Part shown: positions 1 through 64,000 of the stretch, one piece after another
Numbering within the stretch: position 1 is the stretch's first letter
Layout: each line of letters opens with the position of its first letter
Assembly: GCA_918026815.1 (NCBI GenBank)
Contig: CAKJVC010000092.1
Coordinates: 1,178,001 to 1,242,000, forward strand
Origin: Chalara sp. BL73
Lineage: Eukaryota > Ascomycota > Leotiomycetes > Helotiales
Direction: 5' to 3'
DNA length: 64,000 bases
Notes under the pieces: model-generated
Databases searched by the model: none
What the model saw: the letters and a program-made list of their open reading frames with translations, nothing else
Told to the model about the DNA's origin: nothing
Made by a program: the position numbers and the translations under genes

Positions 1-765
1 CCATATCCACGCTCGGCGCCTTGAAGAAAACTATAAGCGCATCGCCCTTAAACTCTCCCTTTTCGTCGGTGTATAATTTGATCCTAGGCTTCCCGGAATC
101 GATTTCCTCGGCAATCATACCGCACTTTCTAGAGAATTCGGAGGCAACCTCCTCGACTGTCACATCCGGGGGTAATCCGGTTACGTAGACGGCTGTATTG
201 GCGCGGGGTGGCAGGGGAGCCTTGGTTTTTTTATGTTTTACGGAGCGACCGCCTTCCTGGGGTCTGTTAGCTGGGCCGTACGCAGGAAGATTGGAGACAC
301 TATGAATGGAGAAGACTGAGGAGAACTTGAAAGTTGCGCGGAAGATTTGCACAGAGCATTGCTCTATCCTCAATTGCACACGCACTTGCATTTCAGCCGC
401 CACGAGTCTCGAGGTATAATTTTCTCTCCCAAACCGTCCTCGAAAATTCCTCAAGGTTCGCTCTAGAATGTAAAAAAAGGACTCACATCCTGGCCATTAA
501 CCCAGTCAGGCTTCCGCTTCTTCTTATTCTCTACGTCCTCCTCCACCCCCTCAACCATATAGGCCCGCTGCTGCTCCTCCAACAGCTGCTCGTCCAATAT
601 CGGCACCCACCTACTAATCCTGCTATCAAACTCGAACTCCGCGCCATCATCCTGCACCAACAAAAACTTATTATCGAGCTTGGAGAAGGAGATACGGTCG
701 TCGGCGTCGAACTCTTCGATGTTCGTCGGAAAGGCCGCTGCTGGAGGCGACCGGCTAGATTCCAT
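1..765 (-). CDS. CUS2: Tat-SF1/CUS2-type U2 snRNP-associated splicing factor (5' part, runs off window)
   Basis: Partial gene: exon 1 is 765-487 and exon 2 is 256 to beyond base 1. The intron 486-257 has donor GTGAGT and a CTAAC...CCCAG end, and the join keeps phase 0. Exon 1 encodes an acidic N-terminus with FSKLDNKFLLVQDDG and SRWVPILDEQLLEEQQ, like the start of fungal Tat-SF1 homologues. Exon 2 opens an RRM with the RNP2-like segment NTAVYVTGLPPDVTVEEV and then EEIDSGKPRIKLYTDEKGEF, typical of the first RRM of CUS2/Tat-SF1. The family helps U2 snRNA fold and join the prespliceosome in the nucleus. The second RRM lies outside the window. The family call is confident from the RRM signature. 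The exact acceptor is inferred from frame. Confidence 0.85.
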
Positions 766-1063
766 GTTGTGCTTCTGTATATGCAGCGTACACGATATTT
801 TGTTTGGTGCGGAAATATCGGTAGGCTACAGCGTAGTGTGTGAGCAGTTGTGGTGGTAGGGACGTAGTGAAGTTCACAAGACAAGGCTCGCGACCTTAGC
901 TTCCGCAGTAGCACCCCTGTGCAGCCTTGGGAGAGCTCCCCGCTCCATTGAGTTTAAGCCGCTTCACTGACACCCAATCATTCACTAAACGTCTACCGTT
1001 CAACTTTTGGTTAGTTATCAGTTTCTGTAAGCACTCAACCCTAACAAGTTAGTTCACCTACAA

Positions 1064-1190
1064 AGCAATGTGGCGCAGGTAAATTTTCCCACCCAGCAAT
1101 TCTTCCAATGTTAGCATACTAACATTATCATAGCGGAAGCGCGCCGGGCTCATAACCCGGAGGTCCCTGGATCGAAACCAGGCATTGCTA
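1064..1190 (+). tRNA. Initiator tRNA-Met (CAU) with an intron in the D loop
   Basis: Exon parts are 1064-1078 and 1134-1190, with a 55-base insertion at 1079-1133. After joining, every arm pairs: acceptor AGCAATG with CATTGCT (7 of 7), D stem GCGC with GCGC, anticodon stem CCGGG with CCCGG, and T stem CCTGG with CCAGG. The anticodon loop is CTCATAA. Initiator hallmarks are present: A1:U72, three G:C pairs at the base of the anticodon stem, and a T loop reading ATCGAAA instead of TTCRANN. B box at about 1170-1180. The A box (from 1071) is split by the insertion, which sits near tRNA position 15/16 rather than the canonical 37/38. Thymine runs follow. Whether the gene is functional depends on the insertion being removed. 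Confidence 0.85.
1079..1133 (+). other. Spliceosomal-type intron inside the tRNA gene
   Basis: The insertion begins GTAAAT, ends CATAG, and contains a perfect TACTAAC branch sequence at 1117-1123. The branch A is 11 bases from the 3' end. Its length (55) and layout match the pre-mRNA introns of the other genes here. It has no bulge-helix-bulge context and is not next to the anticodon, so it does not look like a tRNA-endonuclease intron. Splicing itself is not shown by DNA. Confidence 0.75.
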
Positions 1191-1204
1191 AAAGGCGACC
1201 TCTA

Positions 1205-1222
1205 TTTTTTTCTTCTTTTTTT
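1205..1222 (+). terminator. Pol III T-run terminator of the tRNA gene
   Basis: Two runs of seven T (1205-1211 and 1216-1222) begin about 15 bases after the mature tRNA end, as expected for RNA polymerase III termination. Confidence 0.7.
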
Positions 1223-2016
1223 CCCCCCCTCTTTTGGTGGCTCGTTGTTTGATGAGAGAAGGCGGGAAGAAAGGGATTGAATCACCTCAAACATTGTGGT
1301 AGGCTTGGTTTTTTATTTTGGTTTTTTTGGGTTTATGACTGAGGTATGCTTAAGCGAGAGGTTATAAAGCCTGGCGGGCTCTTCGTCTACATGAGATAGT
1401 GGAAACGGGATCACTAATCCTCAGCCAACTGTGTGACCCCACTAAAGTCGTCAATACTTGTCTCAAAAAGCAAACGGAATAAAAAGAAGACGGCAGGGGA
1501 GGAGGAATAGCCGAAATTGGTCTAGCTCCGAGATGGGCTGACAGTCCCTCTTTAGGCTCCCATTTAATTATATATATTTTTACGGTTCAATACTTTTACT
1601 TCCATCCTCTTCTTGATGTCCTTGGCCTATAATGCGGCAGTCTTGGCAGGCTGTGCAATATAATACAACGAACGATATGGGATTATGGTATTAATTTTCT
1701 GCGGATCTGAAAGCAAGACGGACTGGACTACGAGCGCCTTTTTCTCAAAATCAACCCTCCCAAGAAGAAAATTTCACTGATACGGAACATTCACGCGCAA
1801 AAGTGTACTATGCCAAGGCTCTCAACAACCCGTGTATTTGATGCGAGATCTAGCATACTCTAGATAGCCAACGGAATCCACAAACCCTTCCTTCAATATA
1901 GCTATCGGACCCATTTACAACCGTTAGGCTCCATAGAAACTGTGATACATTTGATATCAGAAGTGTGCCGAACACTAAACAGCGGAGCAAAAGTAGCCAC
2001 GGCCAACAAGTTGCGC
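1223..2016. other. Intergenic, nothing coding seen
   Basis: AT-rich spacer between the tRNA gene and the 3' end of the OPT gene. No reading frame with recognisable protein features. It contains the OPT 3' UTR region. Confidence 0.6.
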
Positions 2017-4779
2017 CTACTGTGGAATAGGGCAGAAATCCGGATAATTGGTCTCGCTATCGGCATTGTTGCCCCACCAGTTGGGAAAGGGTTTAGAAGG
2101 ACCACCCGCGCCGAAGACGGCGAAGGACAAGATGAAGAGCGCTGTGAGACTGGCGCCGTCGAAAGCGCCAGTGACCAAGTACGAGTAATCTTTGAAGATA
2201 CGTGGGCGGTAGTTTCGGAGGTAGAACTGAACGAAGAAGCCAGTAATAACTTGACTCAGGAGTACGCAAGTCTGGGACGCGTTGTATGGGATAAATCCAG
2301 CATACTGTATGAACTGGGGCATATTGATATCCGAAAATGAGAAGCCTCGGTATTTTGGAATAAACTATGAGCACTCGAAGTCAGTACGAAGAGACAGGAA
2401 AAAGCACTGATAACTCGATAAATTGGGTGCACTCACATATACGAAGACTCGGTGAATAATGACAATGCCGGCGCCAATAGCCAACCCAATTGGCACGATA
2501 TCGTACTTAGCGCCAGTTCGGTAGAGGTATCTGGCCAAGGCCCAAGAAGTTGCATTGGTATTATACGACTGGATATTCGCACCGCTCCAGGAAGAGTTTC
2601 CATTGCTATCAACAAGAAGCTCGCGATTGCCATTCACAATAGAGGTCATCACTGCGTAATTGACAAAGCCGCCTACAATGGTGCCATAGATTTGAGTAAG
2701 GAACATGGCACGAGGAGGTACCTTGACTGCGTCAACGGATCAGCATTTTAGTCCACGAATGGGTTGAAGTCATAGCACGTACGATATTCACCCATCTTCA
2801 GGTCATTGCAAAGGTTGACGGTGTTTGAGATGACATTGTGGGACCAAGCGGCAAAGTACATGTTACCAATGGGGCGGTTTGGAAGCATCAGCCCTGCCAA
2901 CATTTTCGACAGATTGTTCGTGGCAATACCATTGCCGTACCGAGAATAGAGCAGGGTGCTCTGCGATAACGTCAGAAAAAAAAAGATTGTATGTGGGAAA
3001 ACGGCTACTCACAAAGGGTGCGATTATAATTCCTAACAGCAGAGCAGCAACGTATGCCCAAACCGGAAGGGTAATGTTCTCCTTGACGACGACGACGAGA
3101 CCAAGAATAAAGCTGAAAATAAGCACGGCGACATACCAATACCATGGAGTCTCTTTGTAGTGCTCGGCCATATGTACATGGTGCCGATCGTCATAGCTCC
3201 CGGCTTTTGCGCTCTTGAATGCTCTTTTGACGTCTCCGCCCCAAAAGATTATGCAGTGCGTAATTAAGGCACCGATCTATGAAATGGTTAGTTCATGAAG
3301 AGGTAAGAAACAATATGCAATAAGCTCGAATACTTACGGCAGCATTCGCCATGAACATTGCGTATGCAAAACTCCCCGTAAGTCTGGGAATACCATACTT
3401 GGTCAAAGCATCCTTGTCGAGGATACCACCAACGAAGACTTTCGCGATTGGGTACGCTCCACCTTCCTCAGTTCGAAGCCGTGTGGACATGAATGGCTGC
3501 GACTTAGCATCCCAGGCATTGGTGTAGTAGATGCCGAGCATAGCAGCAAAGCAGATGACATAACCTGCCGCCGCATGTGCTTGCAATGGGAGAGGGAGAG
3601 AAGTGTTAAAGGAAGTGATCTGTAAGAGTTAAGTCAGTCAGCCCAGTTGCTTCAGAAGAGATGCGCCGTCTTACATATTGCCAGTCGAAAGATAGGTTGA
3701 AAAACCCCAGTCCTTCATTATTGAGGGATCCTCCAAAGAGATTTGTTAGTACAGCTGCTTTGCTACCCGTAGCGTGCATCGCGGCTAGGCAGGGAATGGA
3801 AACAGAGTTTAGCCACGGCCAAATGTAGGCAGGGAAGAACTCGTAAAAGAACATGCCCCCGAAACTGTACCAGAAGAATCGGAGAGGCTTGGAGCTTTTC
3901 AGGTCTTGCCAATGAAGTCCTTGGAGGGTCTTGACGGTGGGAAGAGTACTCCAGTAAACTGCATCGACATGCCAGACGGCAATGGGACGTAAGAGGCCAG
4001 CGACACCGTAGCCAAACAGCCCAATGGATATGGTACTCAAGACAATCGCGGTAGCGGTCAAAGGCAGGTCGTAGAAGAGGTCTTGTGCCGCAAAAACGAT
4101 GATGCTAGCGGAGGCATTGGACGCGGAAGTGGCGGTGATGGCACATATTGAGTGCTCTTTCAAACCCCACGGCCCATAATTGAAGAAGGAAGCGATCTTG
4201 ATCCATCGAGGGATATCACCTTGGCCGCCTTTCTCCCTCCATCGTGCCTCGAGTTTGTCACCGCGAGGGAGAATGTTGGACCACGCCTTGCCAACGAAAT
4301 AAGCGATGAGGACGATAAACGTGCCCGAGATGACCACAGACGTCGGTTTGAACTGGATGAAGAATCAGCATATATTTGGCGCGGAACCATTACAGCAACC
4401 AGATTTAACTCACGTAGTAAATCTGGCTCATGACAGCCTGGAAAGCCGAGAGACAAGTGGCCAAGAATAGACTGCGAAACGTGATGGCTGGATCGCCATC
4501 GTCCCGCATTGGCAGCAAGTGGGCAGCCGCATCAGCACCGGTGATAATGATCACGTCGTCACTGTTGTTGTCCTTGTTACCGTCCTCGTCGATCTCGTAC
4601 TGAGGGACCACGGCGGGAGCGGCCTTGATCTCACCGTCGAGCGCGCCCAGCTCGGTGTTGTCAACTGAAGGGCGGATTTTCTCGTTGATGGCCCCATGGC
4701 TAGGCACCGGGACGACCTTGCCCTCGACCGGGTTGAGGGCGCCGACGACGATCGACTCGGCGTTAGGGGCGTTTGCCAT
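2017..4779 (-). CDS. OPT-family oligopeptide transporter
   Basis: Seven coding exons: 4779-4414, 4352-3675, 3619-3338, 3276-3013, 2960-2783, 2726-2437, 2364-2017. The phases join to give 801 residues, a normal length for the family. The protein has a hydrophilic acidic N-terminus, then many membrane segments. Family hallmarks include AYFVGKAWSNILPRGD, YGPWGLKEHS, the NLFGG region, TPWYWYVA, the loop MLPNRPIGNMYFAAWS, and GEYLKVPPRAMF across an intron. The C-terminus has PKYRGF and NWWGNN as in fungal OPTs. These are proton-coupled importers of small peptides or related compounds at the plasma membrane. The start at 4779 is chosen because upstream residues from 4833 are not family-like. The exact substrate cannot be read from sequence. 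Confidence 0.93.
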
Positions 4780-4833
4780 TATTTTGCTTTTGGCGCAGAA
4801 GCAAGCAGCAGAGGGGCAAACTATGGGAAGCAA

Positions 4834-6589
4834 AGCAGCCTGTCCTGCCCTTGGCGGTGGGCGACTTTATACGTCTTTTCCATCAGAAGCTGCATGCTGC
4901 TGCACATGGCTAATTGGAGTGTGTGATTGTTGTTACCATAGCTATCCGGCATTCGATGATGCGATAAGAGTCGAGGATTCGCAAGTCGTATACCTCAAGT
5001 TATAGTGCACGCTATGGCCTGCCAATCACTAGGCTCCGCTTAAGGCTTCAGGGGTCTGCCAAATTGAGCTTCGATACTTTGCACTACAGGTGCTACGCAG
5101 CTTTAGGAAGGTTCTTAATCGTGTAATGCTAGAGGCGGATCGCTGCGTTCAATGAGGTGATAAGGACTTTCCTGATGCAGCACGCGAACTGGGATATCGT
5201 GCGAATCGGTTTTTGCGCGTCACCCTACTCTACTATTGTATAGCGTCCTGTATCAAACCACATCTTCTAGAAGCCTTCTATTTGTCGATCTAGAACCCCC
5301 CTCTTTCCCCCAAATCCATTTCTAGAAACACGCAGGGTCCTTTTCCAATCCATACTGTCGGGAATCCTTCCCTGTGGCGCATTTATTGGGAATAGCGACG
5401 GGAAAGTGCCGGCTCTGGTGGTCATGATCAGTACGAGTATCGCCGCCCAGCCTGTCATCATCATATTTGTTGGTGGCGTCGACTAGCATGAGCAGTAGAT
5501 AACGGAGAAACCCTCGACTACGCAATGCTGTAGGTTAGGTTGTCGCAGAACCGCAAACAGCCTTCCGTGGCGGTATGCCCCCCTCGATGTCGGTGGTGCG
5601 CATATAACCTTGAACCTTGAACCTTAGCCTACAGATTGACAGCCGGGTAATCCGACGCCGTTCTCCCATCTGCCTTCGCCATTACTGATTGTGTGTTGAC
5701 TGATACCTGCTTATCGAACGAGGCTGCCGGCGCGATGGGCTATGGCCATGGGAAGTTCCACGACGGTGGCGAGGAACACAAGAGGTTTGGTCATACGGGG
5801 TTTCTCCAAAATGACAAGACGTTAAATAAGTAGTGGCGCGCACATCCACGGTCCACGGCGCACACAAGCACCGTTGGCACAGCTTGGAAATCCTTAGCTC
5901 CGGTCTTGGGGAAGCTTATTTTGAGCTCCATTTTATTTTATCATTCTCAAGGATTTTCCATGATCCATTGCTCTGTTGTTTTTTTTCAAGATCCGAAATT
6001 GAAAATCAACAGTTAGTGAACATCCCTGAAAATCGCTCAAGCGTCACGTGGGGGGGTTGCTTTCACCACCCCTCCCCCCCACGATCCCCCGGCCCTGTCG
6101 TCTCTCACGCAAGTCCCGAGTGTCTGCGTGCCATCCCAGGGCATCTCTAATTAAGGGCACCACAAAGTGAGGTGTGCTACACCGATGGGGCCTGTGGGGA
6201 CGACTCGTAAGGACTTGGAGACGGCGAATTAAAGGCGCTTTGCTGCGATAAGCTAACGTGTGAGGAAGCCGGGGTTTACCAATGCAGCTGCAAAGATAGC
6301 ACAGTATATCACACCAATTCATCACTACTAATGTAAAGTTCTCGTTCACTTTCATTTGCCGTTAAATGTAAATGCACATATCGAGATTAGATTCGTAATT
6401 GTACAAGGATCATTATCCAAACGTAATATTTGTTTGTCCAATATGTGTCTATCTTTCCAATTCATACAAATAACTATGCACTATAACATCTAAACCACAA
6501 TCATGTGCTCGCTCAAACGCCAGTATCCCAAGCAAAACCGTCTTCTGGAGCAAATTCATCAGTATCATAGCATTCGAATGCAAAAATCA
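4834..6589. other. Long intergenic region, no gene supported
   Basis: About 1.75 kb upstream of the OPT gene and downstream of the DUF3405 gene. It holds CT-rich and GC-mixed stretches, a tandem ACCTTGA motif near 5608-5625 and a CACGTG beside a G-run near 6046-6056. Open frames here are short and lack family features. It probably contains the OPT promoter. Confidence 0.5.
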
Positions 6590-9088
6590 TCAGGCAGAAG
6601 GGTCGCTCTCCGGAATCTCCTGTTCCTGCTTTCTTTCTTCAACCGCAAGCTCCACCCCCTTTACCGGGTGGATCAACATCGGCGGCAAGCACATCCTACC
6701 TTCGCCGCCTCTCATATCATTGACACCTCCCTTGCCGGTTCTCCCTTCGTCGGCCTCTAACTCGAACTGCTCTCCGCCTTCATTGTTCACTTTGAGTCCT
6801 AACCATCGACTCCATAGATTCGGAGCAAAGCCTGCATTGTAGTACCACGTCATGCCCAGCAGATTATGTTCTCGTTCGCCAAATACGCTTGTCCTTGCAC
6901 CACCAGTGGCGCCATTACGACCGGCGTTCATGATAGAGGCGAGATATGCGGTTGGCCATGCACGGTCCACGAACATCGGGTGTGGCACGTAGACAGCTTT
7001 GTATCCGTGATGTAAAGCAGCGGTGGGTGCCCACATCTCAGAGAATGCGTGGTGGTTCTTGAATGCTGTCTCGCGGTGCATCGTCATCAACAACTTCCTC
7101 GACATGCGCGAGCTGGTCACAATAGCAGCCCGTCGTGGTGGAAGACCAGTGCTAGTATTATACCCCGTGATGTCTTTGGCAAAGAACCAGGTCGTGTCTT
7201 GCGGGTCAAAGATCGGGTTGAAAGTTATGAGATCTGCAGCTTCTCCAATCCCCCAAACGTACTTGTCACGCTCGTAGGTTGTGAGCGGCTTTGGATCATT
7301 CTCAGTCTCAAACCAGTCCTCTTCATCAACCGGCCGTTCCGGGCCCCAAATTGGTTTATCGGATTTAGGACGTGGAGACTTGGAACCTTTAATAGGTGCC
7401 CAGATGTTAGTTGGGTCATCAGCGCCCATTTCAGTTTGCACGCGGACCATTTGTTTGAAGTCATCCCAGGTACCATGGACCGATGGGATATAGAATCTGG
7501 CATTTCGCTCCCATAGTCCTTTCCGTGGTTGCTGTTTTGTCCAATTATCGATCTGAGAGAACAGATTGTAGTAATGGCCGGTGTACCGGATGTCAATCTC
7601 CCAGTGCCAGAAGTAGTCATACTCAGGATGTTTATAGGCAAAATGTTGCATGGCCATCTGCAGTCCTCTGTAGGAGCCGTGAGCAGGAAGTTCAGGACCA
7701 CGAACATAGTTGTCATAAATGCCTTGGTAGAGCATGAGCATTTGTGTTACGCTCCATAGAGTGGTGATGCCATGAAACTCCTCAGGGACAGAGTTCTTCA
7801 AATGCTCCTGATAAGCATCCTCGTCCGCCCAGACTGGGTGCTTTGCCTCATCTTTGACTTGTATAAGTAAATGCACATCATACTCCCCACCAGACCCTAG
7901 CGAAAGCTCAGATATCATCGCTCTTAAATGCAATACATCCTCCTCGCGGAATTCAAAGTCGTCCCATACGCGGATGACTACAGCTGTGCGAGATAGAAGC
8001 CTTCTCTTGATCTCCGTTGGATTAGAGTCCTTGTCCACCACGGATGGTCCATCTCGCTTTTCTAGCCCTCCGTCAATGACCGAGAATGTTTTAGATTGCT
8101 CAATAAAAGGGCTCCTTTGCTCGAATCGGGCTGAATTTGCCTTATAACATCGTTTTTGGGCGTCAGCCCAATTGACGTTCTTGTAGTCGACCTGTTTCGC
8201 ACCAGGGCCCCAGACGGATCCTGAGCCTGCATCATCACCACTCTGGCCGACTCCTGTGCCGCCACTTCGCAGACTGTATCCGTAGCCATATGGGCCTAGT
8301 CTTCCAAATCGTTCGAAGCAAATATCTTCTGGTAGTCCAAGTAATTCATAAGAACCCATTACATTCTCTGGAAATCCACTAGGTCTACCTTCATAATATT
8401 GCAGTTGTGGGATACGAATGGTGTTCTCCCCATCGAGAAAACATTCTTGAACAGGAGCGTACTCTAACAGATATTCTTCGGAAGTGTGGTTGCTATATGC
8501 AAGAAAAGGCTTGCTCGAAGGCAGATCTCGTGCAGGCATTTCTGTATTGGAGGTGTTAGGAGGCCGTACCGGTTCATCGTCCAGAGTAGGGTATTCGGGT
8601 GTATTCTCTGATGACGAAACCAAAGTTCGAATGCCTCCGTAATAGCGCGTCAGGAAGTCAAAATTCTCCCACGGTGGAGGGGGAGGCGGTGTTGATTCTC
8701 TATGTTTCCCAAGCTCGACTTCCCTCGAAGACACGATACTCATTCTTACCAGACTCAGCATGAATATTATTAGGGTAGAAATTAGTGCGCAGCACATATA
8801 TCTCATTATTCTGTTTGGGATTCGGTAGGGTGCAGGTCTCTGGGGGCCATGGGAGGCTTTCCTCCGTAGCATCGGCCGGTGCGACTCGTATGAACCTGAG
8901 GTGTCTCTTGATGACCCAGGTGAAGAGGGATAGGAGGAGTAGTCGGAATCATCTTCGGAGTCGTCTGAGTAGCTATACTTTTCCTCGTCTTTAGCTCTCG
9001 GCCTTTCGTGGATTGGAAGCTCAGAGTATTGTGACCGCGGCGATCTTTTGGTGACGTTTAGAGGATTAAATGAACTAAAGCCTGCCAT
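6590..9088 (-). CDS. DUF3405 family protein, type II membrane, glycosyltransferase-like
   Basis: A single exon of 832 residues. The start MAGFSS at 9088 is preferred over an in-frame ATG 36 codons upstream because homologue-like sequence begins there. Residues 1-95 are polar and Ser/Asp-rich. Residues about 96-118 (around CCALISTLIIFMLSLVRMSIV) form one membrane anchor, followed by a Pro run and a large lumenal domain. The DUF3405 core is visible: VVIRVWDDFEF, YDVHLLIQVKDE, GSYRGLQMAMQHFA, YDYFWHWEIDIRYTG, then MHRETAFKNHHAFSEMWAP. The WHWEIDIR stretch resembles an acidic metal-binding motif of GT-A-like folds. The topology and motif suggest a Golgi glycosylation role, but the family has no firm function that I know. 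Confidence 0.9.
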   Translation of the reverse strand: MAGFSSFNPLNVTKRSPRSQYSELPIHERPRAKDEEKYSYSDDSEDDSDYSSYPSSPGSSRDTSGSYESHRPMLRRKASHGPQRPAPYRIPNRIMRYMCCALISTLIIFMLSLVRMSIVSSREVELGKHRESTPPPPPPWENFDFLTRYYGGIRTLVSSSENTPEYPTLDDEPVRPPNTSNTEMPARDLPSSKPFLAYSNHTSEEYLLEYAPVQECFLDGENTIRIPQLQYYEGRPSGFPENVMGSYELLGLPEDICFERFGRLGPYGYGYSLRSGGTGVGQSGDDAGSGSVWGPGAKQVDYKNVNWADAQKRCYKANSARFEQRSPFIEQSKTFSVIDGGLEKRDGPSVVDKDSNPTEIKRRLLSRTAVVIRVWDDFEFREEDVLHLRAMISELSLGSGGEYDVHLLIQVKDEAKHPVWADEDAYQEHLKNSVPEEFHGITTLWSVTQMLMLYQGIYDNYVRGPELPAHGSYRGLQMAMQHFAYKHPEYDYFWHWEIDIRYTGHYYNLFSQIDNWTKQQPRKGLWERNARFYIPSVHGTWDDFKQMVRVQTEMGADDPTNIWAPIKGSKSPRPKSDKPIWGPERPVDEEDWFETENDPKPLTTYERDKYVWGIGEAADLITFNPIFDPQDTTWFFAKDITGYNTSTGLPPRRAAIVTSSRMSRKLLMTMHRETAFKNHHAFSEMWAPTAALHHGYKAVYVPHPMFVDRAWPTAYLASIMNAGRNGATGGARTSVFGEREHNLLGMTWYYNAGFAPNLWSRWLGLKVNNEGGEQFELEADEGRTGKGGVNDMRGGEGRMCLPPMLIHPVKGVELAVEERKQEQEIPESDPSA

Positions 9089-11316
9089 TTTGGCACTGTG
9101 TTCGAGCGAACACAGAGGAATGTGAGGCTCAGTTTCAAGAATGTGGTGGAATCTGATAGGGCTCGTGAAATTGGTTTCGTACTCCAATGTGCTCAATTCA
9201 TGAAATCGTGGTGCTCTTTAGCAAACACAGGAATATAATAATTGTGAATGATTTGAATTGTGCGGTCCACGTCAAACTTACTCCAAAAACCAAGTTCCTC
9301 TCTCTTGATTTGTGGTTGCTACTGGCAACACCCAAAACAAAAACAAGCTGGGGGGTTTGGGAAGTGGTAGCCTTGCAGGATACTTGCCCCACACAACCCA
9401 ATCGGAATGCGACGTCATGTTCAGCCTTGGTTTTCGAATTGTATATAGTAGAGAATGAAGAACGATTTATTTCTTGACTATCCATCAACTTTGAAGGAAG
9501 TTTGATATAGCAGAATGCTCCGCCAGTTATCCTGGGATAGAGGGTCCCTTTGGAATTCGATATGAGCTCGTCAGGTTCGACTCCACTCGAGATATCCCAC
9601 ACAACACACCAAAAAAACCATCCAGTTCAATCTGTGGATCCGACAGCGCATGCACCTGCATTGCATCAGAGCTTGTCACCCAATACAGGAATAAGATGCC
9701 CAATCTAGAACAGGAGGCAAGAGCAAGTCGGATCAAACCCAGCTGCTTGACTTACTCTCCGGTAAGGCAGCGCCAGGAGGTTGCGGCATAGTACCTACGT
9801 GTTACGTTTGTTTAAAAAGAAAAACAAGCTGAAGAGCATTTACGACAACATCCAGTTCCTCGTTATCGCACAACACCGAACGCCAAATTGATTGAATAGC
9901 CTGATCGCCGAACTTCCATTTTGAAAGACCGCATAGAGATTGGAAAGCGAGGCATTGGATAATGGGTACAAAAAATGGCCGGATCGAGACACAACAAAGC
10001 CTGGATACGATAGCAACGCATGGGCTGAAGGCGGTGGACACAAAAGCTGTCATGCCTGGTGACATATCTGGGTTGGTTTCCTTGGACTGCTTTTCACTGG
10101 CTGTCATCGGCTTTTCCCCGTCTGACTAAGACGAAATGGTGGCAATGATGGCACATGACGTGGCTCCTTATTGGCACGGCATTTATGCCCCTGATGGCTT
10201 TTGTTCCTGTCGAGCTGCCACGATACTTGCATGCAATGCAGAAATATTGCTAACTACTCCATTTTTGCATAGAGTGAGGAGCCGAATTGACTTTGCTAAC
10301 AGCAAGTATTGTATATCGATACTGGCGAGTGGGGAGCTCTTGGCCAAATATTATCCTTCAGTAATTTGCCGCTTTGAGGATCCAGCTCGGGTAACAAGGT
10401 TAAGCCTCAGGAACTTGAGGTAATATCATATATTCCATTGGCCAGCCGGGCAAGCAGCCGACTTTGCCATTGAAAGATGATAATTCATGCGGCCGCTTCT
10501 TGGGAGGCTACATCATCCGACCAGCTGTGCTGTTTTATCGTTTCCTTTTCCATAAACTCTGTAACGTAAGAGCGCTTCTGAGCCAATTGCATCCGGCTTT
10601 TCTGCCCGTCAACTGACGTTTTGTTGACGCCTCTGTCTCCTGAGCACCAATTCAGCGTCCGATCGCGGGAGTGACGATGTTTTGTTTTCCTAGGATGCTT
10701 TCCTCCGTTTGCTGGGCCCTTTTTCTCCTCATGTTGGTTTGTTTGAGAAGTCACCGCTCACCCTCCCATGAGAGAAAGTGGGCCGCTAGCTAAGAGAAAG
10801 GTTTCCAGCTCTGCACACCAAAAGTATTTAGTATCTCCAAGACCCCCCTTTTTTCCATCTGGAGCAGAGTAAAACAAATTACATCGTGCAATCCTCAAAA
10901 CATACAACTCTTTTCTGGTCTCAAAACTCCATATCAACTTAACTTTGGTCCCCACGATATTCGGTATCTTAGATAAACGCCCATAGCTAGTCATTGTCTC
11001 TCACTCTGAATTCCAATATCAGTTCGAGGTCTAGTGCCTTCGAATTTCCCTCATTGAACCTCTTTTATATTGGGTGAAGGCGTGCCCTGCTATAGTCTCA
11101 ATCTCTCTCTCTCCCCCAAAAAAGACATCCTCTTCTCTGATTTCTGCATGGGCAGTTTCTCCTTGACTACCGTCCTTCTTTGAGCTCTTGCTACTCTTTT
11201 AGGCATTGTAGCTACTGAATGTGATAGGCGTCGCCCATCTTTACACGAAACCCCGAATCAACAGTGAGTAATCCTTATACCATCATATTGTCAACATGAC
11301 TCATTCATTCTAGACC
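9089..11316. other. Intergenic region of 2.2 kb, no gene supported
   Basis: Several short open frames occur, for example near 9198-9602, 9802-10107 and 10485-10754 on the minus strand, but none shows a domain, signal peptide or convincing exon structure. A pyrimidine-rich tract at about 11099-11120 just before the next gene is typical of a fungal core promoter. Confidence 0.5.
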
Positions 11317-12332
11317 ATGTCTACTTCCACACAGTCAACAATGGAGTGCCTTTTGCAACCACCTGTATCCCCCGAGAACGAGGACGATACTCCATTGATG
11401 TGCATCACACAACACCCGGTCCTACAAGTAACCTTGACCGGACCCGGACTTTTGCTAGTCATTGTTGGGATTGTCATCAGCATCCAAATATTACGACCAT
11501 CGCTCACATGCACCTTGATCGCCTTGTCTCCCATACCACTCATTGTCTACAACGACTATGACAACTTCCTGTCCCTAGGCCCAGGCGGGACACCTTCTAC
11601 CTTCTTCGGATATCTCAAGATCACCTGCCTCCGCATCTTCGCCCTCTCTGACCCATATACGCCAGCCATTTTTACACACAAGATACATCCAGCCATAGGG
11701 TATTATCTTCAAACCCAATCATGGCTTCCCAAGCGCCAAGGTCCCCGACCAACCAGTAAGTTTGCCTAGCAGCTCATATCATGATCCACTGGGATATTTC
11801 ACAATTGTGAAATGTCACATTTTCTGTAAGCATTACTGACACTAGGGCATTCACAGTTGTCGGCATCGCACCACAACGCCAAACCGATCAACCTGGATGT
11901 CCCAAGATGTATCGTGCGCTTCGCAAATCGCTCGAGAATCTGAGCGAGAAGAATCCCCAATCCCTACGGGTTGCCATGTCATGCTTTGAAAAGAAAGGGT
12001 TAGCTTTATTTTGCAAACATCCCATAAATGCAACCTGCAGAGGCGAGATCTGCCATGTCCACCACAGCGACCGGAGCATGCACATGAACTTACACCCCGA
12101 CGACGCGAAAGTGGTCCTGGAAATGGGCTGGGGCGAACGACACCCCCTAGCGAAAGGTGGATGGATGAGTAGATACGTTCCCAAAGAGTTCATCATGGTC
12201 TACGCGCCAAGAGATCGCGAGGAACTGGATGTAGTCTGCCGAATTGTACAAGCGGCTGGGTTCTGGGTGAGTGGAGAACAATTTGACTTAACAACTGAAA
12301 AGAACCTTGTGCTAGATGCGCAGAAAATTTAG
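11317..12332 (+). CDS. Luciferase-domain (DUF5519-like) membrane-anchored protein
   Basis: Exons 11317-11755 and 11857-12332 give 304 residues. The intron has donor GTAAGT and ends TTCACAG, and the join (PTIVGIAPQRQ) restores frame. The N-terminal third has a strong hydrophobic segment at about residues 37-60 (GPGLLLVIVGIVISIQIL) followed by a second moderately hydrophobic part. The C-terminal part carries EICHVHHSDRSMHMNLHPDD, GWGERHPLAKGG and FIMVYAPRDREEL. I recognise this pattern from the small domain named luciferase in Pfam, common in fungi. The domain name does not imply light emission, and function is unknown. Confidence 0.82.
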
Positions 12333-14820
12333 GGTGTTTGAATCTTATGAGGTAGCGAAGTTGTGAGGCAGGGAAACTTGCTTTAAGCAGTAGAGGATAT
12401 CCACACATGTTAAGAATGCAATTTGCTCTAGATTTGGGCTGGGAATACGGTGTTGGGTAGCGTTGCATTGCGTTTACACAAAACATTATTTATGTTAAAG
12501 TCACACAATAATTTGAACCTCAACAACATGCCATTATTTTTCTTTGGGAGACTAAGACAAATAGGGTGATTCACAGTAGACGGAAGATAGTAAATGTTAC
12601 TGCTTATTCGTAAGTGCTAATAGAACGGTCGATGGTCGGCAATGATAGTTCATGCTCGACTCACATAATATCAAAACGAGGTTTGGCCACTCTCGAGAAG
12701 CGATTCGGCAGAAATCAAATACTATACATCCCGAATGCCGGCCACATGAATATCAATTAAGTCGGTTACCCATGATAGCAAGTCAATATCAACGACCCCT
12801 TGCTTTCTATAGGACGGCGGCGGTTCCCTCGTAGCAGCCCGAGTGCCTCGCGTGGATCGTAAATCCTTCCATAGCATCCAATTCTATTCACCAATGCCAA
12901 CTACACAACAGAATATATTATCCCTACCGGCACACTTTTACGTATTAGTTCGTTGAGAACATCCTTCTAGTTTCACTTCAGTATCACGGAAGCATAACCA
13001 TACAATTGGAAGCCATGCCATGTGATCTTCTGGGCTGATGCTCTAGCTTTCAAGAGCACATCACAGAAGATCAGGACAATTCGAACTGGCAAGCCGAAGT
13101 GCAGGCAGTTCTTTCGGGAGAGCGGTATCGCTTGGTGACGAAGAAATGCTTCCTGAGATGGGTTCATGATGAAATTGAACGAGGATGTCCCGTGGATAAT
13201 TTACCAATTCCTGGGCCAGGAGGATCGGTGTCAGCAACGCTCTACCTGGAAAAGCTATCAGACGCATGGAGACGCCAAAGCCTGGTCCCCTTTCCAGGTG
13301 CATCAGTTCCTACACTTTCAGTGCAGCGGTTCTCAGACGTATGCTGATAAGTCCAGGATATGGCGGGTGGTTCGAGCTGAGGTCAGCGAGTAGAGCTGGC
13401 AGAAGGCAGGCTGGTCACGAACCATCGCTGGTGCAGCGATTTGACCTTGAAGACACAAAATTCGCGGGTGCGTCAATTTGTTTTCCAGGGCATATTGTCT
13501 GGTTTCCCAATATTTCACGATTTTCAGAGTAACCCGCCCCCCCCCCCCCCCCCCCTAATTTTGGAGCGAGAAAGCTGATTTCGAGCCGATGGCGTATAGG
13601 TGGACTAGAAATATTCATAAATTCAAAGTTGAGCCTGATCTCCCCGCCTCCATTAAAATCTCATCCTCGACCCCGTCATTCGCCGCTCTGTGAAGAAACT
13701 CGAACCCAACTGCACAGGATATAGCTAGGATACCGCCATGGACCTTTCCGCTACGTTTCCCAAGTAAAAGTTGTATTAGCCTATAGGAGTCCGGGCCATC
13801 CGATTCACCAAGGATTTCCCATTCATCGTGCTCTCACACTCAAGCTGGAAGATCTAGAAAGTGTGGAAACTGTGACCCGCGAGAACTAACTATCATTACC
13901 AGTGATCTTTTACACCATCCGAAACCAGCTGCATAGCAATGATGCCTGGTGTCAGATGTGGCTAGGTTGCCACTGCTGTCTATACCCAGAGAAAAGAGTG
14001 AATGTGCCTTTGGATATACAGATTAGACGTAGGATTCCTTCAATCTAGTGAGGCCTACGCATATTCCTGTGAACACGATCTTTGGAGGCGATGCTGACGG
14101 GTGTTGGTTCAATATTTCTGGTGGTCAGGAATGTCCTTAAACGCTTTTATACGGAAGTATTTCGAGACCGTATAAAAATAGAAAATCATGTTACATTGTG
14201 CAAGACAAATGGTTGGACAAAATGTGACCTATTCGGCATCACCCATCGTGATGTAAAATTCAAAGCTTCCATTTCAGTTTTAATGTGCCGCAAGATTATA
14301 GACAATACCAAGAACGTAGGAGTGCCAATTCCATAGCTCAGATATTCTCTTGAAATCAAGTCATGGCGATAAGGTTGTAGCCACTTTATCATATGGTCTT
14401 GATGGCAGGATTTAAGAGTCGTAAGACCGAGTAGAATATAGAGAGTGAGTATATTTAACAGACCCTCCTTCAAACACACAATGTTGTCATGAAAAAGATG
14501 ATAATTATCACATGTCAATGTTGTGGTGTATAATAAATAACCTGCAGCCTGGACAAAGAATTGGATGGGATTAAGCAATCGTCACTCACATATCGGCCTC
14601 AGCCACACAACAACGTCACCGCATGTGCGCCACAATTTCAAGACCCCTCATCAGAACAAGACACCATACCTACATAAACACACTCAATCCTTCCAAGATC
14701 AACTCTCCCTGAAGAAAATATCAAGAACAAAACACTGTATATCGCTTCATCACCGATACCAATATATCACTTATACCAAGCGACCCAGATATCCAGATAC
14801 CCCGTTAACCCAACATCATC
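12333..14820. other. Intergenic region of 2.5 kb with possible gene relic
   Basis: A stretch at about 13060-13530 has longer open frames on the plus strand (for example 13099-13347) with better codon-like composition, but no domain I recognise and no clear exon chain, so it may be decayed coding sequence. A 19-base C homopolymer follows at 13537. From about 14080 to 14560 the sequence is AT-rich. The last 250 bases are C/A-rich leader of the next gene. Confidence 0.4.
13537..13555 (+). repeat. Poly-C homopolymer (19 C)
   Basis: Uninterrupted run of 19 cytosines, the longest C tract in the window. It is probably a slippage-prone simple repeat, and its length may also be an assembly estimate. 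Confidence 0.9.
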
Positions 14821-15768
14821 ATGTCTGCCAGTACCGTTCACGTCAAGAACATCAGCAAACAGACCAGCGAGAAGGAAGTCAAGGACTTCTTCTCCTTCTG
14901 GTGAGTACCATTTAGTATCATATCTGCGACAAGCCTGACAAATCTCCAGCGGAAAAATTGCTTCCGTTGAGATCACTCCCTCCGGCGAAACACAAAGCGC
15001 AACCGTCACATTCGAGAAGGAGACTGCCGCAAAGACCGCACTTTTACTCGACAACACACAACTCGGTGCTACTCAAGTCCAAGTCAGGAGTGATACTGGA
15101 TCTAGCGAAGATGACGGAAGCCACTATACCCCCAACGCAGAGCGCGACAGTGACGAGATCACCCAGGAGGAGAAGCCAAGAAGCAGAATCATTGCTGAGT
15201 ATCTTGCGCATGGATATGTGATTGGTGATCAAGCTACTCAACGCGCCATTGATCTCGACCAAAAGCACGGTGTTTCTACCCGCTTCCTCTCTACTTTGCA
15301 GACCCTAGATGAGAAGACCAAGGCTACCAGCAAGGCTAAGGCAGTAAGCATTGCCCCCACAACTATACATAATTGAGAGACTGACAAGTTTTAGGTTGAT
15401 CAAACCTATGCAGTCACTCCTAAAGTCAACTCTTTCTTTTCTAGCTTGACATCATACTACGAGAAAGCTGCGGGTACACCAACTGGACAAAAGTTCGTCA
15501 ACTTCTACACACAAACATCTAAGCAGGTATGGACAAGAAGATTCAATTTCTGATTTTGTATGTCTAACACAATTTCCAGGTCCAAGATATCCATGCTGAG
15601 GCTCGTCGCTTGGCGGACCTCAAGAAGCAGGAGGCTGCTCACAAGGGTGAAAGTGGTGAGAAGTCAAATGCTACAGCTCCTGCTGCCACCATAGACCCTG
15701 CTGCCACGGTTGAGTCGACCAAGGTTGATCCTCTGAAGCCAGCTAGTGAGAAGACCACTCTTGCATAA
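14821..15768 (+). CDS. vip1: Vip1-like RRM protein
   Basis: Exons 14821-14900, 14950-15343, 15395-15526 and 15580-15768 give 264 residues with all phases consistent. Residues 1-75 form an RRM: STVHVKNISKQTSEKEVKDFF (RNP2 side), then GKIASVEITP and SATVTFEKETAAKTALLL (RNP1 side). The middle contains SRIIAEYLAHGYVIGDQATQ and the YYEKAAGTPTGQKFVNFYTQTSKQV stretch that marks fungal Vip1 proteins. The C-terminus is Ala/Lys-rich. The family is named after S. pombe Vip1, a cytosolic RRM protein. Its RNA targets are not defined by sequence. Confidence 0.92.
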
Positions 15769-16105
15769 GATAACGAAAGTTTCGTCTCTGGTTGATTATC
15801 CACGATTTGTTGAGTTTGCATGAAGTTCACGGAGGACAGTATTCTGAGATACCAAGTCAATGATTTTGAGCATTATAAATATTTCCTTTGAACAAGAAGC
15901 TCTTGTGCCATAGTAAATTAGTACGAGTGAATCAGAATAGCGTTGATGCTTCCGGTGACCGTATAATACAGTCCAGACATTGAAATTAGTATCACGATTA
16001 TGGGTAATTATTTGCCGACCAGTAACAATGTAATTTTCCTAGTTTACCTAATGCCCACTTCTAACTATCATAGCATATGTCCGATTTATTCATCCACTGT
16101 CTTTT
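15769..16105. other. Intergenic between convergent genes
   Basis: AT-rich spacer with the 3' UTRs of the vip1-like gene and of the short minus-strand gene. Nothing else seen. Confidence 0.6.
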
Positions 16106-16379
16106 CTAAAATTTCACATCACCCTTATCATTTCCAACGGTTTTCTTTGCCGTTTCCGCAACGTGATCATCTAATGGACCCTTTGGGTTGGATGAAAGCC
16201 CCTGTCATATCAATCAGTCGGTAACAATGAAGAATAACTAGTGAATGTACCTCGAGTGTGTTGCTGCTGTTTTTCTTGGACTGGGAGTCATTGACACCAT
16301 GTCCACCAGCAATAGGATCCTTGCCCTGGGCACTGGATTGATCCTCGGGCTTGGGAGATTGACGACCTGGAGCTGACAT
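16106..16379 (-). CDS. Short conserved fungal protein, function unknown
   Basis: Two exons, 16379-16251 and 16201-16106, encode 74 residues. The donor is GTACAT, the branch is CTGAT, and the acceptor ends TGACAG. The sequence starts MSAPGRQSPKPEDQSSAQ and after the intron runs GLSSNPKGPLDDHVAET, ending in VKF. I recall very similar short hydrophilic proteins across Pezizomycotina, all without a named function. There is no signal peptide, membrane segment or cysteine. The intact splice junction and preserved frame support a real gene that simple ORF calling would truncate. Confidence 0.75.
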
Positions 16380-16938
16380 TTTGACTACAATTCGATGGAT
16401 ATCTACCAATTCGTATCAGTACAATAATCTAAGGGGAAGTCTGTGATGGAGGGGCAAAATAGAGGGGCATCAGGGCTTGGAACAGTCGGAATGGCTCATC
16501 ACAGAGCTTTTTGACGCATTCCTGACAGAGAACTAACCTTTGATGAAACTCTGATACAAATTTAGGGATTTGATGATGGAAATTGAAAAGTAGAAGATTG
16601 TACCTCCATCTTTCGTGCTTTTAACCAGCTCGAAGAGCCCCTCTAAAGGTCTACGTCATATGTTAATCGATGATCAACAAGGCTGAAAGGCTAAAGTGGA
16701 TCCTCTCTCCCCTTGTACCCTTTTACACGTGACGCAGCCTATCATTGAGCTCGTTTGCTGACCCCGAAATTGGTTGCATGTCTTTGTTAATGCAAAGCAG
16801 CCTCTCTTATATGCGCAGGCAAATCATATAATTCATTGGTGTTTCTCTTTGATTTGATACATCCAATGTTATTACCTCAATGCTATAATAAGTAGACCAC
16901 ATCATCTTGCAATTCCAGTCCAAGGTCCACAGGCAACC
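16380..16938. other. Divergent promoter region
   Basis: About 560 bases between two genes pointing away from each other. Mixed composition; an ACACGTGAC motif lies near 16725-16733. No coding potential seen. Confidence 0.55.
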
Positions 16939-18106
16939 ATGGCACCAGACCTCAACTCTCTCTCACCTTTAACTCCTACTTCTCCTCGACCTTCTACTAG
17001 CAGGAATGCGTCGAGACGAACTTCCACACAAATGGCCCCCCCTGCTACGATACCCCCGACGTCCCCCTCATTGAATATTCTCCCTTCGAATCAAGCAGCC
17101 ATCAATCATGCTTCTCCTGCCGCCTCTCCTGGCATTCCCTCGACTGTACCGATAGGAGACAATACAGGTGTAGGCACAGGGCCCGGACCATTAAGACATC
17201 CACGCCCTCTCACTGCTGCAGATTTGCATTTGCAATTGGAGAAGGAACAAGAAGCAGTGGTAAGTCCCATGAATTCAACAATTCAACTCTGTGTAACATC
17301 AATAGGTCAATCGATTAACTCGAGAGCTGTCGATGCTGAGAGCGGCTCAAAATGCATCTGTGGTGTCAAACACCTCTTCTACATCTGCTGGTCTACCGGA
17401 TTCTACCGATAACAACGCCAATCACCTCCTCTCTGGACCTTCTCATCCAACGCCATCTCAGCGCAGGCATCATCGATCCTCATCCAGCACCAGTCAGCGT
17501 TCCGCCACAGCAGGGAGCCTCAGTATAGTCGGTGGCATGACAAGCAGTATAGCTTCGGGTGTTGTACCAGATCGTTCACGCGGCAATCTTCCCCGCCACG
17601 ACTCCATCCCACAATCTCAGTCAATGAGCAGGCAAAACTCGTCCACAGACGCTAGACGAAGCGGAGCGAGCAGCCCAGCCATTAGCTCGGCTCAGTCGAG
17701 CTATCAGCCAGACCACTTTTCGCACTTCTACCACCAGCGTCCGCTACCACACCGTGAGCCCTCTGGTGGACAACATGAAAGAGGGGAGATTCTCAGGAGC
17801 GACTCTGTGACGAGCGTGCAGACTACGGGGAGGTATGAAGAGACTGCCTTTCATAGACATGAACTAGAGACTGTCAAGCGAGAGAATGAGGCGTTGAAGA
17901 GAAGAATCCGGGAGTTAGAGAGAACCTTGAGGGCCAGAAGACAGAGTGATGCTAGCCGGACTCGAAGCGAGAGCGTCAGCACAACAGCTAGCGTGGGCAT
18001 CAGAGAAAGTGGCCCTGGAGTTGGTCGAGGCAGGGAGAGGGATAAGGAAGAGGATGAAGTCGTCCGAGTAGGTGAAAGTGCAAGGAGCTCTGGAGTTGTA
18101 CGGTGA
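16939..18106 (+). CDS. Ser/Pro-rich coiled-coil protein, unknown function
   Basis: Exons 16939-17259 and 17306-18106 give 373 residues. The intron uses GTAAGT and CAATAG. The N-terminus is Ser/Thr/Pro-rich and disordered. A first heptad-like helix spans the splice site at about residues 95-122 (DLHLQLEKEQEAVVNRLTRE). The middle is again low complexity with Ser/Gln/His. A second strong coiled coil sits at about residues 293-325 (ETVKRENEALKRRIRELE). The tail is Arg/Glu-rich. No catalytic domain is visible. The pattern fits a scaffold or signalling adaptor, and the disordered Ser-rich parts would suit phosphorylation. That is inference. Confidence 0.8.
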
Positions 18107-18627
18107 TGCTCCAAGCTCGCATGAACATGGGATAAAGGTATATGACTTGATGGATTATTTCCTTGGTGATGAATAATGAATCGAAATGCTACGGAAAATA
18201 CAGGAAATTGGGCTGATTGGAGTGGAAAGCTTGGTGGCGTATATCTTCTTCTACTTGCAAGCGCTAATAAAAAGTATTCAGTCTGATGTCTTCGTGTGTT
18301 CCACTTATGAATGTGCTGCGTGTTCTAAAGATTTTGTTTCACCTGCTGCGTGAAGCACGGGACGTTCTACAGCCATTTCACGTTTGTTGCATTGACTTCA
18401 AAGAATAAGGCACTGTTTCCCAAGTCCTTCTATGCATTCAGTTCACTTCTCTGTTTACAGCTTCATCTGATATTCAGCCCAGTCCTCGATCCAACAAGCA
18501 TGACATTTCAACCTACAGTCAGCCTTCTTGAAGTCAAATACGATCAAAGCAATACCTACAGATCGTCCACGCCTCGAAGCAAGATACCGCAAGTCCTCAA
18601 AAGCCTCACGAGCCGGAATAATCAGCA
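18107..18627. other. Intergenic / upstream part of decayed SET gene
   Basis: 3' UTR of the coiled-coil gene, then sequence leading in frame into the SET pseudogene. A minus-strand open frame at 18455-18700 looks like a shadow. Confidence 0.4.
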
Positions 18628-19710
18628 TGGCCGCGCCGTCACCACCACCATCCCCCAGAAAGGCCACGGCCTTATCGCTACACGAACTATAGCAAGCCAC
18701 CGATCCCCGTTCCCAAAATATACTCTCTTTAACCTATCTCTCGATCCTCATCATTCATATCCCATGCTCTAAAATCTAAAACTCAAAAAGCTCCCCATGT
18801 CATAATAGGATGAGTGCGCACTAACATCCCCGGCTCATCGGCGAACATATCCTCAAGGAAAGCCCCCTCTTCACCACCTCTCTTCTCCTGCGCGACCCTG
18901 CCCTCCACATGTCCATCCTGGCCGGGGACCTCGAATCCGAGCTCGCAGCCCTACACCCCTACATAACGACCCAGATTGACGCCCTCACCGCCGCATCCCT
19001 CTCCAGCATCGACGCCTCTACAACATATATCCCCCGCGTTACAAGGGAGATCCGAGACCTCGCCTTCCCGCTGGAACCGAGCGGGCGGAGATGCCGCGGC
19101 TGCTGTTCGGGTTCGCCTGTGAGTGTCGCTTGCATTTGACGTATGTGGCGGGGATGCGGGATGCGCAATGTCCCGCTGAGGCGGAGGAGCTAAGGCGGGA
19201 GTTGCGGAGGTACGGGGTTATGGACGGGGTGTATGGGTTGCGGTGTTGTCGGAAGATTTTACGGTGAGCCACGCCTCGCTTCTTTCTCTTTCCCCTTTCT
19301 CTTGCTTTGCTTTGGAAATTATGGAGCGGGGAAGCGAAAACGATGTAGCATGGAGCTGATGGGAATAGGCTCTTTGAAGAGCGAAACATGCGCGTCTCGT
19401 AAACCTGGGAATCAGCCATCGACATCGCGCTGCCCCGCTCCGACCTCGCTCGCACAAACACCTTTGCTGGCCACGCCTGCGCTGCTACAAGATCATCGAA
19501 GGCGGAGATGGCTACCGCCATCTCCATATGCAAGCCCTCCTTGGCTCAGCTTCTGCTCTTACCGCCCTCCCTTCTTACAACTCTAGGCTAGCTCCTTCTG
19601 CGGCTCGCTACCCATATAGAGAACTCGGAGCCTACACTTCAGGGATAGGAGATGTCCCGGAGTATATGGGCGACAGGAGTTTGAGGACTGGTTGTGGATG
19701 TTAGGAGTGG
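18628..19710 (+). pseudogene. Decayed SET-domain protein gene (SMYD/TPR-like)
   Basis: Recognisable pieces occur in order but in different frames. At about 18649-18689, TTIPQKGHGLIATRTI matches the start of a SET domain. At about 18838-19075, IGEHILKESPLFTTSLLLRD continues it, and the splice acceptor expected between them reads CCCCGG instead of AG. At about 19080-19260, LLFGFACECRLHL resembles the post-SET cysteine segment. At 19370-19680 there are TPR-like remnants (SAIDIALPRSDLARTNTFAGHA, then YKIIEGGDG) with an in-frame stop and another frame change. The catalytic core with its NHSC-type motif is missing. Proteins of this type are lysine methyltransferase-like. The locus is best read as a pseudogene with an internal deletion. 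Confidence 0.68.
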
Positions 19711-21081
19711 AAGGTGGATGAGAGGGGGCGGAAGCAGGGAGATGAGTTTAGGGTCGCGTTGCCGTATAAGGGATCGGCTGTCGTTACCGTACGCCCGCCG
19801 ATCCCGAGCCTAGAAGCAAGTAGCGTGTATTTACTTGAGGGATGATCGGGGTTTGGCGCGCTCAGCGGTCATATCCGCCGCGACGTCTTGAGAGGCAGAG
19901 TACTACCCACATTGTAACGCCTCCTGGTCCTCAACCTGCGGCAAGAAGACCGTGGTTTATTGGAAAGATTTGGAGAGCTTGCTGTGAAGTTGTCAGAGGC
20001 AGGAAGGAGAGGGAAATTCGATATACTAAGGTCGAAGCATGATTTAGGGTGGCAGATTCGTCACATAGCGAAGCGATTATGTAGGTCAGCATAGACTGGG
20101 TTGTTCAGATGCATCTCAGAGTGCCTATCAAAAAGCACAAGCTCAATTCACAAACAAGTCATTGTCTGAACAATGTCGAACGTCATTCAGGTTTATAGTG
20201 ATAATTGTTTGGAGATGTCGTGAGAAAGTCAAAGCCAAGACAAATTCTCGCTTGCGGCCGCGCCCCTGAATTTACCCCTCGCTTAGGAATAATGTAAACT
20301 TTGGATCTGAATTAAGCCTGAAGTTGTGAACCGTGGACGAAACTATCTTTCTTCCGCATATGAAAGAGGATGGGCTGTGACAAGATTGAATGTAGATGTA
20401 GGTAAGATATGCCGCGATGGATATTGGAAAGATAACAAACATAAAGAATTCATATTGAAGACGGTGGATTATCTGCTTTTTTTTAGGGGTGAGATAAGCT
20501 TTTGTGGGTGGTTGGGACGTTATATCGAGTTTGTGGTCAATAATGCGAGAAGTATGTGCACAGCTTGAATGAACTCATTGAAGACACTTGAATGCATGGG
20601 CGACATATGCATTTAGGCAGCTATTCTATATTGAAATCAAAACTGCAAGCCAGAGAGCCACTACTGTCCCATCGTCCGCCAATTTCCTGAGATGGGGTTA
20701 GCTGTGGTTCAATGGAAAGACTGCAGTATTGTTGCTGGGGATTGAGATGTGTATATCAGCTTACCGGATAACTGTCTAGGATGAATGCGCCAGGATTACG
20801 CGCTTCATCTCAACCGTTCCAGGCTTGGCGATCGAGTTAACTAAGTGATACGGCTTAAAACAAGGTCAGCGATACCTGTGAGTGGTGATTGGCGATGACA
20901 TACCGTGAGTGCAGAGAGTAGAGTAGCTTGATTCTCTCACGTAGAGATCTATATATATGCCCGGGTATTCCAGCAATGCGTCTCATAGCTGAATCAGCAG
21001 CATGGAAGTTTGCAAGATGAAAGGTCGCGGCAAGAGAGGAGAGGAGAAAGTTAAAGACTTGGTTGGGAGACTAGGCAGGCA
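19711..21081. other. Intergenic region, no gene supported
   Basis: Starts GC-rich next to the SET relic, then becomes AT-rich. Short frames such as 19842-20042 and 20326-20568 on the plus strand show no domains. Nothing else recognised. Confidence 0.45.
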
Positions 21082-21363
21082 TCAGATACCGGGTTTGCGG
21101 AGCCTATTGAGACCGATTCCCATTCCAAACCAGCAGCGGAAGCATTGCCCCTGGAAGTCTGGAGCCTTGCAGCGAGGGCAGTGGTCAAGTCCGCTTCCCT
21201 TGGGCTTGCCTTTGTCATCAGGGGCGGTGGAGGGAGAGAATTCTCGTTGGAAGAGACGTCCGAGAAGACCGGCGGATGGACGAGGAGATGGTACTTGATT
21301 CTCATTGGCGGGTTGCGTGAGCCCCTGCTCCTTGGAGGAGGTGATGGATGGGCGTGAAGGCAT
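21082..21363 (-). CDS. Small protein with paired CxxC motifs, unknown function
   Basis: A single exon of 93 residues. The N-terminal two thirds are polar (Ser/Pro/Gly/Lys). The C-terminus has CPRCKAPDFQGQCFRCW, two CxxC pairs nine residues apart, followed by a basic end (GLNRLRKPGI). Such spacing could bind one zinc ion. The ATG sits in a favourable ATACCATGCC context, and a TATATAA box lies about 140 bases upstream (near 21500-21508) with a CT-rich leader. I do not recognise the family. It could also be a spurious frame in a GC-richer patch, so confidence is moderate. Confidence 0.45.
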   Translation of the reverse strand: MPSRPSITSSKEQGLTQPANENQVPSPRPSAGLLGRLFQREFSPSTAPDDKGKPKGSGLDHCPRCKAPDFQGQCFRCWFGMGIGLNRLRKPGI

Positions 21364-22653
21364 GGTATCTTGGTATTTCTGTTCTTGTAAAGGAGAGCTG
21401 AAGGAAAATTGAAACAGTGTCTGATAGTATGGGCTTGATGTGGAAGTATTGCCTTGCTGTCTATCAGCCGAGGCGTTGTCTGTAGCACGTAGGGTAGCGT
21501 TATATAATGTAGTGTTTATGAGAAGAACTAGGCTCTGATTGGGGAGGGATAATACATTTATATATGCCCAGAAAGCTGCCTAGCCAGGTGACCATAAACC
21601 CATCCCTTCGAATATCATTCACTCCGTCACGCTCTCTGGTGACTCGATATGATGCCATCAAGGTGTGCGTGCTGTGACCCTGAGCCGAGGCTGACTGCTG
21701 GTGAGTGATAGATGTCCCAATTAAGCAAGAATGACCTCCCAGGCATTCTAGCAGCATCATGAGGCCAGGCTAGAGAATCGCCTTATCGTCAAATCATCAC
21801 GAACCTCGGCATCTTGAAAAGGGGGGATTACTAAGATATCGCTTAACTGCCAACAAGGTGTGCGCCTGCTCACTTTGGCTGTTGAGAGGCCTCGTCGGGA
21901 TGGCCTCAACGATTTTCAGGCGGTAAAAACTCGGGCCGATTGATAGCTTTCGGGTCTCGATTTTCCGGCTTATCATTCTTGCTTCCTTTCTAAGCATCCC
22001 GAATTCGTTGTTGCGGAGACAATATGATCCAGGTATATGCTCTAACAAGAGTACGACCTGTTGATAAGCCGCCATCCTTGGCTGAATATAAGGAAGTGAA
22101 GTCGGCGTATCTTTGACCAGAACCTGTCCTAATATATGTCGCGCTTAAAACCTCTCTATGTTAGTCTTTCCCTTTTACATACCTAGGTGATTCAGTTCAT
22201 CTCCTGAGCATGATACACGTTATATTGGTAGATGTCCAAACTCAAATGGGCAAGAACACTAAGACCAATAAATTTAGAATGCATTCGCGTCGTCACTTTG
22301 ACAAAGTATATAGTGCAATGGCCATGATATTCATTCTTCTATGTTTTCTAGTCAGCAGGCTTTACTGGGAATCTAGAACCAGGAGGGCCAAGCTTATTCA
22401 AATCGAAGAATCTCTAGACTCCATACAGTCTGGCTTCTTTGAGGCTAGTATATTTGGATGAAAATCGCATAATGTTGAATTGATCCAACTCCCGAGGAAT
22501 AAACACGTCACACTTGCAAAGAACCAGAGATGAAAGACACTGCTACTCCATTTAATGCGCAAGCCCTGCATTCATGAAAGTACAACCTAGCATTTTGCCA
22601 TTGTAACCCTCACCCATCCTGCAGAGAAACAAAGAACCCAGAAATCATGCCAT
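21364..22653. other. Intergenic region, one weak small ORF
   Basis: Contains the likely promoter of the small CxxC gene. A plus-strand frame at 22210-22461 (83 residues) has one hydrophobic segment (AMAMIFILLCFLVSRLYW) and basic flanks, but there is no family match or other support. Otherwise nothing seen. Confidence 0.4.
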
Positions 22654-23445
22654 TTATTTCTTAGCAGCGGCTGCCTCATCAGCCTTGTCCTTCGCTCTCT
22701 TCTCGCGTGCGCCCAAGTGCTTTGCGTCTGCTCTCGAATCTCTCAGCTTTCTGTACGCACCACCCTCAACAGCCTTTGGCAGCTGCTTGACTTCAGTGAA
22801 ACCACCGTCGGCGTGAACGATAGGTAGACCGCGCTTGATACTAGAAAGACTCTTGACATCCTTGACCTCCTCCTTGGTAGCATCACCCTTCTTGTGTTGG
22901 CCAGCCTTACGTGGGAAGAGAATGAGGCGAGCCTTGTACTCCTTTAGGCGGGCAACGTTGACGGAAAGGGATTCGACGGAGAGGTTCTGGCGGCGGGGAT
23001 CAACTGAGATACCGATCGTTGGTGCAAATTTGCGTGGGATTCCAGCTTCCTGTATACGCTATGAGAAACTTATCCATGCGCCAATCTAGAAATTCCATAC
23101 CTTCAACTCAGCGAGGGTGAAACCACGTCCAGCACGAACACGGCGGTTGTATTTGATGGTTGGGCATCTGACAACAGGTCTCAACTTGTCAACTGGTCGT
23201 GGTGCAACAGCTGCTGCCTTTGAAAGGCGGGCATTGCGACGTCTGAGCTTTCGGCCGGGCTATTCTCTGTTAGATTCCTCTCCTTCTGTGACCACTCTGC
23301 TATTTACCTGGTCGAAGTGGACGCGGACTCGTCGTTGCCAATCCTTGCGGAAGTCTGCCTTCAATTAGCATCCTTTTTTCGTCTGGCAGCATAAAAACTG
23401 CAACATACGGTTGTGGGGGATCTGTTGGTTGTGCTTGATCGCCAT
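22654..23445 (-). CDS. RPL13: 60S ribosomal protein eL13
   Basis: Four exons, 23445-23409, 23354-23308, 23259-23101 and 23049-22654, encode 212 residues, the usual length. The start [19 protein letters not shown] is the canonical eL13 N-terminus, and [12 protein letters not shown] follows over an intron. The middle has [12 protein letters not shown] and [18 protein letters not shown]. The end is a Lys/Ala-rich tail (ADEAAAAKK). It is a structural protein of the large ribosomal subunit. Three short introns are crowded into the 5' third, common for fungal ribosomal protein genes. Confidence 0.97.
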
Positions 23446-24350
23446 TTTGGTCGTATGCGATCAGGTCGTTTGGCGTCGTCGTGATATTGAAGTCGTCAAC
23501 GAAGATCTCAAATATTTCAAAAATTGCAGTGTGCCTCGCTTAGTGCCGTATGGTAGTGGGAGAAATTCAGGCATCAAGGCAGCAAGTTCTTTTTTTTCCT
23601 TGAAGAAGCTTACACGTGATGATATAGAAAGTGGTTAGCCGGCGCACTGCCTCAGGCACCCAGTACTGGGCTATAAATTTGCAGCTCCTCTCCCCTGATT
23701 CTCGTTTCCTTTCTTCTTCATACTTACCTTCTTGACAGTTCTGTAGCTCATGAATTACAGGCTGGCAGTACGAGACCTCCATTGCACATCGGGGCGTCGA
23801 GAACTGTTGAATATCCTTCGGGGTCTTCATCGGGGGAATTTTTGATTGCATTCTTGTCTTCAAGACAAGCCATTTTTCATTAACGTCTCAGCGTGCCTGG
23901 GACTTGAAGAAGAATTTCTTTGGTAGTTACTATAGTCCACCATATTACATTTGTCAGTTTCGTGCTCACAGTGAACTATGATAAAATGCTGTAACCCGCA
24001 ATCTCTAAATGCCTGGCCGATAGGTCTTGTTGGCTGCCATAACCACATGCTCAATACGTATCAACAGAAATTCCACGAACTTTATGATATACGGCTTTAG
24101 TCTACCCTACTAGTCTAGTAAACTCTTATTTTCATTGCCTTTTGACAAACAGATTAGGAGTCCATCATCAACCTAACATCCCATCACGTGTTAAAGAGGT
24201 CGCGTCTTGAGAAAAATCGCGAACATCCAGCTGTCCTCAATTGTCATCCAAACTACGGTCCATACCCACGCTCCTTAATCACTAGTCTGCCAAACCACCA
24301 CTAGCTCAATTCCGTATCGAACCCTCAGCTACTTCTCAAGCAACCCAAAG
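23446..24350. other. Divergent promoter region (eL13 and DPM3)
   Basis: About 900 bases with T-rich tracts near 23590 and a CACGTG at 24185-24190. A minus-strand open frame at 23567-23863 lacks family features. No RNA gene seen. Confidence 0.5.
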
Positions 24351-24820
24351 ATGACTAGGGCACAGCAGACCGTGTCAATTGGGCTTCTTGTCAGCTCCGT
24401 ATGCGAACCCCCCCGGAACTAATAAGGTACCTACAATACTGCGAACTGACACAGCTACAGCTCTACCTCGCACTATATCTCCACCTTATTCCTCTGCCAG
24501 CTTTAGTATCGGAAGAGATCATTCCAGTTGTACGTTATGCTCCGTTTTAGGAACGATTTAGCCGGTCTTGACAAAGGCCATTGTCCAACTTTGCCTTTCG
24601 CCAAAGATCAATTAGTGTCCCATTCTTCACATCTAGCTAACAACGCTTTCACCTACAGCTACCATTCTGGGCCCTCGTATTCTTCGGTTCATATCTCCTT
24701 TTCAAACTCGGCTGGGGAGTCTTCACATTTAACGACGTACCTAAAGCACACGCGGAACTCATAAAGGAGATTGAGCTTGCCAGGGCAGACCTGAGGTCCA
24801 AGGGGGTTGACGTCGACTAA
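24351..24820 (+). CDS. DPM3: Dolichol-phosphate mannosyltransferase subunit 3
   Basis: Exons 24351-24398, 24461-24529 and 24659-24820 give 92 residues, the family's usual size. The sequence starts MTRAQQTVSIGLLVSS and has two membrane helices around LYLALYLHLIPLP and LPFWALVFFGSYLLFKLGW. It then carries the hallmark WGVFTFNDVPKAHAEL and ends in EIELARADLRSKGVDVD. DPM3 anchors the catalytic DPM1 subunit in the ER membrane for making dolichol-phosphate-mannose, used in N-glycosylation, O-mannosylation and GPI anchors. Exon 2 could instead begin 6 bases earlier (tandem AG), adding two residues. All three exons are short, so the gene is easily missed. Confidence 0.93.
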
Positions 24821-25067
24821 GCACCATACATAATAATATCCTGCATTCAGATGGAGGGCGTGTACAATAACGGCTCGGAGCATACATGGCTGGGATATAC
24901 AAGATGAAAGGGCATTTTCTTAAGCCGTTGGCTGCAACATTTCGCAGCGATGCAATGGTATCATATAAACAATATACTGCCCATGGTATCATGCTCCGGG
25001 GGTCTACTATCCTCCGTTCTATCTTTATATCGTCTACAAATGTGCCCTTCCTAGGCAAAGGAGTCGT

Positions 25068-25817
25068 TCATTCATGTAATGAATTTTCCTTGGCTTTATC
25101 CTCTCTAGCATGCTTCTCCTTCAATCTTTTCTCTTGCTTCATAAATTCCCTTATCCCAACTGGGATTCCTCCGAAGAGTTCGTCACTCATTCCTGCTTGG
25201 GCCTCCCCCCAGAGCCCTTCACTACCTCCCCCATCGTCATCCATACTAGTCAATGTATGTTGTGCTCTGTAATTGACTTCTACCGTCATTAACCCGCTTC
25301 CATTTCCTTGACTCCGCTTCACTCCCGTTCTTGTTTGGATCTCCTCTCTGCCGCCCTGTTTCCGCATTGCCACCTCCGCCGCCTTGCTCGCAGCGGCCCA
25401 TTCCTCCAGATCATCACGATATGCATCCCACACACAATTCACGCACCCACTCATACAGCAATTATCCGGCTCATCAGGCCGCGGCGGAACCGAAACCCCA
25501 GCTATAATCTTACTCCTCCTTTCAATTTCTGCTCGCCGTTCTAGAGGTGATGAAAGTCGCGAGGAGAAAATTATTTTTGGGCCGGAGTCATCGTTCTTGG
25601 ATGCGGCTGGGGAGAAGGATATCGAAGGTGTGGAGCTTGGGCGCGCGGTAGTAGGCGGCTTAGAGGATATTTTGGGAGAGGAGAACTCAAGGATCGATGT
25701 GTAGTAGTCGCCCAATGGATTTGCTTGTTGAAGAGAGGCAGGAGAGGCATGTAGCGTTCGGAAGCAAGAAGGTCGCTTGAGACGATTGACTGTGCGAAAG
25801 AGGAATCTGGTCTCCAT
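25068..25817 (-). CDS. Mitochondrial oxidoreductase-like (OXLD1 domain) protein
   Basis: A single exon of 249 residues. The N-terminus is Arg/Leu/Ser-rich without acids for about 20 residues (METRFLFRTVNRLKRPSCFR), a typical mitochondrial presequence. A low-complexity linker follows. The oxidoreductase-like domain is at about residues 105-145: PPRPDEPDNCCMSGC, then VNCVWDAYRDDLEEW, with its set of closely spaced cysteines. The C-terminus is charged (KQEKRLKEKHAREDKAKE). The family includes human OXLD1; its biochemical role is not established. It lies head to head with the next gene, 341 bases apart. Confidence 0.88.
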   Translation of the reverse strand: METRFLFRTVNRLKRPSCFRTLHASPASLQQANPLGDYYTSILEFSSPKISSKPPTTARPSSTPSISFSPAASKNDDSGPKIIFSSRLSSPLERRAEIERRSKIIAGVSVPPRPDEPDNCCMSGCVNCVWDAYRDDLEEWAAASKAAEVAMRKQGGREEIQTRTGVKRSQGNGSGLMTVEVNYRAQHTLTSMDDDGGGSEGLWGEAQAGMSDELFGGIPVGIREFMKQEKRLKEKHAREDKAKENSLHE

Positions 25818-26158
25818 TCTCTCTTTCTGGGGAAAATCTGAGGTGCGGGGTGAGTCGTACTGCTATCGTGAAATCATTGGGAATGTAGTATGCTGAAGTA
25901 GGATTGTGGGATGCTGCCGTATAGTAGCTCTCTTTCCTACCTCGGACCCACGGACGTCATAAAAGTTCTAGGGACTATTCACAGTCAGCTTACCCTGTAG
26001 AAACTGCCCCACCAAAGGCGCGGTCACGCCTGACGCGACATCGAAACACCAAACAGTTAACTGGTATTGCGCCGGCGTCGATAATTATGTCAATTTGACT
26101 GGGTAAATCTGAATAGTCTTATTAAAGCATGGAAAAGGTCTGAGCATAGACTTTATCA
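25818..26158. other. Divergent promoter region
   Basis: Compact 341-base region between the OXLD1-type gene and the large plus-strand gene. No further feature seen. Confidence 0.6.
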
Positions 26159-29100
26159 ATGGATTCCTCGCCATCTAAACGTCGAAGGACTTCGCGATCT
26201 ACATCGTTTCCTATCGACGCGCCGACTACACCAAGCAAGATTCCTGTACGCAAAGACGGAGCAACTACCCCACGAAGCCGCAGGCCATCTTTTGCATCTC
26301 CTACGAAAGCGAGTATAGCGCGACACAATCCACAATTACTTGCACGCACTCCACCGCGTGCGACTTCAAATGGTAGCAGAGGGCGGGATTTGGATGAGGT
26401 GTTCGCGATAGCTCTGGGAGAGGTGCGGCTAAGTATCGAGGGAAACGATAATGGAACGGAGGGCTCAAGCACCCAGGAGTATGAGCTGCCGGAGGATCAC
26501 CCACTGAATACACAGACGCAGAAATCCACAAGGTCGTTGTCCGCAAAGCCAAGGAGATTGTCGCGCTCGCCGTTCAAGCAGTCGCCGACGAAGGCTTTTC
26601 AGGAGATTGTGGATTCTGGAGATTTGGATAGCATTAATCCTTTTGCAAAAAAAACTGGCCTGAGGAGGTCGCCTGTAGGTGCAACTCAAGTGGAGCCGGT
26701 CCTGCAAGAAAGTCCTGCACTTAGGGGGGAAGAGAATAATCCTTTTCAAAGGAATGGACTTAGTAGTCCAGTAAGAACATCGCCAGCCCGAAGAGCGCCG
26801 ATGAGAAGATCGCCAGTTGTCCGGGAACAGCAGATAGTGGACGAGAATGCAAATCCTTTTTCAAAGAGAGGAGGTCTACGGAGATCCCCTGTGGTCTCCC
26901 AGGAAGAGTCTGTGCAGCAGGAAAATGTCAATCCATTTCAGAAACGAGGAGGACTACGGCGGTCCCCAATATCACAGCCATTAGAGTCGCTTTCACAGAC
27001 CAACAATCAACTTGAACTGTCATCTACCCTTATAGAGCCACCACCGATGCGTACTTCATTACCGCCTAAAGAAGTCTCGCCAGAGGTCGTGTCGGAAGTG
27101 CCACAGCTTCCGGTGTCTCTGACCCGGGATAATGTTAGTCAACAGCCACTCGACGGCATACTTAGCACTCATCCCGTACTAAGTGATCCCATATTTTCAC
27201 AAGCAGTTGAAGATGCTCTACGCACTAGTCCAAGTGAATCTAGATCTTCCCCAATTCGACTCCATACAACACAATTGTCACGACTTGAATTGGAGGCTGC
27301 AGACTCACCATCGCTGTCACAAGCAATTGATGCAGCTCTTTTGAGTAGTCCGCTACGACCACAAGCCACATCGCAGGCTTTACATGCTGCTGTAGCAGAA
27401 AGCCCTCTGCGTGACCCTTCTCTTTCGCAGGCTCTAGGAACTACTCGTACAAAAAGTCTGATCAGCAAGAAACAATCGCGAGATGCAGCTACGGTATCAC
27501 AAAATTCGCCGCCTGTCGATATAACCTTGAGAGTTGATAGTCCTGCAGAAACACCAGCGCAAAGTAGGTCTGTTGAGCAGCCAATTCTGGGACATGCAAC
27601 CACTAGATCCATATCTCCTTTTCAGATACCACATGTGAAGCCTGCAGAGCCGCGTTCATTACTGCGTAGTCCGGCACGCCGTCCTAAGACAGCTTCGCCA
27701 AGAGCATCTCAAGCAGTACGTTCCTCGCAGTCGACTGTAGTAAGGTCTCAGGCACGTCTAAGTCAGCTAGAAGAGCCTGAACTACCTCCAACGCCCACAC
27801 AGCTTGGCATCCCGGATCCCATTGTCACCACGCCACCAACTGGTATTCATGATACACCAAGCAAACGGTCCAGAAGAAGGAAGGAGAAGTTAAAGTCCTC
27901 TCCATTGAAGCCACGAGATCCACCGCCAGTGGAGCCTTCAAAGAATGCTGAAGCCGGTCCACCGTCAAAGCTCAAGGATAAGAACGGGGTAGGTCCTCGT
28001 AGGAGGTCAGCCAGGTTCTTCATTCCAGAAGATCCTCATGCAGCCAAGAAGAAAGAAAGGGATGAACTATTGAAGGAGCTTCAGCAACTACAAACAGATC
28101 TCATCATTACAAATCAAGAACATGAGCGTTTACGTTCGCATTATGCCACGAAACAGTCTATACCAGCGGTTCCCAAGAACCCCGAACAGCTTCTAGATGT
28201 TCTGCGTCGGTCAATGATTCCGGAACCAGTCACTAAATCAGAGACGAAGCCTATCAGTATATTCAAGTCAATTGGATCCTTCTTGCCATTCTCTTCCCGT
28301 CGAAAACAAACTTCTTTAGTTGATATCAAGAAGCTTATTCCTTCACATCTACCAATAAAACTTGACGATCCTCTTCCATATCTACAAGCATTTAGTCCTT
28401 TGGTATTCACATCGAACATCACACTTTTGGCCCCTGAAAAAGATGCCGATGAGTCTATCGTAAACGAAGAAACGCCAACACTACAACGACATTTTATTAA
28501 TGCCTCACATCCATCTGGTATATTTAATGCCCAGTTGGGAATGACTGTGGATAGTTCGCTGCTTTCTATCATATCACTAGATATAATAAAGCTTAATGCA
28601 AGCGCTGATAACGAGCTAGGCAAGTTTATCAGGCAAAGATGTGAAGAAAACATTTTGGGTCAGGATATTGGCGTCGTGTGTTGGGCAATGGGTCGGTGGG
28701 TTGAAGCTTCTATCTTGAGAGCGAGATTCTGGTGCTCTATTGAGAACGAGTTTGGCACCCAAGAAGCACGTACTAGATCTCTACAACGTAAGAAGAAACG
28801 GAAACATGCAAAGTTGGGTGAATCTGCCGCAGCCAGTGAGGATGAGCAAGGAAATAGCCTTGCCTGGACGAAAAGACAATTACTGCCTCATATTGGCAGG
28901 TCTGCCATGGAGCTAATAGCTCCTGATGTTGAGCTTAGATTTGAATGGAAGATCAGCTTTGACTGGACAGGGGAGATAGAGAGTCTGATTTCTGCTAATG
29001 CCAGAGTGCCAGAGAATTGTAAGAGACACCATGCCTCACACAAGCTTTTGCGCTAACATGCATCATAGGGCAAAGTTCAGACGAAAGGAAAAGTCTCAGG

Positions 29101-29193
29101 AAAGTGTCAGAGTCGTTTGACAAGCTTCTTAAGCAAAAGGGACCTTTGGCTGCTGTGAGAACCATTGTTGGATTATTGATGCCGCCTTCATGA
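26159..29193 (+). CDS. Large basic nuclear-type protein with NPF...RRSP repeats, possibly kinetochore-related
   Basis: Exons 26159-29018 and 29069-29193 give 994 residues. The intron has GTAAGA, GCTAAC and CATAG, and the second exon ends in a Leu-rich tail (AAVRTIVGLLMPPS). The N-terminus (SSPSKRRRTSR) is a likely nuclear localisation signal. Residues about 160-275 hold repeated units NPFAKKTGLRRSPV, NPFSKRGGLRRSPVV and NPFQKRGGLRRSPI plus degenerate copies; each has an SP site suited to cyclin-dependent kinase. Residues 280-600 are Ser/Pro-rich. A coiled coil lies at about residues 625-665 (KKKERDELLKELQQLQTD). The C-terminal 250 residues look globular (GQDIGVVCWAMGRWVEASI). The shape resembles fungal kinetochore components, but I cannot name the family firmly. 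Confidence 0.85.
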
Positions 29194-29608
29194 TGAGAAT
29201 TGATGATAATGATAATGTAGACCATGCGATCTGTTCACAAACCACTGCGAAACACGAGACATAATTGCTCGCTAAGATGCAAGTGCAGAAAAGCCAAGGG
29301 CAACCATGGCTTTTTCCATTTCTGTGAACAGTATTTCTTTTTCACAGCATCAACAACTCAATTCATATTTATGTGCCGCAAATGCAAATATATCCTAGCT
29401 TCTTGTTGCGGGGCGATGATTTATACAAGGATGAGAATAGAAACCCAACATCGGGTCTCCACAAGGCTGACGATCCTTCGACGGGGCTGCGCCTCCCCGT
29501 TCACATGAAACAATCAGCCTTGTCAGCACATACATAAAATAACATCTCCTCATTTTCCAATTCCTCTCCTCCTCATACCTCTATCTCTCAAAAATACTCA
29601 TCATCATC
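29194..29608. other. Intergenic, nothing coding seen
   Basis: 3' UTR of the preceding gene and a CT-rich leader (about 29545-29600) of the next. Confidence 0.6.
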
Positions 29609-30267
29609 ATGGCACCGATCATCCTCCTCACGCCTACAGACGGCATGTCCCCTTTTATCATTGGGACACCTGTTCCAACAAACCACGTCCCATGGAACCG
29701 CAAGCTCCTTGTCCTTCTGTGGTTCACGCAAGCACTCGTCCTCTTAATGACCGGCTATGCATGTTTTTTCCTCATTCTAGCAATGATGATGGAAGGCAAG
29801 GTCTTCAATTTCTTGTATATCACCTTTCTTTCCTTCCCTGTTCCTCCAACTAAGCAATAAATAGTATTTTCCTGTTTAATTGGGCTGGCAACTTTGCTTT
29901 CTTAGCGATTATCTGCGTCGAGATTTATAGATATCGGAAGGGGGAGTTGGAAATTCGCAAGTTCCATAAGTTGCAGATCCAGAAAGTCGTTTTTGTGGGC
30001 AGCATACATCTTTTTATGCTCAGCCAGCGCGGATTTGGCGCGTTTTTGTTTCCCGGCGTGCTGCTTTTGATCTTGAGGAAGGCGGCCATTATGTGAGTTA
30101 TATGCACGACGTTAGACGGGTGAATGAATTGGAGCTAATTTCAGGATAGTGGGCCGTTCGTTGTGAGTTTGGTTTATGCGAGAAGAGTCTTGAACGAGGA
30201 TATTAAGGCTGCCGAGGCGGAGGAACGAGAGGGCTTGTGGAGGAGGAGAAATCTCTCGCCGGTTTGA
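29609..30267 (+). CDS. Small multi-pass membrane protein, unknown function
   Basis: Exons 29609-29814, 29865-30092 and 30150-30267 give 183 residues. The first intron has GTATAT and AAATAG. The second uses the last of two nearby AGs (GGATAG), because the earlier one leads to a quick stop. There are about four hydrophobic helices: LLVLLWFTQALVLLMTGYAC with its extension, FLFNWAGNFAFLAIICVEIY, then VVFVGSIHLFML with FLFPGVLLLIL, and GPFVVSLVYA. A charged C-terminus follows (EAEEREGLWRRR). I recognise no family. The consistent frame over three exons and clean helices argue for a real gene. Confidence 0.72.
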
Positions 30268-33200
30268 GGATTAGAAGCAAGGACGCGCTAAGATGGGACA
30301 CTGTTGAGAAGAGGAATAGATACTCGACCATTACAAGGCCATGGGGACGGATGTTAGGTCGTCTGGCACCAGCTTATTGCGGGGGAAGCTGTCAAGATCA
30401 GCGCGCATACCGGCTACCCAAGCAAAGAGACGAAGCATGACAAGCGCAAAGGTAGTTGAGATGGCTTGTGCCAGTTCGTGGAGGCACAATTAATGCGGAA
30501 TCATTGGAATACACGCCTCATTCAAGGGATTCTGAATGCCTAGATGTGCACTGCAAATTTACAAAGCTATAGCTCATTGAATTGATATATTCAATCAAGA
30601 ACAATATTGCAAACTACCTGTGAAATACCATTTAATTCTTATTAAATTCACCCTTTTGAACCAGACTCAAAATTTACTCCCTCAAGTGTTATAAAAGAGG
30701 TCACTGAGAAAGAAAAGCCATTTTCATGACTTAGGCACAAAATTTTCCCTTATTCTGGGTAGTAGTTACACTAGAATTAAAAATAGGCTTCCATAACCAA
30801 AAGAAGGCTACCCTTGAAGTTTTATTTTGGCACCGATACTTTAGGCGGTTCGCTTTCATACTTCGCTTGGTATTGCTGCCAACCTCATTCCTGTTATCAG
30901 GAGTATTTTGCTGTCGAGTCCTGCCTTGTTCCATAGGGCCCCTACAACAAAGAATCACTAAAGAAGCAGGACTTCGCAATTAAGCCAGTGGTCTCCGGAT
31001 CTTCCCATTTTAAATTCTTCGTTTACATAGAAGGGTTTGCGGAACCATTTCAATGGCTATTTTGGGCCTTTCCCAGCGAATGCAGGTTGAGGCGTGAAGT
31101 GTGCTTGGTGGGAAGACGAGTCTGAAGGCCTTGGAGTGAAAAGGCATGATATTCCGGAGGTCTCCTACGGTAGCTAATATGGAGGCAAGCGTGTTCAGCG
31201 CTTCTGCAGTTTGCTAATGTCTTTTATATGTTCCGAATGGGGCTCCATGTGTTGGATAAGGAATGTGAGAATAAAGGCTTTGGTAGGAATGCCCTAGCGA
31301 ATTAGAGTAACGATTATTCTCTCAGGATCCTACACTATAAAATAGTACTCATTTCGTATCTTAGATTTTGCGGGGACGCTAACTCGCTCTTGCCCTTAGA
31401 CATTACACAGTTATCGGCCCCTACAAGGACCTTCAGAATAATACACTTTTTCTAACCCAAGATCAGATCTCGTCTCCATACAGATTTATCTCTAACTTTA
31501 CCTTGTTTCTTTGGTCACAACGGTTTGGGGAGAAATATATATATATAGCGCTTTGTGGTGGAGACAAACTCCGAGGATATATATCTTTTGGGACTATGTA
31601 TCGGACCTCTCTGAATAAGAAATGTTGAGCGCAATAATTCACCCAGCTTTTGCATTGCTGTCCTTTAGTTTGTTGTCATGTTAGCTTTTGATGTCAAATA
31701 GCACTTGTGGACATAAACATTATAGGAAATAAGCTTATTGAAAAATTACTGCCCAAAGCTCTCAGCGATCTTTCTGCGCATATCTCAGAGTCCTGTCTCA
31801 CAAACTCGATAGAGGTGATCACTCTACAGAGGACTAGGGATGCGATTCAATAGGTTGACCAGGATAGGGAATATAAAGTTAAGGAAAGAAAAAGAAAAAA
31901 AAAAACATGTCCTTTTTCTTCGATAATATTTCGTAGACATGGCCTGAGACCAAAATATTAATAGGAAAATAGTCTCTGAAATGAAGAAGTCTGTAAGATA
32001 CACTTTGGAGACTCGAGCCCAACATCTAGATAAGTGAACATGTCTTAAGTAAATATATATATAAGGGCACCCGTCTAGAGCTTCCATATCCGAAGAGGGC
32101 AACCTTCTCTCCTTAGCTTAGATTCCTCGTAATGGAGCCTTTCTATTAGCTACAACAAGCGCCAGAATTGGATTCGTGACAGAACCTCGATGCTTGACAT
32201 GGCTTTTTTGGCTGCATAGCAGGGTGCTGGCTTCACCCACGTCTCTCCTTTGTTATGATTGCTGTAAAACAAGGTGTTGTTGTCAACAGATCTAAGTCTT
32301 AAAACATGTTTTGCGAATTAGTGCGGTAAGGGCTCGCCCACCTCCTTTTTGCATGTGTTATTATCTGAATGATTAAACAGCAGCTTCGGGGGCATGAGTT
32401 CTTGTCGTCTTGCCCAGGCCGCTTTATTCTCCATTGTTTGTGCTGTATGTGCAATCCAGCTTCCTGAGTATGGCTTTCGTCACTTCAAGAATTTTTTGAT
32501 GCTTGGGTTGGATGATGCCATACATGTGCTCAAATCTCAACGTATGACACTTTAAAAATGAAAGTACTTTTCTTTAGTGAACCTTAGGTTTTCGTTCGTA
32601 TATCATTTTTGAAATGAAATAAGAATGAAGGCGATACCGAGACTTATCAGCTTCTTTTTAATGGCTGAATTTGGTGTATGTACTATACCTGTCCTCCTTA
32701 GCCGAATGGATGATCATACATTCTCTTGTCTTGCTTGAAGTTCCAGATATGAATTCCAAACCGCACTCAAATAGTACACGAGGCGCTCGTCTTTCACTCT
32801 ATATCAGTAGTTAGCGGAGTGTGTGTATATTGGGTATCAGTTGATGTTTCAAATCTCGTGCGTAGTAATGAGGAACGAATCCTCAGTCTGTAGTTGAGCT
32901 GATATTTGTTGTGCCAAGACTTTGAAAACTTGTATAGGGTGTGCCCGGTTACAATCTTTCCCTAAGAACTTAATGGCTCAATAATAGCTTCAATATTACC
33001 ACGTGATAATCTAAGCGCTATTCCCAGCTGGATCTTGCCCATATATTGAGGTAGGTGGATTGCCTGCCCCCTTTAAGTAGCACAGCTCCATTGCCAAAAC
33101 GGCTAGACTAAGTATCATGAAACGTTGCATTATGTAAAGAACGTCTTAACGCTCTCTTCTCCTCATCTATCGTACAAGTACAGTGACGCCAAGGCCCATG

Positions 33201-33409
33201 CCAATGCTGACCCTATCTCTCTTTTTTCAATATACAGATTCGAATGAATCCCAAACGCCTGGCTATGTCAAATACAGAGGGAAGATTTCGAAACCATGCT
33301 TGGTCGGAAGTGTCCCGGCAGAGGGCTTGCTGTTCCGTTCCAGGAGTTCCCATCCACCAGGTCCTCCAGACCAAGCATCACCACCACAACCACGGCTTAT
33401 TCTCCATCG
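30268..33409. other. 3.1 kb AT-rich gene-free tract
   Basis: Only very short open frames occur and stops are frequent in all six frames. Features seen are scattered T and A runs and a short TA-repeat near 31540. No terminal repeats, transposase motif or RNA gene could be recognised by eye. It could be an old transposon degraded by C-to-T mutation, but I see no protein relic to prove it. Confidence 0.5.
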
Positions 33410-33906
33410 CTACCTGTCCTTGTAGACATTTGGTTTCCAGCCCTCCTTCAACTCCTTTTCCCGCGTCGCTAACTCCTCCGCTTTCCGCACCTCGCCCTCT
33501 ATCCTCTCCCTCGCCCTGAGCACCTTGCTCTGCAGATAAAAACTGCCTCCCTTCTGCGGATCGTTCACGTCAAACAGCTTCTTGAACCTGTCCATCACGT
33601 TCTCGAGATCCGTTTTCCCCTGCTGTGGCGGCTTGACATTCAGGATCTTACACGCTTCCTCGAGGGTCATGCCACCATGGCTGAAGGTGGTGGTAGTGTT
33701 TCCGGCCTTTGCTTGCGCACGAGCATATTGGGAAGATGCGCTGGCTTGCTTGTACGCTTCTGCGAATGCTCGTCCGACGACTCGGGACCCGGTTATCACG
33801 ACTTGAGTGATTATTCGATGCGCCTGATAATGTTAGCCACCCATTGCGATGAGATTTTCCCCTGCACGAATGATAGATAAGCTTGTGAATGCATTTGACT
33901 TACCAT
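33410..33906 (-). CDS. PAM16: Presequence translocase motor subunit PAM16/TIM16
   Basis: Coding exons 33906-33904 (only the ATG) and 33823-33410 give 138 residues. The intron 33903-33824 has GTAAGT, a CTAAC branch and ATCAG. The start MAHRIITQVVITGSRVVGRAF is canonical and exists only if the first exon is the ATG. The J-like domain follows at about residues 58-110: GMTLEEACKILNV, KTDLENVMDRFKKLF, then KGGSFYLQSKVLRARERIE. As in the family, the HPD motif of true J proteins is absent. PAM16 pairs with PAM18 at the inner mitochondrial membrane to control mtHsp70 during protein import. Confidence 0.95.
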
Positions 33907-34178
33907 CTTGATCTTGACACTTCAAATCTGTGGTGTTAGCCCAAACGCGCAGATGAACGGGATGGCGAACAAAGTGGTTCTACGAGATGGCTTCTCAACT
34001 TTTTTTCCCGAAAGCCTTCCGAGTTTACGCCTGAAAAACAAGGCATAATATCAGCCTTCTCCAAGAACACGTCGAAATATCACAAAGCCACATAAACCCC
34101 AATCAACTCCACCATCTTTCTTTTTCTGAATTTCAGGCTGTTCATAAAGATATAACTGTAAAGTGGAAATCTTCCGAG

Positions 34179-35108
34179 ATGTCACAATTTTTCCAGCAGC
34201 CCCAAAACGCACAATATGGCGGCGCGGCGCAAAATCTACAATTCTACCCTTCCTCATACACACCAAACCCAGTATCTGGCCACGCAACCCCCTCACAAGC
34301 TAGCTATTATGGACAAGCGGCAGGCAGTCCGGGATATGGCGGAGGAGGGGGCTTCAATTCGGGGTTTGGTGCGTCGGCGGGTGTCAGTGGACGGATGGGC
34401 GAGCAGGGAGGGCTGAGGACAGGTTGGCTGGCAGCGTTTGGTACAGAAGGGTATGATGGAGAACCGCCGTTACTAGAGGAGCTGGGGGTGAATTTTGGAC
34501 ATATTCAAAGCAAGGTGCGCTTCCCCACGTCCTTATACAACCAACCTTAAACTAACGAAGCAAAGACGTTGGCAGTACTCAACCCTCTAGCACGGATAGA
34601 CCAGCACATAATGGACGACTCAGACCTTGCGGGCCCCATCCTCTTCTTTCTATTATTTGGCTTCTTCCTTCTCTTCTCGGGAAAAGTACATTTCGGCTAC
34701 ATCTACGGCCTCGCCATCCTTGGCTCTATCTCCCTACACCTTATCCTCTCCCTGATGTCTCCGCCCCTCGAGTCTTCGCCCTCCTCAGCCGCCATCCACG
34801 ACCACGCAAACCCGTCCCATCTCTCCTCAACCCTTACATTTCCGCGCTCCGCCTCCGTCCTCGGATACTGTCTTCTGCCTTTGGTGATGACGAGCTTGGT
34901 CGGCATCGTGGTCCCCATGGATGGGATGTTAGGGTATGTGCTGACGAGCCTAGCGATTGTGTGGTGCACGTATAGTAGTAGCGGTATGTTTTGTGCGGTA
35001 GGGAGGATGACGGCTATGAGGGGCTTGGTGGCTTATCCGTTGGCGCTATTTTATGGGTGTTTTGGGTTGATGGAGATTTTCAGCAGTAGGGGTGGGAAAG
35101 GGCTTTGA
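34179..35108 (+). CDS. YIP1: Yip1-domain Golgi membrane protein
   Basis: Exons 34179-34514 and 34566-35108 give 292 residues. The cytosolic N-terminus is Gln/Tyr/Gly-rich (SQFFQQPQNAQYGG), then the Yip1 signature PPLLEELGVNFGHIQSK joins TLAVLNPL over the intron. Five hydrophobic helices follow: PILFFLLFGFFLLFSGK, IYGLAILGSISLHLIL, SVLGYCLLPLVMTSLVG, GYVLTSLAIVWCTYSSSG and GLVAYPLALFYGCFGLMEIF. Yip1 works with Ypt/Rab GTPases and Yif1 in ER-Golgi vesicle traffic. A Ser/Pro insert between helices 2 and 3 is longer than in yeast. Confidence 0.93.
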
Positions 35109-36135
35109 AGGAATGGAATGGCAATTACAGGACCGCAAAAACATCATGAAAATGGGAATGGGAAAAGGAACCGGTTGACTGTATGAGTAGCGGATTGTGT
35201 GCCTGTTTGGTAGACAAGTAATGCATAGCGTAAATAGAAGCGAATACCAGAAATATTGTCTTGGTTCGGTTTGATTTCGATCTAAAGATATCTGAGGAGG
35301 CACGGCGGCTCTGAAGCTTTAATATAACGTGGCTAGACATGTCTACGTGGGAAAAGAAAACCAAAAGACTTATTCGAGTTAGGCCCTCCCTTGATCAAGT
35401 CTCGTGCCTGAAGGTCTATGGCCTCTTCTCACCACCCCCCATGCGCTGAACCTAACCATAACATCTTCCTCTTCATGGCGACATCTATATGTCACCACAA
35501 TGAGAAAGAGAGCGTTCGTGCTCATCAGCGCCAAAGCTTATAATATAAGAGGATTGGCATGTTGCTGAATCACAAAGTGCTCCAAGCTCAGACGTATGTG
35601 TTGATCTGATCCCAAAGGATAGAACTACCGAACGAGCAAGTAAGTGAGTGTTTCCTAAATCAGAAAGAGCGATCAGCAAACGACGCCATCCTGGCAGCTC
35701 GGCAACAATTGCCTTGAAACCATGCAATCACCAAACCTATCTATCTATCACCATCATTCAGATTTAGAAGGAAAGCACGCAGTGATCAATCGGCTCGGCT
35801 CGTCAAAACCTTTCGGCAGTACTGATAGTCGAAGTCGATCGATCACTGCAAATGAGGTCAGTCATGTTAAAATTCTCTTTCTATTCTGGGGGGGAAGCAA
35901 CGTCATTGCAAAGAAAATGCAAAGCTAAGCGGAATGTGTCATCGCCAGCGGCTATAATACAGGACAAGCAAATGGCTTTGTAAAAGAAACGCCATAGGGG
36001 TATCAATGTTGGGTCCGGTACGCCTAAAATCATCAGACCGCCACCCTATCGCATATGATACAGTTAGAACTTGCTCCAGGATCAGCGATTACCTATCGAA
36101 CCAATAAGAAATGTATGTCGTTGCGGGAAGACATT
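35109..36135. other. Intergenic between convergent genes
   Basis: About 1 kb holding two 3' UTR regions. No coding or RNA gene features seen. Confidence 0.55.
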
Positions 36136-38785
36136 CTACTCGTCGTCGACAGGACCGTACAGCCTCTCATGAACGTGACGAAGGTGCTTGCGTTGGAGCT
36201 CGAAAGATTTGTAGTTTCCCCCCAGCATGCACTTTAAAATACTTTCACCTGATCGATTTTCCGCCCTCTGTAAGTAAGCCATTTTCTGTTGCAAATCTCG
36301 GAATGCGTTAGAAAAGGCTTGTGCAATGGCTGGTGTGTTCGTAGAACCGCCTAACTATATTAGTAAAGTCCCTTGTTGACGTCTAGACATTCTATGTAAA
36401 ACGTACCGGAAATGTCGTTGTCGGGTCTATTAGGATCGATAATGCAAATTTTCGGGCCTAACTTTTGTTAGTTCAATGTATTATTGAATTCATGGGTGCC
36501 TATGGAGGATGTTACTTACGTCGTGGTCCATTCTTGTTATATGGTAGAGTGCCAAGCTCTACCTTGGAGCAATACCCGTGTGGATTGAGCTGAATAGCAG
36601 TCGTCAAGAAATTGAACTGGTTACCGTATAAATCTAGGAATTCCATGAGGATTTCACCGAGATGATGTTCTGGTACCATGAACTTGGTCTGGTCCCTACC
36701 AACCTGAGGCAACATGTTAAGTAGACTCTGAACAAGACAAATGACCGAGAAACCACCAATACCACCATTGACAGGTTCATTTAGGCCCCTCATTGCCAAG
36801 AAATGCTTGATCAGTGTGACAATGACAGGCATAGCAGGTTGCTGTTGCTTCCAGGTTTGGAAGGTCTTATTTGCGACTAATCCAGTGTCGTTTTCGAATG
36901 ATATATCAACTTTGAGACCTGTAAGTCTGTCGACATATTTAACTAGGGGCACTTTGGCTTTCAAAATGCATTCCATAGAGTTGGGAGCTACAAGATTCTC
37001 TCTTTCCAACCAGTTAGCAAACTTTCGAACGGCTGAGTTGGTCTGGCCCATGATCTTGCGACCACCTTGCATATATTCATTCGAGACACAAACAAGGTCC
37101 ATATCGGCCGTAGGCAAGCTGTAGATTTGGTTAGCAGGGTTCAATCTACAGATCGAGGGGAAGCAGTGAGAAGAGAGGGTATGTAGACTTACTAAAGCCC
37201 TGCTGGAAATGATCCGAAAGTGAGAATGTCGGCCCCTTCTCTTGGAAAGGCATATCGTACTCTATGTTGGAGGTCTTCGACTAACTTGGCACGGATGAAT
37301 TCCTCAAAGTTTCGTGGCTTGACATACAAATAGAAATCAACAATCTCCTTGTGAAGCCAAACGCCCATCTTGGCAGTGTCACAGTGATCAATATCAATCC
37401 ATGGAGTCTTTGACCCAACCCATTCACGCTGAACAGAGCCATTAGAGGGCGGCTTCTTGCCCTTTCCAAGGCTGTGAATATTTGGTGCTGACTCAAGAAG
37501 ACCTGAGTTAGCTGCAAGTGCTTGATGGAGAGTAGGAGTATCTTTGATCTCATCGCGAATCGTCCTCTTTCTGCTTCCTAATTCAGGGTTCGATGCGGTT
37601 TGCAAAGTTGATTGCTTAGTGGCGCCGTTTTGACTGAGCTTCCGATCATTGATTGCTTTACTATTTTGTGCTCGTGGTCCAGTTGGAGCGCCTTCAACTC
37701 CTGCCCCTTGTTTCGAGACTTCCTTGTCATCAGGTTCGTCTCCAAGGTTAAAAGCGATAAAATCGTCGGCAGCAGCAGCGGCTCCCGTCTTGTTAGCTGT
37801 CGTAGCTTCAACCCGTGCCTTTCTGATTAGCTTGACGACGTCCTTCTTCCTGCGCGATGTTTCGTCGATAGGTGGGAGTGCAAAGTACGGATCAGGATTG
37901 GACCACTTGGGAACGCTGTCTCCATCTGCGGAAGGCTTCGTAATCCGGGCTTGCTTCTTCTTTGGCTCGGTAGCCTCGTCATCGTCTTCTGACATGTCCA
38001 TCTCTGCTTCAGAGCTGTCCGAAACGTCTTGGATAGGAATGTATTTGACCTTACTTTCATCTTCAACCATACCGTTCATTAGTTCTGGAGTAGGCTCACG
38101 ATTTCCCTGCATATGAGGTTAGCGACGATCCATTCATGAAGTTGTAATATGGCACAGTACTCACCTTCAAAAAGGCTCGATCTGAGGCGATTCTTGGCCC
38201 ACCGCGACCTCGAAGTCCGCCGCGTTGAGGACCAATATGCTGACGCGCATTGACTCTGTTGTTATTGCTCCATTGAGAGGCATTATCTCGGCGTGGCACA
38301 TAACTATCAGCGATTGGTGGGTGGCTTGCAATAGAAGGCGGCGCATCATGACGGAAGGAGAAATCGTTGTTAACATTCTACAGATAAATTAGCGGGTGGT
38401 CCAATATTTGGGTGGGGGAAATTCGTACCTGCTGGCCGCGATAATCATCAGGGCCAGGCCGGTAATGATCACCTTGATCGTGGTTGCCGTGGCGGGGAGG
38501 TGTATTGGGACGAGAGTATGGAGGGGAATATCGTCGTGGAGGCGATCTTTGACGGTTGCCTCTAAATTGGTATGCAGGAGGTCCGCGATCGCGTGGTGGA
38601 GGGACGTAACTATCGAACTGATTGTTCTTTGGGTAATCGACTCCGTATGAGGCGCCATATACATTACCACTGCTAGATCGGTAGTTATTGTCGTAGGGTC
38701 TATCATTTCCAGGGCGGTAGTTATCGCGAAGAGGAGGAGGACCTCTTGGAGGTGGGCCACGAGGAAGAGGTGGTTGTCGCGACAT
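36136..38785 (-). CDS. TRF4: TRF4/Cid14-type non-canonical poly(A) polymerase
   Basis: Six exons, 38785-38429, 38377-38165, 38106-37193, 37118-36520, 36457-36407 and 36350-36136, give 782 residues. The first ~190 residues are Arg/Pro/Tyr/Gly-rich and disordered, then acidic. The nucleotidyltransferase core starts near WVGSKTPWIDIDHCDT. The catalytic signature GSFPAGLYLPTADMDLV spans an intron, and the third carboxylate is in LKVDISFEN. The PAP-associated domain includes GGIGGFSVICLVQSLL and HLGEILMEFLDLYGNQFNF. The family adds short A tails to aberrant nuclear RNAs for exosome decay (TRAMP complex). An in-frame ATG ten codons upstream is possible. A long T tract lies in the leader. Confidence 0.95.
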
Positions 38786-39538
38786 CTTGTTGTTGTTGGC
38801 AGGCAGGTGTGTCATGGGGAGAGAAGGGCAGGTTTTTTTTTTTTTTTTTGGTTTTTTTTTGGGTGATGATGGAAGGTTTAGTATTTGGAAGCCTCATCAT
38901 AGGTGGTGACGACTTGGCAAAATATTTCCTTGATCTATAACACGTGACTACACGCGAGGCTGCGGCTTTATGGGGATGATGAATGGCGCCCCTCTGGTTA
39001 TGTATTTTGGGTATGGTGCTGATGGTGAACTTGATCTTTGTATCTTCATAGATCAGAAAGACTGAGAGACTTTTACGGTTTTCCTTTCGGTGGCATGTCG
39101 TATGCACAAACCCGTCAACAGATACTTGTTATTAAGGGATTATGGGAGGACAAGGCTGAATCCTGGGGAAGCGCATGTGAATGGGACGAGCCGAGTCATT
39201 GATTGCGTGCCTCTTCCGGAATCCAGCACGCGCATGATTTTGCCTTAAGCGGATAATCACTGCTCAATAATATTGGTTGCTTTTGCGCGAAGAATATGTG
39301 ATTTCTACGCCTCCCGTTGCTGTCTCCATCTAGACTATTTCAGAGCGTATGCCACGCCGCATAGACCGGTAAGCGTGGGTACAGGTTCCTTTCGGTGGTA
39401 GAGCAAATGACTGCATCGTAAATGGCAGTTTTCGAGCCGTTTGTATGTCACAGCCTCTCCCACAGAGCACACCACCGCCACCACACGGTATTTTTATAAT
39501 CCTAATAATGCTCACAGGACACACCGTGGCTGGATTTA
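38786..39538. other. Divergent promoter region
   Basis: Begins with T-rich tracts (17 T at 38833-38849, 9 T at 38852-38860 on the plus strand, so A-rich in the TRF4 leader) and contains a CACGTG at 38941-38946. No gene seen. Confidence 0.55.
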
Positions 39539-41250
39539 ATGTCGAATTCTACTTCGGGCTCAGCAAGAGATGTCGACGATCCGTCACTGTTAAACAGTGA
39601 TCCGAAGCCTCCGACCTATGCCTCCTTCTCTCCCGTGACGCTATCGCATTCGACCGCGACGAGCAAGCAGCGTTCTACGATACTTGTACATCAAAAGTCG
39701 CCATTGCTGATACAAACTCCGCCGCAGATTACGAGGGCTTTGGCATATTCGCATCCATTCCTGTTACCCCTCAATAAACTTGCGGGGCTGTTGACATGGA
39801 CAAGTGGTGATCCCTGGGAAAGTTTCTTGCTCGTGGCTAGCTTTTGGGGCATAGCTCTTTATGGCGATGTGGTCATGAGATATACTGGGCCGGTGGTAAT
39901 AGTGATGGCATTGATCTTGGGGATGTACTCCAGGAGATACTCGCCGCTCTCATCAACAGGCTGGACTGGGGAGAAGCAGAAGAAGGGGCACAAAAAACAA
40001 GACTCGGAAGTCATAAATACGAAACATCAGAAAACTCTGGACGAGATTGTGGAAACACTGAAAGTCTTCACTTCAAGATGTAACGTGCTTTTGGATCCTC
40101 TGTTGGAGCTCACAGATTTCCTCTCTACTCAACGAACAGCGACCTCCGCGACTACCAGGCCTGCGCTAACTACCTTGTTAATTCGGATTTTACTTGTGAC
40201 GCCTCTTTGGATCGTGCTTACATTGCGTCCTTTTCAGATCATCACCACAAAAAGATTAGTGTTGGTTGGCGGAACGCTGTTCCTAACATGGCACTCCCGG
40301 CCGAATCGAGTAGCAAGAACTATCTTGTGGAGGTCAGCTCTTGTTCGCCGGATATGCGCTGTAGTGACTGGTCTACATTTCACGGATGTCATGACACCTC
40401 CTGGAAACCAGGATCCCGAAGGACCACCCTTACCGGCACGCAAGAAGTCGACATTACAAGAAGAGGCAACTCTAGCTGCAACAGCAGCAGCGAAGAGACG
40501 GCCGGATGCACCTGGTGTTCGGTTTACTTTCATCATATATGAGAATCAACGGAGATGGGTAGGGCTAGGTTGGACTACTTCTTTATTTGCGTATGAACGA
40601 GATGCATGGACGGATGAACATCTGAATCCGGCTCCAGCAAAAGACGATTTTGAGTTGCCAGATGTAGAGGGTGGTGGCGCAAGGTGGCGGTGGGCCGAGG
40701 GGAGTCAGTGGCTAGTTGAAGGTGCAAAGCCGTTCGAAGAGGGCGGGAAAGATGCAAAGGAAGGTGTATCTAGTGGAGGCATGGGATGGATATATTATGA
40801 TAACAAGGTTTGTTCAAAGCCGACAAAATTATCAGACAGTCTACTGATGCCTCGCTATAGTGGAAAGATGGTCGTAGAGGCATAGATGGATGGGGCCGCT
40901 ATACCCGTCGACGCAAATGGTACCGCGACGCCGAACTTGTAGAAGTGTCCCCCAGTACCGAAATCACACCCTCCCCAACCCCAACCCGCAGTAGTAGTGC
41001 CAATGACTCCCATAGCTTTGCATCTCCCTCTCAGACAGAAACTCCTATAGCGAAGAAAGACTACGCTGAAAGTATCAAGAGTTTCGAGAGCAAGAGCTCG
41101 AGTTTCAAAGCAGGAAGCCTGAGGAGGCGGAGATCAAGAAGTAGAACGAGTAGTTTTAGCATAAAGAGTAATGATGATGATGATAGGCCGCATACGGCTA
41201 GGGAAGCGGATTGGGGAATTGGTGATGATGCGAGGATGGCTTTGGAGTAA
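39539..41250 (+). CDS. Peroxisomal peroxin with Pex24/DysF domains (Pex30/31-like)
   Basis: Exons 39539-40807 and 40861-41250 give 552 residues; the intron uses GTTTGT and CTATAG with a CTGAT branch. Membrane segments lie at about residues 85-130 (ESFLLVASFWGIALYGDVVM, GPVVIVMALILGMYS) and 205-250 (LLIRILLVTPLWIVLTL, LVLVGGTLFLTW), typical of a reticulon-like Pex24p domain. The DysF halves follow: VRFTFIIYENQRRWVGLGW and FAYERDAWTDE, then GMGWIYYDNKWKDG and GWGRYTRRRKWYRDAEL. The tail is Ser/Arg-rich. Family members act at ER-peroxisome contacts and control peroxisome number and size. Confidence 0.92.
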
Positions 41251-42243
41251 CATACCCAGGAATATTATGTATACCACTTGTACAAACTACCACCTACGAA
41301 GCCAGATGAATACGTTATGTTTAAGATTGTAATAAAACATGAGCCGGTGAAAAATGGTCGGAGGGGGGCAAAATCGCCAATTTGTGGCTACCCCCTATTT
41401 TGGCGAGCGGATGGGATTGGGGTAGCACGAAACAAGGACCTTGAACTGCCCAAAAACAGTCCCTTCTCGTATTGTAAGATGGGCCCGATATACCGCGGCG
41501 CCTCACTTGACCAGATTCAGCACCATACTTTGTGCCAAAAGCATAGCTGCCATGCTGTAAAAAGAAGGCGGCCATTTGCTGATCTTCCCGGCGCTTTGAG
41601 CCGTTCCAGTCGTGTCTTGCCTTCACTCTGCGCCGGAACTCCCACGGCTAGATCGGTCAGGAACCGGGCACTTTTTGCCAGCTGTCTTGGTTTCTCCTCC
41701 GTGCAGGGTCTTCATATTTGGGTTCACATCCGTGCCTGCCGCAATGTCGAACGGCTTGCAGAGCCATTACCTCAAGGGCATCTCGGTTAGTGCGCTTCCA
41801 TGACGGGGTTCTTGTGGCATTTTTCACATCTCAGGGGTTGGCGTTCGGGAAGTGCACGCTTCAGAGTCGGTCAAAAGTGTCTTCGGATGAGCTCCCCGGT
41901 TGCTAGGGGTACATTGTTCAACCGACGTATATAGACGTCACTAGTATTTGCATGAGTTCGCCGATATGTGCGGAAAAGATGTTGGGTAATAATATTGCTG
42001 AAGCAGAATACTGACGTGCGGTTGTTCTGCGATTCCCCGTAGCAATGAAGGACCTAGCAGATTAGAGGAGCAATTTATTGGGGTACTAAGTATTATTCTA
42101 TTATAATTATGTTTTGTATTACATTCGTTCTATCAAATCCCTCTATCTTATTATATATTTAGCATCACGCCTCCTTCTCGTTAGCTACGAGAGGAAGGGA
42201 CATCATATTTGACCCACCGCATCGCACCAGATACATCACGGCT
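41251..42243. other. Intergenic, no gene supported
   Basis: About 1 kb between convergent genes. An open frame at 41278-41790 on the plus strand has no recognisable domain. GC-richer at 41500-41900, then AT-rich. Confidence 0.5.
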
Positions 42244-43975
42244 CTAGGAATCATTTTTACCATCTTCCAACTTGCTCGCCTTAGTCTTTGGAGAAGCTTC
42301 AGCGGCACCTTTCCCCTTGATGCTCTTCCACTCCACCGCAATTGCACCGAGAATCATACAGCCGCTCAGGCCAGCAGCCATCATGAGAACTCGAGTCAGT
42401 GAGTAGTTGTATGCGTCCACAACGGTGCCGAGCTCGCTGATGGGCACAATTTTGCGCAAATCGGTGGCACCAGTGTTGACAATAGCCTCGGCATCAAGGC
42501 CTACAAGCCCCGAGAGACGATCCACGAGCTTGCTCGAAAGGATGTTTTGACCAACAGATAAGAAGATGGAGCCACCAAGTTGCTGCATAAAGAAGACCAT
42601 GGCCATACCAAGAGGGACATCGGGGCGAGGCAAAACGGTCTGTGGGGCTAGGCTAGCAGTTTGGAAACCACAACCGAGGCCGAATCCAAACAGAACCTGG
42701 TAGCCAATCCATTTGCTGTGGTCCGAACTTGGCGTGAGGGTTGAAAGGAGGCCGGCGCCAGTCGCGCAGAGGATCGGAGAAAGCAGCAGGGCCGGGACAT
42801 AGTACCCAACTTTCTGGGTGAAGATAGCAGTCGGAATGCTCAACGCTACCATGGATAAGAGCAAAGGAATCGTGCTGATGCCAGAGTGTATGGCTGAGTC
42901 TCCCTTGACGGCTTGAAACCAAATCGTGAGATAGTAGATAATGCACATCATACTCCCGGAAATTAAGAACATAAAGAGCATGCTCCCAGCAACAGAGCGG
43001 TTCAGAACGACTCGAGTTGGAGCCATCGCATTCTCCGGTAGCAGAACCTCGGTGACGACGAAAATGATGAACAAGAGGGCAAAGGTTATCAAGAGGCCGA
43101 TGATTTTTGGTGCTGACCAGGAGTATGTGGTCCCTCCCCACTGAAGAGCGAGAATAAGGCATACCATGGATGGAACGAAGAATAGAATGCCGATGGGGTC
43201 AAGTTTATTGATTTGAGCGACAAAAGTGAGCTTCTCGCGTTTGGGTGATGGAATGCGGAGGAAGAAAAATATCGCAAAGATCGTGAAGGCACCGATTGGT
43301 AAATTGATATAGAAACACCACCTCCATGTTCTAAAAGGAGTAAGTAAAAGTGCTTGTTGTCACTGTACAAACATACGGGTCGACTTACACTTTATCAGTA
43401 AAGGCGCCGCCTACGATAGGGCCAAGAATAGATACAACGCCAGCAATCAAGCCGAATAATGAGGTGTAAACAGGCCGCTTGCGAAGAGGAACGAGTGGAA
43501 GTATAATCATCATACCGCCAGTGAAGACACCGGCCGATCCCAGACCAGCAATGGCACGTCCGATGATGAAACAGACAGAGCTAGGGGCAGCGCCGCAAAT
43601 GGCTGACCCAGCCTCGAAGATGATGAGGAAAGTAAGGAAGGTCCATTTTGTTGAGTAGAGTTGGTAGATCCGGCCGGTGATAGGAAATAGACAAGCGGCA
43701 GCGAGCATGTACGCACTGCCATACCAGCCGATATCTTTAATGGAATCAAAATCATCTGTGATTTTTGGAATGGCGGTTGCAATAATTGTTCGATCTAATA
43801 GGATAAGAAAGATTGACAAGTACATGCCAACCATGATTGCCCAGAATTTCAACGACTTTGGCTGGTAGTTCTTTTCAGCATCATCATACTGGCCATTATC
43901 TGGCTGCGCTGGAGGCACCGCTGCGGGTGTATGGTCTGTGGACGGTCGCCCAGAAGAAACTGAGGAAGAACCCAT
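42244..43975 (-). CDS. MFS multidrug/toxin-type efflux transporter (DHA2, 14 helices)
   Basis: Exons 43975-43389 and 43330-42244 give 557 residues. The intron has GTAAGT and TTTTAG and splits the codon for V in FTDKVTWRWCFYINLP. MFS signatures are clear: LDRTIIATAIPKITDDF, the GSAYMLAAACLFPITGRIY loop, GRAIAGLGSAGVFTGG, GPIVGGAFTDKV (motif C) and WRWCFYINLP. About 14 helices follow, ending near ILGAIAVEW. DHA2 members export drugs or metabolites by proton antiport at the plasma membrane. It is divergent from a Zn2Cys6 regulator 378 bases away, so co-regulation is likely. The start MGSSS is preferred to an ATG 18 codons upstream. Confidence 0.92.
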
Positions 43976-44353
43976 GGAGCTTTGAGAGATGAATACAAGA
44001 AGCAGAAGTAAGCACCAAAGAAATCTCAATGTAAGTTATTGGTATTAATTGTCTGGGTAAATCCGTGATGCCACTACCGTGTTGAAGCAGCAATGGACTT
44101 TTATATACCATTTTCTGATATTGCGTCATAATTAAGGCTTGAATTTGGAGCCCGCCAATCGGGACTATGAAGCTGATGATGGAGAAGATCTAAGAACCCG
44201 TCTTGTTGAGAAGTGAAGGAACGGAGGCTTGAAACTAAGTCACGGACTTTTAGAAAAAGTCCGTAATCATGTGTCATTCCAAATCGACCCACGTGACTAG
44301 GGATGAGTTTCCGCAATGCCCATGAGTAAGACAACCATTTAATTCATTCCCAT
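43976..44353. promoter_or_regulatory. Bidirectional promoter of the MFS and Zn2Cys6 genes
   Basis: 378 bases between the two start codons. Contains the inverted repeat at 44243-44263 and a CACGTG at 44291-44296. No reading frame of interest. Confidence 0.7.
44243..44263. promoter_or_regulatory. CGG-N15-CCG inverted repeat, candidate Zn2Cys6 operator
   Basis: Perfect inverted repeat with 9-base arms CGGACTTTT and AAAAGTCCG around a 3-base centre (AGA). Terminal CGG and CCG half-sites in this orientation are the usual target form of fungal binuclear zinc-cluster dimers. It sits about 90 bases from the regulator start and about 270 from the transporter start. Binding by this regulator is inferred. 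Confidence 0.6.
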
Positions 44354-46620
44354 ATGTCTTCGGCGGCACCAATTCCATTATCTCGATCTTCCAAAACACA
44401 GCGGGTGCTGGCTTGTGTACGCTGCCAGCAGCGTAAGATCAAGTGCGATAAGAAGGTGCCATGTGCAAATTGCAACTCGTGCCGTACACAATGTATGCCA
44501 GCGACGCTGACTCCGCGTGGCCCGCGAAAGCGCAGGTTTCCAGAGCGTGAGTTGCTTGAACGCCTCCGCAAGTATGAGGACCTGCTCCATCAGAACAATA
44601 TCAAATTCGAACCGCTCCACAAGGATCCAGCTAGAGCAGAGCAACACCCCGCTGCTCGAGGCGGTGATGAAGGCGAAGACGAACAGCCAGAAGCTGCGGT
44701 GCCGGATTGGTCGTCTCCTGCATCAACTGTCAAGTTTGAAAAAGAATATAAGGCAAAGTATGTCTCTTCAAGAAGCTACCTGAAAATCACTAATTCTCTC
44801 AGAAACTATTGGAATGCTTTGAACTCAAAAGTACGTCAGCTGCGCGCCAAATCAACTTCACTAAACAAATGATATAGTTTCGAGACAGCGATGATGAAAG
44901 TGATTCTTCACAAGATGCCTTGCGTAATGCTATAGCCAAGCAGGAGTTAACCCAATTCTATGGAGATAATGACCATTTTCTATTTGGCTCTCACAAGATG
45001 AATGTCGATCTCTCTATTTTACACCCCGGACCGGTTCCGATATTCAAGCTCTGGCAGACTTATGTAGACAATGTAAACCCACTGCTCAAAGTGATACATG
45101 CTACAAGTCTGCAAGGACGTATTATAGAAGCTGCAGCTGACCCAACAAATATTAGTCCAACGTTAGAGGCACTTATGTTTAGCATCTATTGTATGGCGAT
45201 CTATAGTCTCGATCCGGAAGTCTGCCAAGCCAATTTTGGTTCGTTAAAGGAAGACCTTTTGTCAAGGTATCACTTTGGCTGTCAGCAAGCTCTGCTGAAT
45301 TGTGGGTTTCTACGGTCCGGTGATCGCGATTGTTTGACCGCATTATACCTCTACCTAGTAAGCGTACCAATGGTCTATGCTCACACATGCTAATAGTTCC
45401 AGGTCTCACTCAGATCTAGTATAGCTCCTCGATCTCTGTCCGCCATGCTCGGTCTTGCGATACGCATAGCGCAACGTATAGGCATCCATAGCGAGTCAAC
45501 CCTAGCTAAATACACCCCTCTTGAAGCGGAACTAAGCCGAAGGCTCTGGTGGTCGCTTGTTCTCTTCGATTCTCGCATTAGCGAAATGGCAGACCTCAAA
45601 TCCGTGACATTAGATCCGACGTGGGACTGCAGGATTCCACTAAACATAGATGATTCTGATCTACGATCAGAGATGAAAGAGTCACCAGCCGCCCAGACAA
45701 AACCAACCGATGCCCTCTTTGTTATTGTGAGAAGTGAGATTGGGGATTTCCTACGCCACTCAACGTTCCATCTCGACTTCACCAATCCCATGTTGAAGCC
45801 TCTTGCCAAGGATGATGAACTTGTCGACCTAGAGAAATTGATTGAGAACAAATATCTCAAGTCCTGTGACCTGGAAAATCCACTTCAATTCATGAGCACC
45901 TGGATGGCGCGAGTCTTTCTTGCTAGGTGCTACCTGGTGAGACACCACTCCAAGTTCTTTAGCTCTTCCGCAAATCAAACCGATACGCAGCGCGATACTG
46001 CCATATCATATGCAATTAAAATGCTCGAATGTGATACAAAGCTTGCATCCTCACCCCTCACCAAAAGGTTTCTCTGGCAACTTCACTTGTACTTCCCGTT
46101 TCCAGCTTACATTCAGATTGTTCAAGACCTCAGAGGACGTCCTATGAGCAACCAAGCTGAAAAGGCCTGGGCAGCTATGAGCGATAATTATGAAGCACAC
46201 TTCGGCACGGCCAATAATCCGTTCCTCGGACTCTTCGCCAAAATTGTCCTCGTAGCTTGGGAGGCTCGCGAGCTAGCGTGTGGGCAGTTGAAAGGATCGT
46301 TTATGCCACCGAAATTTGTTTCAACTATCAGAAACAAACTGACTCAAATAGATTGTACTGTTCAAGTGGCTGAGGTAGACAAACCCAGCAAGATTATTGG
46401 TGATGACGACCTTCCAATAAGAGTGGCGCTAGGTGCTGATAGTAATGGATGGCTGTATGGTATAGGAGGACAAGCAGGGTACGAGGCCACAGGGTTAGGA
46501 ATATACCCTGAAGTGTCCGGACAAGCCCCTCCCAATATTGACATGAATCAGCTCGGTTGGCCTATGATGGGTTGGGATTCTGCAGACTTAGGTTCGGGTC
46601 CATGGAATACCAGGCTTTAA
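44354..46620 (+). CDS. Zn2Cys6 fungal transcription factor
   Basis: Exons 44354-44757, 44803-44830, 44878-45357 and 45403-46620 give 709 residues. Exon 2 is only 28 bases. The zinc cluster is at residues about 19-48: LACVRCQQRKIKCDKKVPC, then NCNSCRTQCMP, six metal-binding Cys with a seventh nearby. A basic linker (PRGPRKRRFPERELLERLRKYEDLL) forms the dimerisation coiled coil. The fungal_trans middle homology region is visible: LEALMFSIYCMAIYSL, SAMLGLAIRIAQRIGIH and RRLWWSLVLFDSRISEM. It likely controls the divergent transporter. The effector is unknown. Confidence 0.93.
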
Positions 46621-48065
46621 ATATAAGATGCGAAAGAACAAATTGTATGCATTTCGTTTTCGATGGCATACTCTAATCGTTCTACTACCTTTCAACTGTT
46701 GGATAGTATCTCAATAGTCTAATATTATTCTCCACAAGAGTGTCTTTATTATGCACAGCAAGAATATTGACTTTTTACCAGCTTTCTGAAATAGGTGGTA
46801 TGCCTACATGTGAGACAGCTGAGCTGTTTGATTCAAACGGAAAGTACAAGTTTGTAACTCAATATCTGACTTTTCCATCCCAAGTATTTCCATAAAATCC
46901 CCCAATCCAGGGGTGGAGATGATCATCTGAATCGATTGCTAAACAAACTGCTGCGATGTAGAATGTGAGGGTGCTCACGTAGAGCGAGCATGATCTTGCG
47001 TGCAGTAGAATTTTCTAGACAATAAGCAAATTTATGCGGAAATTTTCTGTAGAGTACTATAATAAAGCAGATATAGGGTATTCATAAGAGCTTGATCCCG
47101 TTTGATTTATAGCGATATCGAATCTAAGAAAACTCACCTTCGACGGCTCGGATCCGTGCAAGTCAAGTTTCTCACCCTCTTTATAGGGGATCCCCGCAAT
47201 CATCTTTATCAAACAAATGACGTCCCAAGTTTCTAGATCAGCTTCCAGCTAATTCTATGTACCCGAATTGAATGTGCAATGCTCAAGTTTCTTGTAGTTA
47301 TCCGCACAGTCTGAATATATATTGTGAGCACCTATCCAAAATTCGATCCACCGCTCTTACTTCTCACGTATTTATAGCACTAGCCTATTGCAAATTGAAT
47401 ACACACACAGTATGGCTTATACCTGTGTCCGCAGTTCTGATGTGGCAATAATATGGCCTGCTCTGCGACTTGAAGATCATCGTATGCTAAGAAAAGAAGG
47501 CTTCAGTATCATAATATTTATCAAACTAATATAGCGATTTATAACTCATAGTCCACCCAAGAAGGTTATGACTTGATGCTTGGTCGCTTCAACGTGGTAC
47601 GCTCTATAATACCCCAATCAAGCTATCATACTCCTGCTCCTCTCCTTGTCCTTGTGCATACTTCTTAGTATTCTCGGCAGCGTCACGAAAATCTTGTGTT
47701 TTCGTTTCCATTTTCTGCCGCTCCATTACTCTGGATATACGCCACTTCACTCTTGTCGAGTCCACCTGTGTGCATACGTTTCCCTGCCTCATCCATTGCC
47801 AATATTGGGCCTATTGACTCCAACTAACCATAACGTTATAGCATAGGTGCTAGATCGTTTAACCCAAATGGCAGATCTTAACTAAGTTAAATGGATTTGT
47901 CGCTTGTTTTAAAGTAAACAGGCAAAATTTTACTAGTATTGCAAACTAAAAAGTGCATTGTTTTTTTTCTAAGATGGCTGGATCTCAGTCAATCAAATTT
48001 ATGCTCTTTCAAACATAACTTGCGAACTATGACTGCATTTCCCCTACTAACAGCAATGCGAAGCA
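46621..48065. other. Intergenic between convergent genes, no gene supported
   Basis: 1.4 kb of AT-rich sequence. A minus-strand open frame at 47604-47792 is polar without features. Nothing recognised. Confidence 0.5.
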
Positions 48066-49764
48066 TCACAGAGTGTACAGCTGCTTCTGGTTTTCATCTC
48101 CTTCTGGATCCTGTTTTACAACATGTTTATTGTGAAAATAGTAGATCACCTCCTGCAAGCCAACGAGCACAAGACCACCAAGCACAACTCCAATCATGAT
48201 GGAAAGACCTCTATGGTAGAGTGGTTTGTCGCCTGCCTGGAAATATTGAGTACCATACATCAAACCAGTGATTGCTGACATGACCCACATTCTAGAACCA
48301 CATTAGCTGCTCTGTGCTTCTGATACTGTTATCTTTACTCACGCAATACTTATACTTCTCTCAGCAGGATCTGTGCAATTGAGTTGTAGCCAGGTATTAT
48401 GTACTGGATGGTACCCGATGGCGAAAGCGTTTATGGAAGTCCACAGGCTCCATTTGCTCCATTTTCCAACATGGCTACCTATAGTGCGACCAACTATCAG
48501 AGTGATTAGATAGCAGGTAATGGCAATAGCAACCGCCAGCCCACGCTTGTTGGTGCGATCACTAATAAATGCAAATGCAAAGACAACGGCAAGTGCAATG
48601 AAGGAGCCAATAGAGGCAAGTGCATTTGCAGAAGTGCGATCAAACCCAAGGGACCTGTAAATATGAGCGGCATCCCCACTAGCACATTTTAGAGACACAT
48701 ACATGATAATAGTTGGGGTGTATGTCGTTAGAGGACTCCAGGTGGAGAACACAAGGGATGTGGCAAGAAAATGAGGCCATCGCCGCCAATGAGAAACAGT
48801 TTTCCATACTTTCTTTGGAGTTATGATGATGTGCTGAGCTTTGTACTCATGCTCAGGGTAGTCTGCTGCGATGCGTTTCTGGAGGAGAATTCCCTCGTCG
48901 CTTGAGATTCTGATGAACCCTTTCCAGAATAGGGGTTTGGTGTACTCAGGCGAGCCGGGCAGGAGCAGAAGCAGCATGATCGCTACAGTCATGGTGAACA
49001 CACCCTCCACTATTATCTTCAGCAATATTTACGAACCAAGTAAGAGACGACTTACGCAAGAAGATCCATTGCCAACCAGAAATGCCATGTCGTCCATCTA
49101 ATTTCAATATTCCAGAAGCAAGAAGCGGACTGAGGGCATTGCCTCCAAACATCCCGAAAAAGAATATCGCTACCCGCTTTGCGAGTTCTCGTCTTCGATA
49201 CCATGTTGATAACGTGTATATTGCACCGGGAATGTACCCTGCTTCAGCGAGACCAAGGAAGGCTCTAGAAACAAGGAATCCATTTCGGTTCTTTACAAAT
49301 ATCTGCATCGTTGCTATGAATCCGAAGACGAGTACTTGTCCAGACATGTATTTACGTGGTCCAAGCTTAAAGCGTTAGCTTATTTCCGCTTTTTAGGAGA
49401 GTGTGCTTACTCTCTGAAGTATCATGTTTGAAGGAATCTCCAAAACCACAATCCCGAGGAAAAGCATTTGATTTCCGAGATTGATGGTGCTTTGATTGAT
49501 GCCTACATCAATAGCAAAGCCGCCGGTGAGAGCGCTGGCAAGATTCATGCGATCAAGCTGGAAGACGAAAAGTCCAAGGAATAATAAAGGCAAGACTGTC
49601 AGATCTACTCTATATAGTCATTAGCTAAAAAATTGAACCCGAGGGGTCCCGTCTTACTTGCGGCGAGCGCTCAGCCCTTCTGTAGTCTCCCGAAATACAT
49701 GGTTCTGGCTCAACTCGACGCCACTTGCATTTTGTGACTTCTCGATATTCTTAAAAGAGCTCAT
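48066..49764 (-). CDS. Dal5-type MFS anion:cation symporter (first copy)
   Basis: Five exons, 49764-49658, 49609-49411, 49365-49056, 49009-48343 and 48291-48066, give 502 residues. The order is a short cytosolic N-terminus, RRKVDLTVLPLLFLGLFVFQ with LDRMNLASALTGG, GNQMLFLGIVVLEIPSNMIL, GLAEAGYIPGAIYTLSTWY, GWQWIFLLEGVFT, and NTWLQLNCTDPAERSISIAM near the end. These are signatures of the allantoate/vitamin H/anion permease branch. Substrates in this branch are small carboxylates, ureides, vitamins or sulfonates; which one is unknown. It is divergent from the flavin monooxygenase gene 529 bases away. The exon 4 end was set by phase (a junction uncertainty of about two bases exists). Confidence 0.92.
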
Positions 49765-50293
49765 TATGCCTGATCTGTCTTTGACTTCTGTCAATGCTCA
49801 AACAAAAGTTGCTAAGTGTTGTATTTTGAGTCCAGAAAGTCTCCGATTTGTATAGTAGTTGCATTGACAATTGGCCAAGCTTATTAGAAGTCTACTAAGT
49901 GTGTATACTAAACAAAGGTAGATATATGTCCGCCATGATGTCAAGTTTGGTGCTCTCGGGTATCTAAATTATCAAGGGCTGGTCTCGGCGTTGAGTCGAG
50001 AAATAGCTCGAGAGTGGGTGAAGTAAATTGATAGGAAATTCGTGTCAGGATTTGAGAAAAAATTGAGAAAGATATGGTAATGAAGACTTAGAATGCAGCC
50101 AAAGCCTTTGATTGCAGGGTTTCGGTAACCTCGATGCTCATCACGCCTTATGCCATGCATATCACGAGCTTTGACAGATCCCGAGGGGGTATGAACTTCT
50201 TCAAACCCCGAAGGTAGTCCGTAGAACTTCAGCTAAAGACTATTATTGGGATTCCGATCACAAACTCTTTTCAAAATAATTGAGACTCTCTTA
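49765..50293. promoter_or_regulatory. Bidirectional promoter region, permease and monooxygenase
   Basis: About 530 bases between two divergent starts. AT-rich near the permease. No operator-like palindrome stood out. Confidence 0.5.
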
Positions 50294-51916
50294 ATGGCAG
50301 TCAGAAAAAGGATTGGTGTTATCGGAGCCGGCCCAGCAGGAGCAATTGCAGTAGACTGCTTGGCGCAAGAACAAGCATTTTCAATCATTCGTATCTTCGA
50401 GAGGCGAGAGAAAGCAGGGGGCTGCTGGTAAGTGAACATAGGCTCCGAAGAAATCATAAAATTTCCTCAAAACTGAACTCATTTGAAATTAGGGTTCAGG
50501 ATCCTCCCACAAGGATACCAGAAGCATCTGATTTTACAGGGTTGGCAAACAGAACAGCTGATCTTCCACATCCAATTCCTAAGGACATACCTACATATAC
50601 GAGGAAATCGTCACAGAATCGCTATGCAGAAACCTCGGTATATCCGTACCTGGAAGCGAATATTGACAGCAAAGTGATGGAGTTCTCTCAAGAGCCAATC
50701 CAAGAAACAAAGTCAGAGCTGTCAATCAAGCGACATGGCCCTCAAACTCCTTTTAGGCATCATAGTACTATACAGAAGTATGTTCAAAGCCTATTAGAAA
50801 GAGAGGGCTACCAGGACATGGTAGAGTACAACACGACCGTTGAGCGAGTCGAAAAGATACCGGAAAGAGATGTCTGGAGATTAACCTTGCGAAAGGAGGG
50901 GCCAAGCGGAAGTTGGGATTATTGGTGGGTTGAGGAATTCGATGCTGTCTTGGTGGCTAACGGACATTATACTGTTCCTTATATTCCATATATTGATGGG
51001 CTTGAAGATTTCGCCAAGGCTTACCCGGGATCGGTTGAGCATTCGAAAGCGTTTCGTGGAGTGGAGAAATATAAGAACAAAGTAAGTCGGAAATCCTGAA
51101 CTTACATAATGCGCAGCAACTGAATGATGATAGCGTGTAGTAGTTGTTGGAGCGTCTGTTTCGGGGATGGATATTGCTACTGATCTCATTGGAGTGGCGA
51201 GGTCTCCGGTGCACTGCGTTGTTCGTGGCCGATGGCATCCATATTTTGGTGGCTCAGCATTCGAACATCCATTAATCACCAAACATCCAGCCATAAAAGC
51301 TGTCGAAAGTGGCAATCGCACGGTCTTTCTCGAAGACGGTACTTCCATCAATGAGGTGGATAATATAATTTTGGGCACAGGTTACAGTTGGACATTGCCT
51401 TTCTTGCCAGATGTGCCGATCCGCAACAACCGTGTCCCAGATCTGTACCTGCATGTTTTTAAGCGAGATGACCCAACATTAATATTCATTGGTGCAGTGA
51501 GTAAATCATTAGGGACCTCAAACGAGTGTATTGACAAGGGTTAGGTGGCTGCAGGTCTGACTTTCAAGGTCTATGAGTGGCAATCTGTTTTGGCTGCACG
51601 ATATCTGGCCGGTCGTATCGAGTTGCCCTCGGTTGAGGAACAAGAAAGATGGGAAAGGGATCGAGTATCCTATAAAGGCGACGGAGTCCCTTTCACCGCA
51701 TTGTATCCGGATTTCGAGGATTACTTCGAGACAGTCAGGATGCTAGCTGGTGAGCCGACAACTGAGCGGCCAGGTAGACGGCTGCCGAAATTTGACAAGA
51801 GCTGGGTTGAAAAATTTCAAGCCGGCCATAGAAAGAGAATCGATATATGGGAGAAAGGAAATGATTTAGCTCGAGCGAAATTGAAAACGGTATGTCATCC
51901 GCAGTCTCGACTGTAG
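50294..51916 (+). CDS. Flavin-containing monooxygenase (FMO-like)
   Basis: Exons 50294-50427, 50493-51081, 51134-51496 and 51545-51916 give about 485 residues. The FAD-binding GxGxxG is in IGVIGAGPAGAIAVD (residues ~7-21). An FMO-identifying-like YPGSVEHSKAFRG occurs before the NADPH site RVVVVGASVSGMDIA. The ILGTGYSWTLPFLPD stretch fits the FMO C-terminal ATGY-type region. FMOs oxidise nitrogen or sulfur atoms of small molecules with NADPH and oxygen. The last exon may continue: a GTATGT donor at 51892 would skip the TAG, so the C-terminus is uncertain. The head-to-head permease suggests the substrate is imported. Confidence 0.87.
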
Positions 51917-52462
51917 TGGTCTTGTTCGCGTTCACTGTAGGGGAGGGGAAAGGAAGACAGGTGCCGCCAATGCATTTGAAATATCTTCGGCTCAATTTAA
52001 AATTGAAGAATGGCTTGAAAAATGTCACCTTGAACTCCCAACCGTTGAAAGTATTTCATAATCAAGGTTCCAATAGCCGAAATCCTCTTACATGTAACCC
52101 CTTTTTAAGCGATCTTACAGGCTTACGTAAGCGGACTTGGGTCTAGGCATACTTTGTTGAACTCTTATCACTTTGCTTCTTGAAGCACCTTTTTCTGTTC
52201 AATTGTTGTTTGGAAGATTTTTTTGATGTTTGAGGGAATTATGGGGCTTGGCCCTAAAATTAGACGCCATGTATTTGGAGGCGTTCAACTTGTCCCGATC
52301 AAGAAAAGCCAAGGCGTGCGGCTGAGGGTGACACGGGAACGTCAACTCACCCTTCTTTCTCGTTCAAAGCCTTTTTTTGATACTGAATCGCGGTCTGGCA
52401 GGAATGGCTAGCTCTTGACCCAATCTGACTCTTTTTTATCGTGTATAGAGAGTTCAAGAAGT
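51917..52462. other. Intergenic, possible FMO 3' extension
   Basis: An open frame 51892-52146 continues after a possible FMO donor but shows no conserved motif. The rest appears to be promoter and leader of the next gene. Confidence 0.4.
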
Positions 52463-55400
52463 ATGGACTTCCTGAACAAAGCTCGGAAGAAAGCTGAGAA
52501 GGCCGTCAACGACATCGCGGCTTTAGCAGCAAATCCCGACAAGAATAGATACCAGTATCACAACCAAGGTCCATATCAATCTCAGGCGCAACAGCTTGGT
52601 TATGCTGGTGGCCCGCCTTGGGAGCAGCATCAGCAAGGCGTTCAGCAGCCTAGCCACTATGGTAGTTTCTCTAACCAGCCTCCATATCAAGGCGGTCAGT
52701 CTGTATTTCAGGCAGGACCTAATCAACAACATGTTTACCAGCCGCAGTATCAAGGACAGAATGTGCCGCCCTCTGTTCAATATCAACAATATCCAAACCA
52801 ACGTTATAGTGTTAGCTCACCACCACCACCACAACCATATCAGAATCTCGCAGCATCACCTGTTCAGTACCAACAAACACCAAATCATCGCTTTAGTGTG
52901 AGCTCTCAAACACAATCGCACCAGAATCAGGCAGCCTCAACAGTTCAATATGCACAGAACCCGAATCAGCATTATAACATTAGCCCTCCACCACAACAAC
53001 TAAACCATGGCCAACCGCAGAGCTATTTCCCGCCGCAACAAAGTCAAAATCCGCAACAGGAGGCATTTACGCCGGCGCTGTCACCTCCAGTAAGTGAATG
53101 TCAGCATGGCTTTCAAAACTTTCCATGAGATAAACTGCCTCACCACCGGTAACTGACTCTATGACAGGCTCAACCTCAATCGCCGCCAAGCCACGTGATG
53201 TCGTCACCAGCAACAACTCATCCGGCTCAAGGGTATCAGTCGTTTCCCCCAACACCATCCCAGTACTCAGAAGTTTCACCAGGAGCTTCCTCAAATCCAA
53301 ACCAGCCTCCACCTCCACCAAATCCTCAAACCCATCCTCAAAATTATATTAACCCACAGACTGTCTCTCAAGCGCCACAGTCTACTGCGTCATATCACCA
53401 TCTATCTGGATCTCAGATATCGTCTGATAATGTTCAAGCTTCACCTCTACAAACGAATCAGCATCTGCCTCATCGTCAATCAGTCTCTCAAGCGCATAAT
53501 CCGCTTCAGCAGCACCAGACATTTTCTCTGGCATCGCCTCATCCAACTTCACCGCCCCAACTTACACCCCAAATAACTTCTCCCATTTCACCACAACCTC
53601 CACAAACATTTCAAGCTGGGCCATCGCCGCCACCACAGAATTTCTCCACTCCTCCGCCCCCTCCTCAGCAACAACAAAGCTTTTCTCCTAGCCAAGTTCA
53701 CCCAGAACGTTTTACTACGCCTATTCCACCTTCTTCTCAGAATGCATTTCCAGTAGCTCGGCCAATTGAAGAACACTCTTCCATTTCTCAGCAACCCGTG
53801 CAAAGCTTTCAGGCGGTGCCTTTATCTCCCCCTCCACCTGAGCAGCAACCGCAAAGTATATATACTGCATCTCAGCAACAAATACCTGCTCTTCCGGCTC
53901 AGGCGAGCGGCCCGAGTCATTCAACGCCTCCTCCCCAGCAATTTATCCCTAATCAAGGCGACCAGCAAGTTGCTTCTAGTTTATCTCAAGCTCACGTATC
54001 AACCGTAGTTGTACCACAGCGAACAGAGAATCCTGAGACATCTCCATCTCCACCCCCGGCTTTTCCACCCGGTCCGCCAGTATCATGGCAGGACAATGAT
54101 GCTCCGCCGCCAGTCCAGATGGCCCAGCCGATGGCCTCACAGTCGACCTCAACCAATCACCAGATACCACCGCCTTCATCCGTGTCGCCCTCCCAGTCTA
54201 TGCCATACCAACCACCTAATTTGGCTAATTCGCCATCTTCGTCAATTATACTCTCCCAGGACAGTCAATACACTGCTCCTGTGCTACCTCCGCATTCGCC
54301 TCCTGCTCCACGCATGGCCTCGCCACCGGCGCCTCAAACCCTTCCACCCTCGCCACCACAAGCCAATCCTCCTCACTCTCGCCCATCTCCTGAGCTACAT
54401 CATCACAATGTTGTTCCTGGTCCTCAGTCCCAGACTCCTTCACCCCGAGCCTATCAGCGCAAACCAGTTTCTCAATCTCAATTACCAGCAGTTGCGCAAC
54501 ACGATATGCCTACTGGTATGACGAAGGCAAGCCAGACTGCGAACCAAGTTTTACCAAGTCAAGCAGATGGTGAAACTTCTCGTCAATCATCGACTGGCAT
54601 TGAATCTCAGATGTCTTCTTTATCGTTACCAGACAAGTCACCATCTAATCCGACAGTGGGTGGAGAACCTTCATCAAACCAAGCATTACGGGATACCGAC
54701 AATCAGGATCTTTATCCCCAGCCTCTCCAACCACGGAATAAAACCCCTAAGCCGCCGATCCATGAATTAGGAAGCACTGTTTTCGCAGCGGAACTACCTG
54801 GTTGCGAGGCATTTTCATCACAGCATCAGTCGCCAACGGCTACTTTTGCTGTAGAGCTTCCTGGATCTGAAACATTCCCTACTACAAACTCAAATGATCG
54901 TTCACAAGCAGCACCAGAACCTGAATCAGAACCTAAACCAGTATCAGAACCTGCGCCAGCTTTAGCGCCAGCACCAGTACCAGTACCTGAGCCTACTCCT
55001 TTGCCACCCGACACAAGCATATCTATACAGAATCAAGAGTGCATAGGAGACCAAGGCGCCTTTACCAAGTATAGTCGATTCTTCGTTCTAAAGGGTGCTG
55101 GGAGCTTCGCAGTATGCGAGCCATGTTATCGTTTCAGAGTCACTCCAAATGCTGATATAGTAGCCCACTTCACCCCATATGCTGGCGTCGAAACCCAAAT
55201 AGTCTGTAATCTGAGTTTCCCGGGTGTCCAAGCCCTCTTCTCGTCTCAATGCATACCACAGAATACTGTCCAGCCGCTAATTAACTTCTCTACTAATTTT
55301 CCGAACATCCTACCTTGTCCAGGTTCGAGCACAAGTCCTGGACCTATGCATGTTATTAAAGGTGATGTGACCCCAAGATTTGCTATCTGCATGTCATGTT

Positions 55401-56988
55401 ATGAGCTCCATATTCGGCATACTGTATTCGAAGAACATTTCCGAACGCAAACGACTGCGGGCGGGGAGGGCAATGAATGGATATGTGCTCTTTCATTGCC
55501 TTATTACAAGCGATTGCTACAGAACGAGTTCAAAAAGCCAAACATTGACTGGGTTTCCTTCGTGGAGGAAGCCCAGGGTAGGCTTCTGATGCCAGATTGT
55601 CCTGGTCCGGGAAAGCCTGTTCGGCCCATGGGAGACATTTATGTGGTCTTTACAGCCGCCGGAGGCAAGACCGGAAATATCTGCCTTGCTTGCTATTGTG
55701 ACTACGTGGCTTTTACCTCCTTGGCAAACGCATTTGTGGCGGCCCATCTCGGGGGGGATCAGATTGGGAAGATAACCTGTGATCTGGCTGGTGTCTATAC
55801 GAAGACTGCGATTGGTGTTGCCATCAAGAGAGCGGATGATCAGATTTGGAGGACTGCAGTAGGATTAGAAGGAAGGCTATCCCCTTGTGCTGGAGCACGT
55901 GGTGTGGACGAGGCCGATTTGGAGAAAGAAATGGCGGCGAGGGGGAATTTGGACCAATGGTACAGCTTTACTGAGTACCCTAACGTCGAATGCTGTCCTC
56001 GCTGCTACTATTTATATGTCTCCCTGTTTGGAGCCGCGCATCTATTCTCTCCGATCACTCGGTCGTTGGTCGCAGGCGTTATTAGAACCTGTTCATGGGC
56101 AGAATCTGCAGCTCCGGCCGACGCCTCAGTCAAAGACCACAATAATTTTGAAAACACAACAACCTATCGTGGACGCATGCTCCGTAATTGTCTCAGTTTT
56201 GCTTATCATACCGGCGATTGCGCGGATCTCCTCTCAGTTGCCCAGATCTTTAACCTCCAACCGCCTCCTTGCGCGGGCAACTTACGAGGTTTTAAGAAGA
56301 TTAGTGGGAGAAAGTTTTTCGGTCGTATCGCCGAGGAGAGAGAGAATCCGAATGATACAACAATCGTTCTGTGCCAAGAATGTCATTGGAGCATCATCGA
56401 TGAAACCCCTCTGGCCCCTCTCATGTCCAGGGATTTGACGGAGATGGCTTATGAAGCTGTGGATCAGGAGAAGGGCTTTTCTTGTCAGCCATATAGTAAG
56501 CGAGCAAAGGCAGAGCTAAGGCAGGCAGCTGAAGCAGGAAATTTGGCGCAGTTCGCAAGGTACTGGAATCAACGAGAAGAGCTACGGAAGAAGAGAGACG
56601 CATGGCAGCCAATTCTAGCTCAACAGGATGAAAGACAGAGGGCGTATAATTCAGGTTTATCACGCGATGTCCAACTGAAAGTTAATGCACAGGGTAACGC
56701 TTTAACAAGAATTGGTGGCGCGATGATTCACGAGGCCGCGATGGGGGAGACGGGTGTGAGATATGGAAATTCTGTCGTAAGTTTGAATATTCCGGCGGCG
56801 ATGGGAGATGGGGCTAATGAAACTAGGTCGGGATGAACTACTTAACTGCAGGGCGAGCAGAGGCTGAAATGGCTATGCATGTTGCAAACAATATGCAGGT
56901 AGGGCATGGAGGAGATGTCATCGCGGAGAGCAAGAGGCTTCTGCAGTTATTCAACGTGGATAACGAAGCCTTCTTAGCTGTGGAATAG
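52463..56988 (+). CDS. Giant Pro/Gln/Ser-rich protein with five cysteine modules
   Basis: Exons 52463-53089, 53168-56776 and 56827-56988 give 1465 residues. The last intron (GTAAGT to AACTAG) restores the ending GMNYLTAGRAEAEMA. The N-terminus MDFLNKARKKAEKAVNDIAA is an amphipathic basic helix. Residues ~25-820 are low complexity, dominated by Q, P, S, Y and H, with an acidic E-P/A-P repeat near 790-825. From ~833 to ~1385 five modules recur, each with an early Cys, a CxxCY (or CxxCH) pair and a late Cys: CEPCY, CMSCYELH, CLACYCDYV, CPRCYYLYV and CQECHWSII. They could each bind a zinc ion. No catalytic motif is seen. I do not recognise a named family. Confidence 0.85.
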
Positions 56989-57188
56989 TGCTCTCCACGA
57001 CTGTATTATGAAATTTGGATTCTGATGTATTTAGCGTAGTTGAGTATTAAATAAAGACAAAATAAGCTGCTCTAACGTTAAGCTACAAGATAACATTAAA
57101 TGTTAGATCTGCTTTCCTTCCCAGATGTAGAATGCTTGCTTGCGTACAATATACTCTCTATATCCATACCCCAAGTCCATCGATCACA

Positions 57189-57790
57189 CTACGCAGATCC
57201 ACAAGTAGCAGTAGGTCCAGGCGGCGTGGTAACGAATGTAAGAGTAGAATACCAGGTATTTGTAATTGTATAAACGGTCGAATACGTGAGGGTAGACTTC
57301 GAAGTGATGGGTGTCGGTGTTGGTTCAGGGATTCCCCAGTTCTTCTCCACGCAGTAGGAGTATCCTTCTCTTAGAGCGCACTCAGCCCCCAGTGATGGGT
57401 TCTGGATTTGTTAGTTATGTGCTTATAGAGGTTCCAGGGTGAATTCAAGCTTCTCGACCTATGTGAAGAAGCGGCGGTGTTGGGCGAGGGGGCAGGGAAG
57501 GGGTGGCTTACCCAGCACTGAAATTGCTCGAGGGTAAGCAAATAATAAAGGTCAGAGATTATGGAGGCACATGTTTCTCCTGTAAGTTGTTGGACTTAGC
57601 GTTGAGCCTCAAAGGGAAATGGGCTAAGGGTGATTTTACCGCCCGTAGGGTTCACCCAGTATGTACAGTCTTTGATTGTGCTTGGGTCAACGGTGCCAGT
57701 GGGAGAGTCCGTTGGAGAGGTCGCCCGACGCACATTTTCTGCGTATGCGACGGAACTCGCGAGGAGGAGTGTAATTCTAGAAAAAAGCAT
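57189..57790 (-). CDS. Secreted LysM-domain protein (effector-like)
   Basis: Exons 57790-57640, 57579-57512 and 57401-57189 give 143 residues. The signal peptide is MLFSRITLLLASSVAYA, with likely cleavage after AYA. A Thr/Ser/Pro stretch follows, then one LysM-like domain split by two introns: DCTYWVNPTGGETCASIISD, LLTLEQFQCWNPSLG and AECALREGYSYCV. The cysteine spacing (C, C, C, C, C) and the WNP motif match fungal LysM proteins. The C-terminal tail is Thr/Pro/Ser-rich, likely O-glycosylated. Such proteins bind chitin oligomers outside the cell and in some plant-associated fungi hide chitin from host receptors. The role here is inferred. Confidence 0.85.
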
Positions 57791-58656
57791 GTTGACTTTG
57801 GCAAGCTGGTAATTACAATTACAACAATAAAAGAACGAAAATTTCGTGAATGGATGACTGGTATTATATACCCCAAATGTTTTCGAAAGGCAGTAAGATC
57901 CAAATATGCTCACAGAGGAAGCTCCTTCCCTTATATGTCTTCTTAAAATGTGAAGCTAGCGATTCTATATTCTTCGTGCTATGTTGCAGGTATTCGCTCC
58001 ATGTAATTGGCAGGTTTCTCGATGGCGCAGGCTGAAGCCCTTGATCTGGTGAGGCTGACAAGAACCGTGCCGCAGGCGAACAGCGACCAGCTCGTCTAGA
58101 TCAGAATCTCATTTTATACGAGGAATTCGGATCATGCGAACGGAAGAGGGCTTCACGTACAATATGCATCTTCTTGTATGCTAAAGGCAAAGGCTGAAAG
58201 AGGGGCAATATCATATTTCTACCTACACCGAGTAGGCATCAGGGTGACAATGGGCGTGAAGCTATGAAGGTGACTGTATACGTGAACTCATCTCCACCGA
58301 CTTTAGTGCTCCATTCATTTGTCTATTTGTCTTTAATAGAGCCTCTCCCCCCGAAATATACAAATACATGTGTACGACATGACATAAGGACCATCGTCGG
58401 AAATAAAGTAATAAAATATGACTTTTGACTTAAAACATATATAATAATTAGAATATCGTAAATAAAAATGGATTATTAATGTCACGCGAGCACTCTGTAG
58501 CAGCCGTACAATACAGTGCTCTATTCACTAGGAGATTAAACAAGAGATACGCCTACAAAAGTTGGGTATGTATGTATGCTATAATATCACGTGATTGCAT
58601 GGCCAAGCCACGTGCGTGACATTTACTACATAAATTGTCTTTCTAATAATGGAATC
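57791..58656. other. Intergenic, nothing coding seen
   Basis: Upstream region of the LysM gene, then very AT-rich sequence around 58370-58480 and a CACGTG near 58609. Confidence 0.55.
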
Positions 58657-59640
58657 CTAAGCTAACCCCAGTTCTCTACAAAACGCATCTGTGCTAGGCA
58701 CCCGACCTAAAGAGTCCGACAACACCTTCATTTCATCCTGGCTACCACCTTTCTCCAAGATCATGCGCCTGTAGCGAAGACCCTCAGAAACGTTCATTGG
58801 ATCAGATTTAAAGACGGTGTAAAACATATCCAGTGCGTAAACCTGAGAACTATAAGGAATTGTAAGGGAGAGTTTCGAATGAGGACAATTCAAGGATGAA
58901 CATATCACGGATGCCCGTAGTAACCCGCATCATAATCCCTAGGCAGATGTGGAAACGCTGCTTCTGTCAGAAATATGGTCTATTGCACAGGGAATCAATT
59001 AGAGGATCTGCGAAGGTATCACGGTGATGGAATTACAGGCTTGTTGGAGCGTTACGTGGTGATGATATTATCTACAACGCAGAGCAGTAAATGAGGGGAA
59101 GACATGCTCTAGCTCCTTGGCCTACTTACGTAAGCCGATTCCTGACAGCTTCACCGTGTCCCCACTCGTGACCCTGTCCCAATGATCCAAGCCCTTCAAT
59201 TTTCATGATGTCTTTCCGAAGTGTATTCCACATTTTTCTGAGATATTCATCTTCTCGGTAGCTTCACAAGAATCGGGCTGATGGATTGTCATATCGAAAT
59301 ACCAACATAAGGCTGACGTAGATAGAAAATAGCATTATTGACCTGCCTGGTTTGAATCAAATTCTTAATCATTACATCAGGAATATTTTCCGGCATCTTT
59401 CTAATTTTGGTGTCCTCGTCAACGACTTCCCCCTTCCAGACTTGGACGTATTCTGGCAACAAGCTTGAGTAAAGCTGACTGAGTGCTTTTAGTGATATTG
59501 CTGTCCAGCACCAATTTTGAGCATTTGGCTAGGTGCTTCGCAAAAGCCCTGGACGGTCATTGTGCCATGGCATCTCGCGTGCTTTGTCTTCGCAACGAGG
59601 TCGTGGATACCATGTCCAAACTCATGGAATGACATCCAGA
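58657..59640 (-). pseudogene. 5'-truncated, frameshifted M3 metallo-oligopeptidase (thimet/saccharolysin-like)
   Basis: Only the C-terminal half is present. Reading leftwards from 59640: SFHEFGHGIHDLV (zinc site HExxH, first two His and catalytic Glu), QGFCEAPSQML, then a one-base frameshift at about 59513-59520. In the new frame NWCWTAISLKALSQL and KMPENIPDVMIKNLI follow. Next come LRKDIMKIEGLG with GQGHEWGHGEA, then DYDAGYYG, and after a short intron SQVYALDMFYTVF, RYRRMILEKGGSQDE and CRELGLA. The remaining motifs are well preserved, so decay is recent. The N-terminal ~400 residues are absent; the sequence beyond 59640 is unrelated. The intact family degrades small peptides in the cytosol. 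Confidence 0.8.
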
Positions 59641-60010
59641 CTTAATTTATGCTTTAATAGCCTAGGTTTAATAGACTAGGTTTGTTGGCTGTTGGCTTGG
59701 AAAAATTGCAAACTAATGCTGTCGCTGGGTAACTTCGTTGTCCATCTGCCTTTTAAAAACCCTACTTCAACAACTTTATTCACCCCTGGCAGAGGCTCGA
59801 CCCGATATCTATTAAGATTTAAAAAGCGCTTAGGTACTTTAGCTGTACGGCGTGTACTACAGCGCATACAACCCTACACTTCAAATTATTCTGCCAGTGT
59901 GAACGCCATAAAGAAAAAAGATAATCCACGTCGACCTTTTAACCCCTTCGTTGCCAATTGATTGTCACCCTATTCGTTTTTAATACGTTCAACTTTAGGT
60001 TACCTCTTAT
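59641..60010. other. Unassigned segment replacing the missing peptidase 5' half
   Basis: Homology to the peptidase stops abruptly near 59640. A plus-strand open frame continues to about 59961 with a basic, Arg/Lys-rich end (RRVLQRIQPYTS), but it has no ATG start and no domain I recognise. It could be a mobile-element or rearrangement fragment. Confidence 0.35.
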
Positions 60011-60049
60011 ACTATATTGCAACACGGATCGCCCGTGCTCGAAAGGACA

Positions 60050-60305
60050 TGGATCTTAACAATTTATTTCCGTTATTTGGAGACATTCTATTTCTTCTAT
60101 TTCCTTTCGCACCATGTTCAAGAAGAAGCAGAATCCAATAGAAGTTCTGCCTTTGTATTTTCACTCCGTACTGCATGAAATAATGCTGTGCGGCCAAAGC
60201 AGTCTTTCATGCTTGGACCACCTTCTTTCAGCAAGAGTTTGATAACACTTTCGCTTCTAATTTCTACTGCGAGATACAATGGATTCTGTCTGTCCATTGT
60301 GTCTT
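60050..60305 (-). pseudogene. Ankyrin-repeat protein relic
   Basis: The minus strand of about 60300-60123 reads NPLYLAVEIRSESVIKLLLKE, GGPSMKDCFGRTALFHAV, then RSENTKAELLLDSASS and a stop, about two ankyrin repeats with the TALFHAV and VIKLLL signatures. Stops flank it on both sides and no start or splice context is visible. It is probably a fragment of an NLR- or ankyrin-type gene, common in dynamic fungal regions. Confidence 0.6.
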
Positions 60306-60497
60306 ATTTCCTGAAGTCGGCCACTGGTGCAATTACTACATGGCAAAACAGCGCCGTGCGAACTGAAAGTAAAAGAACATCAAATTAAATTCTTCGGCAA
60401 TACTCAGATATCTTACCATAACTAGTCTTACTCTTCGATATTCTCTCCCAAATTTCAAGCTATATCGTCACCCCGTTTCTGTTCAACTTTATACATT

Positions 60498-62656
60498 CTA
60501 GATGTAATATTTAGCTTTCCCTTCAACCACTTCCTGGCCATCATCATGGCCGGCAGATGCTCTCCGGCGTTCAATTTTCTTGTTGGTGTGCCAGTAGCTA
60601 ATCGTGTTGAATATGGCAATCACGATAGCGGTGGAGATCAGAGCAACGACAACAGTCCATCCAGTCTTGTAACGTGGCCTATCTTTGGCTTGGAAAAGCT
60701 GGCTGCCGACTATTCCGGAGGCATTGGCTGACATGATGAACATTGCCTATCTGAAATTAGCATTGGATAGATTGGGTGTACGAATATGGACTCACCATTC
60801 TGATGGATCTATCAGCGGGATTCTTGGCGTTGGCGGCCAACCATGAGCCATTGACAGGATCTGCGTATGTCAGCATATGAAGTCGGTCACCTCCGAACAC
60901 CTACGCCAAGATGTTGCAAATGCCGACGACAGCGTGAGTATGGCAAATTTTCCATCCCTGTTGTTGGTGGCCGCAATGAGCAGATTTCCGATCTGATCAT
61001 ATGGTTAGTTCATGGTGTTCAAAAGGCGCTGATCTGACCTACGCAGAAGCCCAACCAAAAGAACAACCCGACAATAATAATTAAACCCTTTTTCTGTAGC
61101 TTATCGCTTATTAAATTTAGCAAGAGAGACTAGTATAGGAGAGAAGGACGCTTACGCAGTCAAGCCCACAACGACATTGACTGGGATGACCAACCAGCCA
61201 CCAACAGATACGAGAGCATTGGATTTTAGACGATCGTAGCCATATGATACAACAAGTGAGGGTCCATAAGCCCATAGTACCCCAGCCGGGGCAAGTGCGC
61301 ATATTGTGAGCAGCAAATGAGGATAGATGCGCCACGTCGTGAGCTATTATGATGATGTTAGTGTACTTGTTCTATTTCTCCCAAGCAACAAACAAACTCA
61401 CAGTGTCTTTTAGTTGTGCCATACTTATTGACTTCCTCACCTCGCCATCGGGATTCTCCAGGCGGATTCTCTCTCTCATGATGTGTACTTCTCGTTCGGT
61501 AAAGTATCTGAGACCTGTCAAGGTCACAGGATTTGCAGGTGTTCCAGGGAATAAGCTGGCAAAGATGCCGGCGACTAAGATAGTGAATAGCCCTTCAATC
61601 TTCAGTTTGACCCGAATTAGTGAAAATTTCAAGAAATATCTTAGTTATACTTACAATAAACATCCACTGCCAACCAGCAAGGCCCGAAACTCCTCTCATT
61701 TGAAGTCTATCTTGATGTCAGCGTATCGTTTTCCTGGTAGAAATTGAACTCACATTCCATATGCGACCAGTCCCGATGATGATTGGGCAATCACATTTGC
61801 GAGAAAGAACCAGGCAAATCTGACAGCTAGCTCCTTTCTTCTGTACCAGAGAGTGATTGTGAAAAGTCCTGCAGGTATAAATCCTGACTCACAAAGCCTA
61901 GGTAGAAATTAACTTTCTTGCTTTTTTTTAATTTTTTTTAATTTTTTTAATGTATGTTATAGATACTTACCCAAGAATTAGACGAGTCGCCAGATAAGAT
62001 GCCAGGCCCTTTTGGAAAGCCTGGAATGTTGCAACAAGACCACTGCAGACAAGTTAGTGACCAGACTTCGCAGAGGTATGTGAAACAAGATGGTAGGAAA
62101 CTTCGTACAATGCAACGATCTGGCAAGATATCCAAATTGATGGGCCGACACGGTACAAGATAATATTGCTTGGAATCTATAGGTAATTTAGCGTGCGAAC
62201 ATTCGACGAAGTGAACATTTACCTCAAGAAGAACGATGCCAGCTGACAATAGTTGCTGACCAATATTGAACTGATTCTGTGTGATGCCGACATCGCGGAA
62301 AAAGAAATCCGTCAATGCATTGCCACTATCCATCAAAGTTCGGTTATATTTCAAGCTGTGCTAGGGTATGTTGAACGTACATGTTGCCACGATCATATTG
62401 AAGAGCAAAAAAGCCGAGGCCAAGCAGTACCATAACAATAAAGTCAAGTCTAACACTATTAGTATATGACGCGCCATGGGGAAGGGGGGATCAACTTTCG
62501 GACAAGACGCGTCTCTTCATCGGGAGTCCAATCTACTACTGAGTCTCTGATACTACTATTAGGAGAAGATTCCTTGTCTGTAATTGCTTCAGACGTAGTC
62601 TTCTCATCCCGGCCATCTGCTGTGTAACCATAGTAAATCTGATCTGAGTTTCCCAT
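60498..62656 (-). CDS. Dal5-type MFS anion:cation symporter (second copy)
   Basis: Thirteen exons give 506 residues: 62656-62496, 62449-62381, 62325-62223, 62176-62109, 62042-61971, 61897-61754, 61706-61655, 61599-61402, 61343-61156, 61106-61043, 60992-60905, 60860-60796, 60746-60498. Frame closes across all junctions. Motifs are VRKLDFIVMVLLGLGFFALQ with YDRGN, FNIGQQLLSAGIVLLE, LCESGFIPAGLFTITLWYRR, LAGWQWMFI, the LTADKLQKKG loop, NPADRSIRMAMFIMSAN and SQLFQAKDRPRY. Intron 1 has an unusual GTTGAT donor. It is divergent from the TauD-type gene 323 bases away, suggesting uptake of that enzyme's substrate. Exon count is far higher than the other copy's five. Confidence 0.9.
61922..61950 (+). 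repeat. Short T7-8/AA tandem repeat in an intron
   Basis: Three tandem units of a T run followed by AA lie within the intron 61896-61898 to 61972 side of the second permease gene. Simple-sequence slippage is the likely origin. Confidence 0.7.
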
Positions 62657-62979
62657 TCTGAGAAATGTCGAAATTGAGCTCGCAGTTCCGGCCGTCAGAT
62701 GTGCATGAAACCTTGGGAGGGATGCTACATAGCTTTATCGGAAAACTTCAAGGAGTTGAGAACTCGCGTGTCAATAGATCATTCCCGATGTCACCGCCAA
62801 GCGCGCGTTATAACATTGCGGAATATTCAATTTGACAAAGAATACCTATACGCCGAGATGTTTCTCGTAACCTCCTCCATGAGGGCATATCAGGAGAATC
62901 TAGCGTAATTGTCTTAATGGTATACTGTTATTTGTTGACATCGGAAGTTAGATACACAAATCACAAAAAATCTCAGACA
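62657..62979. promoter_or_regulatory. Bidirectional promoter region, permease and TauD dioxygenase
   Basis: 323 bases between the two start codons. Contains a TTCCGGCC element near 62685 but no long palindrome. Shared control of both genes is inferred from layout. Confidence 0.55.
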
Positions 62980-64000
62980 ATGGCTAGCAAGGGGACAGAT
63001 ACACGGCCGGTATCCGATGAATTTGATTTGCGAAAGATGTAAGTTTATTGTTGGTGGGTGGAATGACACCTTTGGACAGTCATTTCGCATCATTTTGGTG
63101 CCGCCCCCACGTAATGTTGCGACAATGACAAAGAACTACTTTCTCTAGAATTAACATTTATTTCACAACTATCCCGCATTCTGTACTGTAATCTGGAAAG
63201 TAGAAACAATAAATTAATTGCTAAATTCTCCGTTTCCAGAATGCCTTCAGATTTAGAAGCTTTTAAGCACATCTCGCCTGATTCAGGCACCCCAATAACT
63301 ATACATCCCCTATTCAACCCCAAAATTAGGAATTGGGAGCCGAAAGACCCAATACGCGAGGAAATACAGCCTCCCAAAGATCGTGCATTTTTCGCTGACC
63401 CAGAAAAGAAGGCGCTTCTGGCAGTTGCTAAGCAAGTAGACTTAACTGAATCGATTGGAACGGTTCTGGAAAATGTACAGCTATCTCAACTTGATGATAA
63501 GCAATTGGATGAACTTGCATTATTGGTCAATGAGAGAGGTGTGGTCTTCTTCCGTGATCAAGACTTGAACACGGAGCAGCAAGTCAAACTCTTCGAACAT
63601 TATGGTATGGTTTCTTGATCTGCGCCAGAAAGAAAAGTGTGGTGCTCACTTAATGGACTAGGTATACTTGACAAGCATCCAGCACAAAAGGATACAAAAC
63701 ATGTTGTGATCAGGGGGAGTACAAACGATACCCGTGCGGAATGGGCATATACTCCTTGGGTAAGAATAGCAAAGAAGAACCGGAAAAACGAACAAAACTA
63801 ACACTCTTTCAAAGCCCATCGGGGATTTTCATGCAGACACCTCTTTTGAGATTAACCGTAAGCAAGTGGGCGAAAAAAGCAGTTAAATAAAGTTTCTGAC
63901 ATTCTACCAGCTCCATCATACTCTATGTTGAGAATGGAAGAACACCCCACTGTTGGAGGTGACACAGCTTGGGTATTTGCTCTATACAAACATTGATGAC
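62980..64000 (+). CDS. TauD/TfdA-type 2-oxoglutarate dioxygenase (3' end beyond window)
   Basis: Exons 62980-63038, 63240-63604, 63662-63759, 63815-63857 and 63911-63972, then an intron running off the window. Frame holds at all junctions. The N-terminal part includes HPLFNPKIRNWEPKDP and DELALLVNERGVVFFRDQD, the usual start of the TauD fold. GDFHADTSFEINPPSYSML contains the first iron ligands HxD (His-Ala-Asp), and GGDTAW follows. The distal His and Arg would lie outside. The family oxidises sulfonates such as taurine, releasing sulfite, or aryloxy acids, using Fe(II) and 2-oxoglutarate. Fungal members often serve sulfur scavenging. The adjacent permease fits that role, by inference. Confidence 0.92.

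Follow-up and report, generated by a model that had tools for sequence, protein, structure and literature searches.

Nuclear tRNA introns are taught as being of a single kind, located between positions 37 and 38 and removed by a protein endonuclease. The U6 snRNA of S. pombe and of other fungi, a product of RNA polymerase III (Pol III), resembles the locus described here in carrying a short spliceosomal intron within a small structured RNA, but U6 is not a tRNA. In the assembly of Chalara sp. BL73, six U6 matches were found, all of them uninterrupted, by a search which a split U6 gene could escape. For fungi, one report names U3 and U6 as RNAs other than mRNA with spliceosomal introns (PMC5832005). 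The fungal U3 snoRNA is similar in that normal spliceosomal introns interrupt a non-coding RNA, here a snoRNA and not a tRNA, and according to the same report nearly all of them are located in the most 5′ stem-loop (PMC5832005). In lichen-forming ascomycetes, ectopic spliceosomal introns are present in the rDNA, and it was described that a 57-bp intron is removed from the rRNA transcript and that this 57-bp intron was transferred into yeast rDNA (PMC8527467); these hosts are ascomycetes as well, but the transcript is a Pol I rRNA and not a Pol III tRNA. Insertions in the D and T arms, as found here, are known from nucleomorphs and Cyanidioschyzon. A review states that eukaryotic D-/T-arm introns were described from nucleomorphs and a red alga, others being supposed pseudogenes, that those of Guillardia are 3–24 nt long and that bulge-helix-bulge (BHB) motifs are thought to be critical in Cyanidioschyzon (PMC4090602). 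Searches of the open-access literature, i.e., subscription papers and preprints aside, brought up the U6, U3 and rRNA precedents but no tRNA gene with a spliceosomal intron. An earlier sequence-only reading of this DNA had named the U6 precedent and knew of no such intron in a nuclear tRNA.

The window analysed here is a stretch of 64,000 nt of contig C86 (C86:1178001–1242000) from an assembly of 58.66 Mb in 199 contigs. By its sequence anatomy it contains, on the plus strand, an initiator tRNA-Met gene split into exon 1 (AGCAATGTGGCGCAG, 1064–1078), comprising the acceptor 5′ strand, positions 8–9, the D-stem 5′ strand, A14 and G15, and exon 2 (1134–1190), comprising the remaining D arm, the CAU anticodon arm, the T arm, the acceptor 3′ strand and A73. 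A 55-nt insert of spliceosomal type (1079–1133) separates them in the D loop between positions 15 and 16. It starts with the 5′ splice site GTAAAT (1079–1084, in the context CAG/GTAAAT), contains the branch-site motif TACTAAC (1117–1123), in which A1122, at a distance of 11 nt from the intron end, is the presumed branch point, and closes with the 3′ splice site TAG (1131–1133). A 2-base ambiguity at the junction allows three cut registers with an identical product, and GT-AG ends are obtained in one register only. The branch site is enclosed by a perfect 8-bp stem (AATGTTAG-CATA-CTAACATT, 1107–1126), which could impede pairing with U2; an equally long stem was present in 0.2% of 2000 shuffles, and the perfect stems of the eight other introns described below reach at most 5 bp (loops of 3–8). 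Judged by the box consensus, the insert interrupts the A box (1071 onward) and leaves the B box intact (GGATCGAAACC, 1169–1179). Downstream, a T7 run (1205–1211) is the presumed Pol III terminator, and a second T7 run follows at 1216–1222.

In the unspliced state this tRNA escapes detection. It was found neither by ARAGORN on the whole window as it stands, nor by ARAGORN on the unspliced locus with introns allowed, nor by Rfam at the gathering threshold in the window; at a loose threshold the Rfam tRNA model scored 28.4 against a cut-off of 29 and covered model positions 8–63 only. After removal of 1079–1133, ARAGORN reports tRNA-Met(CAT), and the product shows 21/21 stem pairs and 14/14 conserved positions in our structure scorer. 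By eye it has the features of a eukaryotic initiator: the CAU anticodon, A1:U72, A54 and an anticodon stem with three G:C pairs. The sequence-only reading had described the locus accurately with respect to the letters and D-loop position of the insert, the intact initiator tRNA with its initiator-specific bases after excision and the split A box. Combinations of GTR.D, CTAAC and YAG in a 55-mer occur three times among 127,880 such stretches of the window (both strands), the insert being by its letters one of the three. Moreover, an intron-aware tRNA scan, in which each intron-like stretch of 45–70 nt was excised and ARAGORN was run across the junction, was positive for one of 116 candidate excisions in the window, namely this locus, and for none of 201 decoy-motif excisions and none of 699 excisions in five block-shuffled windows. 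An exact gapped pattern of the intron-split initiator matched 31 times in bacterial and archaeal genomes, with CATAA within 15 nt downstream in 0/31, and did not match in viral contigs.

Besides the initiator gene, the assembly contains seven more split tRNA genes and one near-identical extra copy, all with GT-AG inserts of 50–54 nt outside of 37/38. These are a Lys(UUU) gene on C121 (54 nt at 9/10), two Lys(CUU) genes on C62 and C122 (each interrupted in the T loop, at 57/58, by 50 nt; the near-identical copy of the former is located on the 35-kb contig C57), a Gln(UUG) gene on C1 (52 nt at 13/14), two Ala(CGC) genes on C118 (53 nt at 21/22) and C83 (52 nt at 20/21), and an Arg(UCU) gene on C170 (54 nt at 21/22). 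The Gln gene and the C83 Ala gene carry an apparent second intron at 37/38. The split genes were traced via truncated tRNA matches, pattern searches and small sequence stretches; all three truncated matches among the 58 tRNA matches of the assembly turned out to be split genes. Pattern matches numbered 6, 105, 205 and 22 against 4, 219, 545 and 46 for reversed-pattern controls. These counts are barely or not above the controls, and the finding rests on the tRNA structure. The assembly has at least eight split tRNA genes, a lower bound that refers to the first 100 of the 205 and 100 of the 105 matches, the remaining matches considered for the 105-, 205- and 22-match patterns being assessed by eye only. 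In unspliced form ARAGORN found nothing at six of the nine loci (eight genes and the C57 copy) and a wrong tRNA at three, thus the correct name at none, and after excision it gave the correct name at eight; the Gln gene was named Ser until its apparent 37/38 intron was also taken out. The intron-aware scan of loci from this genome was positive for 18 of 448 excisions, a figure that includes repeat copies and alternative cuts; all 18 belong to the nine loci, and 0/592 decoys were positive. The seven further split genes strengthen considerably the interpretation of the initiator insert as a spliceosomal intron, which the sequence-only reading had put forward as an mRNA-type intron and which these genes support at the sequence level.

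The inserts share the anatomy of short spliceosomal introns. Across the nine loci they are 50–55 nt long, start with GTAAAT, GTAAGA, GTGAGT, GTATGT or GTAAGT and end with CAG or TAG; with respect to a GTRNGT 5′ splice site, the initiator (GTAAAT) and Lys(UUU) (GTAAGA) inserts are each one letter off. CTAAC or CTAAT is present in 9/9 with its A 10–12 nt before the insert end, which suits a CTRAY branch site. The branch site is a fully independent observation only for the two Lys(CUU) genes and the C57 copy, because CTAAC was part of the search patterns for most of the others: it was contained in the patterns leading to the Lys(UUU) gene (which also had a truncated Rfam match) and to the Gln, both Ala and the Arg genes, and the initiator gene was possibly picked through its motifs by the sequence-only reading. 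In the later finds, no selection had been made for the 5′ splice sites, the lengths or the matching upstream acceptor strands. As a comparison with introns of the host, six introns predicted in an OPT-transporter gene of the window are 52–72 nt long; the predictor allowed 44–99 nt and required intron motifs, so that only their lengths and the open frame are informative, and the gene prediction is supported by a nearly full-length Pfam profile match rather than by cDNA. This gene, predicted to encode an OPT oligopeptide transporter of 801 aa, is located downstream of the tRNA gene on the minus strand (2017–4779).

An evaluation without reference to splice signals was made by scoring all 435 excisions per locus for tRNA structure with GT-AG ignored, the 37/38 introns of the Gln and C83 Ala genes having been removed beforehand. 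A GT-AG excision was among the best at six of the nine loci, GT-AG excisions making up 0.5–0.9% of all. For both Ala genes it is one point below the best, the D stem having a T:T, and at C57, where exon 2 is short of one C, it fails the structure score. The score is sharp for the Lys(CUU) genes on C62 and C122 and for Lys(UUU), with one to three products tied, and weak for the initiator gene, for which 25 excisions giving 20 products tie; for Arg two GT-AG cuts tie. With respect to their sequences, a clear likeness among the nine introns is seen only within the Lys(CUU) group (C62, C57 and C122). Many other intron pairs score higher than shuffled sequences, as is to be expected from common splice signals, the highest being the initiator and Gln introns with 38 identical of 58 aligned positions. 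In an introner check made for the initiator intron only, 29 nt of it occurred a single time in the genome with up to three mismatches. An origin of the inserts as introners is conceivable but has no support from these comparisons.

The most serious competing explanation is that the split genes are pseudogenes with dead-end intron-like insertions that are left unspliced, the cell being supplied by intact paralogs. This is improbable in our judgment. The search for intact paralogs covered three of six tRNA kinds, namely Lys(UUU), Lys(CUU) and the initiator, and was successful for each; split copies that have such paralogs could be tolerated dead copies. Short eukaryotic D-/T-arm insertions were supposed to be pseudogenes in the review cited above (Yoshihisa, 2014; PMC4090602). 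However, the exons of the Lys genes equal those of the intronless paralogs exactly, and the introns have diverged. The spliced Lys(UUU) sequence is identical to an intronless gene on C49 over 74/74 positions, with 100-nt flanks only 50–54% alike, and the exons of both Lys(CUU) genes are identical to each other and to an intronless gene on C141 (73/73). Their two introns are identical at 39/50 positions, GTGAGTAA and AGCTGCAAGCTAATAATT being unchanged and the splice signals kept, and their flanks are 54% alike over 100 nt upstream and 69% over 100 nt downstream. Immediately downstream, over the first 40 nt, the likeness reaches 93%, and a part of the Lys(CUU) unit is therefore possibly of recent origin. 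Where exons differ, pairing is preserved: the two Ala genes differ by three double and two single pairing-compatible changes with none unpaired, and both keep G3:U70, the identity element of alanine tRNA. Furthermore, T-run terminators follow all nine loci. Some split copies may nevertheless decay, because the C57 copy is short of one C and the acceptor stem of a His-like locus on C13 is unpaired; the apparent decay of the latter is what a pseudogene origin would lead one to expect. As a separate observation, the three Lys(CUU) genes have a common 3′ trailer, its first 40 nt being 88–93% alike, with a near-palindrome GAGCAGTTGCTC about 32 nt past the tRNA.

For the initiator itself, a search with the spliced sequence retrieved four places: the split gene, an intronless copy on C11 and intronless copies on C82 and C134. 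The flanks of the latter two are 99.3% identical over 1570 nt, and these copies probably represent a single locus that was assembled in duplicate. In the C82 copy, the 3′ strand of the D stem contains one additional A. Intact initiator genes thus exist elsewhere, a possibility that the sequence-only reading had raised. The split gene differs from the C11 copy at eight positions, which constitute four pairs altered on both sides, with no difference unpaired or in loops, and from the C82 copy at seven, of which four belong to two compensated pairs and the other three do not. Since intact initiator genes exist, the function of the split gene is deduced from the compensated pairs and the terminator and not from need; the gene is not necessarily essential, and the compensated differences could be older than the gain of the intron. 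As to the C82/C134 copy (C82:213477–213549 and C134:27–99), it shows a D-stem GCAGC with the extra A and a T loop ATCAAAA, and it is perhaps decaying or altered.

Another explanation would be that the tRNA endonuclease removes the inserts as BHB-type non-canonical introns, of which Archaea and Cyanidioschyzon provide examples that are similar in their D-/T-arm positions (PMC4090602 and PMC3978253). In a test of the standard motif form, with a 4-bp helix flanked by two 3-nt bulges at the cuts, in both orientations, four of four central pairs were formed at 0/9 loci. Considering all equivalent registers, the central helix reaches at most 2/4 pairs in the standard orientation, equalled in 73–96% of random placements, and at most 3/4 in the other. 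As there is no full bulge-helix-bulge at any register, a removal by the tRNA endonuclease alone is unlikely, and such an origin also leaves the GT-AG ends, the branch site and the narrow length range without explanation, making it a very improbable account. Ordinary TSEN-type introns are also introns of tRNA genes, and the Gln and C83 Ala genes apparently have both kinds, but the inserts differ from them in position, GT-AG ends and branch site: none is located at 37/38, the sites being 9/10, 13/14, 15/16, 20/21, 21/22 and 57/58. A group I or group II intron core is absent, the inserts having 50–55 nt against hundreds of nt, and in the initiator insert Rfam matched no family apart from three bases at the end of the insert that are covered by the tRNA match.

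It is similarly hard to believe that the loci are split tRNA-like units inside Pol II transcripts, with ordinary mRNA or ncRNA introns and no tRNA product. Spliceosomal introns are normally features of Pol II transcripts, and by eye six of the nine inserts split a promoter box (five of the eight genes), namely the A box in the initiator, Lys(UUU) and Gln genes and the B box in the Lys(CUU) genes, with neither being split in the Ala and Arg genes. On the other hand, a run of at least five T within 60 nt downstream is present at 9/9 loci, compared with 5.1% of 20,000 random 60-nt stretches of the window (fewer than 60 nt downstream were examined at four of the nine loci), and the acceptor stems keep tRNA-specific pairs such as G3:U70 of the Ala genes. 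Moreover, by eye each split gene has at least one promoter box uncut. An assembly or contamination artefact, for which near-duplicate contigs (C82/C134 and C57/C62) might be quoted, is extremely improbable given that each of the eight genes is located on a contig of its own, with contig sizes between 195 kb and 2.24 Mb, that one intron occurs in two diverged copies and that separate intronless paralogs have different flanks, all contigs being assumed to belong to one organism.

We therefore hold it to be very likely that the split initiator locus is a Pol III-transcribed tRNA-Met gene with a U2-type spliceosomal intron in the D loop, and one of at least eight such genes. That Pol III transcribes the gene, that the spliceosome removes the intron and that the product is used is what we infer from sequence features. 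The primary transcript would extend as far as the T7 terminator. The short intron would be recognised via the 5′ splice site, the branch site and the 3′ AG and be removed by the nuclear spliceosome, and the joined tRNA would then be trimmed and folded normally. For the Gln(UUG) gene and one Ala(CGC) gene, the apparent 37/38 intron would also be lost via the tRNA splicing endonuclease. This suggests that the mRNA splicing machinery contributes to tRNA production in Chalara sp. BL73. A wider reading, which is conceivable but more doubtful than probable, is that of a lineage that uses the spliceosome as a standard tRNA processor, with introns spread among many of its tRNA genes, some tRNA kinds encoded by split genes only, with Ala(CGC), Gln(UUG) or Arg(UCU) as tentative candidates, and individual pre-tRNAs handled by spliceosome and tRNA endonuclease alike. 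If so, translation would depend directly on the splicing capacity.

Spliceosomal tRNA introns would add a further class of non-mRNA transcripts to the targets of the spliceosome. tRNA finders can miss split genes, and genes dismissed as pseudogenes due to D-/T-arm insertions would deserve re-examination. Moreover, where an intronless paralog has the identical product, one can assess cleanly whether the split transcript is spliced and at what time, and how split promoter boxes are tolerated.

Several other loci were considered in the census and set aside. The His(GUG)-like locus (C13:159852, within C13:159730–159975) has an acceptor stem without pairing, and ARAGORN named none of its 48 GT-AG excisions; it has an intron-like CTAAC...CAG and D and T arms that are paired by eye, and it is maybe a decayed split tRNA gene. 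C9:176005 was dropped as 0/34 excisions yield a tRNA. Four Asp(GUC)-like loci (C112:421129, C122:587642, C139:291938 and C170:42915) are ordinary genes by eye, in which the D loop itself has CTAACGG. With respect to the window proteins, one of 968 residues shows 95% identity to a protein of Bisporella sp. PMI_857, a member of the Helotiales, and the remaining named best matches are mostly from Leotiomycetes. Finally, the stretches between anticodon and 3′ stem are variable among the four Asp(GUC)-like genes and by eye represent ordinary 37/38 introns that differ in sequence.
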